Shown in pieces: positions 1 to 40,897 of a DNA stretch of 40,897 nt (the stretch's first letter is position 1; each line of letters starts with the position of its first letter). A model generated the notes under the pieces. That model saw only the letters and a program-made list of their open reading frames with translations, did no database searches and was not told where the DNA came from. The DNA is from a virus: positions 1 to 40,897 of IMG/VR virus record IMGVR_UViG_3300005435_000031; one strand, given 5' to 3'. The translations under genes were made by a program, and so were the position numbers.

Positions 1-122
1 TGGGAGCGCACGACGAACTGCACGGTCGCTCCCGAGAGGTCCACTGCGGTCCCGTCGTCATAGCTGAGCTGATCAGTGAAGACGACTGCCGTGTCACCGA
101 CATTCGTTGTCCAGTCGGCCAT
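1..122 (-). CDS. Phage structural protein, N-terminal fragment
   Basis: Only the first 40 codons are present; the gene runs off the left edge. The ATG at 122 follows a GGAGG ribosome site. The N-terminus begins MADWTTNVGDTAVVFTD and continues with a beta-rich stretch (SYDDGTAVDLSGATVQF). This resembles the N-terminal beta domain of baseplate or appendage proteins of the BppU type. It is the most downstream of the visible late genes and starts 3 bp after the preceding 56-aa gene. The family assignment is a guess from style; the existence of the gene is well supported by start, ribosome site and position. Confidence 0.6.
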   Translation of the reverse strand, partial: MADWTTNVGDTAVVFTDQLSYDDGTAVDLSGATVQFVVRS

Positions 123-125
123 CGC

Positions 126-296
126 TTATGCCTCCCGCTTGCCCATGCTTGGGTTCGAGGTCCCCGCGCGCGACCTCGGCTCGCTCAACCCACGCCGCGT
201 CTGAGGAGCATCCTCACCGACCGGCCCATGGGCGACGTCCGCGTCTTCGGGCGCCCCGGCGAAGTAGGTCTGTCCGAAGAACGCTGTCGCGAGCAT
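126..296 (-). CDS. Small phage protein, 56 aa
   Basis: The product begins MLATAFFGQTYFAGAPED. Its ATG overlaps the TAA stop of the upstream gene by one base (TAATG), and it fills an otherwise empty gap between two structural genes. The aromatic FFGQTYF start is a style seen in short phage proteins encoded beside fibres. The rest is polar and probably disordered. No function can be assigned. Translation is likely coupled to the upstream gene because there is no room for a separate leader. Confidence 0.55.
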   Translation of the reverse strand: MLATAFFGQTYFAGAPEDADVAHGPVGEDAPQTRRGLSEPRSRAGTSNPSMGKREA

Positions 297-646
297 TACG
301 GCGAGGGTGTGCTCGCGTAGCGCTTCAGGCCGTCGTCCTCTCTGAACGCCCGCTCGCGCGCATCGCGACGCCTGGCCGCTTCACCAGCAAGGTGGTCGGC
401 GATGTCTGCGTTCTTCGAAAGCAGTGCCCGCATGCCTTCGGTGAGCTGTTTGGCGCGCTCCGCATAGGTGGGGGCATCGTCGCGGCCCACGATGATCGGG
501 TCGCTTTCCCTGTGCCCGTTGATGATCCGGGCGAACTCGTTGTCCTGGAGATGCGCCTGCGCCTGCTCGATCAGGTTAGACACGCTCTGAATGCGGGCTG
601 TCTTGCCGAGGAAGTCGGGAAGATCCGGGACGGTCTGCTGAGCCAT
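296..646 (-). CDS. Hypothetical phage protein, 116 aa, helical
   Basis: I place the start at the ATG at 646 (MAQQTVPDLPDFLGKTARI), which follows an AAGGAAG ribosome site; the open frame further upstream has no comparable signal. The protein is charged and predicted helical, with a C-terminal region rich in Arg, Glu and Ala (residues about 75-110). It sits between fibre-like genes in the late block, so it could be a fibre chaperone or a linker protein, but nothing in the sequence proves that. No membrane segment or enzyme motif is visible. Confidence 0.65.
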   Translation of the reverse strand: MAQQTVPDLPDFLGKTARIQSVSNLIEQAQAHLQDNEFARIINGHRESDPIIVGRDDAPTYAERAKQLTEGMRALLSKNADIADHLAGEAARRRDARERAFREDDGLKRYASTPSP

Positions 647-668
647 ATCGCTTCCTTGTCTCACCAAG

Positions 669-1250
669 CTATGAGAGGACGAATTGAGGGATTCCGCCCG
701 CTTGCCCATAGCCCCCGGTGTTGCCGGCTGCCATGGCGATAGCGGAACTCGCAAGCGATCCGAAGCGCCGAGGTCCAGAGCCGATTGGCCCGCCGACCGG
801 CCCGAGCGACTCGTTGACCGCAAGCTGAAGGTTCGTCGTTCCAAACGTTCCGTTTATGAGATAGGCAGCGTAGAACAGGCCGCTTGCCGATGGCGTATAC
901 GGAGACGAGAGGGCGCATACTTTCCAGCCCTGCGTTGTCCATCGCGAGTCGGACGCGAGGTTCGCTGTCGCCGCGAGGCAGGTAGGCGTCCCGGATACGT
1001 CTTGCCAGAGGCCGAGGTAGATCCCGGATGGGGCCGTTCCTGAGGAGGGTGTCTGCACGCACACACAGATATTCGTAATCGTGTCCGTCGGGTAGAGGTA
1101 GAACGCTTCGGCATAGATCGTCTGGGATGTCTGAACAGCCCCGGTTTCGGCGTCTTGTGTCAGGTCAATCACGCCGACGGCGACCCGTAGATCGCGGCGG
1201 CGCGTCCATGGGTCGACAACGAGATTTGCTGGGATTTGTCCAAAGTTCAC
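669..1250 (-). CDS. Phage appendage protein, beta-rich, 193 aa
   Basis: The frame starts with GTG at 1250, a few bases after GGAG and 3 bp beyond the stop of the large fibre gene. The sequence is beta-rich. Motifs such as GIYLGLWQDVSGTP and SASGLFYAAYLINGTFG recall the 213-aa protein encoded at 4724-5365 (HAWAALYSGIATPALL, then FVYASIMVAAGTIPTA). I read the two as distant relatives, probably trimeric receptor-binding or decoration domains. The C-terminal 40 residues are Gly-rich, like a fibre tip. Function in adsorption is inference from position directly after the fibre gene. Confidence 0.65.
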   Translation of the reverse strand: MNFGQIPANLVVDPWTRRRDLRVAVGVIDLTQDAETGAVQTSQTIYAEAFYLYPTDTITNICVCVQTPSSGTAPSGIYLGLWQDVSGTPTCLAATANLASDSRWTTQGWKVCALSSPYTPSASGLFYAAYLINGTFGTTNLQLAVNESLGPVGGPIGSGPRRFGSLASSAIAMAAGNTGGYGQAGGIPQFVLS

Positions 1251-1252
1251 TT

Positions 1253-3505
1253 CTATGGCTCCGACGTTGTCAGCAGGCCATAGCCCGCCGTGGCGTGCAG
1301 GTCATCGATAAGCGCCTTGACCGCCTCGGCGACGTTCTGCAATGTCGCCGATCCGGTCGCGAACGATGTGCGCGTAGCCGTTCCGGTCCACGGCATCCAG
1401 CCCGTGCGGGCAGTGACGCCTCTGGCGTTGTTGAAGCTCAGCGAGTTGTCCTGACCGACTTTGATGACCGACTGCGAGCCGCCGATGTGGAAGTAGCAGC
1501 CTCTGGTGGTGGCGATCATGCCGGTGTCTCCGGCGATCGTGCCCGTGATGCCGTTGTTGGCGCCGGATGCGACGAACCAGCGTCCCTGCCCGGACCCGTT
1601 GCGGATCTGGACGGTGTAGAAGTTCCCGAGGCCATTGCCGAACAGGACGAGCGGGTCCTGGCTCGTGCTTCCCTGAACCTCCAGCACCGTGCCCGTCAGC
1701 ACGCGGGCGGTCCCGCCGATGATCACCGGCCCCGACCCAGAGGCGACCGAGATCGCGGCGGTTGGGTGGTTTCCCTTGATCGCGATCGACGTCAGCGCGT
1801 TGGAGTCGGAGCGGAAGTCGGCCGTGACGGTCGGGCCGACCTGCGCAAGCGTCAGCGACACGGTCCCGGTGCCGGTCGCAGTCGCTCCGGTCGGCGTCGC
1901 GAACGTGAACGAGGTTCCTGCCGTGACGCTGGTGATGGTTGCGTTGGCCGGGATGTTGGTGCCGGTGACGAGGCGCCCGATGTCCGTCGCCAGAACGCTC
2001 GTATCTGTGACGGTCGTGGAGCCGCTCGTCGTGCCGCACGTATCGACGCGGCTTGTCCCCGTCTGCCCGTTGAGGTGGTAGCCGACGTCCATCTGCTGTC
2101 CGAACGGATTACCGATCACATGGCCGACAGCGGACCGATTCGGTCCCGCCGCCCATCCCCACGACAAAGCCGTTCCGGGAAATCCCGTGGCGTTCGCTGA
2201 GTCCGTGCGGCCGGAGTTGTTGTAGACCTCGACTTGGAACCCGGAGGCCTTTCCCACGGGCGTGTTCGTCATGCCGTTGAAGAAGTGACCGATGCCGACG
2301 CCGACCCCCGACCCGTCGATGCGGCCGATGCTATAGCCGGCGCATGCGTCGGGCGACCCGCTGGCTCCAACCGTTGTGCCGAGATTCTGCGCCTGCGCCA
2401 CGACGGCGACCGTCTGCACCTGGTTGTTGGCGTCGCCCAGTGCGACGGCGGTGATTGTCGAGGCTTGCTCGCTTCCGTCGCCGACGACTGCGGTCGAAAC
2501 CATCGACATGGAGCGAGTGAACTTCGCGACTGGCGCGAGGCTGCTTGTGTCGGGGTTCGAGAGGCTTCCGACCTGGAGCTGGAGGAGTTGTCCCATGGTG
2601 GGGGTCTCGAGCACGAGGCTGTAGTTGGTGCCCGAGCCGCCAAGGATCTGCCCGGAGTAGGCACTGCCGATCTGCACGGCTACGCTCGGCAGTTGGCCTT
2701 CCGGAAGTCTTGCGGTTCTGTCGAGGGAGGCGACGCCATTCGCGACGCCGATCTCGGACACCGGGACGAGAAGCGCCTCGGCGGCCAGGGCTCGCGAAGT
2801 CTCAACAGAAACTGCCACATCGGCGTACGCCGTCGTGGAGAGTTGGGTGCTGTTCGCCCCAGGCGAAGCAGTCGGCCCTCTTGGGATTCCGCTGAATGAG
2901 GGGCTTGTGATTGGCGCCAGGGCGGCTTCGGCGGCCTGTGCACGGCTTGTTTCGGCGGAGACGAGCGTCGCGGCGGTCCCCGCAGGGTCGAAGGCGCTCG
3001 TTGATTGAACGGCCGCCGAACCAAGGCCCAGGTTGGAACGTGCCGCCGCAACGTTGGCGAGATCGGACAGGTTGGCCGACTTCGCACATGCAAGAGCCTC
3101 GGCAGCTTCAGCGCGTGCCGTCTCTGCGGCGAGTGCACCCGCGTTCGCGGTTTCTGCCGCCTGCGCCCGGGTCGTCTCGGACGCGATGGCGTTCTCTACG
3201 TCGGTGATCGTCTTGGCGGTGATCGCTGCCGACATCTGGTCGCCGACGAGAATCGCGCGGGCGGAACTGCCTTCCTGTGCGCGTGTGATCGTGAACGCGT
3301 CGCCAGCGATGGAGGTGACGCGCAGAATCTCGGCGTTCGCCACAGTCGGCATGCCGCCGATCGGCCACACGACGATGTTGAACGGGGCTGCGGGAAAGAG
3401 CTGCGCGTCGCCCGGACGCACCGAGAGAACGGTGCCGCTGAGCGACGGAGATGGTGCCACCGCTACGGCGCTGTGACCGAAGTTCTTGTGCGGGTCGAAC
3501 GACAT
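1253..3505 (-). CDS. Phage tail fibre / appendage protein, 750 aa
   Basis: This is the largest structural gene in the window. The N-terminal 110 residues form a beta domain (LSVRPGDAQLF, RVTSIAGDAFTITRAQEG) of the kind that attaches fibres to virions. Residues about 110-260 hold repeated AETxRAxAAEA segments typical of fibre coiled coils. The remainder is Gly/Ser/Thr-rich beta sequence, including VTDTSVLATDIGRLVTGTNI, a motif common in actinophage fibres. The C-terminus has another short helix (LQNVAEAVKALIDDLHATAG), probably a trimerisation element. Expected role is host recognition at the virion surface. Its start is an ATG at 3505. No intramolecular chaperone domain is recognisable. Confidence 0.85.
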   Translation of the reverse strand: MSFDPHKNFGHSAVAVAPSPSLSGTVLSVRPGDAQLFPAAPFNIVVWPIGGMPTVANAEILRVTSIAGDAFTITRAQEGSSARAILVGDQMSAAITAKTITDVENAIASETTRAQAAETANAGALAAETARAEAAEALACAKSANLSDLANVAAARSNLGLGSAAVQSTSAFDPAGTAATLVSAETSRAQAAEAALAPITSPSFSGIPRGPTASPGANSTQLSTTAYADVAVSVETSRALAAEALLVPVSEIGVANGVASLDRTARLPEGQLPSVAVQIGSAYSGQILGGSGTNYSLVLETPTMGQLLQLQVGSLSNPDTSSLAPVAKFTRSMSMVSTAVVGDGSEQASTITAVALGDANNQVQTVAVVAQAQNLGTTVGASGSPDACAGYSIGRIDGSGVGVGIGHFFNGMTNTPVGKASGFQVEVYNNSGRTDSANATGFPGTALSWGWAAGPNRSAVGHVIGNPFGQQMDVGYHLNGQTGTSRVDTCGTTSGSTTVTDTSVLATDIGRLVTGTNIPANATITSVTAGTSFTFATPTGATATGTGTVSLTLAQVGPTVTADFRSDSNALTSIAIKGNHPTAAISVASGSGPVIIGGTARVLTGTVLEVQGSTSQDPLVLFGNGLGNFYTVQIRNGSGQGRWFVASGANNGITGTIAGDTGMIATTRGCYFHIGGSQSVIKVGQDNSLSFNNARGVTARTGWMPWTGTATRTSFATGSATLQNVAEAVKALIDDLHATAGYGLLTTSEP

Positions 3506-3512
3506 GGTCCCG

Positions 3513-3857
3513 TCAGATGAAGCTGACTTCGGCTGCCGCCGAAGACGAGGCGTTGATGATCAGCGAAGTGGTCCCGGACGCGAGCGAGATGACGAGCCAG
3601 CCGGTCGGGCCGAACGGCAGCCCGGCGTCCGAAGTGTTCAAGTTGGTACGGAGCGAGAACGTGCCACTGGTCGGCTGCATCACGACGACGACAGCCGTGG
3701 CGCCAGCCGGGACCGGGATCGTGTTGTCGCCCGCGGTGAAGTTCAGGTCGCGGACCTCGCCGATAGTCGCCGACCCAGACATCGTGATCGGGCCGATGAC
3801 CTTCTCGCCGGAGAGCAACCCGGTGGCGAGGCCGGTCACGGTGAGGGTGCCGGACAT
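3513..3857 (-). CDS. Small beta-rich structural protein, 114 aa
   Basis: I start the product at the ATG at 3857 (MSGTLTVTGLATGLLSGEKV), which overlaps the TGA of the upstream HNH gene (TGATG). The composition is that of an all-beta domain, with short strands separated by Gly/Asn turns and an Ala/Ser-rich end (TTSLIINASSSAAAEVSF). Such proteins in late operons are often capsid decoration or fibre-base proteins. It lies directly upstream of the fibre gene, with 7 bp between stop and start. The role is inference. Confidence 0.65.
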   Translation of the reverse strand: MSGTLTVTGLATGLLSGEKVIGPITMSGSATIGEVRDLNFTAGDNTIPVPAGATAVVVVMQPTSGTFSLRTNLNTSDAGLPFGPTGWLVISLASGTTSLIINASSSAAAEVSFI

Positions 3858-4447
3858 CAGGCGGCGTCCTTCCATGTCCGCCCCGTGACGACTGCTTCGA
3901 TCGTCGAGCTTGCCACCCCGAACCGAAGCGCGAGGCGGCGATATGACAGGCCCTCATCGCGGAGGAGGCGGATCTGCTCGGCCGTTGCTGCATCCAGCTT
4001 CCGCGACCGGTCGCCCGCTTTCCGGCCGGATCTCGTCCTGAGCTTTTTGTCAGCGCCTCGTTCGCGCTCGCTATGGCAGGTTCGACACTGCCTACCACCG
4101 CGAGAAAGGTGGATCGTGTTGGCCTCGTCAAACGGGTGCCCGCGGCGACAGTGCGTCTTGGCGGCGTTTCTTGCGGCAGTTGACTCTCCGCGCAAGATAT
4201 TGACGCGCTGCGTGACCGCCTCCATGTGATCCGGGTTAACACAAGCGCGGTTGCGACACAGGTGATCGATTTGAAGCGTCTCGGGGATGTCACCCACGAG
4301 CAGCTCATAGGCGAACCGGTGGGCGTAAACCAGTCTGCCCGCTGCTGCGATCTGGCCGTATCCCGTAGAGGACCGTGCGCCGACCCAAAGCCAGCATTTG
4401 TCACCGCGCCGAACCTTGTCCCAGAAGCGGTCCTCAGGCGTCCTCAT
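3857..4447 (-). CDS. HNH homing-type endonuclease, 196 aa
   Basis: The N-terminal half carries an HNH nuclease core: CWLWVGARSSTGYGQI, then HRFAYELLVGDIP, LQIDHLCRNRACVNPDHME and QRVNILRGES. This is the arrangement of phage HNH endonucleases that nick DNA and spread as free-standing homing genes. A middle Cys/His cluster (THCRRGHPF ... CRTCH) could bind zinc. The C-terminal 50 residues form a HTH-like segment (ATAEQIRLLRDEGLSYRRLA, then GVASSTIEAVVTGRTWK) for target recognition. The start at 4447 is chosen because the protein aligns with the family from MRTPEDRFWDKV. It interrupts structural genes, as homing genes often do. Confidence 0.85.
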   Translation of the reverse strand: MRTPEDRFWDKVRRGDKCWLWVGARSSTGYGQIAAAGRLVYAHRFAYELLVGDIPETLQIDHLCRNRACVNPDHMEAVTQRVNILRGESTAARNAAKTHCRRGHPFDEANTIHLSRGGRQCRTCHSERERGADKKLRTRSGRKAGDRSRKLDAATAEQIRLLRDEGLSYRRLALRFGVASSTIEAVVTGRTWKDAA

Positions 4448-4706
4448 GGCGACACTCCTCACACCGGCCGACGATTCTGCCGTGCTCGCAGCGCGGCAGC
4501 TTCGGACGGCCTCCCTTCGGCTTCGGGACCGCCTGCTCCATCCCCTCGGGGACCGCGGTCTCAAATCCTTCGCCCGCACGGGTACGCGGATCGTTGTCCG
4601 CGTACCCGTGGCGTCGAAGGTCGGCCGTGATCGCCCGGTAGGTGCCGAGGTCACCGTGTGCTACGGCCTTCTCTCGCATTGAGAGCAGGTAGGCGATGCT
4701 GGCCAT
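4434..4706 (-). CDS. Hypothetical phage protein, 90 aa, C-terminal Cys/His cluster
   Basis: The ATG at 4706 (MASIAYLLSMREKAVAHGD) follows a strong GGGGAGG ribosome site. The N-terminal 40 residues are helical. The middle is charged and Gly/Pro-rich. The C-terminus contains CEHGRIVGRCEECRHE, a possible zinc site (C-x2-H ... C-x2-C). The end overlaps the HNH gene by 14 bp, so the two are probably translationally coupled. A role cannot be assigned; it could bind DNA together with the HNH protein. Confidence 0.65.
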   Translation of the reverse strand: MASIAYLLSMREKAVAHGDLGTYRAITADLRRHGYADNDPRTRAGEGFETAVPEGMEQAVPKPKGGRPKLPRCEHGRIVGRCEECRHEDA

Positions 4707-4723
4707 TGCTCGTCCTCCCCGGT

Positions 4724-5365
4724 TTAGCTGAGGAAGACGAGCGGGGCGACGGCCTTCGCCGACGGCGACGCGATCGTCGCGGGCGCGGTCGCCGCGAGCG
4801 AGCTGCCGTGCGTCGCCGAGAAGAACAGCGGCGTCGTCGGCGTTCTCGCCCCAGTCGGGTTCCACTGGTAACCGACCGCGGTCGGCGTCGCGACCACGGC
4901 AGCCGTCGGGATCGTGCCGGCGGCGACCATGATCGAGGCGTACACGAACCCGTTCGGGGCGTTGCCCGTGGCGCCGCCGGTGATCTGCACAGCCGACGAG
5001 AGCGTGAACGTGTACGCAGCCGACGCGCCGATCGCCGCCGCCCCGGTTGCGTCCGCGGACTGCGCCAGCAGCGCCGGAGTCGCGATTCCCGAGTAGAGGG
5101 CCGCCCACGCGTGAGTGCCGGTCGCCTCGGCGGTCGCGCCCGCTTGGATCGTGATCTGCGTGATCACGTCGCCGGGCTCGACCGGGACCGCGACCGCACA
5201 TGCGACCCCGGTCGCGGCGAGCGCGCCATCGGTGATGTTCCCGAGTGCGAACCACTCCATGTTGGAACGGACGGAGACGTTGCCCTGCGATGCGTTGGAC
5301 GCCAGGCCCGTGAGCTTGGCGAACGGGTATGTGACCGGAAACCGGCCGTGAACGAGGTCGGGCAT
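4724..5365 (-). CDS. Phage decoration/appendage protein, 213 aa
   Basis: The product starts MPDLVHGRFPVTYPFAKL. It is Ala/Thr/Gly-rich and beta-structured, without charged helices. Segments such as ITQITIQAGATAEATGTHAW and ALYSGIATPALLAQSADATG match the style of the 193-aa protein at 669-1250. I take both as members of one family of virion-surface proteins. It lies 17 bp upstream of the next gene and downstream of an HNH gene and the main capsid gene. The usual head-tail connector genes are not seen here, so it may decorate the capsid rather than the tail. Confidence 0.65.
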   Translation of the reverse strand: MPDLVHGRFPVTYPFAKLTGLASNASQGNVSVRSNMEWFALGNITDGALAATGVACAVAVPVEPGDVITQITIQAGATAEATGTHAWAALYSGIATPALLAQSADATGAAAIGASAAYTFTLSSAVQITGGATGNAPNGFVYASIMVAAGTIPTAAVVATPTAVGYQWNPTGARTPTTPLFFSATHGSSLAATAPATIASPSAKAVAPLVFLS

Positions 5366-5419
5366 AGGGCTCCCTTCTGAGAGCGGCTGGCTTTTCTCTG
5401 ACTACGCCTGGCGTACCGC

Positions 5420-5941
5420 TCAGGCAGCAAGGAGCCGGTTGCCCTTGCGGGCATTGCAGCTCCGATGGGCGAGCTTCACATTCGCCCGAGTGTGCGGCCC
5501 GCCCTTCGTGACGGGCACGACATGATCCATCGTTGCTTGCGAACGCGGGACGCGTTGAAGACAGAGGTGGCAGATGGCTTGATCTCGCTCGAAGATTTCA
5601 TCGAGCGTGAAGCGTTCTGCCTCCGTTGATCCGCGAGTCAGCGCATAGCGACGCGCGTCCGTTGCTCTCTTCGACTCCGGATTGTCACGGGCCCATCTGA
5701 GGGCGCGGCGGATTTCCTCTTGTCTGTTCGCCGCATACCATTCGGCGAACACTCGCTTGCGGTGCTCGCTCGCGCGGGACGGCTGCTGCGCCACCCGCGT
5801 CGGGTTCGCGTGGTACCAGGCTCTCGCGCGTCCGCGGTTATCCTCGGCCCGGCATTCGGGCGAGCAGACGGTCGGCGGGCGCCCCGGCTTGCGGGGTCGC
5901 TCGAAGCGGACCCCGCAAGCCTTGCACACGAACTGCCGCAC
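5420..5941 (-). CDS. HNH endonuclease with N-terminal zinc finger, 173 aa
   Basis: Residues 1-35 contain a C-x2-C ... C-x3-C site (VCKACGVRFERP, then VCSPECRAED), a likely structural zinc finger. The middle is Arg-rich. The C-terminal 60 residues hold the HNH core: CHLCLQRVPRSQATMDHVVP, then KGGPHTRANVKLAHRSCNAR. The DH and final N/H positions are intact, so it should be an active nickase or nuclease. It is inserted between the main capsid gene and the decoration gene. A free-standing homing role is likely because it separates virion genes that do not need it. Confidence 0.87.
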   Translation of the reverse strand: MRQFVCKACGVRFERPRKPGRPPTVCSPECRAEDNRGRARAWYHANPTRVAQQPSRASEHRKRVFAEWYAANRQEEIRRALRWARDNPESKRATDARRYALTRGSTEAERFTLDEIFERDQAICHLCLQRVPRSQATMDHVVPVTKGGPHTRANVKLAHRSCNARKGNRLLAA

Positions 5942-5971
5942 GCGGCGGATTTTACCGGTGCAGCGGCGACC

Positions 5972-7600
5972 TTAGAACGCCATGTTGCCGTCGAACGCGC
6001 CAACGGGGGCGGCGAGGCCGGTGCCCGCGGCGATCACGATCGACTCGCCGTAGCGCACGAGGAATGCCCCGTACGAGTAGCACTGGAAGCGGATCTCCAG
6101 GTTGCCGGAGAGCACCTCGGTCAGCACTCGCGTCCGCAGCGGGCTCTCGAACAGCCAGAGGTCGTCCCACTTCGCCGCGATCGCGACGTCCTGGTTCGAG
6201 CCGCTGTCGCTCGCGTCGTTGACGGGCACGTTGGCGTCGATGTAGATGCCGTGCGGGCCGAACTGGGTCCGGCCGACGAGGCCCTCAGCGTTCTCCGAGC
6301 GGTCCGTGAGGCCGGAGACGTTGAAGGGGCCGAACCTGTCGGCGCCGACGACCGGACGGCCAACGGTGCCGCTCGCGCCGTCGAGCGCGGTCGAGAACCA
6401 GTACCAGCGACGCGGGTGAAGCAGGAAGTCGACGTCCTGAATCGAGAACCGGTTCGTCGCGAGTCTGGACATCATCGCGCCCATCGTCTGGTTGAACGCC
6501 GGCCCCGATCTGGCAGCCGTCGAGCCGTCCGTGACGAGCGCCTGCGCGCCCCAGTTGTTGGACGGGTAGATGCCGGTGACCTCGCCGAGCCGGCCCGCGC
6601 CGCCACCGCCGGAGATGACCTGACGGTCGATGAGCCGGTTGTAGTCGGCGATCAGATCCTCGGTGATGACCTGGTCGATGATGTGGCCGGGCGACTGTTC
6701 CAGGAGCTGCATTGCGATGTCCGCCTGTCCCGCGAACGTCTTCACGCCGCACTGGACGGACGTGTCGGTGATGTCCTGCGAGGCGACCGGAGCGTTATCG
6801 GTCTGCGGCCCAACCTGGGTCGTGACTCTGAGCTTCGGGATGTTGATCGAGTCCGTGCCCTCCGGAAGCTCCATCTGGCGGCACCGGCCGGCGGCGATAC
6901 GGCCCGCGCGCAGCGCCGGGATGAACTCGTCGGTGAGCCACAGCGGCGGGATGAAGTAGCCGCCCTGCCCGTCCGTGCGGGACGGGGTGACGCGACGCTC
7001 GAACGGGGACTCTTCCAGGCCGCGCTTGTCCACGCCGGTGATGAACGAGCCGCGGAACTCGCGCTCGGCACGGTCGATCTCGACCTGCGCGCGCTGCTCG
7101 CGGCGCTTCTGGCGCTCCGGCAGCACGACGTTCATCTCGGCGGCATGCCGCTGGAGACGGTCGAGGGCTCCCTCGGGGTCGCGGACCTTTGCGCGGATCG
7201 CGGGAACCTGGATCCCCGCGAGGTCGCGCCAGTAGCTGATCTCGTGGGCGTTGTCTCTGCGGTACGTCAGCGGCTCGCTCGTGACGCGAACCTCGCCCCG
7301 GGACGCTCTCGCGGCGGCCTCGCGGCGCTCCTCGACGATCTCCTGCTCGGCGAGGCGCTGTCTGAGCGAGCGGTACTCGGCCATGCGGGCGTCGTGGTCC
7401 TCGCCAAACGCCTTCTCGGCGTCAGCGAACGTCTGGCGCTCCTCGTCGGTCGGACGCTTAGCCTCGTCCTCATCGGCGGTACGCTGCTCGAACTCGGCGC
7501 GCTCGCTCGCGCGCTTCTCGACCGCGTCGGCGATCTCGTCACGAAGACGGTCGCGTCTTTCCGTGAGCTGCTCCAGCAGGCTCTTGTTGTCCTCAGGCAT
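5972..7600 (-). CDS. Major capsid protein, HK97 fold, with N-terminal scaffold domain
   Basis: The ATG at 7600 follows AAAGGA. Residues 1-110 are a charged coiled-coil region (LLEQLTERRDRLRDEIADAV), as in the delta domain that scaffolds HK97-type capsids and is removed by the prohead protease. The shell domain follows: GQGGYFIPPLWLTDEFIPAL, then LLEQSPGHIIDQVITEDL, HPRRWYWFSTALD and a C-terminal P-domain-like stretch with RTRVLTEVLSGNLEIRFQ. At 542 aa it is long for the family because of the N-terminal region plus a second charged segment at 140-190. It follows a related gene (7767-8903) after 166 bp. Confidence 0.85.
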   Translation of the reverse strand: MPEDNKSLLEQLTERRDRLRDEIADAVEKRASERAEFEQRTADEDEAKRPTDEERQTFADAEKAFGEDHDARMAEYRSLRQRLAEQEIVEERREAAARASRGEVRVTSEPLTYRRDNAHEISYWRDLAGIQVPAIRAKVRDPEGALDRLQRHAAEMNVVLPERQKRREQRAQVEIDRAEREFRGSFITGVDKRGLEESPFERRVTPSRTDGQGGYFIPPLWLTDEFIPALRAGRIAAGRCRQMELPEGTDSINIPKLRVTTQVGPQTDNAPVASQDITDTSVQCGVKTFAGQADIAMQLLEQSPGHIIDQVITEDLIADYNRLIDRQVISGGGGAGRLGEVTGIYPSNNWGAQALVTDGSTAARSGPAFNQTMGAMMSRLATNRFSIQDVDFLLHPRRWYWFSTALDGASGTVGRPVVGADRFGPFNVSGLTDRSENAEGLVGRTQFGPHGIYIDANVPVNDASDSGSNQDVAIAAKWDDLWLFESPLRTRVLTEVLSGNLEIRFQCYSYGAFLVRYGESIVIAAGTGLAAPVGAFDGNMAF

Positions 7601-7766
7601 AGCCTGGTTCCTTTCGGGAGATGCACCCCATGCGGGCGCGGTTGCGTGTCCTCCCGGGCGGTTTCCGACCGGCCACACCGGACCGGACGCGACCTCAAAA
7701 TTGAGGGGGCGTCACGGCGAAGCGTGCGGCGAGATCCAACGCGGGTACTTCAGAGGGACAGTCGGC
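7601..7766. other. Gap between the two capsid genes
   Basis: This 166-bp interval has no credible gene on either strand. It carries the ribosome site for the 542-aa capsid gene at its left end and a short AT-containing inverted repeat (CCTCAA / TTGAGG at about 7692-7705). It is the longest break in the block from 1 to 12.2 kb, so a processing site or an internal promoter for the downstream capsid gene is possible. I see no convincing -35/-10 pair. Confidence 0.3.
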
Positions 7767-8903
7767 TCAGAAGCCGGACTGCACGACCATGCCCGTGCCC
7801 TGAAGGGCAGCGATGCCGGCCGGCTGGCGGCCGTTGATGGCCGCGACGTAGCGGTGAAGTTGCAAGCGGGCCTGGAGGGTGCCGGAGAGCACTTCCAGGT
7901 GCACGCCGATCCGCGGCTCTGATTCGAACAGCAGCCCGTCCGATGGCCGGCAGGCGATGATTGCGTCCTGGTTTTGGCCCGTGCCGAGATTGGTCGGGAC
8001 CGCATTGTCCATCCGGCCACCGAACGTAAGGAGATCGAAGTCACCGGACCCGTCGCGGTCGGTGATCATGAGCGGGCGCTGCTGCTGGTCCTCGCTCGAA
8101 CCCAGCCATCCAAGCCGGGAGGTCGTCATCAGCCACATCTCCGGCGGGAGCCTGCGGTTGTTGCCGATGGCCGCGACGACCTGGCCGAAGTAGGTGAACA
8201 TTCTCGTTGCCGTCGGCGAGCCATCGGTATAGGTGACCGCGTTTGCGCCCGTCACGAACGACAACAGCCCAGCGAGCTGCCCGTTCGCAGCGGACCCGTT
8301 GATGAGCTGCGCCTCAAGCTGGCCGTCGTAGCTCTCGGTGAGATCCTTGAAGTAGGCCCAGTCGAGATGCGCTCCGGCCGGCGACTGCTCAAGAAGCTGG
8401 AGTGCGACGTCTCCGTGCCCGGAGATCGTGATGACTGGCGAGGTCGTCGCCGCGTCCACGATGTCACGCGACGGATCGGCCGAAGCGTCCGCGACGGGCT
8501 GCGTGTGCGTCCCGGTCGTCAGGCGCGGCACGTTGACGGACTGGATGCCGCTAGGGAGCGGGAACTGCGGCATCTCCGCCGCCAGCACGCGCGGGGCACG
8601 CGGCGCTGTCGCGAACGCGTCGATCAGCCACAGCGGCGGCGCGAAGCTTCCACCCTGGCCGGGTGCTCGCGATGGGGTTGCGCGCTGTTCTAGCGGCATG
8701 GTGCGATACTCGACGTCGTCGGGCTTCTGCGCACGCGCCTTCTGGTCGCGGCGCTCAAGCTCGACCGCGAGTTCGCGTTCGTGGCGGGCGAGCCGCGCCG
8801 TCGCTGCGTTCTCGCCGCCATCGCTGGCGATCAGATCCTTGAAGTAGGAGTGCGGACTGTGCCGCTCATAGGTGAGCGGCTCGCTCAGGACCGCGACGTC
8901 CAT
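7767..8903 (-). CDS. Second HK97-type major capsid protein paralogue, 378 aa
   Basis: The ATG overlaps the stop of the protease gene (TGATG at 8903). The sequence parallels the 542-aa capsid protein: LSEPLTYERHSPHSYFKDL matches TSEPLTYRRDNAHEISYWRD. GQGGSFAPPLWLIDAF matches the corresponding shell-domain motif. LLEQSPAGAHLDWAYFKDL and the C-terminal HLEVLSGTLQARLQLHRY also have counterparts. It lacks the long N-terminal coiled-coil scaffold region and starts directly at the linker motif. It may be a minor capsid subunit, a structural variant mixed into the shell, or a former allele kept after recombination. Confidence 0.85.
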   Translation of the reverse strand: MDVAVLSEPLTYERHSPHSYFKDLIASDGGENAATARLARHERELAVELERRDQKARAQKPDDVEYRTMPLEQRATPSRAPGQGGSFAPPLWLIDAFATAPRAPRVLAAEMPQFPLPSGIQSVNVPRLTTGTHTQPVADASADPSRDIVDAATTSPVITISGHGDVALQLLEQSPAGAHLDWAYFKDLTESYDGQLEAQLINGSAANGQLAGLLSFVTGANAVTYTDGSPTATRMFTYFGQVVAAIGNNRRLPPEMWLMTTSRLGWLGSSEDQQQRPLMITDRDGSGDFDLLTFGGRMDNAVPTNLGTGQNQDAIIACRPSDGLLFESEPRIGVHLEVLSGTLQARLQLHRYVAAINGRQPAGIAALQGTGMVVQSGF

Positions 8904-10303
8904 CAGGCGGCCTCGTCGAGCGCGAGAAGGTCAAGATCCTGACGGGCGCGTGTCGTGTAGTCAGGCATCTCCCATGCGCGCTCGTCGGACCCGGCCTCGC
9001 CGGCGTCGGCGGCCGGCTCCTCGTCGTACTCCTCGTCGCCGTCGGCATCGGCGTCGGGGTTGGGGACGCCCATCAGCTCTGCGAGGAGCGGCTGTGCCTC
9101 GTCGACCGCGTCATCAGCGGAGGCGATCAGTCCGAGCACCTGGGTCAGGACTTCGATCGTCGCGGCCGACAGCGCCTTGCCAGCACGCTCCTCAAGGGGC
9201 CGGAGAGTGTGGTCGCGCCACTCGATGAACGCGTTTACGACTCCCTCGCCGCCGATGCCGCGGAGCGTGTCGATCGCCGCCTGCGAGCGCAGACTCGCAA
9301 CCGTCGCCGGGTTCGCCCCGTAGCCGACGACAGACACGTCGCCGCGATGAATCGTTACCGCCTTAATCGTGCGCTCTGTGAAGTCCTCGTTCCACTCCTG
9401 GTCGGTGACGGCGAACGCGAAGCTCATCTCGTCCACGTCGCCGCGGCGCATCTTGCGCTCGAGCGCTTCGACATCGGGATCCGCCGGGTCGAGGGTCGCA
9501 TCGACCGCGAGGCCAGTGTCATCCTCGTCGAGCGTCATGGTGCCCGGCTTCCCCGCCCGCGATGTGCGGGCCAGTGGAAGTCCGCCGTGGTTGACCAGGA
9601 GCTGGACGTCCGGGTTCTCTCCGAGCGTGCGCTTGAACGAGCCCGGCATGATGCGCTCTCTGTAGAAGCCCATGTCGTACCAGACGCCCGTCACGCTGGC
9701 GTGCCCTGTGAGGTTCAGCGATCCGTCGCCTTCCTCGCGCAGCTCCATGCCCTCGGCCGAGAATGTGCGGCGCTCCAAGCCCTTGAGGGCCTCGGCCTTC
9801 TTCTTGCGCCACTCGACGAGCCGCGTCACCGTGCGCGTCTCGCCCGTCTTCTTGGCGTTCTCCTCGATCTCGACGTAGGTCGTGACAGGACGAACCTTCA
9901 CCGGGTCGCCGAGTTTGATGTTGCCGGCATCGTCGCGGGAATAGGTGACCTGGAAGAGGTAGCCCTCGTACTCGTAGACGACCCACTCGTCGGTGAAGTC
10001 CTGCACCCAGCAGTAGGGGCCGTAGCCGTCGTCGTCTTCGGGCTCTGGGAGCGTCTCGCGGATCGCCTGGCGGAGCGCCTCGCGAAGGTCCTGGTAGCTG
10101 TCGCGCTCCTCGTCGGTCGCCCAGGTACCGCGAACGTCCTTGAGCGAGCCGTCTGCGGCCCAGTTGTCGGGGAGCAGGGCCGCCAGCTTCAACTCGGAGG
10201 CGCGCTCGATGGCCTCGCGGCGCTTCTCGTCATGGCTGGCGTCGGCGCGCACCAGAGCACGGATGTCCGCACGAAGCTTCTTCTCGAGTTCGTTCTTAGG
10301 CAT
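8903..10303 (-). CDS. Prohead protease (HK97 family), long form, 466 aa
   Basis: Residues about 190-345 are the U35-type serine protease that trims the capsid scaffold. Visible elements are LTGHASVTGVWYDMGFYRER, the His-bearing QLLVNHGGLPLARTSRAG, the Ser-bearing DVDEMSFAFAVTDQEW and GDVSVVGYGANPAT. The family domain is usually near 200 aa. Here about 180 extra N-terminal residues contain a charged helical segment and an aromatic-rich beta region. The C-terminus has a long acidic tail (residues about 410-466). The extra N-terminus could be a fused minor head domain. The gene lies between portal and capsid genes, its usual place. Confidence 0.87.
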   Translation of the reverse strand: MPKNELEKKLRADIRALVRADASHDEKRREAIERASELKLAALLPDNWAADGSLKDVRGTWATDEERDSYQDLREALRQAIRETLPEPEDDDGYGPYCWVQDFTDEWVVYEYEGYLFQVTYSRDDAGNIKLGDPVKVRPVTTYVEIEENAKKTGETRTVTRLVEWRKKKAEALKGLERRTFSAEGMELREEGDGSLNLTGHASVTGVWYDMGFYRERIMPGSFKRTLGENPDVQLLVNHGGLPLARTSRAGKPGTMTLDEDDTGLAVDATLDPADPDVEALERKMRRGDVDEMSFAFAVTDQEWNEDFTERTIKAVTIHRGDVSVVGYGANPATVASLRSQAAIDTLRGIGGEGVVNAFIEWRDHTLRPLEERAGKALSAATIEVLTQVLGLIASADDAVDEAQPLLAELMGVPNPDADADGDEEYDEEPAADAGEAGSDERAWEMPDYTTRARQDLDLLALDEAA

Positions 10304-10748
10304 CGGCGCCCCCTTCGTCCTTCGGCTGGTCGGCCCACTCGATCGGCTCGATATCGCTCTCGCTCCCGAACAGGGACGTGCGCGCGTTCCGGTGCCACGC
10401 CCGCTGTACGGCGACGCGCTCGGCCCTCACGCGCTTGTCATCGACCGGCTCGCCCAGCGTGTCGCCGACGAGGCTGTTGCGATGATCCTCGACGGCGGCG
10501 AGGTAGGAGTCGCCGACCTCGTAGGTCGTTGCCTCGTTGATCCGCTGGAGCAGGCTCGGGTGCCCCGCGCACGCGGTCTTCAACGCGGCGACATCCGAAG
10601 TTCGGAGCACGAGCACCGTGGCAGGCTCGACGGCTGTCTGGACTCCGAGCGTGAGCCCATGCGGGTGAAAGAATTGCCGGTTCGCTTCTTGAAGGAACCC
10701 GAGTCGGCGGAACTCACCGATATCGAGGTACTCGCGCCTGTCAGCCAT
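10296..10748 (-). CDS. Hypothetical head-region protein, 150 aa
   Basis: Start at the ATG at 10748 (MADRREYLDIGEFRRLGFLQ), overlapping the end of the portal gene by 8 bp. The end overlaps the protease gene by 8 bp. The N-terminal 60 residues look like a small alpha/beta domain (LGFLQEANRQFFHPHGLTL, VLRTSD). The C-terminus is charged and ends in an acidic tail. Proteins of this size and start (GEFRxxGFLQExNRxFFHPxG) recur between portal and protease in phages, where they are usually listed as hypothetical. A head assembly role fits the position but is not shown. Confidence 0.72.
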   Translation of the reverse strand: MADRREYLDIGEFRRLGFLQEANRQFFHPHGLTLGVQTAVEPATVLVLRTSDVAALKTACAGHPSLLQRINEATTYEVGDSYLAAVEDHRNSLVGDTLGEPVDDKRVRAERVAVQRAWHRNARTSLFGSESDIEPIEWADQPKDEGGADA

Positions 10749-12024
10749 TGGCCGCACCTCCGCCCTGCTGGTCGTCGTCGTTGCTCCCACCAGGGGGAGG
10801 TGTCTGCGAATCCGCGATCGATCTCAAAGCCGCGTCTCTGAGCGGCTCGGAGTTGATCGGCATGAGGAACGTTCTGCCGAGCCCGTCGGGCAGCGGGGCC
10901 ATGTGCTCTGCGGCGCGCGCGTCGTCCTGGCAAAGGAAGCCCGATGCGATGCCGAGCGACCATGCTTGGTATCGCTCCAGCGTGTCCCCGCGCAGCCGCT
11001 CGCTCAGATTGCAGCGGACATACCGCTCGCGCGGATGGATGGCCGTCATGGCCTCCTCGTAGCGCGTGTAATAGCCCGACAAGGTGTTCGTTACGTAGCC
11101 GCGCTCCTGCTGCTCGATACCTCTGCCCCATGAAGTCGACCGATCCACGATTCCGATCATGTGAGGCGGGACGCGGAAGATCATTCCGCTGATCTGACTC
11201 TGCGAGAACTGGCGCGACTCCAGGAATTGCGAGTCTTCTGGCGTGATTGAGATCGGCTTGAACTCGGCGCCGCCTGTCAGGACGGCAGGAAGGTTCGCGC
11301 GGCCGAGGCCCTGATGAGCGGCCATCCATGCGCGAGCGAGTTGGAGCGTCTCCTCCGGGTCCAGGTCGTCAGGGACTGTGATCTGGCCGGAGGGGTTCGC
11401 GCTGTTCTCGAAGTAGCTGCTGCCGTAGATCTCCTGTGCTCGCGCAAGTCCGAGCGAGAGCCGCAGGTATTTGATCGGGTTGAGCCCTTCGAGCATCCCC
11501 GGCATCGAGAGATACCGGACATGGAACACGTCGTCGATCGGGATGGGCTGGCCGTTGAAGCGGTATTCGAGCCTTCCCGCCTGCTTCCCGGACGTGATAC
11601 GCCGCACGCGCGCCTGGTCGGGGTGGATCGGCTTGATCTGCGTCGGGTAGTGATCCTTGTCGCGCTCGAGGACCTGGCCGTAGAAGTTGCCCCGCAGTCC
11701 CATCGAGGCCGTGTACTGAACGATCCAGTCCTGTCGGCTGATCTCGATGTATGGCTGTCTGATGAGCTGCGACGGCGGAAGCCGTTTGCGTCTCGCCGGA
11801 TCGAGCGAGTTGAACAGCTCGACCGGGAGCGTTGCCATCGAATCGCACAGGACGCCGATCGAACCGTAGACGGCGGCGACTTGGAGCGCGGAGGCTTCGG
11901 TGACTGCTGTCCCGCCGATGGACCCGCCAAGGCTGCCGTTGGAAGGCGGTGTCGAATCGCCCCATGGGATCGGTGCCGCAGACCGGCGCTCGAGCGCCTG
12001 GCCCGCGCGCCGCACAAGCGACAC
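10741..12024 (-). CDS. Portal protein, HK97 family
   Basis: The frame begins with GTG at 12024. Conserved portal elements are SALQVAAVYGSIGVLCDSMA, YTASMGLRGNFYGQVLERD, a crown-region strand pair (ARVRRITSGKQAGRLEYRF), VFHVRYLSMPGMLEGLNPI and RVPPHMIGIVDRSTSWGRGI, followed by the clip/stem helices. The C-terminus is a low-complexity Gly/Asp/Gln tail. At 427 aa it has the usual length of the family. It forms the dodecameric ring at one capsid vertex through which the terminase pumps DNA. The gene order terminase, portal, protease, capsid is classic. Confidence 0.92.
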   Translation of the reverse strand: MSLVRRAGQALERRSAAPIPWGDSTPPSNGSLGGSIGGTAVTEASALQVAAVYGSIGVLCDSMATLPVELFNSLDPARRKRLPPSQLIRQPYIEISRQDWIVQYTASMGLRGNFYGQVLERDKDHYPTQIKPIHPDQARVRRITSGKQAGRLEYRFNGQPIPIDDVFHVRYLSMPGMLEGLNPIKYLRLSLGLARAQEIYGSSYFENSANPSGQITVPDDLDPEETLQLARAWMAAHQGLGRANLPAVLTGGAEFKPISITPEDSQFLESRQFSQSQISGMIFRVPPHMIGIVDRSTSWGRGIEQQERGYVTNTLSGYYTRYEEAMTAIHPRERYVRCNLSERLRGDTLERYQAWSLGIASGFLCQDDARAAEHMAPLPDGLGRTFLMPINSEPLRDAALRSIADSQTPPPGGSNDDDQQGGGAANG

Positions 12025-12027
12025 CGG

Positions 12028-12240
12028 CTACGTTCCGTTTCTCTTCTTCGCTGCCCGCCCGGCGCGGAGCAGGGCGAGACGTCTGCGCACGGCCGGGAGC
12101 GGCTGCACGCCGTCGGCGGCAAGGCCAAGGAACAAGAACGCGCCGCCGCCGGCGAGCAGGGCCGCACCAGGGCCGAGAAGCAGCAGGACACCGGCTATGA
12201 GGCAGGCGAGGCCCGCGAGGTCCAGCGTTGTCGAGAGCAT
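12028..12240 (-). CDS. Small membrane protein, 70 aa
   Basis: The ATG at 12240 follows a GGGAGG site. Two hydrophobic helices are visible: LDLAGLACLIAGVLLLLGP and AALLAGGGAFLFLGLAAD, followed by a basic cytoplasmic tail (RRRLALLRAGRAAKKRNG). Small two-helix proteins between terminase and portal occur in several actinophages. Holin-like activity is possible, but the position in the head block argues for another role. The stop is 3 bp before the portal start. Confidence 0.7.
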   Translation of the reverse strand: MLSTTLDLAGLACLIAGVLLLLGPGAALLAGGGAFLFLGLAADGVQPLPAVRRRLALLRAGRAAKKRNGT

Positions 12241-12299
12241 CGCAACCCTCCCGTGCTTGGGGAATCGGAGCGGGAGCGCGCGGGGCGCTCGAAAGGGCG

Positions 12300-12509
12300 A
12301 TGTGTGACGTGACAAACCCACGCGCACCCGCCGGGTCTCAGACAAGCCCGCGTGTCGATCCCCGTGGTGACGCCCTCCCGGTGCCCGCGGAGCACCCTCG
12401 GTTCGAGGCGATCGTGGCCCGCCATGTGCACGCGCGCGAGGCGTTTGTCATCGTCGCCACCGATGGATCCGAGACGCTCTACACGCCGATGCCAAGCGAC
12501 TCCGTCTGA
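12300..12509 (+). CDS. Possible small gene on the opposite strand, 69 aa
   Basis: This frame runs against the surrounding late genes. It starts with ATG at 12300 after GAAAGGG, and its second half reads like real protein (RFEAIVARHVHAREAFVIVA) with G/C-rich third positions. The first 25 residues are low-complexity. It lies in the 333-bp gap between the terminase and the membrane-protein gene, where no convincing minus-strand frame exists. A moron-type insertion is possible. It could also be chance in high-GC sequence. Confidence 0.42.
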   Translation: MCDVTNPRAPAGSQTSPRVDPRGDALPVPAEHPRFEAIVARHVHAREAFVIVATDGSETLYTPMPSDSV

Positions 12510-12573
12510 TCGCCCGCGCGAACTGTCGCGGTCCGCTCCGTCAGCGAGCAGCGCGGCTCGCCGCTCTGGTCAG

Positions 12574-14151
12574 CTACTCGCCTTGTGCGAGCGCCGCATT
12601 CAGGTCGATGACCCGCGAGCGTCTCGGCTTGCCCGTGATCGTCTGCAACCCCCACAACGCAAGGGTGCACGCAACGAGCGGGGAGATGTCGATCGCCGAC
12701 GATCTCCGCGACCACGCCCACGCATCACCAAGCGGTCGCTTCACGGCTCCGGATACGGCGACCGAAAGCTCCGGCGTTCCGAGGTGGCGAACGGTTCCCT
12801 GCTGGACGGCGTCGTAGAGCATCCCGCAGGCTTGTGCGTGCTCTTGGGCGGTGACCGGGACGAGTCTCGTTCGCAGGTTCGCAAGGTCGGGCATCAGCGA
12901 CGCGACCGGCCCCTTGCCGTCGCAGACGATCGCGCTGGCCTTATGTCTGGCGATGAGCTGCTCGAACCGGTCAACGACCCAGTCGGTTCCGCGGTCGTGC
13001 TCGACGACCTCGATATGCCGGCGACCATCCGGGCGGAACCCAGCGACGGCGATCGCCGCCCACGACCGATCCGGGGTCACGTCGACCGCGAAGCACAACG
13101 GCCCCTTCGTCTCGGAGTCGAGATCTTCGCGTTCGTTCCAGTCGTCGAGGTCGATCACGCCCTTCGTGCCCTCGGTCGCCGGCCAGTCGCCGACCCCCAG
13201 GCGCTCGACCGCGAAGTTGCGTGAGCCCATCGCGACCGCCTCCCCTTCGAGGTAGTCGGTCGAGATGCGGATGCCGAGGCCGGGGTTCGCTTGCGCCCAC
13301 ACCTGCGGGTCCGCGAGGACGCTCGGCTCGATAGCGTCAGGGTCCTCGCCTTCGGCGGACCACTCGAAGTAGGCGAGCTTGCCGTCGCCGCCTCTGTGGC
13401 CGCGCTCGCGCCGCTTGGCGAGGACGATGCCGTGCTCGTGAACCTGTTGGTCGACCGCAGATCCGACGGACCACATTTGCGGGTTCGGCCGCGCCGACAA
13501 TGTAGGAATCGTCGCGCCGAGAAACGACTCTGGCAGGAACATCGCCTCGTCCAAAAGGAGGCAGTCGCAGGAGAAGCCGCGGCCCCCACCAGACGTTCGC
13601 GCCTTGAATCGGATTCGCTGCCCTCTCTTGAGGGTGATGCCCTCTGAGCCGTGGCTATACGTACCAACCTTCCCGCGGTTGAGCCGCACCTTGCGGACCA
13701 GCTCCGGCGTGTTCTCGATGACTGCGACGAGCCGGTGAAAGATCTCCATTGCCGTGTCGAACTGGTGCGCCGAGAAGATCACGAGGCTTTCGCCGAGCAG
13801 GAAGACGCCGGCAAGCATTCGCGCGACGAGCAGCTCCGATTTGCCGTTCTGTCGCGGCATGACGAGCCCAACCTCAAACGCCGCCCACGGATGCACCAAC
13901 TCGGCGCGCGGATGTGTGGGGCACCGGACGCGCTCGACGGTGCGGTACGTGCATCTAGAGCACTTCCAGATCGCGGACTCCCCAAGCGACTCGCGCAACA
14001 CGAGTTGCTGCCACGGATCGAGATCCATGCCCGACATCGCCGCCAGCTCGACGGCCTCCTGTCCCGACGACGAGGCATACGGTGGAACGGAGCTAATTCG
14101 CGGCTGCTGCACCCCCACCAAGGCGTTCCGCTCGGCGAGCGCTGAGGTCAT
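12574..14151 (-). CDS. Terminase large subunit, 525 aa
   Basis: The ATPase half contains LDPWQQLVLRESLG, a Walker-A-like VMPRQNGKSELLVARM at about residues 97-112 and Walker B LLLDEAMFLPE at about 200-210. The nuclease half has Asp-rich strands (CFAVDVTPDRSWAAIAVAG and AIVCDGKGPVASLMPDLA) suited to an RNase-H-like fold. An extra four-Cys/His segment, CSRCTYRTVERVRCPTH at about residues 64-80, looks like a zinc ribbon; this is common in actinophage terminases. The enzyme cuts concatemeric DNA and drives packaging through the portal. Its 5' end overlaps the small-subunit gene by 59 bp, so a downstream start such as MSGMDLDP is not excluded. Confidence 0.93.
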   Translation of the reverse strand: MTSALAERNALVGVQQPRISSVPPYASSSGQEAVELAAMSGMDLDPWQQLVLRESLGESAIWKCSRCTYRTVERVRCPTHPRAELVHPWAAFEVGLVMPRQNGKSELLVARMLAGVFLLGESLVIFSAHQFDTAMEIFHRLVAVIENTPELVRKVRLNRGKVGTYSHGSEGITLKRGQRIRFKARTSGGGRGFSCDCLLLDEAMFLPESFLGATIPTLSARPNPQMWSVGSAVDQQVHEHGIVLAKRRERGHRGGDGKLAYFEWSAEGEDPDAIEPSVLADPQVWAQANPGLGIRISTDYLEGEAVAMGSRNFAVERLGVGDWPATEGTKGVIDLDDWNEREDLDSETKGPLCFAVDVTPDRSWAAIAVAGFRPDGRRHIEVVEHDRGTDWVVDRFEQLIARHKASAIVCDGKGPVASLMPDLANLRTRLVPVTAQEHAQACGMLYDAVQQGTVRHLGTPELSVAVSGAVKRPLGDAWAWSRRSSAIDISPLVACTLALWGLQTITGKPRRSRVIDLNAALAQGE

Positions 14152-14527
14152 CGAGCTGGTCCCCTTCCTGCTCCACCGGCATGAGGTCGCGCAACTGGCC
14201 GAGTGCGTCTGCCAATGCCTTTGCGCACATCGACTTCGACGTCGCCGAGTTGAACGGATGGTCCAGCTCGCGGGCGAGGACTCTCGCCATCGCCGCGAGC
14301 CCGGACTCCGCGAGCGCCGGGTCGGCCTTGGCGATCGTCGCGAGGTCGCGCAGGACCGCCTCGCTTGCCTCCGTCGGACCGGCGACCGCCAGCCCCTCCG
14401 GGAACAGCTCCTCGGCTTCCGCCGCCGTCATCTGCACCAGCACCTGCGAGCCGAACGGGCCGAAGACGCTCACGACGCGACGCGGAGCACCACCGGCTCT
14501 CGCAGCTCTTCTACTTCTCGCGGGCAT
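14093..14527 (-). CDS. Putative terminase small subunit, 144 aa
   Basis: Start at the ATG at 14527. Residues 30-65 are beta/helical (RVVSVFGPFGSQVLVQMTAA). The centre is helical (RDLATIAKADPALAESGLAA), and the C-terminus is charged. Position is the main evidence: directly upstream of and overlapping the large terminase gene, and downstream of an HNH gene. The HNH, small terminase, large terminase, portal order is common in HK97-like phages that generate cohesive ends. I do not see the classical DNA-binding HTH clearly, so the assignment is by context. Confidence 0.6.
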   Translation of the reverse strand: MPARSRRAARAGGAPRRVVSVFGPFGSQVLVQMTAAEAEELFPEGLAVAGPTEASEAVLRDLATIAKADPALAESGLAAMARVLARELDHPFNSATSKSMCAKALADALGQLRDLMPVEQEGDQLDDLSARRAERLGGGAAAAN

Positions 14528-14705
14528 CACGCCACCGACTCTGGCGGGTCGCGACCCGCAGGCCCTCCGCGTCGTCGCCCTCGACCTCACAGAGGGTCCA
14601 GCCCTCACGGCCGCCCGAAGTCATGCGGATGAGCACGGCGAGTCGACCATCTGGACGAAGGAGTGTCTGCTCGTCGAGATGGACGGTCAGGACTGCTCGG
14701 GGCAT
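14511..14705 (-). CDS. Hypothetical phage protein, 64 aa
   Basis: The product starts MPRAVLTVHLDEQTLLRPDG and ends in a basic tail. The N-terminal half is predicted beta (LTVHLDEQTL, LAVLIRMTSGG, WTLCEVEGDD). The end overlaps the putative small terminase gene by 17 bp, and the start lies 11 bp after the HNH gene. It is likely translationally coupled to the terminase genes. No known domain is recognised. Confidence 0.55.
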   Translation of the reverse strand: MPRAVLTVHLDEQTLLRPDGRLAVLIRMTSGGREGWTLCEVEGDDAEGLRVATRQSRWRDAREK

Positions 14706-14715
14706 CGCCGCCTCC

Positions 14716-14970
14716 TCACCACTCCCGCGACTGTCGACGCCGAGGCTTTCCGGCTCTCCGTCGCCCCTTCGTCCCCCGGTTGCAACGAAGGTGCTCCGGC
14801 CCTCGATAGTGCGACCGGTCGAAGTCGTCATGGCCGAGGTCCCATCTCTCCTCGGGCGCGTTCGGGTTTCCGCACCGCCAGCAAATAACCCCGCCGCGCT
14901 CGACCATCGGTTTCCACCTGCGACGAAGCTTCTGATGGGCGGTGCCGTAACCGCGGTCGGAGGTTTTCAT
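14716..14970 (-). CDS. HNH endonuclease, packaging-associated, 84 aa
   Basis: A compact HNH domain: MKTSDRGYGTAHQKLRRRW, then CWRCGNPNAPEERWDLGHDD and HYRGPEHLRCNRGTKG. The C-x2-C pair and the GHDD and final HLRCNR elements match the short HNH proteins encoded beside terminase genes, such as HK97 gp74. Those proteins are needed with the terminase for cohesive-end cutting. The gene heads the late block, so it is the first gene read from any late promoter upstream. The longer open frame upstream has no recognisable domain, so I start at 14970. Confidence 0.85.
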   Translation of the reverse strand: MKTSDRGYGTAHQKLRRRWKPMVERGGVICWRCGNPNAPEERWDLGHDDFDRSHYRGPEHLRCNRGTKGRRRAGKPRRRQSREW

Positions 14971-15540
14971 CGCGAGCAAAACTCCCCGGGCCGAGGTTTT
15001 CGCGGCGCCCCGTTCGGTAGGTTCAAGCGGCCGACGACGAACGCAGCGCAGCCACCATCGGCGGCAAGGCCGAGCCAGGCCGAACACGCGAAACCCCCGA
15101 TGCCCACTGGGGATCCCGCCCAGGGCCGTTGGGGCCAGCTCGACCTTAGGCCATGTGGGGAGAGAAAAGCGCACGCGTGCGGGTCAGGAGCCCGCCGCCC
15201 AGACTTTCGACCCCACGCCCCCTGCCCGGCCTGCCCCGTCCGTGACCGGTGTGCCCTCGCGCGCTGGCGCTGTGAGGCCCCGTGCGGGGTGCTACCTACC
15301 GTGCAAGCGGCGCTGCCCTGGAACGGAACGGCGATCAGGGCCACCGTGCGCGGGAGGAGGTGATGCCAATGAGCGCGATGCCCAGACCGTTCATGTAGCT
15401 GAGCCCCTGCCGTAGCAGCATTCACGGTAGGGGCGGTGCTACTCCGTCGCGCGGGCCTCTTGAGCTTGCCGGCCAATGCCCGTGCGGCGGACCCTTTCGC
15501 CACCTCCCCCTTCGCGACCTTCAAACTGACCCACTACCGA
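14971..15540. other. Long leader region upstream of the late genes
   Basis: About 570 bp separate the HNH gene from the 36-bp motif at 15541. Several open frames cross it, but none shows a domain, a good ribosome site or convincing composition. Its features are the extended Shine-Dalgarno and mini-frame at 15352-15398 and the hairpin at 15403-15434, listed separately. As this region lies upstream of the structural operon it may contain the late promoter or an antitermination site. I found no clear -35/-10 pair for the minus strand. Confidence 0.35.
15352..15442 (+). promoter_or_regulatory. Candidate leader peptide with alternative hairpins
   Basis: On the plus strand GGGAGGAGGTGAT, close to the full complement of the 16S rRNA tail, precedes a tiny frame encoding MSAMPRPFM (ATG 15369, stop 15396-15398). 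Five bases after the stop a hairpin forms: 15403-15413 pairs with 15424-15434 (11 bp, one G-U). A second stem, 15412-15417 with 15437-15442, would exclude it. This layout resembles a translation-controlled attenuator. No T-run follows. Function is unproven. Confidence 0.35.
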
Positions 15541-15576
15541 GTTTCGTCAACGCCTACTAGGAGGGCCTAGCGAAAC
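15541..15576 (-). repeat. 36-bp quasi-palindromic motif, copy 1 (inverted)
   Basis: This segment matches 18267-18302 in reverse complement at 31 of 36 positions. Both copies centre on CTCCTAGGAGG-like sequence and have GTTTCG or CGAAAC at the ends, so each copy is itself a near palindrome. The similarity stops sharply at both ends. The two copies bracket a 2.7-kb segment holding a winged-helix gene, a tRNA, a transposase and an XRE gene. It may be an operator shared by the XRE proteins, a recombination site or a transposon end. Confidence 0.75.
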
Positions 15577-15695
15577 TCGCCGTGGCCCGTGGGCTCGCGA
15601 GTTCGCCTAGGTCGGGAACCTGGCCGTACCCCGTCATCCGGAGCAGCGTACCCCAGGCATCGCGATCGGCTGTCGCCGTCCGCGGTCATTTTTGG

Positions 15696-15752
15696 CCACT
15701 TTCGGCCAAAGTGGGAACCCGGCCCGTTATCCGTCCCCGGTCTGGCTATTAT
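15696..15752 (+). promoter_or_regulatory. Operator-like palindrome and -10 box
   Basis: CCACTTT, five bases, then AAAGTGG form a perfect interrupted palindrome at 15696-15714. A good -10 sequence TATTAT lies at 15747-15752, 39 bases before the GTG of the winged-helix gene. No good -35 matches it, which suggests an activated promoter or one controlled by the palindrome-binding protein. The gene product downstream is itself a DNA-binding protein and is the simplest candidate regulator. Confidence 0.5.
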
Positions 15753-15790
15753 GTCGCTCGGTGTTTGCTGACCGACCGACAGGAGCCGAC

Positions 15791-16312
15791 GTGGACCCCT
15801 ATCAAGCGTGGCTCGCTCAGATGCCTCGGGAGTTCGTACGTAAGCGGATGGCCGAGATCAAGCAGCAGCTCGAAGACTTGCCCAGGGAGCTTGAGTTCCT
15901 TCAGAAGCTCGACGCCCTGCCCGTTCCCGGTCCGGGTCAAGCCCAGCGGTCGGTACCGCAGGAGACGCCAGCGCGTGAGACGCCGCGGCCCCCAGTTGCT
16001 GCCCGCCAGGCCGGTTCGGACACCGAGCGCCCCCGTCGGCGCCGCAAGTTGAGCCAGGAGCGCCAGGCGATCCTCGAAGCGGTCCGCCGACTGCGGCCTG
16101 ACGCTGGCCCTGCTGACGTGGCCCGCGAGACCGGCCAAGAGCTGGCCGCCGTCCAGAAGACGATGTCGCGGATGGCGAGAGCCGGTCAGCTCGTGCGAGC
16201 GGGCTACAGCCGCTATGACGTTCCCGCCGACGACGTTCCGCCCCATGACACGGGCACGACGCTCTTGGACACGTCATCGGCGAACGGGACCGAGGAGGCG
16301 ATCGCGCCATGA
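15791..16312 (+). CDS. Coiled-coil / winged-helix protein, 173 aa
   Basis: The GTG at 15791 is preceded by AGGAG at a normal distance. Residues 1-45 form a helical, coiled-coil-like segment (FVRKRMAEIKQQLEDLPREL). Residues 46-85 are a Pro/Ala/Arg-rich linker. Residues about 90-145 read as a winged helix (RQAILEAVRRLRPDAGPADV, then ELAAVQKTMSRMARAGQLVR), with a Thr/Ser/Asp-rich tail. It likely binds DNA as a dimer. It stands alone on the plus strand, followed by strong hairpins and a tRNA. Its own promoter region has an operator-like palindrome, so autoregulation is plausible. Confidence 0.72.
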   Translation: MDPYQAWLAQMPREFVRKRMAEIKQQLEDLPRELEFLQKLDALPVPGPGQAQRSVPQETPARETPRPPVAARQAGSDTERPRRRRKLSQERQAILEAVRRLRPDAGPADVARETGQELAAVQKTMSRMARAGQLVRAGYSRYDVPADDVPPHDTGTTLLDTSSANGTEEAIAP

Positions 16313-16330
16313 CGTAGACGAAGCCGCAGA

Positions 16331-16365
16331 CCTCGACACCGACGCGTAGAAACCCGGTGTCGAGG
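16331..16365 (+). terminator. Hairpin after the winged-helix gene
   Basis: CCTCGACACC at 16331-16340 pairs perfectly with GGTGTCGAGG at 16356-16365, leaving a 15-base loop. It begins 18 bp after the stop codon. There is no T-run, which is usual in high-GC actinobacterial terminators. It could act in either direction or belong to the structured RNA that follows. Confidence 0.55.
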
Positions 16366-16387
16366 CCCGCAACCCCACCTACATCGC

Positions 16388-16497
16388 GGGCGGACGGCCT
16401 TAGGCAAGTCGTCCGCCCCGACATAGCTCTACAGCCGAAAGGCTACTGCACCGCGCAGCAGAAAGCCGGGGCTCGAACCCTCATGCCGCCCCGGCTC
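16388..16497 (+). ncRNA. Candidate structured RNA between a hairpin and the tRNA
   Basis: Four more helices follow in close order: 16388-16396 with 16410-16418 (GGGCGGACG / CGTCCGCCC), AGCC-GAAA-GGCT with a GNRA-type tetraloop at about 16433-16444, CTGC-ACCGC-GCAG just after it, and AGCCGGGGC with GCCCCGGCT across about 16464-16497. The class II tRNA starts 10 bases later. No open reading frame explains this structure. It may be a processed 5' leader of the tRNA or an independent small RNA. Only folding by eye supports it. Confidence 0.4.
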
Positions 16498-16507
16498 CCA
16501 TACACCT

Positions 16508-16592
16508 GCGCTCGTGGTGGAACTGGCATACACAGCCGCCTTCCAAGCGGCCGTCCTGACAGGGATTGCGGGTTCGAGTCCCGCCGAGCGCA
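16508..16592 (+). tRNA. Class II tRNA with anticodon UCC (Gly codon GGA)
   Basis: All stems are perfect. The acceptor GCGCTCG (16508-16514) pairs with CGAGCGC (16585-16591), with A as discriminator. The D stem is GTG/CAC with loop GAACTGGCATA. The anticodon stem GCCGC/GCGGC holds loop CTTCCAA, which reads UCC. The T arm is GCGGG-TTCGAGT-CCCGC. Between anticodon and T arms lies a 16-base variable region that forms a stem of about 5 bp (16553-16566). Long variable arms belong to tRNA-Leu, -Ser and -Tyr, not -Gly. The D arm and A73 look leucine-like. No CCA is encoded. Confidence 0.85.
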
Positions 16593-16605
16593 CTCTTCTT
16601 AGCAC

Positions 16606-16631
16606 GTCAAGGCCGCCGCGGCCACCTTGAC
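16606..16631 (+). terminator. Hairpin after the tRNA
   Basis: GTCAAGG at 16606-16612 pairs with CCTTGAC at 16625-16631. The interior is GC-rich and can pair further. The hairpin begins 14 bases after the discriminator base of the tRNA, so it probably ends the tRNA transcript. It could also contribute to one end of the mobile element that begins nearby. Confidence 0.45.
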
Positions 16632-16741
16632 ACTTTCTGTCCGGTCCCGACCGTATAGTCGGTAACAGTCAGTTATCGGAAAAGGTTGACCCCGGCGACG
16701 TTGGCGCGTCCCGGGGTCTGGACCTCGGAGACAGAACCTCC
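16632..16741. other. Leader of the transposase gene
   Basis: TTGACA occurs at 16627-16632 and TATAGT at 16651-16656, but they are 18 bases apart only by a loose count that places -10 elsewhere; the direct distance is too long for a standard promoter. ACCG-tatagt-CGGT forms a small palindrome there. I could not identify a terminal inverted repeat of the insertion sequence in this stretch. Confidence 0.25.
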
Positions 16742-17905
16742 TTGGCCGCACGGAACGTAGCACGCAGCTCGGCATCCGCTGAGCTTTCAGACCTCCTCGA
16801 CTCGCCCGAGATCGCACGCTTGATCGCGGAGCTTGAGGCGACTCGTTGGACTGGCCGACCGGGCTATCCGGTGCGGGCGATGGTCGGCATGGCGCTCGCG
16901 AAGTCGATCTACTGCCTGCCGACTTGGACGCGGACAGTCGCGCTCGTGCGCGACCACGCTGGGCTGCGGCTCGCGATCGGCTGCCCGCTCGAAGAGGACG
17001 TGCCGTCTGTGTACGCGGCGTACCGCTTCTCAGCGAAGCTGCGCACGCACCGCGCGCTGTTGGACGAGTGCATCGCGGCGGTGGTCGGGCAGCTTCACGA
17101 GCGGCTGCCGCAGTACGGCCGCGATGTCGCGATCGACGCGTCCGACCTGCCCGCCTACGCGAACGGTCAGCGGTATCTCTCGAAGAATGGGCCTGAGCGC
17201 GAGCGGTTCTCTGACCCGGATGCGACGTGGGGGCACCGTTCGGCGGTCTCGACGCGCAGAGGCGGCGGCTTCTACGGCTACCGGCTCCATGCCGCCGTCT
17301 GCACCGCGACGGGGCTGCCGGTCGCGTGGGATGTTGCGCCCGCGCGCGAGCATGAGTCGAACTTCGTCACCGGCCTGCTCGACACCGCGCACGCTCGCGG
17401 CATGGCCGTCGAGACGTGCGCGATGGACAAGGGCTACGACAACAACCGCGTCTACGGCGAGTGCGTCGAGCGCGGCTGCCAGCCGATCGTTCCGTTGCGG
17501 ATGATGGCCGACGTGAGACGCGGCGCGCACCTGCCGCCGTCGTGCGAGCACGGCCCGTGGCGCTTCGCCGGCTCGGACTACAGACGCGGCGCTGCGAAGT
17601 GGCGCTGCCCGACCGGCGAGTGCTCGCCTGTCTCGACGTGGGTCAGGGCCGACCGCCTGCACCCGCTGATTCCGCGCGAGACGCTGCGCTGGAAGGCGCT
17701 GTACCGACGCCGCGCCGCGGTCGAGCGCGAGTTCGGCCGCCTCAAGCACGAGTGGGCAATACTGCCGCTGCGCGTGCGCGGCGTGGAGCGCGTGCGGCTC
17801 CACGCCGACCTCACGATCCTCGCGAAGCTCGGCTGCACGCTCATGCGAGCGCGCACCGTCACGGCGCGGCGTCAGCCGCTGCGCACGCCGACGTTGCGCT
17901 CGTAG
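16742..17905 (+). CDS. IS1182/IS5-like DDE transposase, 387 aa
   Basis: The N-terminal 110 residues match the DUF772-type domain (GYPVRAMVGMALAKSIYCLP, PSVYAAYRFSAKLR). The catalytic core follows: first Asp in DVAIDASDLPAYANG, second Asp in CAMDKGYDNNRVYGE, and Glu in RRRAAVEREFGRLKHEWAI, which also gives the Y-R-E-K signature of IS4-superfamily enzymes. A Cys/His loop (residues about 270-300) is family-typical. The frame is intact and near normal length, so it is probably active. It starts with TTG at 16742 with a weak ribosome site. Its 3' end overlaps an opposing XRE gene by 34 bp. Confidence 0.85.
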   Translation: MAARNVARSSASAELSDLLDSPEIARLIAELEATRWTGRPGYPVRAMVGMALAKSIYCLPTWTRTVALVRDHAGLRLAIGCPLEEDVPSVYAAYRFSAKLRTHRALLDECIAAVVGQLHERLPQYGRDVAIDASDLPAYANGQRYLSKNGPERERFSDPDATWGHRSAVSTRRGGGFYGYRLHAAVCTATGLPVAWDVAPAREHESNFVTGLLDTAHARGMAVETCAMDKGYDNNRVYGECVERGCQPIVPLRMMADVRRGAHLPPSCEHGPWRFAGSDYRRGAAKWRCPTGECSPVSTWVRADRLHPLIPRETLRWKALYRRRAAVEREFGRLKHEWAILPLRVRGVERVRLHADLTILAKLGCTLMRARTVTARRQPLRTPTLRS

Positions 17906-18147
17906 ACCGCGATCAGCTCCGAGAGGGGCAGGACCAGCCCGCCGGTCAGATAGACAAGCGTGCGCAGGGTTGGGTTGATCTCCCCGCGCTCGATAGCGCC
18001 GATGTAGTTGCGGTGCAAGCCGGCCTTGAAGCCAAGCCACTCCTGAGACAGCCCGCGACGCGCGCGCAGCTCACGCACGGCCGCGCCAAGCGCTCTGAGG
18101 TTCGGTGCGTCCGGATTCGCCCGCGCCGGGATAACCTGAGCCTGCAT
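17872..18147 (-). CDS. XRE-family transcriptional regulator A, 91 aa
   Basis: The helix-turn-helix covers residues about 18-72: LGAAVRELRARRGLSQEWLG, then GLHRNYIGAIERGEINPTLR. The start is taken at the ATG at 18147 because AGGAGGTA lies 9 bases upstream; the GTG at 18171 would put that ribosome site inside the gene. It is divergent from a second XRE gene with a similar HTH, and the 36-bp motif copy 2 lies between them. The 3' end overlaps the transposase gene tail to tail. It is likely a repressor of the shared control region. Confidence 0.85.
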   Translation of the reverse strand: MQAQVIPARANPDAPNLRALGAAVRELRARRGLSQEWLGFKAGLHRNYIGAIERGEINPTLRTLVYLTGGLVLPLSELIAVYERNVGVRSG

Positions 18148-18266
18148 GGGAGCTGATACCTCCTGTGCCACGGCCGGGGGGTGTTAGCGCACCGCCCCGG
18201 CCAACTTGTATGTGTGGCGGGCACCGTATGCTCGGCGCGTGCTCCCGACCAAGCGTTTCGCTAGCC
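18148..18266. promoter_or_regulatory. Divergent control region of two XRE genes
   Basis: This interval separates the start of regulator A from the 36-bp motif. It contains a direct repeat GTTTCGCTAG (one copy at 18255-18264, the next forming the left end of the motif at 18267). A short frame from GTG 18239 to TAG 18286 reads through both copies. A -10-like sequence for the minus strand is not clear. The layout is that of a small bistable or autoregulated switch. Confidence 0.4.
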
Positions 18267-18302
18267 GTTTCGCTAGACCCTCCTAGGAGGGTTTGACGGA
18301 AC
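18267..18302 (+). repeat. 36-bp quasi-palindromic motif, copy 2
   Basis: It is the inverted counterpart of 15541-15576 (31 of 36 identical). Its core ACCCTCCTAGGAGGGT at 18277-18292 is a perfect 16-bp palindrome. The AGGAGGG half could double as the ribosome site of the adjacent XRE gene B. An operator overlapping a ribosome site would couple DNA binding and translation control. Confidence 0.75.
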
Positions 18303-18303
18303 G

Positions 18304-18567
18304 ATTGGCGAAACGGTTGAGCCGTCGCCGCTCGTCCGTGACCGCCGCGCGCTCGCGACCGCCGTCAAAGAGCTGCGCGCACGCCGGGGCATGACACAGG
18401 AGGAGGTCGCCACCGCCGCAGGCGTCAGCCGCGGCTACCTCGGAGAGCTGGAACAAGGCCGACGCCGACCATCCTTCGAGGGCATCGTGCGCGTCGCTCG
18501 CGCGCTCGACGTCGAACTGGTCGAGCTGATCCAGACCTACGAAGCCCGCCTGCGCGACGGGCGCTGA
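18304..18567 (+). CDS. XRE-family regulator B with no standard start codon
   Basis: The HTH is clear: LATAVKELRARRGMTQEEVA, then GVSRGYLGELEQGRRRPSFE, with a C-terminal helix (LDVELVELIQTYEARLRDG). It is paralogous to regulator A. The frame is open from 18277 but holds no ATG, GTG or TTG before the HTH; the first ATG (18391) would remove helix 1. I list the ATT at 18304, 12 bases after AGGAGGG, as the only recognised rare start. Alternatives are a non-standard start, a frameshift from the upstream GTG 18239 frame, or a gene that lost its start when the region was rearranged. Confidence 0.65.
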   Translation: MGETVEPSPLVRDRRALATAVKELRARRGMTQEEVATAAGVSRGYLGELEQGRRRPSFEGIVRVARALDVELVELIQTYEARLRDGR

Positions 18568-18571
18568 GCCG

Positions 18572-18697
18572 CTACTCGGCTCTCTCGGGCGGCTTCTGTC
18601 TCGGCGCCGGCACGGGCGGCGCGACCTTCCGCAGATCGCCGAACACGTCCTCACGTCTTGGCACCGGAATCGGGTGCCCTCTCGGCGTCTGCTGCAT
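18572..18697 (-). CDS. Small basic/proline-rich protein, 41 aa
   Basis: The product begins MQQTPRGHPIPVPRREDVFG and ends Pro/Arg-rich. The sequence RGHPIPVPRREDVFGDLRKV resembles short proteins of actinobacterial mobile elements that share an IPxPxRxDVxxDLxKV core. It starts at ATG 18697 after CGGAG. It is convergent with regulator B (4-bp gap) and divergent from the HNH gene. Function unknown. Confidence 0.6.
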   Translation of the reverse strand: MQQTPRGHPIPVPRREDVFGDLRKVAPPVPAPRQKPPERAE

Positions 18698-18719
18698 AGG
18701 CTCCGGGTTGCTTTCGGCC

Positions 18720-19457
18720 ATGGCTTCTAAGGCTACATCCAAGACGTGCATCTATTGCGGCGCTGTGATTGGCAGGAGAACCCACAGCCGCGAACACGTC
18801 TACGCCGACTGGATCCGAGGTCTCTTCGTCCAGGCGCCGCCCGCTGAACGCCTGACGGTCGTTCGCCAGATGCAGACGCGAGGCGAGCCGCTGGCCGAGG
18901 AGCAATGGCCCGACTATCTCTTCAACCAGCGCGTCAAGGATCTCTGCATCGCCTGCAACTCGGGCTTCTCCAGCGAGATCGAGAACGCAGCGAAACCCGC
19001 CCTGACTGCACTGATCGAAGGAAAAACGGTCACCCTTCGGCCGGACGCGCAAATGCGAGTCGCCGTCTGGGCCATGAAGCTCGTGCTCAACCTCCAGCAC
19101 TCCCACGGAGGGCACCGGTTCACGATCCCCGCGAGTGAGTTCCGCTGGTTTCGCGAGCACAGATGGCCGATCCCCGGCGAACAGATCTGGCTCGGCGCCT
19201 ACGACGGCTCCGGAGACTGGCCCGCGAGCTACCGACACTTCGGGCTAACCGTCGGTCCCGCCGGAATGGAACATCGGCCCGACGCGGTAAACGGCCATGC
19301 GGTTGCCGTCGCCGTCGGTCACCTCGTCATACGCGCCATCGGGAACACGCTCGACAAGGGCACGATCCGCATACCGCCGCCGGAACTCGCGCACACGCTC
19401 GTCCAGATCTGGCCCGCCACCGGGGAGGAGATGCCGAACGCCGCCGACTTCGGCTGA
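18720..19457 (+). CDS. HNH-like zinc protein, 245 aa
   Basis: The N-terminus holds CIYCGAVIGRRTHSREHVYA, then KDLCIACNSGFSSEIEN at residues about 75-95. C-x2-C, the S-R-E-H element and the second C-x2-C-N form an HNH/ICEA-like nuclease fold found in mobile-element proteins. The rest (residues 100-245) is a larger domain of unknown role, with aromatic-rich segments (SEFRWFREHRWPIPGEQIWL). I start at the ATG at 18720; TTG at 18708 would add four residues. It is likely cargo of the accessory island, possibly a defence nuclease. Confidence 0.7.
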   Translation: MASKATSKTCIYCGAVIGRRTHSREHVYADWIRGLFVQAPPAERLTVVRQMQTRGEPLAEEQWPDYLFNQRVKDLCIACNSGFSSEIENAAKPALTALIEGKTVTLRPDAQMRVAVWAMKLVLNLQHSHGGHRFTIPASEFRWFREHRWPIPGEQIWLGAYDGSGDWPASYRHFGLTVGPAGMEHRPDAVNGHAVAVAVGHLVIRAIGNTLDKGTIRIPPPELAHTLVQIWPATGEEMPNAADFG

Positions 19458-19475
19458 CCGCCGCCCCCGCGAGCC

Positions 19476-19496
19476 GTGTTTCTCGGGGTCAAACAC
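19476..19496. terminator. Short hairpin between converging genes
   Basis: GTGTTT at 19476-19481 pairs with AAACAC at 19491-19496, enclosing a GC-rich loop. It lies between the ends of the plus-strand HNH-like gene (19457) and the minus-strand block (19499), so it could stop transcription from both sides. The stem is only 6 bp, so confidence is low. Confidence 0.35.
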
Positions 19497-19498
19497 AG

Positions 19499-19597
19499 CT
19501 ACCTACCGTGAGGGTACAAGTGTGAGAATCCCCCCGCGAGCAGTGCGTTGCGATACCGAATGATGATGTCGCTGATCGTGGACTCCGGTTGCGGCAT
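19499..19597 (-). CDS. Small phage protein, 32 aa
   Basis: The product begins MPQPESTISDIIIRYRNALL and ends GGFSHLYPHGR. Its ATG overlaps the stop of the upstream gene (TGATG), the packing used throughout this block. It is the last gene on the minus strand before the accessory island. No function is assigned. Confidence 0.5.
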   Translation of the reverse strand: MPQPESTISDIIIRYRNALLAGGFSHLYPHGR

Positions 19598-19986
19598 CAG
19601 ATCTCCTCCACCGCGACCGGAACGTTATACCCGCAGTTCGGGCACTGTACGGTCGGGACGACCGGCTCGGGCTGCGCGTCGACCTGCACGTCGACCTCGA
19701 CAGGCTGCTCCGTCTCGTCGCCGACCTGCTGATCGGCCGGGGCAGGCGCGGCCGGCTCGACAGGCGTCGCGTCCGTGGGCGCGTCCGGTGCGGGTGCGGG
19801 TGCGGGCTCGCTCGCGGCGGGAGTTTCAACCGGCGCGGGATCCGCCGGAACGTCAGCCGGAGCACCGGCCGGATCAGCGTCGACAGGCGGCTGCCCCGGA
19901 GCCGGCTCCGGGGCGTCAGCGGGCGCGGGGACCGCGGCAGGATCAACGGCAGCGGCGGGATCGATCGGGGCGTCAGAAGTGCTCAT
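19597..19986 (-). CDS. Ala/Pro-rich disordered protein with C-terminal C-x2-C
   Basis: About 110 of 129 residues are Ala, Pro, Asp, Val and Glu in loose repeats (ADPAGAPADVPADPAPVETP). The end is PTVQCPNCGYNVPVAVEEI, half of a zinc ribbon, so a dimer might share one metal. The strong acidity suggests a spacer or a nucleic-acid mimic. The repeats are encoded with high-GC codons and are prone to length change. The gene overlaps its upstream neighbour by 14 bp. Function unknown. Confidence 0.65.
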   Translation of the reverse strand: MSTSDAPIDPAAAVDPAAVPAPADAPEPAPGQPPVDADPAGAPADVPADPAPVETPAASEPAPAPAPDAPTDATPVEPAAPAPADQQVGDETEQPVEVDVQVDAQPEPVVPTVQCPNCGYNVPVAVEEI

Positions 19987-20152
19987 CGCGGGGGTCTCTT
20001 TTTGTCGTAGTGATCAGTTCGCCGTTGAGGGGTATGGGGCGGTAGTGAGCAATTGTCCTGTTGTGCTGAGCCGCTTGAATCTCTGCCCGCCGATGCTCGG
20101 CGAGTCGCTGGTCTACGAGCTGCTTGATCTCGTCGCGCAGGCGGCGCCTCAT
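19973..20152 (-). CDS. Hypothetical phage protein, 59 aa
   Basis: The product begins MRRRLRDEIKQLVDQRLAEH. A charged N-terminal helix of about 30 residues is followed by HYRPIPLNGELITTTKRDPR. It lies 5 bp after the glycosidase gene and overlaps the next gene by 14 bp. The helix could be a coiled-coil dimer. No family recognised. Confidence 0.6.
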   Translation of the reverse strand: MRRRLRDEIKQLVDQRLAEHRRAEIQAAQHNRTIAHYRPIPLNGELITTTKRDPRDEHF

Positions 20153-20157
20153 CCCTA

Positions 20158-21261
20158 CTACGCCCCCAGCGCCTTGACAGCGTCGGTGTAGTACGGCTTC
20201 GGCTGGCCCTCGACCGAGACGCCGGCCTGGTTTTTGCCGCGGAGCATGAAGCCGAAGTACGCGCCCCAGTTTTTCGTCGCCCCAGGGCCGGCCTCGTCGA
20301 TCGACTCGAACACGCAGAACGCGGCGAGCTGCGGGAACGCAGTGGTGAGCGTCCCGTGGACGTTCGTGACGACCCCTGCGGCCTGCTCGTAGGTCTGGTT
20401 AGCAGGGTGGCCGTAGATGGTCCCCGTTGCCGTTTCCTTCGGTGTGAGCTGGCGGCCGTCGTCTGAGGACGTTCCCCACTCGGTCACGTAGAGCGGCGTT
20501 GTCTTCGGGGCGCCATGCTTCGCGGTCGCATCGACGAGCTGTTGGCCCTGCTCGACCTCACGGCCCGCGGTGTATGGATGGAACGTCCAGCCGCCGATGC
20601 CGACATGCAGGTCAGGGACCGTCGCGTACATCGTGTCAACCCATGTCGAGCCGGCCCACAGCGCACCGTCGGCCTGGACGAGGAGCCTTGCGGTGGTGCC
20701 CTCAAGTGCCGCCTTGGTCGCCTTGACCTGCTGCGCGTACGCTGCCGCGTTCGCCTTGAGGGTCGCGACGCTGCTGCCGCTTTGGTAGCTGTACGAAGTC
20801 TCGTTGCCCAGCTCGATCAGGCACGGGCCGTAACGGTCGACGAACGAACGGATCTGCGACGGCACGCTTGTGCCCTGCCATGTCGAGAACAGCACGAGCG
20901 GGGTGGCGCCCTGAGCGAGGACGGCTCTGATCGCCGCATCTTGCAAGGCGGCGCTCCCCATGCGGGCCATATCGAGCCGCACGAGCTTCGGGTTCACCAG
21001 CTGGCAGCCCTTCGTGATCATCGAGGGCCAGTCGGGGGTGCCGTTCATGCCGAGCAGGCATGAGGACGGTGCGGGCGCCGGCAGCGGATGCGCCTTCAAC
21101 AGCCCGTCACGAATCGCGACCGCGTCCTGCGTCGAGAGCGTGTTGTGCACCAACTGCTCGCCCGTGGACGTGGTCGTCACGATCTGCGACGTCGTCGCGT
21201 CATACCGATTGTGCGTGCCCTGATAGAGGGCGGCGTTCTTCAACAGCCGAGTCGCAGGCAT
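20158..21261 (-). CDS. Glycoside-hydrolase-like TIM-barrel protein, 367 aa
   Basis: The ATG at 21261 follows GGAGGGAC. The barrel carries two acidic motifs of clan GH-A enzymes: LIELGNETSYSY (acid/base Glu after Asn, about residue 150) and LYVTEWGTSSDD (nucleophile Glu, about residue 262). They lie on strands like those of GH39/GH5 enzymes. No signal peptide is present; the N-terminus RLLKNAALYQGTHNRYDATT looks like a short virion-attachment domain. A virion-borne depolymerase that cleaves host polysaccharide is a reasonable reading. It is separated from the main structural block by the accessory island. Substrate unknown. Confidence 0.72.
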   Translation of the reverse strand: MPATRLLKNAALYQGTHNRYDATTSQIVTTTSTGEQLVHNTLSTQDAVAIRDGLLKAHPLPAPAPSSCLLGMNGTPDWPSMITKGCQLVNPKLVRLDMARMGSAALQDAAIRAVLAQGATPLVLFSTWQGTSVPSQIRSFVDRYGPCLIELGNETSYSYQSGSSVATLKANAAAYAQQVKATKAALEGTTARLLVQADGALWAGSTWVDTMYATVPDLHVGIGGWTFHPYTAGREVEQGQQLVDATAKHGAPKTTPLYVTEWGTSSDDGRQLTPKETATGTIYGHPANQTYEQAAGVVTNVHGTLTTAFPQLAAFCVFESIDEAGPGATKNWGAYFGFMLRGKNQAGVSVEGQPKPYYTDAVKALGA

Positions 21262-21291
21262 GCGTCCCTCCAGGGATCGGTGGAAGTGCTC

Positions 21292-21332
21292 TGCCCCTCG
21301 GACACGCCGGTCGGCAGACGCCCGAGGGGGCA
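21292..21332 (-). terminator. Hairpin between tRNAs and glycosidase gene
   Basis: TGCCCCTCGG at 21292-21301 pairs with CCGAGGGGGCA at 21322-21332 with one bulged base. It lies downstream of the minus-strand tRNAs and upstream of the glycosidase gene. It may end the tRNA transcript. No T-run follows. The rest of 21262-21430 shows no gene. Confidence 0.4.
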
Positions 21333-21430
21333 GGGTGGGAGCGGCGGTCAGGCGGCGGCCCCGATGCGCGACAGAAGACGACGCCAGCCCATGCCCGCTA
21401 CCGGGGACGGCTGGCGACAAGGGTGCCCCG

Positions 21431-21501
21431 CGCACCGGGCCGGATTCGAACCGGCGATCTCCGCGCGAAGCGGCGTTCTACAGCCTCGGAACTGCCGGGG
21501 C
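21431..21501 (-). tRNA. Degenerate tRNA-like gene, anticodon uncertain (possibly UCG)
   Basis: The T arm (GCCGG-TTCGAAT-CCGGC) and D arm (GTTC-CGAGGCTGTA-GAAC) are perfect. The acceptor GCCCCGG pairs with CCGGTGC except for one C-U mismatch. The anticodon arm does not close properly: CCGC/GCGG leaves a 5-base loop, while a 7-base loop CTTCGCG reading UCG needs a G-A mismatch and gives C at position 37. It lies 9 bp from the tRNA-Met on the same strand. It is probably a decayed or unusual phage tRNA. Confidence 0.55.
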
Positions 21502-21942
21502 GCGGGACGATGGCGGCGGGCAGACTCGAACTGCCTCCTCCGGGATATGAGCCCGGCGTGGTACCCCTTCCACTACGCCGCAACGGAGCGTCGGCTGAAG
21601 GCCAGAGGCCCCACACCGACACGAAGGCAAGCCCGGCGCATCGCCCCGAAGGACGATGGCCGGGTCGAGATGAGGGCCGGGCCGGCAATGGCTCGCCGTG
21701 GCCGACGGCGAGGTGTCGAGGTCTCCCACGACTGACGGTGATCCCGGCGCTACGCCGAGCAGTAGTCCGCCGAGAAAGACTCGGGGCCTGCCAGTCGGCG
21801 CGATCATCCACGTGATAGCGAGCGCTTGCGTGACGAACTGAACAGCGCGGCCATACATGCTTGTGCGAACCAACAGGACGTCCATCGCGACAGCGAGCGG
21901 CACAAGCACCAGCGGCCACCATGTGATGCGGGTGCCCGCCAT
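21478..21942 (-). CDS. Small membrane protein; reading frame runs through the tRNA gene
   Basis: The ATG at 21942 overlaps the preceding stop region. The N-terminal 70 residues hold about three hydrophobic helices (WWPLVLVPLAVAMDVLLV, FVTQALAITWMIAP, FLGGLLLGVAPG), which could be a holin-like or other small membrane protein. The next 85 residues look like non-coding translation (Cys, Pro and Arg scattered) and overlap the whole tRNA-Met. The true stop may have been lost by a frameshift near 21720, or the tail may be real. I trust only the hydrophobic part. Confidence 0.45.
   Translation of the reverse strand: MAGTRITWWPLVLVPLAVAMDVLLVRTSMYGRAVQFVTQALAITWMIAPTGRPRVFLGGLLLGVAPGSPSVVGDLDTSPSATASHCRPGPHLDPAIVLRGDAPGLPSCRCGASGLQPTLRCGVVEGVPRRAHIPEEAVRVCPPPSSRAPAVPRL
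21511..21582 (-). tRNA. tRNA with CAU anticodon, initiator-like (Met)
   Basis: The acceptor 5' strand TGCGGCG pairs with CGCCGCC except for the first pair (T1-C72). The D arm is GTGG-AAGGGGTA-CCAC. The anticodon arm CCGGG-CTCATAT-CCCGG has three consecutive G-C pairs next to the loop. The T arm is GGCAG-TTCGAGT-CTGCC, and the discriminator is A. An unpaired 1-72 position and the three G-C pairs are hallmarks of bacterial initiator tRNA. Position 11-24 is T-A, which is elongator-like, so the identity is mixed. Ile2 with a modified CAU is a further alternative. No CCA is encoded. Confidence 0.85.
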
Positions 21943-21943
21943 C

Positions 21944-22252
21944 CTACGCCGGGGCGGGATCGGCGAAGTCCTCTTCGAGCTGTCCTGGCACGCGAGCCAC
22001 CTCGCGCCAGTCGCCCGGAAGCGGGCCGCATGCACGCTCGACGATCCACTCGCACGACTCGAAGTCGGGTCGCACGCGCACAGAGGCGAAGATCAGTGAC
22101 CCGTAAAGCTTCACGACCTCCACACACGCGTCGATTCCGACCTGGACCGTGACGTGATGCTCGCCATGAAGCTGCGCATGCAGCAGGGCCCTGCCGCCCT
22201 CCGAGACGTAGATCTGCCCGTCCTCGCGCTGCTGAAGCGTGAAGCGATCCAT
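21944..22252 (-). CDS. Hypothetical phage protein, 102 aa
   Basis: Start at the ATG at 22252 (MDRFTLQQREDGQIYVSEGG), placed in the 22-base junction repeat. The fold looks alpha/beta: HVTVQVGIDACVEVVKLYG, then SLIFASVRVRPDFESCEWIV. The C-terminus is acidic. The gene ends 1 bp before the start of the membrane protein. No family recognised. Confidence 0.62.
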   Translation of the reverse strand: MDRFTLQQREDGQIYVSEGGRALLHAQLHGEHHVTVQVGIDACVEVVKLYGSLIFASVRVRPDFESCEWIVERACGPLPGDWREVARVPGQLEEDFADPAPA

Positions 22253-22262
22253 GCCCTGGAGT

Positions 22263-22454
22263 CTACGCCGCTCCAGCGACGCTGAGATCACCTGACGGTG
22301 CCCACGCGAACGGTGGCTGCTCGTCCCCGGATGCTGTCGGTATCGGCCGGCACGCCCACTCGCCAGCATACGGACCATCATCGATGATCCACATCGCCTC
22401 CCACGTCACGGTGCATCCAATCAAGAATGCGGTCTCTCGACTCGCTGAAGTCAT
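22263..22454 (-). CDS. Hypothetical phage protein, 63 aa, Ala-Ala end
   Basis: The product begins MTSASRETAFLIGCTVTWEA and ends SVAGAA. The start overlaps the upstream stop (ATGA). The stop lies inside the repeated junction sequence. The middle is aromatic-rich (MWIIDDGPYAGEWACRP). Its C-terminal Ala-Ala is shared with four neighbours and could be read by ClpX-type proteases. Function unknown. Confidence 0.55.
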   Translation of the reverse strand: MTSASRETAFLIGCTVTWEAMWIIDDGPYAGEWACRPIPTASGDEQPPFAWAPSGDLSVAGAA

Positions 22455-22675
22455 CGAGGACCTGATCGCCCCTCATTGCGGGCGGGTGGGGGTGTAACGA
22501 TCTCGCCGTCGCGTTGCACGACGCGTTCGAGCACCGCCTCGGCACGATCGCTCGCCTCGTCCACCTCGTGCCAGCGCTGGTCGTCGGGGAAGTCGGGACG
22601 AACCGCGACGACTCGCGCGTTGAGGTCGCGCAGCGCAGTGGCGACCTCATGCAGCAGCGGATCGCGATCTGCCAT
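22451..22675 (-). CDS. Hypothetical phage protein, 74 aa
   Basis: The start is ATG 22675 (MADRDPLLHEVATALRDLNA), again directly after a junction repeat. Two helices are separated by DFPDDQRWHEVD; the C-terminus is Pro/Arg-rich. It overlaps the next gene by 4 bp. Resembles short helical phage proteins but matches no family I know. Confidence 0.58.
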   Translation of the reverse strand: MADRDPLLHEVATALRDLNARVVAVRPDFPDDQRWHEVDEASDRAEAVLERVVQRDGEIVTPPPARNEGRSGPR

Positions 22676-22685
22676 GCCCGTCATC

Positions 22686-22949
22686 CTACGCCGCGTTTTC
22701 GGCCTCGCCCTGTGCCACGAGGCGAAGGCCCTCATCGACCATTCTCTGACCCGATTCCACCAGGGCGCCGGCAGACAGCAGGTCCAGAAGCGCGCGAAAG
22801 GCATCGCTTCTGCTCGCCGCCCCCATCATGCCAACGGTGAGCGCGAGGGCCTGCGCATCGTTCAGTCCGATGCCGCGCTGACGTGCGATCTCTCGAAGCG
22901 AGACGGCAAGAGCGTCGACCTCTTCGACCTTCATGCCCTGGATCGCCAT
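22686..22949 (-). CDS. Helical phage protein, 87 aa, Ala-Ala end
   Basis: The product begins MAIQGMKVEEVDALAVSLRE and ends EAENAA. It is all-helical with alternating hydrophobics (ARQRGIGLNDAQALALTVGM, FRALLDLLSAGALVESG). An internal ATG at 22934 also follows a CAGGGC-type sequence, so the first five residues are uncertain. It starts and ends in junction repeats. Confidence 0.58.
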   Translation of the reverse strand: MAIQGMKVEEVDALAVSLREIARQRGIGLNDAQALALTVGMMGAASRSDAFRALLDLLSAGALVESGQRMVDEGLRLVAQGEAENAA

Positions 22950-22959
22950 GCCCTAGAGT

Positions 22960-23244
22960 CTACGCCGCGCCGAAGGGCTTGCGGATGAGCACGTTGCCGC
23001 TTCTCCGCATCGCGTCGAACTGGCGGGCCATCCGAGCGTTCGCCTTCGCGTTCTCCTCGCGCATCCAGCGCAGAAGACCATCGTCGGTCTCGCCGTGTGG
23101 CATGCCCGCTCTGCGATAGGCGGCCCAGCAAGCGTTGCGATACGCCTGGCTGAATCTGACCATCGCGTCGACGTAGGGTCTGAGCGCTCTGACAAGCGCC
23201 GCCCCGACCGCCTTCACGAACTTGTCGGCCTGCTCTGGCGTCAT
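22960..23244 (-). CDS. Helical basic phage protein, 94 aa, Ala-Ala end
   Basis: The product begins MTPEQADKFVKAVGAALVRA and ends RKPFGAA. It is helical and Arg-rich towards the C-terminus (WMREENAKANARMARQFDAM), which may bind nucleic acid. Both ends lie in the repeated junction sequence. No family recognised. Confidence 0.58.
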   Translation of the reverse strand: MTPEQADKFVKAVGAALVRALRPYVDAMVRFSQAYRNACWAAYRRAGMPHGETDDGLLRWMREENAKANARMARQFDAMRRSGNVLIRKPFGAA

Positions 23245-23254
23245 GCCCTGGAGT

Positions 23255-23470
23255 CTACGCCGCCACCAGGCCGCGGAGGTCAGCATCGACCGGAAGGGCG
23301 ATCGTTGCCATGACGTGGCTACGATCCGTCGTGTACTCGACCGCTACGACGCATCCGACGCAGGGGCCGGCTGGCAGTCGAACCGTCAACTCCCTGCCGA
23401 CCGAGCCGTCCATAGAGCCGCGCTCGAAGACGTCCCCGGGCTCGGCGTAGATCGGAACGGTGATATGCAT
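23255..23470 (-). CDS. Beta-rich phage protein, 71 aa, Ala-Ala end
   Basis: The product begins MHITVPIYAEPGDVFERGS and ends DLRGLVAA. Strands alternate with turns (ELTVRLPAGPCVGCVVAVEY, HVMATIALPVDA), suggesting a small beta barrel. The ATG is at 23470 within a junction repeat variant. Function unknown. Confidence 0.58.
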   Translation of the reverse strand: MHITVPIYAEPGDVFERGSMDGSVGRELTVRLPAGPCVGCVVAVEYTTDRSHVMATIALPVDADLRGLVAA

Positions 23471-23480
23471 GGGCGAGAGT

Positions 23481-23693
23481 CTACGCCGCTCCACGGTCAG
23501 GGCTGGGATCAGCCCACGGCTCGCCGCGCTTCCCACAGCACATGCAGGGCGTCGGTTCGTTCGTCGCCTCGACGAGGGCGCCCATGTCGCCGCACAGCCG
23601 ACAATCGGAGCCGGCTCGAACGCGGCGTACCACCTCGCGGCATCGCGGATGAAGGGCGCGGCAGCGGCGATCGTCGAGATCGACGACGCTCAC
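23481..23693 (-). CDS. Small zinc-finger-like protein, 70 aa, Ala-Ala end
   Basis: It starts with GTG 23693, overlapping the upstream stop by 4 bp. Two C-x2-C pairs are visible (SDCRLCGDMGALVEA, then TPCMCCGKRGEPW), enough for one zinc site. The N-terminal 25 residues also contain Cys and His. It ends PDRGAA. A nucleic-acid-binding or partner-binding role is possible. Confidence 0.58.
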   Translation of the reverse strand: MSVVDLDDRRCRALHPRCREVVRRVRAGSDCRLCGDMGALVEATNEPTPCMCCGKRGEPWADPSPDRGAA

Positions 23694-23914
23694 GCCGCCG
23701 CTCCACGGAGTGCACGAGGGGCGACAGGCTTCCACGGTTGTGGTCCGTCTGGGCGCACGCCACGAGCAATAGCCTGCTCGCGGTCCAGCGTGTGCGGAAC
23801 GCAGGACGTGCAGGTGTACGGGTCGACGCAGCCGGGCGAGTGCTCGGGCTGCGGGCCGTGGCTCGTGAACGTCGGGACGCGCAGTCGCACAAGCTCCGCT
23901 GTGCCGGTGCTCAT
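23690..23914 (-). CDS. Hypothetical phage protein, 74 aa
   Basis: The product begins MSTGTAELVRLRVPTFTSHG and contains CVDPYTCTSCVPH, a possible metal site, then a Pro-rich basic tail ending RGAAA. It overlaps both neighbours by 4 bp. The HSPGCVDPYTCTSC segment is a style seen in actinophage early proteins. Role unknown. Confidence 0.55.
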   Translation of the reverse strand: MSTGTAELVRLRVPTFTSHGPQPEHSPGCVDPYTCTSCVPHTLDREQAIARGVRPDGPQPWKPVAPRALRGAAA

Positions 23915-24486
23915 GTGCCGTACTTCGCCTCGAACTCGGGGGGGACTTCGTAGGTCCGCAACGGACGCGCCCGTCTCGGTCGCGTCCGGACCGCGCGCAA
24001 TGGATCGGCGTCGGCGATCCGGCCGCTGATCCCACGTCTCACGCGGGCATCGCGCTCGGGCCCGCAACTCTCGCAGTCGCACGTCATCGACCCGTCGCAC
24101 CCGATGGGCGGCGGATCAGCGACGGCCCTCAGGACAACGCGCTCTTGTCCGGCCTCCGGCACGAGATCTTCGATCGCGAACGGACGGCTGTCGGTCAGGC
24201 GGCCCTCGTACACGCGCAAGACTCCATCGAGGCGATCGATGTCCTTGAGCCGGAGGGATCTCGCTTCCGCTCGCGCAACCATCCGTTCGATGTGGCGCAA
24301 CTCGGAACGGATCACGCCGCCGTGCTTGTGGTTCGCCTCCACCAGGCGGCGAAGGCGCTCCTCGACGGGAAGCGCGTGGAACAGCTCGCGCTTCATCGCG
24401 CGCTGCTCCACGGCGAGCCGGATCTGCTCTCGATGCTTCGCGGCGCGCTCGGCGTCGTACAGTCCGTGCAGGTCAAGGCCGATCAC
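23911..24486 (-). CDS. Hypothetical helical protein with Cys cluster, 191 aa
   Basis: The N-terminal 100 residues are long charged helices (AERAAKHREQIRLAVEQRAM, IRSELRHIERMVARAEARSL), a likely coiled coil. A Cys motif follows (IGCDGSMTCDCESCGPERDA), then an Arg-rich region. It overlaps the HNH gene start and the next gene by 4 bp each. The combination suggests a DNA-binding early protein; no named family fits. Confidence 0.65.
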   Translation of the reverse strand: MIGLDLHGLYDAERAAKHREQIRLAVEQRAMKRELFHALPVEERLRRLVEANHKHGGVIRSELRHIERMVARAEARSLRLKDIDRLDGVLRVYEGRLTDSRPFAIEDLVPEAGQERVVLRAVADPPPIGCDGSMTCDCESCGPERDARVRRGISGRIADADPLRAVRTRPRRARPLRTYEVPPEFEAKYGT

Positions 24487-24788
24487 CCCCGTGCTTCGAG
24501 GTCGTGCGCCATCTTGTGGCAGCGGCGGCAGAGCGGGGCGAGGTCTTCGTTCAGCTCGTCACCTCCGACACGGTCGTACGTGAGGTGGTGAATCTGAACG
24601 TCGGTCGCGCCGCACATGCAGCTCATCGGCATGCCTGAGGCGCGGTACCTCGCCTTGACGGCCTTCCAGACTGGCGACCGCAGGTAGTGGTCGTAGTCCT
24701 CGAAGCCGAGGACGGTCACACGCTCGTGGCGTCGCATGACGCGCACTTGAACATGGACCGGAACGCTGCCATCCGGAAAACGGGACAC
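24483..24788 (-). CDS. HNH endonuclease, 101 aa
   Basis: The HNH core is clear: YLRSPVWKAVKARYRASG, then CMCGATDVQIHHLTYDRVGG and LAPLCRRCHKMAH. All catalytic His/Asn-type positions are present. The frame starts with GTG 24788, but the ATG at 24737 (MRRHERVTVLGF) is equally possible; neither has a strong ribosome site. It lies between an ASCH-like gene and a coiled-coil gene. It may be a homing or a host-DNA-degrading nuclease. Confidence 0.85.
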   Translation of the reverse strand: MSRFPDGSVPVHVQVRVMRRHERVTVLGFEDYDHYLRSPVWKAVKARYRASGMPMSCMCGATDVQIHHLTYDRVGGDELNEDLAPLCRRCHKMAHDLEARG

Positions 24789-24864
24789 AACGACTACCGC
24801 CCGCTTCCCGCCGCCATGAGGGGCGCAAGGGATGGAGCGCGGCGAATTGTACCCCAGGCGGACG

Positions 24865-25824
24865 TCATTCCTCCACCCCGGCCGCCTTGAGGCGATCCGC
24901 CGCCTTGTTCACGCGGTGGGCGATCAGTCGCAAGTCGCTGCTCAGGTCGATGTCCTTCTGCTCCTGAAGGCGGCGAATTCGCTCATCGAGCGGCAGGGTC
25001 CGTCGCTCCCGGGCCGCGCGGACACGCTCTGCGGTATCGCGTTCGGCCGCCTCTCTCGACAGCCGCTCTTGCAGCGCTGGTTCGATCGCTTCGCCGGGGT
25101 CTCGGCTGCCGGACATCGCAGCCGCCGGCGAGCGCACATAGTCGGCCTGTTGCGGGCCCGGCTGGTCCGCGAGCAGCAGCGGCCGGCTATCAACCGCCAG
25201 CACATGGTCGATGATCCACACCGGATCGTTTGCGTGGAAGCCGGCGAAGCGCTCGGCCATCTGCGCGACGGTCACGGTCTGCGAGACGGGCGGGTCGTCC
25301 TCGGCACGAGCCGTTGCTCCCTCTTCGATCAGCGCGCGTGCGAGGTCGTCCGTGTAGCAGCAGAGCATCGCGTCGGCGACGCCCTGACCGCACTCGGCCG
25401 CGAGGGCGTGCGCGAGCCGCTCGTCGATTTCTACGCCGACCTCTCCGGCCGCCCAGCGTGCGAGCTGCCGCGCCTCCTCACGCGCGCACCACATCGGCGC
25501 CTGCTCGCGCACCCACCACGCCTGCCAGCTGGCGAGCGTGCGGTAGCCCATCGCGGTCGCGTCCTCTGCGGTCACCTCGGCGGCGAGCGCCTGGCGCCGA
25601 TCCGTCACGACGACCTCGACCGTCTGCCCACTGCCGCGCTGACGGATCGCGATGCGATCCCCAACCCGCGGGTTCCGCGGGCGCACGAGCTGGCGCGACT
25701 GGCCGCCACCACCGATCCGCGGCTTGCGCTCCCGGTAGCCCGGCGTGGTCTGATCGACCCGCACCACGCCGCGCTTGCGTCTGCCCGAAATGATCAGGCC
25801 GACGTGTCCTCTCTCGACGATCAT
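24865..25824 (-). CDS. ASCH/PUA-like N-terminal protein, 319 aa
   Basis: The ATG at 25824 follows TGGAG; upstream ATGs have no better signal. Residues 1-105 fit an ASCH-like fold: GRRKRGVVRVDQTTPGYRER, then RNPRVGDRIAIRQRG, VEVVVTDRRQALAAEVTAED and YRTLASWQAWWVREQAP. Such domains bind RNA or modified nucleosides. The middle has helical segments with CCYTDDLARALIEEG and an aromatic loop (FHANDPVWIIDHV). The C-terminal 80 residues are a charged coiled coil. Domain assignment rests on pattern only. It may act on RNA or modified DNA during early infection. Confidence 0.6.
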   Translation of the reverse strand: MIVERGHVGLIISGRRKRGVVRVDQTTPGYRERKPRIGGGGQSRQLVRPRNPRVGDRIAIRQRGSGQTVEVVVTDRRQALAAEVTAEDATAMGYRTLASWQAWWVREQAPMWCAREEARQLARWAAGEVGVEIDERLAHALAAECGQGVADAMLCCYTDDLARALIEEGATARAEDDPPVSQTVTVAQMAERFAGFHANDPVWIIDHVLAVDSRPLLLADQPGPQQADYVRSPAAAMSGSRDPGEAIEPALQERLSREAAERDTAERVRAARERRTLPLDERIRRLQEQKDIDLSSDLRLIAHRVNKAADRLKAAGVEE

Positions 25825-25931
25825 GCGTTGCTCCATCCGGTCCCGGTGACAAGCTGTCCACGCAGTCTTGGTCGAGACGCTCACGTGGACGCCCTGCCGG
25901 CTTGCCGGTGGGGCGTTCTGCGTTCAGAGCC

Positions 25932-26159
25932 TCAGGCGTGCCATCGGTCGAGGTCCTCCGCACAAGCAAGCAGCGCCAGCTCGCCCTCGATCAGCTCCCG
26001 CAACACCGGCACCGAGACGACGCGGTCGCCGAGCACGACCCGGCAGCCGCCGCCCGCTCGCGGCGGCAGCACATGCCCTTCCTCGACAAGATGGCCGCGG
26101 CCGTCGCGGACCTCCATCGACACCGCACCCGTCCGGGCAGCCTCCGTTCTCAGCACCAT
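25932..26159 (-). CDS. Hypothetical phage protein, 75 aa
   Basis: The product begins MVLRTEAARTGAVSMEVRDG. Beta strands fill the middle (GGGCRVVLGDRVVSVPVL) and a helix closes the chain (LRELIEGELALLACAEDLDR). It stands 93 bp from the next upstream gene. A longer frame overlapping it in another register starts with a TGATG at 26253, but its composition is poor. Function unknown. Confidence 0.6.
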   Translation of the reverse strand: MVLRTEAARTGAVSMEVRDGRGHLVEEGHVLPPRAGGGCRVVLGDRVVSVPVLRELIEGELALLACAEDLDRWHA

Positions 26160-26252
26160 CCTCTCCGTTCCCTCGCGACCAGGGGCTAGAAGCCTGGTAC
26201 CCGAGCGATCGAACGCTGCCGTGCCGAGTTGTCACATGAACGCTCACGACCA

Positions 26253-26477
26253 TCACGGCTCCGTCCCCTCGGACGGCAGCGGACAAATGCTCGGCACGAC
26301 CGGTCCGGCCATGACGTGCCGCACGAGCGCGTTCCGCGACAGCAGCGCGGTCACGTCCAACGCGAGCGCGATCTCGACCGGCGTGCGTCGTTCGTCCTGC
26401 GCGACCGATGCCGCCCGCGTCCACATAGCTCTCTCTGGCGCCGTCAACAGCGCGTACACCACCTCGTCCGCGCTCAC
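26253..26477 (-). CDS. Hypothetical phage protein, 74 aa
   Basis: It starts with GTG 26477, preceded by GAGGAGGCGA, and overlaps the upstream stop by 4 bp. The sequence is helical (DEVVYALLTAPERAMWTRAA, then TPVEIALALDVTALLSRNAL). The C-terminus is Pro-rich. It could be an alpha-helical DNA-binding protein; no motif is certain. Confidence 0.58.
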   Translation of the reverse strand: MSADEVVYALLTAPERAMWTRAASVAQDERRTPVEIALALDVTALLSRNALVRHVMAGPVVPSICPLPSEGTEP

Positions 26478-26671
26478 GCTCTCGCCTCCTCGGACGAGAC
26501 GATGTCGCCGCGGCCAACGAAGCAGCCTTGGCCTGGGTAGTCACCGTGATCCAGCTCCATCACGAAATCGAGGTTCAGGTGCGCGATGCGTTTGCGCTCC
26601 GTGATGGTGCCCGTCGACCCGTTCCACGGATGGTCAGACGACACGATCCGCACGTGATCACCGACCTGCAT
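26474..26671 (-). CDS. SH3/KOW-like small protein, 65 aa
   Basis: The product begins MQVGDHVRIVSSDHPWNGST and continues GTITERKRIAHLNLDFVMEL. This is the pattern of a small beta barrel of the KOW/SH3 type (a GD-x-V-R start, then W-x-G-x-x-G-T-I). Such domains bind nucleic acid or protein partners. The start overlaps the 313-aa gene by 14 bp and carries GAGGAGGCGA upstream. Confidence 0.65.
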   Translation of the reverse strand: MQVGDHVRIVSSDHPWNGSTGTITERKRIAHLNLDFVMELDHGDYPGQGCFVGRGDIVSSEEARA

Positions 26672-27599
26672 CGCTCGCCTCCTCGGACGGGATCTCGCGG
26701 ACGCGGATGACCTCGCGCAGTTCGAGCAGCGGTCCCTGCAGGTGGTTCTGCGGTGCCATCGCGGCGTGGAGGACGTTGCGCGGCCCGCTGATCGTCCACT
26801 CGCGCAGCTCCCGCCCGTCCCCTGTCTCCCCGCGAGCGCGCTGGACGCTGGACGGCGGGGCGCCGAGTGGCGGAGTCGGAAGGATGCCCCGTGCAGGACG
26901 CCAGTCCGCGCCGTCCCCTGTCTCCCCTGCGGGCGGGGCGGCCGCGGGAACAAGCGCATAACCCATCGAGTCGAGGGCGTCCAGCGTGCCGAACACGTCG
27001 AAGTCGTCGCCGCTCTCCGGGTTCGGGTGCGGACGGAACGCCTCCCGGAGCACGTCCGCGACCGAGTCGTCGTGGCCCGTCTCCCCTGAAGGGGAGGCGG
27101 GGGCGACTTGGCCATCGAGGCGAAGTCTCAGCGTGTCGCGCTCGAACTCCACGTCCTTCGCGACCTCGACAGCGTCGGCAAGTGCCTGGTCGATCCGCTC
27201 CCAGTCGTCGCCGTCAGAGACCATGCCCCGGATGCGTTGGAGCTTGCCGTGCACGATCATGCGCGGGCGGCCCACGTCCTCGCCGTTGCGCCTTGCCATC
27301 ACCTCGTCGCGGCCTTCGACCGCGCAGCGCAGACGGGCGATCTCCTCTCGAAGCTCGCGCTCCGTCTCCCGGCCCCCTGAAGGCAGGGAGGCGAGGCGCA
27401 GGGCGACGCACACGAGCCGCCAGGCGTCGTTGCCGTGCTGTCGCGTGTCGTGCACCTGCTCCAGCGCGAGCTTCGCACGCTGAAGCACGTCGACCAGCTC
27501 CCGCGTCCCCGTCTCCTCCTGGAGGACGGGCGGCGTGGGCCGTGCGGGACCGGGCGGAGGCGGGAGCGGGACCGGTGGCCGTCGTGTTCCGCCGCTCAT
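26658..27599 (-). CDS. Hypothetical protein with repeated GETG motifs, 313 aa
   Basis: The ATG at 27599 overlaps the upstream gene by 4 bp. The N-terminus is Pro-rich (residues 5-30). Residues 35-170 are helical and charged, with a conserved-looking core (NDAWRLVCVALRLASLP, IVHGKLQRIRGMVSDGDDW). The second half is punctuated by SGETGHDD, AGETGDGADW and RGETGDGREL, encoded by near-identical DNA (GGGGAGACrGG). These may be linkers between short domains. No enzyme motif is seen. It could be a scaffold for several partners. Confidence 0.62.
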   Translation of the reverse strand: MSGGTRRPPVPLPPPPGPARPTPPVLQEETGTRELVDVLQRAKLALEQVHDTRQHGNDAWRLVCVALRLASLPSGGRETERELREEIARLRCAVEGRDEVMARRNGEDVGRPRMIVHGKLQRIRGMVSDGDDWERIDQALADAVEVAKDVEFERDTLRLRLDGQVAPASPSGETGHDDSVADVLREAFRPHPNPESGDDFDVFGTLDALDSMGYALVPAAAPPAGETGDGADWRPARGILPTPPLGAPPSSVQRARGETGDGRELREWTISGPRNVLHAAMAPQNHLQGPLLELREVIRVREIPSEEASDAGR

Positions 27600-27802
27600 G
27601 GTGCCCAGCCCTCCAGTTCGCCATGACGCTCCCACAGCTCAGCCGCACGTCGCGCGCCGCGTCGCGTCAGGCGGTAGGTGAACATGCCGTAGGAGGCGTC
27701 GGGCCTTCTGCGCTCGACCACGACGAAGAGGAGGTCGCGGTAGTCCGCGAGCGACACGTACGACTCGCCGTTGATGGCGTGGATCTGCGCGGAGCCGATC
27801 AT
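27596..27802 (-). CDS. Hypothetical phage protein, 68 aa, winged-helix-like
   Basis: The product begins MIGSAQIHAINGESYVSLAD and contains FVVVERRRPDASYGMFTYRL, then TRRGARRAAELWERHGELEG. The final part resembles the recognition helix and wing end of MarR/PadR-type proteins (YRLTxxGxxAAELW). It is preceded by CGAGGAGGCGA. Overlaps both neighbours by 4 bp. Confidence 0.6.
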   Translation of the reverse strand: MIGSAQIHAINGESYVSLADYRDLLFVVVERRRPDASYGMFTYRLTRRGARRAAELWERHGELEGWAP

Positions 27803-28248
27803 CGGCTGTCGCCTCCTCGTGCGAAGTGGTCCATGCGATCGGCGAGATGGCCCATGCCCTTGCGTCGCAGGCTCTCCTTCAACTCCTCAAGGCGAGGCGG
27901 GCTGCCCGGGATCAGCATCTCGATCGCGTGCGTCCAGCCGGTCCACGACGGATCGCGCATCGCGTCGAGGTAGTCGCCCTGGATCTCGACTCGTTCCGCG
28001 TCCTGCATCTTGAGCGCGTTCAGCAGCTTGCGCTCGTCGTCGCCCAGCCCGCCCTCCTCGTCCTTGGACGAAGACGCGGAGGGGGCACGGACGTACTCGA
28101 AGTACGTGGTCTCGGTGTCGACAGCGACACGGCCAGCCGGGTCAGGTACGTCGAGGATCTGCCAGCCGAGGATGTCTCCGTCGGTGAATACGAAGACGCG
28201 ATCCGGCGGCTCGCCCCCCGTCTCCTCACGAACAGGATCAGGCGTCAT
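27799..28248 (-). CDS. Hypothetical phage protein, 149 aa
   Basis: I choose ATG 28248 because AGGAGGTG lies 10 bases upstream; GTG 28254 would be too close. The N-terminus contains TPDPVREETGGE. The middle is beta-rich (RVFVFTDGDILGWQILDVPD, RVAVDTETTYFEYVRAP), and the C-terminus is charged helix (RLEELKESLRRKGMGHLADR). The N-terminal PDPV element recurs in the next gene upstream. Function unknown. Confidence 0.62.
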   Translation of the reverse strand: MTPDPVREETGGEPPDRVFVFTDGDILGWQILDVPDPAGRVAVDTETTYFEYVRAPSASSSKDEEGGLGDDERKLLNALKMQDAERVEIQGDYLDAMRDPSWTGWTHAIEMLIPGSPPRLEELKESLRRKGMGHLADRMDHFARGGDSR

Positions 28249-28520
28249 GCCCACAACACCTCCTGCCCGCAGTCGGGAAATGCCTTTGCCTGGAGCAGCA
28301 GCCGCTTTCCGGTCTGGGCGTGCTCGTCGTAGCCGCGCATGCCCGGAAGCGGCGTCAGGACGTAGTGGTACTCGTGAGCGGCGATCCGCGCCAGAACGGT
28401 TTCTGCCGTCTCGGCGCTGCCGTCACGCAGCTTCACCGCCGTGACGTGCTCGTGGCCGCCGCGCGTCTCGTGACGCACAGCCACGACCTCGCGCTCGGAG
28501 ACAGGATCAGGCGACGGCAT
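28245..28520 (-). CDS. Hypothetical phage protein, 91 aa
   Basis: The product begins MPSPDPVSEREVVAVRHETR. Beta strands (EHVTAVKLRDGS, YHYVLTPLPGMRG) and a helix (AETVLARIAAHE) suggest a small alpha/beta domain. Overlaps downstream by 4 bp and upstream by 14 bp. The ribosome site is CGAGGAGGCC. No family recognised. Confidence 0.6.
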   Translation of the reverse strand: MPSPDPVSEREVVAVRHETRGGHEHVTAVKLRDGSAETAETVLARIAAHEYHYVLTPLPGMRGYDEHAQTGKRLLLQAKAFPDCGQEVLWA

Positions 28521-28836
28521 CGGTGGCCTCCTCGGCGTCGGCAAGCTCGACCCGTTCCACGAGGTAGCGGCGGCCTCCGCCGTCGTGCGCCTCACGCTCG
28601 GCTGCCTCGCGGGTCAGGAAGGCGTTGATGAAGCAGTTGTCGTGCGTCAGGACGACGAAGACCTCGCGCGGCCCGTCGCCGCCTTCACGTACGGACAAGG
28701 GGGCGGCGGCGAGCTTCATGCCGACCTCGTAGTTCGCCGGCAGATCCTCTGGGTGCACGGGCGTGTAGCCGGCGCAGTATCTCTCCAGCACCTCGCGGTT
28801 CGCCGCGATGAAGCTGACCAGTTGCGCGTCGCTCAT
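28507..28836 (-). CDS. Hypothetical phage protein, 109 aa
   Basis: The product begins MSDAQLVSFIAANREVLERY. After an N-terminal helix comes a beta-rich centre (REVFVVLTHDNCFINAFLTR) and a charged end (RRYLVERVELADAEEATD). The central part resembles domains that bind small ligands, but this is weak. Packed between overlapping genes of the early block. Confidence 0.6.
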   Translation of the reverse strand: MSDAQLVSFIAANREVLERYCAGYTPVHPEDLPANYEVGMKLAAAPLSVREGGDGPREVFVVLTHDNCFINAFLTREAAEREAHDGGGRRYLVERVELADAEEATDAVA

Positions 28837-29021
28837 GTGCTTCTCCCATCGGTCGGCTCCAAGGCGCGCTTGGCGTTGAGCGCGGTTCCGATGCCGCCAA
28901 CGAAGAACCCGACGACGTAGTACAAGGCGCCGGTGCCGCCGGCCAGCAGGGCCGCCGCAGCGAATGCGCCAATGGCAACGGCAGCGACGATCGGCGAGTT
29001 CGTGTTCCTTCGGCGCTTCAT
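28833..29021 (-). CDS. Small membrane protein, 62 aa
   Basis: A basic N-terminus (MKRRRNTNSP) precedes two hydrophobic helices (IVAAVAIGAFAAAALLAGG and ALYYVVGFFVGGIGTAL). The C-terminus is charged. By the positive-inside rule both ends should face the cytoplasm. Ribosome site GAGGAGGAGA. Small early membrane proteins of phages often act in superinfection exclusion, but that is only a possibility here. Confidence 0.65.
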   Translation of the reverse strand: MKRRRNTNSPIVAAVAIGAFAAAALLAGGTGALYYVVGFFVGGIGTALNAKRALEPTDGRST

Positions 29022-29905
29022 GCGTTCTCCTCCTCGGTCGGCAGGTAGTAGCCCCGTCTTGGCTTCGAGAGCAGGCCCTTGGAGACGAGCGAGCGCAGCG
29101 CGCGCGTCGCCTGGTCGTAGCTCGGGCCGCGCAAGTCGAGGCCTCGCGCGAAGTCCGCTGCCACCGGCGCGCCATGGTGGGCGTGCCAGCGCCGCACGTT
29201 GCTCAGCACGGCACGCTCGTGGTCGTTCGACTCGGCCATGGGGGTTACTTCCTCGTCCGCGGGGCGCACGTCTTCCCAGTGGCTTGACGACACGCACTGC
29301 GCGAACGAGTCCGGCAACACGTCGGCCAGCTCCGCGTGGAGTTCGCCGACGGCGTCCAGCTTCACGCCTCGTTCGTCATCGACCGAGACGCCGTCGAGCG
29401 GGACCGTGATCTCGATGATCGCGTTGACCCACGGTTCGTCCTCGGCAGTGACGAACCGGGCGCCGGCAGCGCCCAGCTCGTAGGTCGGCACGTCGTCGCC
29501 CTCCCGTGCAGGCTCCGGTGAAGGGGACGCGAACGAGTTATGAGCGATGTTCTTCTCGCCGGAATCCGCCGAAAGAACTTTGTCATTCCCGGTGTCGATA
29601 TGACGGGCTTGCGGGGCAGCAGCGTCAGCCCGCATGTTTGACATAGCCCCTTCGGGGGCCAGGAGAGAATCGGCGACCGCTTCGAGAACGTTGCAGCCGA
29701 GGTCCACCGCCCGTGCCTCAAGTGCGGCTCCGGACGCGCAGATCACCTCGTAGACGATCCCAAACGACCTGTCCCCCTTCAGCTCCGCGATCACCTTGCG
29801 GCGCTCGTCGAAGCGGACTTCTCTCGCGAGATGAGGCCAGGTGTGCACGTTGTGGATGCGGCAGCCGCCGAGCGCGTCCGTCCCGCACTTGCACGGGTCA
29901 GCCAT
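29018..29905 (-). CDS. Early protein with C-terminal winged helix, 295 aa
   Basis: The N-terminus has Cys/His residues (DPCKCGTDALGGCRIHNVHT), then a helical/beta domain (VIAELKGDRSFGIVYEVICA). Residues 90-145 are a low-complexity linker. Residues about 235-293 read as a winged helix: RAVLSNVRRWHAHHGAPVAA, then DQATRALRSLVSKGLLSKPR, RGYYLP. This suggests a DNA-binding regulator or replication-associated protein. The start overlaps a zinc-finger gene by 8 bp. Confidence 0.62.
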   Translation of the reverse strand: MADPCKCGTDALGGCRIHNVHTWPHLAREVRFDERRKVIAELKGDRSFGIVYEVICASGAALEARAVDLGCNVLEAVADSLLAPEGAMSNMRADAAAPQARHIDTGNDKVLSADSGEKNIAHNSFASPSPEPAREGDDVPTYELGAAGARFVTAEDEPWVNAIIEITVPLDGVSVDDERGVKLDAVGELHAELADVLPDSFAQCVSSSHWEDVRPADEEVTPMAESNDHERAVLSNVRRWHAHHGAPVAADFARGLDLRGPSYDQATRALRSLVSKGLLSKPRRGYYLPTEEENA

Positions 29906-30101
29906 TCGCAGCCAACTTCGGTCGGCGCGACGGATAGCTGTTCAGCGTGCGGCACTCGCACGACGGGCACTTCCGGTCATACCCGAAGCGCTCGCCTCTC
30001 GGGACCTGCATCGACCCGGCGTGCCCGCAGTTCGAACAGCTCACATCGACGGTATAGGTCTGGCCGATCCCCAGCCGCTCGCGTACCTCGTCAGGCTCCA
30101 T
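29898..30101 (-). CDS. Zinc-ribbon protein, 67 aa
   Basis: Four cysteines in two knuckles: VSCSNCGHAGSM and KCPSCECRTLNS, spaced as in a zinc ribbon. The N-terminal 15 residues are a short helix (EPDEVRERLGIG). It probably binds nucleic acid or polymerase. Overlaps neighbours by 8-11 bp. Confidence 0.72.
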   Translation of the reverse strand: MEPDEVRERLGIGQTYTVDVSCSNCGHAGSMQVPRGERFGYDRKCPSCECRTLNSYPSRRPKLAANG

Positions 30102-30441
30102 GCCCGTCCTCCTCGTTATTCGTCGTCAGCTCGCCCGGACGAGCGAGCTGCTTCCTTGTCTTCGGTCTCGGGTCGCCGCCAGCGCGAGCTTGCAACAACT
30201 CATGGGCCATCGCGTCCAGAGCGGACGCGGCAGCCGAAGCGGCCATCTCGCGCTCGATCAGCGTCGCCTGCGAGCGGGCATCGCTGGCCCCCTTGGACAA
30301 GTCGGCGCGGAGGGCGTCGAGAGCGTCGTGCAGCTCCCTCGTCTTCGCGTCGCCGAGGTACTGACACGCGAAGCTCACGGCCGATGTCAGCCACTCGATC
30401 TGCGAGAGGGAGAGCGACGGGCGCTGGCCGAGCTTCATCAT
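30091..30441 (-). CDS. Helical hypothetical protein, 116 aa
   Basis: The product begins with two Met codons (ATGATG), so the start may be 30441 or 30438. It is almost entirely helical (SLSQIEWLTSAVSFACQYLG, TRELHDALDALRADLSKGAS). The C-terminus is charged and disordered. Overlaps upstream gene by 4 bp. No family recognised. Confidence 0.6.
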   Translation of the reverse strand: MMKLGQRPSLSLSQIEWLTSAVSFACQYLGDAKTRELHDALDALRADLSKGASDARSQATLIEREMAASAAASALDAMAHELLQARAGGDPRPKTRKQLARPGELTTNNEEDGHGA

Positions 30442-30815
30442 CGCGTCGACAACGGGCCGTTCGCGAGGATGCCAGCGATCTTGTCGAGCGCGACCGTCTC
30501 GCCATGCTGGATTGCTTCGGCGATCTCCCGCAGCGCGTCACGGGCGGTGTCCCGCTCGCGTTCGCGGACCTCCGCCAGGCTTCTTGCCGCCAACCGCGCA
30601 TCCTCGATTCGGTCCCGCTCTCGCCGTAGCTCGTCCACCAGGGAGGCAGGGACGACCTCGACGCGAGCGGCCTTCAGCCACTCCTCGCCGGCGAGCCCGC
30701 AGTCCTTCGGCGGGGAGGTGTCGGGTCCGTCGAGCACGAACGTGCCGTAGCCGTCGATCTTGCTGATCGTCCAGCGCCACTCGTCCACCTTCGGGGACTG
30801 GGGATCAGCGGGCAC
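30438..30815 (-). CDS. Hypothetical protein, beta N-terminus and coiled coil, 125 aa
   Basis: It starts with GTG 30815. Residues 1-50 are beta-like (DEWRWTISKIDGYGTFVLDG). Residues 58-115 form a heptad-like coiled coil (VDELRRERDRIEDARLAARS, EVRERERDTARDALREIAEA). It overlaps the Fic gene by 11 bp, so the two may be co-produced; a coiled-coil partner for Fic is conceivable but unproven. Confidence 0.6.
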   Translation of the reverse strand: MPADPQSPKVDEWRWTISKIDGYGTFVLDGPDTSPPKDCGLAGEEWLKAARVEVVPASLVDELRRERDRIEDARLAARSLAEVRERERDTARDALREIAEAIQHGETVALDKIAGILANGPLSTR

Positions 30816-31278
30816 GGCTCGCGTCCAGGCTGTCGTAGTACCACCTGCGCAAGAAGCTCAGGGCGAACGGGTCGCGGCCCATGTCGAGCATCTGCCAGGC
30901 CCAGATCGCCCGACCTGAGCGGCCGTTTCCGTCGAGGAACGGGTGCAGCGTCTCGTAGCGAACGTGCACCTCGAACGGGGACAGCTTGCGGCTGCCGTTG
31001 ACCTCGGCCAGCAGCGCCTCAAGGCTCTCCAGGATCTCCGGTCCACCGGGCGGCGGGAGGTGCGGGCCGACGCGGACGTTCATCCCCGGCCGCGACCGCA
31101 GCGGTGCCTCGCCGCCCGCCACCGCGTGCACGAACTCGACTACATCCGGCAGGCGGATCGCGTTGAGCGACAGCAGCCGCTCATGCGCCTCGATCTCGCC
31201 GCGCGTTGGGTCGCGAACGATGTTCTCGATGCGGTTCGACTCGCGGACGAACTCGCGAAGGCCGGGATGCTCAGCCAC
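30805..31278 (-). CDS. Fic-family AMP-transferase, class II, 157 aa
   Basis: The Fic core is complete: HPFLDGNGRSGRAIWAW (catalytic His, the phosphate-binding DGNGR and the second Arg). A flap-like strand precedes it (RKLSPFEVHVRYETLH). Near the N-terminus ESNRIENIV matches the inhibitory [ST]xxxE[GN] motif, here S-N-R-I-E-N, so this is an N-terminally autoinhibited class II enzyme. Such proteins attach AMP to Ser/Thr/Tyr of targets. I start at GTG 31278, seven bases after AGGAGG, because the upstream extension is poor. It sits in the early block, where it could modify a host factor or act as a toxin-like moron. Confidence 0.88.
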   Translation of the reverse strand: MAEHPGLREFVRESNRIENIVRDPTRGEIEAHERLLSLNAIRLPDVVEFVHAVAGGEAPLRSRPGMNVRVGPHLPPPGGPEILESLEALLAEVNGSRKLSPFEVHVRYETLHPFLDGNGRSGRAIWAWQMLDMGRDPFALSFLRRWYYDSLDASRAR

Positions 31279-31513
31279 GTCTTTCCTCCTGGTCCTTGAT
31301 GAACTGGGCGACACCGCCGGGGCGGAAGTAGATCTGCACGCACGTCAGCACCTCGTGCGCCTCCGCCTTCTCGCGCCAGAACCGACGGGCCTGGGCCAGG
31401 GCCGGCTCAGACGGTCGCGGGCCGCAGCGGCTGAGCTGTCCGACGACGCGGCGAGCGATCCACTCCCGCATGGCAGGCATCGCCGCCTGGATCTGCTCAG
31501 GAGACGGGGTCAC
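31271..31513 (-). CDS. Hypothetical phage protein, 80 aa
   Basis: The GTG at 31513 starts VTPSPEQIQAAMPAMREWIA. The chain is helical with several Arg (ARRVVGQLSRCGPRPSEPAL, RRFWREKAEAHEVLTC) and ends with VQIYFRPGGVAQFIKDQEE. It overlaps the Fic gene start by 8 bp, making it the immediate upstream neighbour. A Fic regulator would typically be encoded here, but the sequence does not resemble known antitoxins. Confidence 0.58.
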   Translation of the reverse strand: MTPSPEQIQAAMPAMREWIARRVVGQLSRCGPRPSEPALAQARRFWREKAEAHEVLTCVQIYFRPGGVAQFIKDQEERRG

Positions 31514-31853
31514 AAGCAGCCCTCTCGATCGCCCGCAGAAACAGCTGCGTGCCGAGCACACGGGTCTGAACTCGCAGTCCGCGGGATCTCGCAGCCTGGT
31601 CGATCGAGCTACGCGCATACACCCGCGACCGCGGGCAGTCCCGGCCCAGCTCAAGACGCCACAGACGACCGTCGAAGAACCGCTCATACTTGCTGCCATG
31701 GCCGTCATGTTCTGGCGCGAACTCGGCGTCGATGGCACGGTCCGCCCAGGCATCCCGCTCTCGCTCAAGCTCTCCTTCCAGCCCCTCCACCCGCCGTGAC
31801 AGGTGCTCGACCATCGCCTCGAGCACCCAGTACGGATGCTTCGTCGGGGTCAC
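31497..31853 (-). CDS. Coiled-coil hypothetical protein, 118 aa
   Basis: The GTG at 31853 starts VTPTKHPYWVLEAMVEHLSR. A helix with heptads follows (RRVEGLEGELERERDAWADR). The second half is basic and mixed (FFDGRLWRLELGRDCPRSRV, QTRVLGTQLFLRAIERAA). The start context GTGACCCC is shared with the next gene. No family recognised. Confidence 0.6.
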   Translation of the reverse strand: MTPTKHPYWVLEAMVEHLSRRVEGLEGELERERDAWADRAIDAEFAPEHDGHGSKYERFFDGRLWRLELGRDCPRSRVYARSSIDQAARSRGLRVQTRVLGTQLFLRAIERAACDPVS

Positions 31854-32275
31854 GACGTGCCGCCTCTCGCGTTGTGCATCCCCAGCTCCTCGTAATCGGC
31901 GAAGCACCGCTCGTGGAGACGGCAAATACCGGCACTCGTCAGCGTCGCCCTTCGCAACGTGCCCGGCGGCCCCCACACGTCCACGAACCCGCCCGAGACC
32001 AGCCCAGGCATCAACTCACGAAACGGGCCATCCCACTCGCAGCCGATCTTCACCGGCCGCAACCAAACGCCGCCCGCGTCAACCTCACGAAGCGCGTCAA
32101 TGCTCACCGGAAGCGAGAGAACGTCCGCGTCCTGGCCGACGCGAACGCAGTCCCACGCGTGGCCGGTGAATCCTCGCCGCGGGCACCGCGAAACCGGGCG
32201 CTCGCAGTGCGAGCAGTACCCCGGGCGCGTAACCGGACGCCGCTCGCGCGGCGACGTGATCCCGACCCCGCTCAT
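31850..32275 (-). CDS. Cys/His-rich hypothetical protein, 141 aa
   Basis: Near the N-terminus CSHCERPVSRCPRRG and HAWDCVRVG could form one or two zinc sites. The centre is beta-rich (VWLRPVKIGCEWDGPF). The C-terminus adds ICRLHERCFADYEELG. It could bind nucleic acid. The start overlaps the upstream gene by 4 bp; ribosome site AGGAGGCT. Confidence 0.62.
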   Translation of the reverse strand: MSGVGITSPRERRPVTRPGYCSHCERPVSRCPRRGFTGHAWDCVRVGQDADVLSLPVSIDALREVDAGGVWLRPVKIGCEWDGPFRELMPGLVSGGFVDVWGPPGTLRRATLTSAGICRLHERCFADYEELGMHNARGGTS

Positions 32276-32586
32276 CTCCCAGCCTCCTGTGCGGCGACGA
32301 GCATCACGTGCAGCTCGTGAGCACCGATCGTGTAGTCGCAGCCGTCAGCGCAGTAGACCTCGGCATAAGGCTCGGCCTTGTCGGGGTCGCCCCCGAAGAT
32401 CGAGGCGCCGTAGCTCGCCGCGTCGTGACGGATTCCGCGCATGGTGTCCACCAGTGGCCCTTGCACGAGGCGCCCTTCCACGAATCGCACGGACGGATGC
32501 ACAGTCACGTCGACCATGCCGACGAGCGTTCCGCCGCAGTGCGGGCACTGGACTCGCCCACGCTTGACTGTCGGCCGCCCGTTCAT
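32272..32586 (-). CDS. Zinc-ribbon hypothetical protein, 104 aa
   Basis: The N-terminus carries VQCPHCGGTLVGMVDVTVHP. A second pair, VYCADGCDYTIGAHE, lies near residue 83, completing a split zinc ribbon. The region between is mixed alpha/beta. Ribosome site CAGGAGGCGA. Such split ribbons occur in phage replication and transcription accessory proteins; none is identifiable here. Confidence 0.65.
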   Translation of the reverse strand: MNGRPTVKRGRVQCPHCGGTLVGMVDVTVHPSVRFVEGRLVQGPLVDTMRGIRHDAASYGASIFGGDPDKAEPYAEVYCADGCDYTIGAHELHVMLVAAQEAGR

Positions 32587-32993
32587 CGCTCCGTCGCCTC
32601 CTGTCCGGGGATGCCGTGCTCGGCGTTCCAGGCGGCGAGCCAGTCCGTGGCCGTCAGCTCGCCGACGCGGATCTTGCGCTGCTTGCCGCTGTTGACCTGC
32701 TCAGCGATATGGGGCCACGTCGTCGCCTCGACCACGATCTCGGAACCGTCCGGGAGGGTGATCGTGCCGCCGCTTGCGGCGAGCCGGCTGTATGCGAGCT
32801 TGACCTCGGGCACCCACGCCTGCCGCTCTCGGATCAGGCCGCAGATCGCGCTGCGCGCCTCCTCCAGCGTCGCGTACGCCCACCGGGAGACCTGCTCGTG
32901 CGTTCGCCGCGACTCGCCGACGCGAACGTCTTCGGCCGTCGGCGGAAGAACGCGCTCGTGCCGGACGATGTAGGAGCCTGCCGGCGCGCTCAT
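32583..32993 (-). CDS. Hypothetical phage protein, 136 aa
   Basis: The product begins MSAPAGSYIVRHERVLPPTA. Helices (ATLEEARSAICGLIRERQAW) and strands (GGTITLPDGSEIVVEATTW) alternate. The C-terminus TATDWLAAWNAEHGI is a typical phage early-protein ending. The start shares the MSA-type junction with the next three genes. No family recognised. Confidence 0.62.
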   Translation of the reverse strand: MSAPAGSYIVRHERVLPPTAEDVRVGESRRTHEQVSRWAYATLEEARSAICGLIRERQAWVPEVKLAYSRLAASGGTITLPDGSEIVVEATTWPHIAEQVNSGKQRKIRVGELTATDWLAAWNAEHGIPGQEATER

Positions 32994-33079
32994 GATGTAC
33001 CTGCTGGTGAGAAATGCTCAGCGAAGTAACTCGTCGGCACGTAGACGCGAACTCGGTAGCGCTGGACGGTGGCGCTCAT
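32990..33079 (-). CDS. Very small protein, 29 aa
   Basis: The product begins MSATVQRYRVRVYVPTSYFA. It overlaps both neighbours by 4 bp and fills exactly the space between them, which supports it despite its size. The RYRVRVYVPTSYFAEHF pattern suggests a short beta hairpin. Function unknown. Confidence 0.55.
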   Translation of the reverse strand: MSATVQRYRVRVYVPTSYFAEHFSPAGTS

Positions 33080-33390
33080 GCCGACACCGCCACGTCGCGA
33101 TAGCGGTCGTAGAGGGCTCGCATCACGTAGTCGATCTCCGGCGGCTTGAGCGCGAACGGGCTCCGGTAGGAGTCCGGTGTGTGACGCCAGTCGTGAGCGC
33201 GCTCGGCGACCAGCTCGAACCAGGCGCACCACTCGCCGGCGGCCGTCTTGATCGCGGCGAGCATCTCGGCCTCGGTGACCGTGGACGGGTCGCGTCCGTC
33301 GAACGAAGCGGCGGCCCGGTCGATCGCCCACTGAAGGGCACGCGCCTGGTCGGGTGCGCCCGCTGCGGTGGCGATGGCGGTGGCGCTCAT
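33076..33390 (-). CDS. Helical hypothetical protein, 104 aa
   Basis: The product begins MSATAIATAAGAPDQARALQ. It is helical with conserved-looking aromatic positions (IKTAAGEWCAWFELVAERAH, EIDYVMRALYDRYRDVAV). The start sits in a junction repeat shared with 33884 and 33079. No domain is recognised; the C-terminus ends AVSA. Confidence 0.6.
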   Translation of the reverse strand: MSATAIATAAGAPDQARALQWAIDRAAASFDGRDPSTVTEAEMLAAIKTAAGEWCAWFELVAERAHDWRHTPDSYRSPFALKPPEIDYVMRALYDRYRDVAVSA

Positions 33391-33884
33391 GACGACACCG
33401 CCTGGTTCTCCGGGAACAGCGCGACCCAAGCCGGGTCGAGGTCCCACTCGAAGACGTGCGTCAGACCGCGCGCTTGGCGCTCCTGGTCGAGTCTCATCGC
33501 CAGCTGGTAGCTCGGCGCCGACGCCCCGTGGTTCAGGACCGCCTCCAAACCTCCGCGAGCATCGAACGCGGTGTAGGAGTGCGTGCCGTCCTCAGCCGCG
33601 AGCCAGCACTCGCGGAGCGTTGCCCGGAAGTCCTGCTCGCGCTCGATGTCTCGCAAGCGAGCGGCGATCACCGCCTTGCGGCCGGGGTGCAAGTCGCCGT
33701 CGGCGATGTCCTCCAGGTCTCGGCGGTACGCCTTCGCGAGGCGTCTGAGCGAGTCATCGCGCGCGAGGCCGATCGGATGCGCCTCTGCTGCGGAGCGACG
33801 CGCGAGACCAGTCGCGTCCCGGACAAGGACCGACCGATGCCGCAACTGCTCGCGCTCCAGGTGTTGGATCAAGGCGGCGCTCAT
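33387..33884 (-). CDS. Helical hypothetical protein, 165 aa
   Basis: The product begins MSAALIQHLEREQLRHRSVL. The middle is charged and helical (LRRLAKAYRRDLEDIADGDL, VIAARLRDIEREQDFRATLR). The C-terminal 50 residues are more hydrophobic (SYQLAMRLDQERQARGLTHV) and end AVSS. Overlaps by 4 bp on both sides. No family recognised. Confidence 0.62.
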   Translation of the reverse strand: MSAALIQHLEREQLRHRSVLVRDATGLARRSAAEAHPIGLARDDSLRRLAKAYRRDLEDIADGDLHPGRKAVIAARLRDIEREQDFRATLRECWLAAEDGTHSYTAFDARGGLEAVLNHGASAPSYQLAMRLDQERQARGLTHVFEWDLDPAWVALFPENQAVSS

Positions 33885-34108
33885 GACGACGCCACGCGCT
33901 CGATGCGCTTCGCGGCGGCCAGGATCGTGCTCGGCCGCATCGGTGCGACCGAACCATCCGGACGTCGCACGTTGAGCATGTGCCCGACGGTCTCGCCGAC
34001 GACCTCGAAACGAGCATCGTCCTCGCCGCGGAAGGTGGCGATCACAACGTCGCCGGGGGCGATCTCGCTGCGTCGGGGGTCTCGAACCCAGTGGGCGGTG
34101 GCGGTCAT
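33881..34108 (-). CDS. Early leader gene, SH3-like, 75 aa
   Basis: This is the first gene after the promoter at 34141-34168. The ATG at 34108 follows AAGGGAGC. The sequence fits a small beta barrel: IAPGDVVIATFRGEDDARFE, then VVGETVGHMLNVRRPDGSVA, ending in a helix. The frame stays open upstream through the operator, but those residues read as antisense to the HTH gene. Being first in the operon it may be an immediate-early function. Confidence 0.68.
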   Translation of the reverse strand: MTATAHWVRDPRRSEIAPGDVVIATFRGEDDARFEVVGETVGHMLNVRRPDGSVAPMRPSTILAAAKRIERVASS

Positions 34109-34125
34109 GTCGGCTCCCTTGATCA

Positions 34126-34180
34126 TGTCTACAGGTGTAGACAATACTCCTCTGGCCAGCTTTGTCAACCCCTGTAGACT
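34126..34180 (-). promoter_or_regulatory. Early leftward promoter with two operators
   Basis: On the minus strand TTGACA (34163-34168) and TATTGT (34141-34146) are separated by 16 bp, a near-consensus sigma-70 promoter. Operator 1 is a perfect palindrome TGTCTACA-GG-TGTAGACA at 34126-34143, overlapping the -10 and start point. Operator 2 at 34163-34180 repeats one full half-site (TGTAGAC) and part of the other, and overlaps the -35. Their centres are 37 bp apart. A dimer bound at either site would block polymerase. Opposite to it the small HTH gene starts at 34187. Confidence 0.85.
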
Positions 34181-34186
34181 GTCGGC

Positions 34187-34390
34187 ATGGTCGAGACCGA
34201 CTACGGCGCGATGCTCCGCGAGGCCGGTGCGAAGTACGGGCGCGCAACGGCCGCCCAAAGACAAGCGGACGCCGAGCGCACCTACGCGATCAAAGCCGCG
34301 CACCGCCACGGCAGATGGACCGTGCGCAGAATCGCTGCGGAGCTGGGCGTCAGCTACCAGCTCGTCGGCCGCCTCGTACGCCGCCGCTGA
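34187..34390 (+). CDS. Small HTH regulator beside the early promoter, 67 aa
   Basis: The N-terminal half is helical (DYGAMLREAGAKYGRATAAQ). The C-terminal half carries a helix-turn-helix with a single wing-less motif: RHGRWTVRRIAAELGVSYQL, VGRLVRRR. Third codon positions are strongly G/C, supporting a real gene. No ribosome site precedes the ATG. A -10-like TAGACT at 34175-34180 lies inside operator 2, so the mRNA may be leaderless and self-repressed. It is the natural candidate for the protein binding TGTCTACA sites. A full lysogeny repressor is not seen nearby. Confidence 0.75.
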   Translation: MVETDYGAMLREAGAKYGRATAAQRQADAERTYAIKAAHRHGRWTVRRIAAELGVSYQLVGRLVRRR

Positions 34391-34449
34391 CCGCCCCGTC
34401 TCCTCCCACCACTCGCACGAGCCGGGATGGCCGCAGTTCAGACAGCCGG

Positions 34450-34977
34450 TCACGAGGGCAGCTCCAGCGGACTGTCGGCCTGCTCGGGCCGGATCTCCAC
34501 GAGGGCGAGCGGCGTGGGCACGACCCCGCGCGCAGCGTTCGCAACCCAGCAGTCCGTGATCCATCCGAGACGACGCAGCCGTCGTGCCTCCGCGCGGGCC
34601 GGTCTGCGGGCGCAGAGCGCGTACCCCAGCTCCAGGGCGCGCTGCGCAAGCTCGATGACCTCGCGGTCGCGGTCGGTCATCTCCGGCAGCTCAGGCGGCG
34701 ACGATCTCAGCTTCCGCGAGCGCCACACGCCCAGCGCGATCAAGCCGTCTTCGCTGAGGGTCGTCGCCCCGTCGACCGCATCGCTCTCGACCCACCCGTA
34801 GCCGAAGACAGCCCGTACGGTGGCCGGGCGCAAGTCACTGCCGTAGTGGCCGGCCCACTCGCCGCGATACTGCACGCCGAACAGGCCGCTGCCCTCCAAG
34901 CGGACGCGCTTGCCTCTCTCGACGTAGCCCTCGATGACTGCCAGCGCTCGCGCCTGCGCATCCGACGGAACCCTCAC
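34450..34977 (-). CDS. Hypothetical protein, 175 aa
   Basis: It starts with GTG 34977. Segments include RALAVIEGYVERGKRVRLEG, FGVQYRGEWAGHYGSDLRPA and VRAVFGYGWVESDAVDGATT, which resemble a winged-helix region followed by a helical domain (DREVIELAQRALELGYALCA). It lies upstream of the divergent HTH gene, so it belongs to a transcription unit that begins nearer the prophage end. No named family fits. Confidence 0.6.
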   Translation of the reverse strand: MRVPSDAQARALAVIEGYVERGKRVRLEGSGLFGVQYRGEWAGHYGSDLRPATVRAVFGYGWVESDAVDGATTLSEDGLIALGVWRSRKLRSSPPELPEMTDRDREVIELAQRALELGYALCARRPARAEARRLRRLGWITDCWVANAARGVVPTPLALVEIRPEQADSPLELPS

Positions 34978-35315
34978 GACTGCTTCCCCTCCAGGCGTTC
35001 ACGCTGACGGGCAGGGAGGGCCTCGGCGAGCGCGCGTCCGACGATCCGCTCGACCATGTCCGGCCCCTCGCCGCAGGCCGGCTCGAAGTCGATCAGGAAC
35101 TTCGTCATCGCCTTGACGGCTCTGCGGTAGCTGATCTGCGGTCCGGACGGCTTGCGCTTCCCCGTTCGAACGGGCTTTTGAGGCCCGTAGCCGCGCTCCG
35201 CCTTCCATTCCCGTGTCCGGCACACCGGATCGTGAAAACGGTGCTCAGGATTGACGGGAACGAACTCGACGGTGCAGCCCCGGTAGGCGCAGACGAGGGT
35301 GCGAGGCTCCGTCAT
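34974..35315 (-). CDS. Cys-containing hypothetical protein, 113 aa
   Basis: Start at ATG 35315 (MTEPRTLVCAYRGCTVEFVP). The N-terminal part has C-x4-C then HRFHDPVCRTREWKAER, a zinc-finger pattern frequent in actinophage proteins. The centre is Lys/Arg-rich (RTGKRKPSGPQISYRRAVKA), and the C-terminus is helical. It overlaps the Dcm gene and the next gene by 4 bp each. Confidence 0.65.
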   Translation of the reverse strand: MTEPRTLVCAYRGCTVEFVPVNPEHRFHDPVCRTREWKAERGYGPQKPVRTGKRKPSGPQISYRRAVKAMTKFLIDFEPACGEGPDMVERIVGRALAEALPARQRERLEGKQS

Positions 35316-36175
35316 GCGGCAGCCCTCGCCAACTCGGCAGCATGGTTCATGAGCCACCGTCCGCAGAGTTCGCCTGCCTGGACTTGAACTCCGTCGCCGA
35401 GAGCGGACAGTCGGGATCGCTCCACCCGGCGGGCGCGCCCATCATCCACTCGACGAACCAGGGGCTCAGGCGCAGGTCCGACGACGGTTTCCCAACGCCG
35501 GACCGCGGCGTCATACGCTCCCCAGCCAACCCCGACGCCTCGATCAGCTCCTTCGCCCACGAGTGCAGGTTGAAGTCGGTCGTGCTCCACGTCCGTGCGT
35601 GGCTCGTATCGGGCGGTCCATCGCTCGCCCGCGGCGTCGGCAAGAACTTCACGAGCCCATCCAGCGACGGACGCACCGTCGCTCCCGGCGACGAGCTCTG
35701 GTTGTACCCGGTCACGAAGGTGCGGGGCGCCGAAGGCTGCTGCTGGCAGGCAGTCCCACCAGATATCGAACCCGAGCGCGGCCAGGTCCCCGACCACCGT
35801 TCCCCAGACGGCTCCGTCGTGGAGAGCAAGGATGTTCGCCACGTTCTCCACGAGCACGTAGCGGGGTCGAAGTTCGCGAACGGCTCGGGCCATCTCGTGC
35901 CACAGAGCGGTCTCGGGATGATCGAGCCCGGTGCGCTTGCCGGCGGTCGAGGCGCCCTTGCACGGGAAGCCGCCGGCGACGACGTCGACGCGGGGAACAG
36001 CGTCAGCTCGGACGGCTCGCACGTCGTCGAGCACGAGCGCTCCGGGCCAGCGCTGGCCGAGGACGCCGCGACGGAACCCGTCCCGCTCAGCGAACCAGAC
36101 ATGGCGCAGCCCGGCGAGGTGCAGCCCATAGTCGAGCAGCCCGATCCCGGAGAACATGGAGCCGACCGTGAGCAC
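35312..36175 (-). CDS. DNA cytosine-5 methyltransferase, apparently frameshifted twice
   Basis: Catalytic motifs are present in the main frame: SMFSGIGLLDYGLHLAG (motif I), VAGGFPCKGASTAGKRTGLD (motif IV, catalytic Cys), VENVANILA (VI), FGAPHLRDRV (VIII). After that the frame loses family resemblance until RLSALGDGVQVQAGELCGRW (IX-X). The missing target-recognition part is found in the next frame at about 35400-35715: FLPTPRASDGPPD and SPWFVEWMMGAPAGWSDP. Two compensating indels, near 35705 and 35400, explain this. The protein as encoded would be inactive. Start at GTG 36175. It may be sequencing error or real decay. Confidence 0.8.
   Translation of the reverse strand: MLTVGSMFSGIGLLDYGLHLAGLRHVWFAERDGFRRGVLGQRWPGALVLDDVRAVRADAVPRVDVVAGGFPCKGASTAGKRTGLDHPETALWHEMARAVRELRPRYVLVENVANILALHDGAVWGTVVGDLAALGFDIWWDCLPAAAFGAPHLRDRVQPELVAGSDGASVAGWAREVLADAAGERWTARYEPRTDVEHDRLQPALVGEGADRGVGVGWGAYDAAVRRWETVVGPAPEPLVRRVDDGRARRVERSRLSALGDGVQVQAGELCGRWLMNHAAELARAAA
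35347..35715 (-). other. Out-of-frame segment holding the Dcm target-recognition region
   Basis: This frame opens with GTG 35715 and carries FLPTPRASDGPPDTSHARTW, then ELIEASGLAGERMTPRSGVG and SPWFVEWMMGAPAGWSDPDC. These are the sequences expected between motifs VIII and IX of this methyltransferase family. It lies entirely inside the 3' part of the main frame. A separately translated fragment is possible but less likely than a double frameshift. Confidence 0.6.
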
Positions 36176-36176
36176 G

Positions 36177-36698
36177 TCACGACGCCTCCGGGTAGTCACG
36201 TTCAAGCCGGGACTCGACGGGCACGTACCGCTGCCCGGTCGTCTGCTGGAGCGCACCCAGCAACCCTGAGTGCGACGCCGCGTGCGCCTGCTCCTCGAGC
36301 GTGAGGTGCGGCAAAAGGTCGAACTCGCCCATGTCATAGAGCCGGTGAAGGTCCGCTCGCAGGCCGACGACGCACAGCGGGTCGTCACAGCCGCCCAGAG
36401 CACGATCGGTTACGTGCGCCGGGTGAACATGACCGCCGTGCTCGGCCGTGACGCGACAGCCCTGCGTCTGCACCTTCGCGCGTTGGTCCGGCGAGGCCGG
36501 CGTGAAGCCGCTCTTGCGTCTGAACGTCGAGGTGCGTCGACGCGGCTGCTCGTCACGGTCGACCGCGTCATCCGCCTCCGCAAGACGACGCTGCGAGATC
36601 GGTGCCAGCTCGCTCCTGCGCTCCAACGGTCTACGCGACCGCTCGATCCACGCTCTCGTCGTGGACGCCTTCGCCTCGAGGGGCTTGGAGCGCTTCAC
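36177..36698 (-). CDS. HNH-like recombination/nuclease protein, 173 aa
   Basis: The N-terminus MKRSKPLEAKASTTRAWIER is the basic start typical of phage HNH-type proteins of the NinG/DUF968 sort. The C-terminal half has CRVTAEHGGHVHPAHVTDRA, LGGCDDPLCVVGLRADLHRL and YDMGEFDLLPHL: a His-rich, H-x-A-H start, C-x4-C and a final H. That is a degenerate HNH with zinc ligands. It starts with GTG 36698, overlapping the Dam gene by 4 bp. A role in recombination or junction cleavage is inferred. Confidence 0.72.
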   Translation of the reverse strand: MKRSKPLEAKASTTRAWIERSRRPLERRSELAPISQRRLAEADDAVDRDEQPRRRTSTFRRKSGFTPASPDQRAKVQTQGCRVTAEHGGHVHPAHVTDRALGGCDDPLCVVGLRADLHRLYDMGEFDLLPHLTLEEQAHAASHSGLLGALQQTTGQRYVPVESRLERDYPEAS

Positions 36699-37546
36699 GC
36701 GGCCTCACCGTGCAGGGCATCGAGGAGGGAGGGAAGGGGCCCGCGCGTTGCGAGCGCAGGCGAGAGCCACAACACCTCTGGCGCCTGGGGCAGCACATCG
36801 CCATCCCGTGACTGGACGGTGCGCTTGCGGTCGAGATGCACCATCTGCCAGCGGAGCCGCTCGGCCTCCTCGCACGGGTAGCCAGACAGGATCACGGCGG
36901 CGTGCCGGACTTCCAGGAGCGTGTCCACGAGTCGCGGCCAGAGGGTGCCGTCATCATCGACCGCATAGCCCTTGCGCGGCTCCGTACGCAGCGGGCCGGC
37001 GTACGGCGGGTCGCAGTAGATGACAGCGTCGGGTCGATCCCACCGCGGGATCAGCGCGCATGCGTCGTTTCGCTCAAGCGCCACGCCCCGCAGTCGATGG
37101 ACGGCCGCGAGCAGCTTCGGCGGCAGGTTCTCCCACGTTCCCGGCTGCCATCGGCCCCGACCGTCGCCGATGCACGGCACAGACCACGAGGACCGCGACC
37201 GCGAGAACGACTGGTCGATGTCGACGAGCAGCAGTCGAGCCGCCTCCACGTCGTCATCGGGCGGGTACTCGCGGGCAGCTCTCGCGATGCCCCACTCGGC
37301 GCGGCTGTAGGGCGTCGCGGCGACGGCGGCCGCAAGCTCCTCGCCTCGCTCGCGGAGTGCCCGCCAGAATCGCATGATCCGCTCGTCGGAATCGTTGAGC
37401 GTCTCCCGCTCAGCTCGCCGCTTGTGAAACAGCACGGCCGCGCCGCCCGCGAATGGCTCCAGGTACACACGGTGTGCCGGCATGAACGCCACGATCTGCT
37501 CGGCGAGCATCTGCTTCCCGCCGTAATAGGTGAGCGGCGTCCTCAA
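36695..37546 (-). CDS. DNA adenine methyltransferase, Dam/D12 class, 283 aa
   Basis: Start at TTG 37546, overlapping the upstream stop. The N-terminus TPLTYYGGKQMLAEQIVAFM is the class signature. Motif I is EPFAGGAAVLFHKRRAE, and motif IV is VIYCDPPYAGPLRTEPRKGY (DPPY). Further helices and VILSGYPCEEAERLRWQMVH follow. All catalytic elements are intact and length is normal. It should methylate N6 of adenine in a short site, protecting phage DNA from restriction or marking it. No partner restriction enzyme is seen nearby. Confidence 0.92.
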   Translation of the reverse strand: MRTPLTYYGGKQMLAEQIVAFMPAHRVYLEPFAGGAAVLFHKRRAERETLNDSDERIMRFWRALRERGEELAAAVAATPYSRAEWGIARAAREYPPDDDVEAARLLLVDIDQSFSRSRSSWSVPCIGDGRGRWQPGTWENLPPKLLAAVHRLRGVALERNDACALIPRWDRPDAVIYCDPPYAGPLRTEPRKGYAVDDDGTLWPRLVDTLLEVRHAAVILSGYPCEEAERLRWQMVHLDRKRTVQSRDGDVLPQAPEVLWLSPALATRGPLPSLLDALHGEAA

Positions 37547-37830
37547 ACCGCCATCTCCAGCCGCTCGCGTCTGACAAGCTCCAGGCGAGCCTCGGCCTGC
37601 CTCATCTCGCGGTGCGCCGCCTTGAGCTTCCGTGCCCGGTGAGCGATGTACTTCGCGTTGCCGGTCGCATACGCTCGCACCAGCTGGAGGTCGCGATGCT
37701 CGACCAGCCATCTCGCCTTCAACCACCGCTGGTTCGCAGCAGCCTGCTCCTCACGAAGCCGTGCCGCCTCGGCGATCCACTGATCGCGAGCGCGAGCGAG
37801 ACGCGGGGCGATGTCCGCGAGACGGGTCAC
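37543..37830 (-). CDS. Basic helical protein at the prophage end, 95 aa
   Basis: It starts with GTG 37830. The chain is a single long helical, Arg/Ala/Glu-rich stretch (RARDQWIAEAARLREEQAAA, KARWLVEHRDLQLVRAYATG, KAAHREMRQAEARLELVRRE). It is the last phage gene before the chromosome junction, only about 12 bp inside it. In the lysogen any transcript from the response regulator would run straight into it. Function unknown; DNA binding is possible. Confidence 0.65.
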   Translation of the reverse strand: MTRLADIAPRLARARDQWIAEAARLREEQAAANQRWLKARWLVEHRDLQLVRAYATGNAKYIAHRARKLKAAHREMRQAEARLELVRRERLEMAV

Positions 37831-38401
37831 GGGCGCATTCCTTTTCGGCCTTTGTGAAGACTCTCGTGGGGTCGGAGGCGAGCGTGCGCAGCAGCGCGAA
37901 CTCCTTCTGCGAGACGATCAGCCGGCGGCCGTTGAGCAGCACGCTGCGCGCCGCCGGGTCGACCTCGAGCGTCCCGACGCGCAGGCGCCCGTGGCGCACC
38001 GAGCGCTCGCTGCGGCGCAGCAGCGCTCTCACGCGCGCCCGCAGCTCCGGGTAGCTGAAGGGCTTGCCGAGCACGTCGTCGGCGCCCTTGTCGAAGCCGC
38101 GCAGGCGGTGCAGCTCGCCGACGCGGCCGCTCAGCACCAGCAGCGGCAGCAGCGGGTCGACGCGGCTCGCGACGCCGTCGGCGGCGCGCACCTGCGCGAG
38201 CAGCTCGAGGCCGTCGCGGTCGGGCAGCGTGAGGTCGACGATCGCGAGGTCCGGGTAGCGCGTCTCCATCAGGCGCAGGGCGTCGCGCGCGTTGGCGGCG
38301 CCGATCGGCTCGTACCCGTCGGCGGCGAGGTTGTCGGCGAGGAACGTCCGCGTGTGGCGGTCGTCCTCGACGACGAGGATGGTGGGATGTTGGTCGGTCA
38401 T
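37751..38401 (-). pseudogene. OmpR-type response regulator truncated by the prophage
   Basis: Residues 1-125 are a complete receiver domain: ILVVEDDRHTRTFLADNLAA, phosphoacceptor in DLAIVDLTLPDRDGLELLAQ, and Lys in DDVLGKPFSYPELRARVRAL. The winged-helix domain begins (LRVGTLEVDPAARSVLLNGR, VSQKEFALLRTLASDPTRVF) but stops at TKAE, before the recognition helix. The last 21 residues are phage-encoded, and the frame overlaps the first phage gene by 80 bp. The product could still be phosphorylated but should not bind DNA. The sensor kinase gene is not in the window. Confidence 0.87.
37841..37873. other. Prophage-chromosome junction (att site)
   Basis: The response-regulator frame is typical up to residues DPTRVFTKAE and then becomes unrelated (KECARDPSRGHRP). 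Codons change just before the break: AGA, ACA and GAA appear where the host gene would use CGC, ACC/ACG and GAG. This suggests the last conserved residues are encoded by the phage copy of the core. The core is therefore within about 37841-37873, with shared sequence around TTCACAAAGGCCGA (minus strand). The partner site lies beyond the left edge. Confidence 0.72.
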
Positions 38402-38568
38402 GGCCGCTCTGAGTGCCGGAGCGGCAGGAATTCGCCCCCCTCGCCGCAGCTCCGTCGCAGACGGCGGGCGCACGGCGGGGCCGCCTGCAAGTTCGCGTGC
38501 AAGCCATCCGCCGGTGGAGGAGTCGCGCATATGATGCCGACGCCCACGGACCGGGACGCCTTCGAACC

Positions 38569-39036
38569 ATGCGCAACCAACGCGGAAACTACAGCTCCGG
38601 CGACGACTTCGTGCTCGAGTACGGCGAGCTGCGCTTCACCTTCAACGAGCGCGACTTCGCCGAGCGCTGCGAGCAGGCCGCGCGCAAGCTCGGCTTCGTC
38701 GGCGGCCGGCTCGAGGACGAGGAGGCCGAGGACCTCGTCAACCTCGTCGTCAACGGCGAGGTCCACGATCCCGCCTCCGCGCTGGGCGAGCACGTCAACG
38801 ACTGCTGGCCGGAGCTCGTCGGGCCCTCCGAGCGCTCGCTCGTGCACTGGCTGCGACGGCTGATCTTCCGCGGCGCGTGGCTCGACCAGCGCGTGAAGGA
38901 GGGCGAGCTCGACGTCGCCTTCGACGAGCTCACCCACACCTTCGCCTACGTCCAGCCCGACCGCGGCTACGAGCCGATCGAGCTGGCGCCCGAACCGTCC
39001 TGGGGACGGGTCGCGTACCGCAGCCCCGCGCGGTAG
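38569..39036 (+). CDS. Hypothetical chromosomal protein, 155 aa
   Basis: The product begins MRNQRGNYSSGDDFVLEYGE. It is acidic and helical with several Trp (HVNDCWPELVGPSERSLVHW, LRRLIFRGAWLDQRVKEGEL). The codon use is strongly high-GC, like the other chromosomal genes. It is divergent from the response regulator across 167 bp that must hold both promoters; I saw no clear box there. It converges on the Rho-like gene with 7 bp between stops. No family recognised. Confidence 0.7.
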   Translation: MRNQRGNYSSGDDFVLEYGELRFTFNERDFAERCEQAARKLGFVGGRLEDEEAEDLVNLVVNGEVHDPASALGEHVNDCWPELVGPSERSLVHWLRRLIFRGAWLDQRVKEGELDVAFDELTHTFAYVQPDRGYEPIELAPEPSWGRVAYRSPAR

Positions 39037-39043
39037 CCGCGCG

Positions 39044-40300
39044 CTACTCCGCCTCCTCGCGCACGGCCGCGGCGATCGCCTCCGCGCCGGCTTCGCCGAC
39101 GAGCAGCTCGGGTCGCAGCGTGCGGCTGGCGAGCAGATCGATCGCCGGGAAGCGGCGCGCGCCCGCCACCTTCGCGTCGAGCGCGACGACGGTCGTCTCG
39201 CCGCCGAGCGGCGCCGCGGCCGTCGCGATCACCGTCAGCGAGCCGCCGCCGGGGATGCTGCGCGCGGCGGCGAGCGCCTTGCGCGCCGCGGGCGCCGGGA
39301 CGCCCTCGAGCGAGTCGATCAGCACGACCGCGTGGCCGCCGCGCGCCGCGACGCGCTTGCCGTGCTCGATCGCGCGCTCGACGGCCTGCGCCTGGGCGTC
39401 GGGCGACGCCGCGAAGCTGAGCGTCGCGGCGGGGGGAATCGGGCCCTCGGCCCACTCGGCGATCTCCTCCGGTCGCGCGCCGGCGAGCACGAGAACGCTC
39501 TCCAGCTCGGCGTCGAGCGCGACGAGCGCGTCGGCGAGGCGGCGCAGCGCCTCGCTCTTGCCCGAGTGGGCGGCGCCGGCGATCGTGACGCGCGAGCCGC
39601 GGCCGATCGGCGTCAGGAACTCGATCGCCTTGACCGTCTCGTCCTCGCCGCCGAACGCGAAGCGCTCGCTCGGGAACGCGGCCGGCAGCTCGTCGAAGCG
39701 CACGCCCTCCGAGACCTCCTCGGCCGGGCGGCCGTTTATGGCCTCGACGCGCACGAGCGACGGGTGGCGCTCGGAGCGCCGCGGCGGACGCACCGGGCCG
39801 CTCACGCGGTCGCCGTCGACCAGCTCGCAGCGGCGCACCTGCGCGGCCGAGACGTAGACGTCGTCCGGCGAGGCGGCGCCGTCCTTGCCGAGCCGCAGGA
39901 AGGCTGAGCCGTTGTCGGCCAGCTCGACGACGCCCTCGGCCGTCGCCTCGCGCTCCTCGCGCGCCGGGGCGCGCTCGCGCTCGCGCTCGCGACGCGCAGG
40001 GCTCGCCGCCGCCGGCTCGGCGGCCGCCTCAGGCTCCCCCTCGCGCTCCTCGCGCTCCTCGCGGTCGCCGCGCGAGCGGCCGCGGCCGCCGCGGCGGCGG
40101 CGAGGGCGCGCCGGCGCCTCCTCCTCGTCGGCAGCGGCGGCTGCCGGCGCCTCGGCGGCGGCGCCCTGGCGCTCGACGATCGCGTCGATCAGCTCCTCCT
40201 TGCGCAGACGGCGGAAGCCGTCGATGCCCAGCTCCGAGGCGATCGCGTGCAGATCGGCGAGCGGGCTGTCCGCAAGCGCGGAGCGTTCGAGTACTGGCAT
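39044..40300 (-). CDS. Rho-like protein with degenerate ATPase, 418 aa
   Basis: Residues 12-46 are a Rho N-terminal domain (LADLHAIASELGIDGFRRLR). Residues 50-135 are the Arg/Glu/Ala-rich linker of actinobacterial Rho. The RNA-binding domain is well kept (VYVSAAQVRRCELVDGDRVS, SLVRVEAINGRPAEE). The ATPase half is altered. The P-loop is AGAAHSGKS, the catalytic Glu of the usual DERPEE is gone (LAGARPEEIAEW), the R after the Walker B region is lost (VVLIDSLEGVP), and the Q-loop and Arg-finger segments are deleted. FPAIDLLASRTLRPELL remains. Ribosome site AGGAGG. It cannot be a normal translocase. Confidence 0.82.
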   Translation of the reverse strand: MPVLERSALADSPLADLHAIASELGIDGFRRLRKEELIDAIVERQGAAAEAPAAAAADEEEAPARPRRRRGGRGRSRGDREEREEREGEPEAAAEPAAASPARRERERERAPAREEREATAEGVVELADNGSAFLRLGKDGAASPDDVYVSAAQVRRCELVDGDRVSGPVRPPRRSERHPSLVRVEAINGRPAEEVSEGVRFDELPAAFPSERFAFGGEDETVKAIEFLTPIGRGSRVTIAGAAHSGKSEALRRLADALVALDAELESVLVLAGARPEEIAEWAEGPIPPAATLSFAASPDAQAQAVERAIEHGKRVAARGGHAVVLIDSLEGVPAPAARKALAAARSIPGGGSLTVIATAAAPLGGETTVVALDAKVAGARRFPAIDLLASRTLRPELLVGEAGAEAIAAAVREEAE

Positions 40301-40367
40301 GGTCCTCCTGTCGGGGTGTGAATCGGTGGGCTCCGGCCGCGTTGGCGTCAGCGACCGGCGATCGGTC

Positions 40368-40386
40368 GAGCCCGGTATTCGGGCTC
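40368..40386 (-). terminator. Hairpin after folP
   Basis: GAGCCCG at 40368-40374 pairs perfectly with CGGGCTC at 40380-40386 around a 5-base loop. It begins 14 bp after the folP stop and precedes the Rho-like gene on the same strand. It lacks a T-run but is compact and perfect, so it is a fair intrinsic or pausing terminator that separates the two genes. Confidence 0.55.
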
Positions 40387-40399
40387 TGCGCGGCGAACC

Positions 40400-40897
40400 C
40401 TAGCGGATGCGGCGCAGGTCCTCGGCGAGGCGCGCGTCGGCGGCCAGCTCGCGGCGGCCGGCGAGCACGTCGCGCACGGCGATGAAGTCCGCGGCCGCGG
40501 CGACGTCGTGCAGCCGGAACACGTGGCCGCCGGCGTCGAGCCCCCAGGCGAGCGCGGCGAGCGTCCCGGCCCCGCGCTCGCGCGGGCCGCGGCCGGTGAT
40601 CGCGCCGATGAAGTCCTTGCGCGAGAGCGCGAGCAGCAGCGGGCGGCCGAGCGCGTGCACGTCGTCGAGGCGGCGCAGCGCCTCGACCGTCTGCGCCGGC
40701 GTCTTGCCGAAGTCCGGCCCGGGGTCGAGGATCAGCTGCTCCTCCGCGACCCCGCGCTCGCCCGCGAGCGCGATCCGCTCGCTCAGGAAGGCGACGACGT
40801 CGGCCGCCACGCGGCCGTCCCAGGCGCGGTCGAGCAGCTTCTGCTTGGGCGCGGCGCGCGTGTGCATCAGCACGAGCGCGGCGCCCGTCTCGGCGCA
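40400..40897 (-). CDS. folP: Dihydropteroate synthase, C-terminal part
   Basis: The 5' end lies beyond the right edge; 165 codons are present. Family signatures are LVLMHTRAAPKQKL, ILDPGPDFGKTPAQT, LLALSRKDFIGAITGR and HVFRLHDVAAAADFI. These correspond to the pterin-binding barrel strands 5-8, including the SRKxF loop that binds sulfonamides/pABA and the final R-x-HDV. The enzyme joins pABA to dihydropterin pyrophosphate in folate synthesis in the cytoplasm. It is chromosomal and helps show that the window's right end is host DNA. Confidence 0.93.
   Translation of the reverse strand, partial: CAETGAALVLMHTRAAPKQKLLDRAWDGRVAADVVAFLSERIALAGERGVAEEQLILDPGPDFGKTPAQTVEALRRLDDVHALGRPLLLALSRKDFIGAITGRGPRERGAGTLAALAWGLDAGGHVFRLHDVAAAADFIAVRDVLAGRRELAADARLAEDLRRIR

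What the first reader, a model, noticed from the sequence alone, without database searches (positions are those of the whole stretch)
16508..16592. Leucine-type (class II) tRNA body carrying a glycine UCC anticodon
All helices are perfect, yet the 16-base variable arm, the GAACTGGCATA D-loop and A73 fit tRNA-Leu, while the anticodon loop CTTCCAA is the standard tRNA-Gly(UCC) loop. Bacterial LeuRS does not read the anticodon, so this RNA might deliver Leu (or be a Ser acceptor) at GGA codons. It may be a recoding tRNA, a decoy or a fragment donor. It lies in the accessory island, behind a structured RNA.
Basis: partly seen in the sequence, partly recalled or inferred. Interest (0 to 1): 0.78.

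Follow-up and report, generated by a model that had tools for sequence, protein, structure and literature searches.

The report
Phage leucine tRNA with glycine anticodon
A soil phage carries an intact transfer RNA that is built to be loaded with leucine but reads a glycine codon; similar mismatched tRNAs turn up in unrelated phages, so it could make the host slip leucine in where glycine belongs, but no such effect has been shown.

Summary
Window 16508-16592(+) is a complete class II tRNA: 20 of 20 helix pairs form, A73 is present, and the anticodon is UCC in the loop CUUCCAA. The body is leucine-type. It scores 75.0 bits on a leucine model built here, within the range of held-out cognate phage tRNA-Leu (72-89 bits). 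Genuine tRNA-Gly(UCC) scores 34 and 39. Its D-arm occurs in 32 other viral contigs, always with a leucine anticodon. The bacterial leucine determinants A73, A15-U48, G18G19 and A20a are present. The glycine determinants G1-C72, C2-G71, C35 and C36 are present, but bacterial U73 is not.

The same combination (leucine body, UCC, A73) occurs in four other viral lineages and a Hyphomonas bin. Leucine-type tRNAs with non-leucine anticodons are 3 of about 123 in viral contigs and 0 of about 1,090 in 398 Pseudomonadota genomes.

GGA is not reassigned: GGA codons in the phage's conserved genes align with glycine in relatives. The best reading is a missense tRNA-Leu(UCC), leucylated by host LeuRS and at most a low-level Gly-to-Leu mistranslator, like nematode nev-tRNA-Gly(CCC). 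Charging, expression and benefit are not shown, and the phage relatives sampled lack it.

The parts
16508..16592 (+). class II tRNA gene, leucine-type body, anticodon UCC (reads GGA, GGG by wobble), no encoded CCA
16508..16514 (+). acceptor stem 5' strand GCGCTCG (pairs 7/7 with 16585-16591; G1-C72, C2-G71, G3-C70)
16517..16533 (+). D-arm GTG-GAACTGGCATA-CAC with A15, G18G19, A20a: leucine type; same D-arm carries only leucine anticodons in 32 other viral contigs
16535..16551 (+). anticodon arm GCCGC-CTTCCAA-GCGGC (5/5 pairs); anticodon UCC at 16542-16544; loop plus two closing pairs (GCCTTCCAAGC) equal tRNA-Gly(UCC)
16552..16567 (+). variable arm CGTCCTGACAGGGATT, 16 nt, ending in U48 (A15-U48 Levitt pair)
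16568..16584 (+). T-arm GCGGG-TTCGAGT-CCCGC (5/5 pairs)
16592..16592 (+). discriminator A73 (leucine determinant; bacterial glycine would be U73, serine G73)
   Evidence: PMC9976931
16313..16440 (+). two strong GC-rich hairpins downstream of ORF 15692-16312, upstream of the tRNA (probable terminator/processing hairpins)
   Evidence: z -4.6
15692..16312 (+). small ORF (206 aa) upstream on the same strand; weak match to phage transcriptional regulators
16742..17905 (+). DDE_Tnp_1 transposase ORF downstream; relatives in other viral contigs do not carry this tRNA

Best explanation
It is a phage-borne tRNA-Leu whose anticodon has become UCC: a missense (dual-identity) tRNA, tRNA-Leu(UCC). After host processing and CCA addition, the host LeuRS, which in E. 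coli does not read the anticodon, should charge it with leucine. EF-Tu should bring it to GGA codons (and GGG by wobble), where it competes with the host's ordinary tRNA-Gly(UCC). The result would be low-level Gly-to-Leu mistranslation, not reassignment. Shown: the gene, its predicted fold, its leucine-type body, its anticodon, its recurrence, and that GGA still means glycine in the phage's genes. Inferred: expression, leucylation, use by the ribosome, and any benefit.
For: Leucine model score 75.0, inside the cognate range; class I tRNA-Gly(UCC) 34.3 and 38.7. A73, A15-U48, G18G19 and A20a present; in 160 distinct leucine-anticodon tRNAs parsed here A73 is 160/160, A15-U48 158/160, A20a 156/160. 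These are the published E. coli leucine determinants, and the anticodon is not one (PMC9976931). All 32 other viral tRNAs with this D-arm are leucine. Closest tRNAs found are phage tRNA-Leu(UAA) at about 80% identity; class I Gly 59-62%. The combination recurs with A73 in viral contigs L009, L010/L011, L012 and L342 and in Hyphomonas L016. In contrast, 25 of 25 leucine-like class II tRNAs with the Asn anticodon GUU carry G73, an Asn determinant, so phages can switch the discriminator, but the UCC ones have not. The in vitro precedent is nematode nev-tRNA-Gly(CCC), charged only with leucine (PMC4300185).
Against: No expression data; no sigma-70-like promoter match, though that scan suits actinobacteria poorly. 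Partial contigs of TerL relatives lack it. The phage's own conserved genes use GGA at invariant glycines, so efficient Leu insertion would harm it. The nev-tRNA precedent gave no detectable mistranslation in vivo (PMC4300185). G1-C72, C2-G71, C35 and C36 could also let GlyRS act, so some glycylation is possible.
Confidence: 0.5

Rival explanations
1. An unexpressed or neutral relic: a phage tRNA-Leu gene that lost its use and happened to mutate in the anticodon, without consequence because it is not transcribed.
For: Absent from the TerL relatives sampled; no promoter found; lone tRNA between the control-region genes. Two of the other UCC tRNAs (L009, L016) have a 31-39 mismatch and NaphS2 L024 has a frayed acceptor. 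Degenerate Leu/UCC-like remnants exist in several prophage contigs (L002-L008, L013).
Against: All 20 pairs and all tertiary bases are intact and the Rfam score is in the normal range. The departures from tRNA-Leu(UAA) in the anticodon arm are the two anticodon bases plus paired (compensated) stem changes. UCC with A73 recurs in unrelated lineages.
Confidence: 0.22
2. A converted glycine tRNA: GlyRS charges it through G1-C72, C2-G71, C35 and C36, so it simply supplies Gly-tRNA for GGA on an unusual class II frame.
For: Those determinants, plus G10 and C50-G64 noted for Thermus GlyRS, are present in the window tRNA (PMC9976931). Loop and closing pairs equal tRNA-Gly(UCC). Class II tRNAs that look switched to Asn identity exist in phages.
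Against: Bacterial glycine discriminator U73 is absent; all UCC members keep A73 (L342). Two of the others lack C2-G71. A full leucine set is present, so LeuRS would compete.
Confidence: 0.15
3. A decoy: the Gly(UCC) anticodon loop on a foreign body baits or titrates a tRNA-Gly-directed anticodon nuclease of a defence system or toxin.
For: Phage tRNAs are proposed to counter tRNA-targeting defences (PMC10264068). The exact Gly loop is kept.
Against: No nuclease or repair genes were seen nearby; a PADLOC scan of ten window proteins found only a Fic-like protein. Decoys would not need a perfect leucine frame.
Confidence: 0.08
4. A serine-accepting class II tRNA.
For: Class II frame; SerRS ignores the anticodon.
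Against: A73, A15-U48 and C2-G71; serine-type controls here carry G73 and G15-C48; C2-G71 is an antideterminant against SerRS in E. coli tRNA-Leu (PMC9976931).
Confidence: 0.02

Closest known systems
Nematode nev-tRNA-Gly(CCC) / nev-tRNA-Ile(UAU) (PMC4300185)
   Same: Leucine-type V-arm tRNA with a glycine anticodon, present beside normal tRNA-Gly; predicted (there: shown in vitro) to be charged with leucine.
   Different: Eukaryotic nuclear genes, anticodon CCC; here a phage gene, anticodon UCC, bacterial leucine determinants, no charging data.
Bacterial tRNA-ProX family with ProRSx (Streptomyces; PMC10365949)
   Same: Canonical body of one amino acid with another's anticodon, giving missense insertion.
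   Different: Proline body; found next to a dedicated synthetase. No aminoacyl-tRNA synthetase domain of the two families sought was found in this window.
Allo-tRNAs (Mukai 2017, as reviewed in PMC7609411)
   Same: Class II-like bacterial tRNAs with many unrelated anticodons; amino acid set by the body.
   Different: Allo-tRNAs have 8/4 or 9/3 acceptor branches and Ser/Ala identity; this one is 7/5 and leucine-type.
Ordinary phage-encoded tRNA-Leu(UAA)
   Same: D-arm, T-arm, V-arm, A73; about 80% identity.
   Different: Anticodon UCC instead of UAA.

Membership tests
bacterial/phage tRNA-Leu (body) | A73 discriminator | tested here: met
bacterial/phage tRNA-Leu (body) | A15-U48, G18G19, A20a and class II V-arm | tested here: met
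   determinants from PMC9976931
bacterial/phage tRNA-Leu (body) | scores with cognate leucine tRNAs on a leucine model | tested here: met
   75.0 bits, cognates 72-89
bacterial/phage tRNA-Leu (body) | leucine anticodon with A35 | tested here: not met
   UCC; A35 is invariant in the 30 model sequences
bacterial tRNA-Gly | C35 and C36 with G1-C72 and C2-G71 | tested here: met
bacterial tRNA-Gly | U73 discriminator | tested here: not met
   A73; U73 in bacterial tRNA-Gly per PMC9976931
bacterial tRNA-Gly | class I short variable loop | tested here: not met
   16-nt V region
tRNA-Ser | G73 and G15-C48 | tested here: not met
   A73, A15-U48; serine controls G73/G15-C48
nev-tRNA-type missense tRNA | charged with leucine despite the glycine anticodon | not testable with these tools
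   needs an aminoacylation assay
tRNA-ProX-type dedicated mistranslation pair | adjacent matching synthetase | tested here: not met
   no PF00133 or PF00587 match in the window
allo-tRNA | 8/4 or 9/3 acceptor branch | tested here: not met
   7/5

The most novel reading that the evidence does not exclude
Phages hold a recurrent class of anticodon-swapped class II tRNAs on the leucine frame. Some keep leucine identity (UCC and stop anticodons, A73) and act as genuine missense or nonsense mistranslators. Others switch discriminator with the anticodon (Asn G73, His C73). tRNA-Leu(UCC) would be a selected Gly-to-Leu mistranslator, perhaps used in lysogeny or against the host.
Probability: 0.25. Interest if true: 0.85.

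Novelty: new variant of a known kind. Interest (0 to 1): 0.6.

Why it matters
Genome annotation names tRNAs by anticodon, so such mismatched tRNAs are filed as ordinary tRNA-Gly and missed. If they are charged by body identity, phages carry ready-made missense tRNAs. Whether viruses use programmed mistranslation then becomes directly testable by charging assays and proteomics. The pattern (UCC keeps A73, Asn GUU switches to G73) offers natural cases of both incomplete and completed tRNA identity change.

Tried and rejected
Serine acceptor: rejected on A73, A15-U48 and C2-G71. GGA reassignment: rejected. In TerL, portal, protease and two capsid genes, GGA columns align mostly with Gly in relatives; Leu appears in only 2 aligned cells, both at portal residue 109. 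tRNA as cargo of the downstream transposase: no terminal inverted repeats found and related transposases lack it. Conservation in the phage lineage: contigs of TerL relatives (41-60% identity, partial) have no tRNA or only Arg, Tyr or Glu tRNAs. Named phages: BLAST of the tRNA hits only three tRNA-Leu genes. Genome-wide UCC pattern: most of 32 hits are coding-sequence chance matches. Literature searches found no report of leucine-bodied phage tRNAs with sense anticodons; the library lacks most subscription papers. Host lineage: not determined; TerL resembles actinophage terminases at about 40% identity.

Full report
What is there. The window is a whole linear IMG/VR record of 40,897 bases. Its terminase, portal, protease and capsid genes lie on the minus strand left of 14.6 kb; Rho lies at the right end. 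At 16508-16592 on the plus strand ARAGORN reports tRNA-Gly(tcc) and Rfam a tRNA of 54.4 bits. Parsing gives 7/7 acceptor, 3/3 D, 5/5 anticodon and 5/5 T pairs, a 16-nt variable region, loop CTTCCAA, A73 and no encoded CCA. Cognate phage tRNA-Leu with the same D-arm score about 42-56 bits on the same Rfam model, so the gene does not score as a pseudogene.

The body is leucine. The D-arm GGTGGAACTGGCATACAC occurs in 32 other viral contigs, and all 32 carry a leucine anticodon. A covariance model from 30 viral tRNA-Leu (20 of 23 pairs covary) gives the window tRNA 75.0 bits. Held-out cognate tRNA-Leu score 72-89 bits. Two genuine class I tRNA-Gly(UCC) genes found here score 34.3 and 38.7 bits. 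The published E. coli leucine determinants are A73, A15-U48, G18G19 and A20a; the anticodon and the long variable arm are not determinants (PMC9976931). Of the glycine set, G1-C72, C2-G71, C35 and C36 are present but U73 is not. Serine identity is contradicted by A73, A15-U48 and C2-G71.

The anticodon change. The commonest viral leucine loop is CTTAAAA (66 of 160); CTTCCAA differs from it exactly at positions 35 and 36. The best full-length matches are phage tRNA-Leu(UAA) at about 80% identity, with paired changes in the anticodon stem; class I tRNA-Gly matches at 59-62%. In the window tRNA the loop and its two closing pairs equal tRNA-Gly(UCC), so transfer of a Gly anticodon tip is possible too. 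L010 keeps the leucine closing pair, which suggests point changes there.

Recurrence. Leucine-type tRNAs with UCC and A73 occur in viral contigs L009, L010/L011 (same tRNA in two metagenomes), L012 and L342, and in a Hyphomonas bin (L016), all in different sequence contexts. NaphS2 L024 has one with a frayed acceptor. The Hyphomonas and NaphS2 genomes also have a normal class I tRNA-Gly(UCC). In a sample of about 123 such viral tRNAs not chosen by anticodon, 3 were non-leucine, two of them called by ARAGORN. In 398 Pseudomonadota genomes there were none, against 2.7 matches per genome for any anticodon in 30 of them; Fisher p = 0.001. The comparison is limited by one phylum and one pattern.

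Two kinds of swap. In the set parsed, 25 of 25 leucine-like tRNAs with the Asn anticodon GUU have G73 and 2 of 2 with His GUG have C73. Five of five UCC, 6 of 6 UUA and 2 of 2 CUA keep A73. In the first group the discriminator moved with the anticodon; in the second the leucine determinants stayed. This is inference from sequence.

No recoding. In TerL, portal, protease and two capsid proteins, GGA codons align mostly with glycine in relatives, including invariant positions such as TerL 388; leucine appears in two aligned cells at one portal site. GGA is 75 of 616 glycine codons in the genes examined. So GGA means glycine to this phage, and the tRNA can be at most a minor competitor.

Setting. 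The tRNA stands alone between a small regulator-like ORF (15692-16312) and a DDE transposase ORF (16742-17905), behind two strong hairpins. Operator-like palindromes lie at 15541-15576 and 18250-18319 next to an HTH repressor. No synthetase domain was found with the two families sought. Partial contigs of TerL relatives lack the tRNA, so it appears lineage-restricted.

How it most likely works. It is transcribed, matured and CCA-tailed by the host, leucylated by host LeuRS, and used rarely at GGA. Every step after the gene itself is inferred. The nearest tested case, nematode nev-tRNA-Gly(CCC), is leucylated in vitro yet gives no detectable misincorporation in vivo (PMC4300185). The nearest bacterial case, tRNA-ProX, does mistranslate and is encoded next to a partner synthetase (PMC10365949). 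Allo-tRNAs show that bacterial class II frames with foreign anticodons are charged by body (PMC7609411). No report of leucine-bodied phage tRNAs with sense anticodons was found in the searchable library, which does not hold most subscription papers.

Noticed in passing
L056, L059, L077, L085, L096, L102, L105, L110, L117, L119, L135, L146, L150, L151, L155, L156, L161, L210: A family of viral tRNA-like elements with constant leucine-type acceptor, D-arm and T-arm (AGTCAGG...GGCGGAATTGGTAGACGC ... ACAGGTTCGAATCCTGTCCTGACTA), but with the anticodon and variable regions replaced by unrelated sequence, often with its own hairpin.
   Followed up: no
L061, L062, L073, L081, L107 and about 20 others: Class II tRNAs with leucine-like D-arm, anticodon GUU and G73 in 25 of 25 distinct viral examples; relatives in Brevundimonas giant phages are annotated plain tRNA-Asn.
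   Followed up: partly
window 21509-21583 (-): Second tRNA, Met(CAT), with a U1-C72 mismatch and three G-C pairs at the base of the anticodon loop, as in initiator tRNAs; an initiator-like tRNA in a viral contig.
   Followed up: no
L002-L008, L013: A conserved degenerate leucine/UCC-like tRNA remnant (TGATTACTGTGGTGGAATAGGTAAACGCACTTGACTTCCAA...) in many prophage contigs, with a broken 3' half; no match in named phages.
   Followed up: partly
window 16690-16745 and upstream of the transposase in L336, L337, L339, L340: A conserved GC-rich hairpin leader (GACCCC...GGGGTC..GGACC..) directly before the DDE transposase start codon in related viral transposases.
   Followed up: no
window 15541-15576 and 18250-18319: Operator-like palindromes sharing GTTTCGCTAG and related CCTCCTAGGAGG cores flank the region with the HTH repressor (17872-18171); similar motifs occur in L336, L339 and L340.
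   Followed up: partly
L337/L338 2640-2714: tRNA with Ser anticodon GCT on a class I (short variable loop) body upstream of a related transposase: another body/anticodon mismatch.
   Followed up: no
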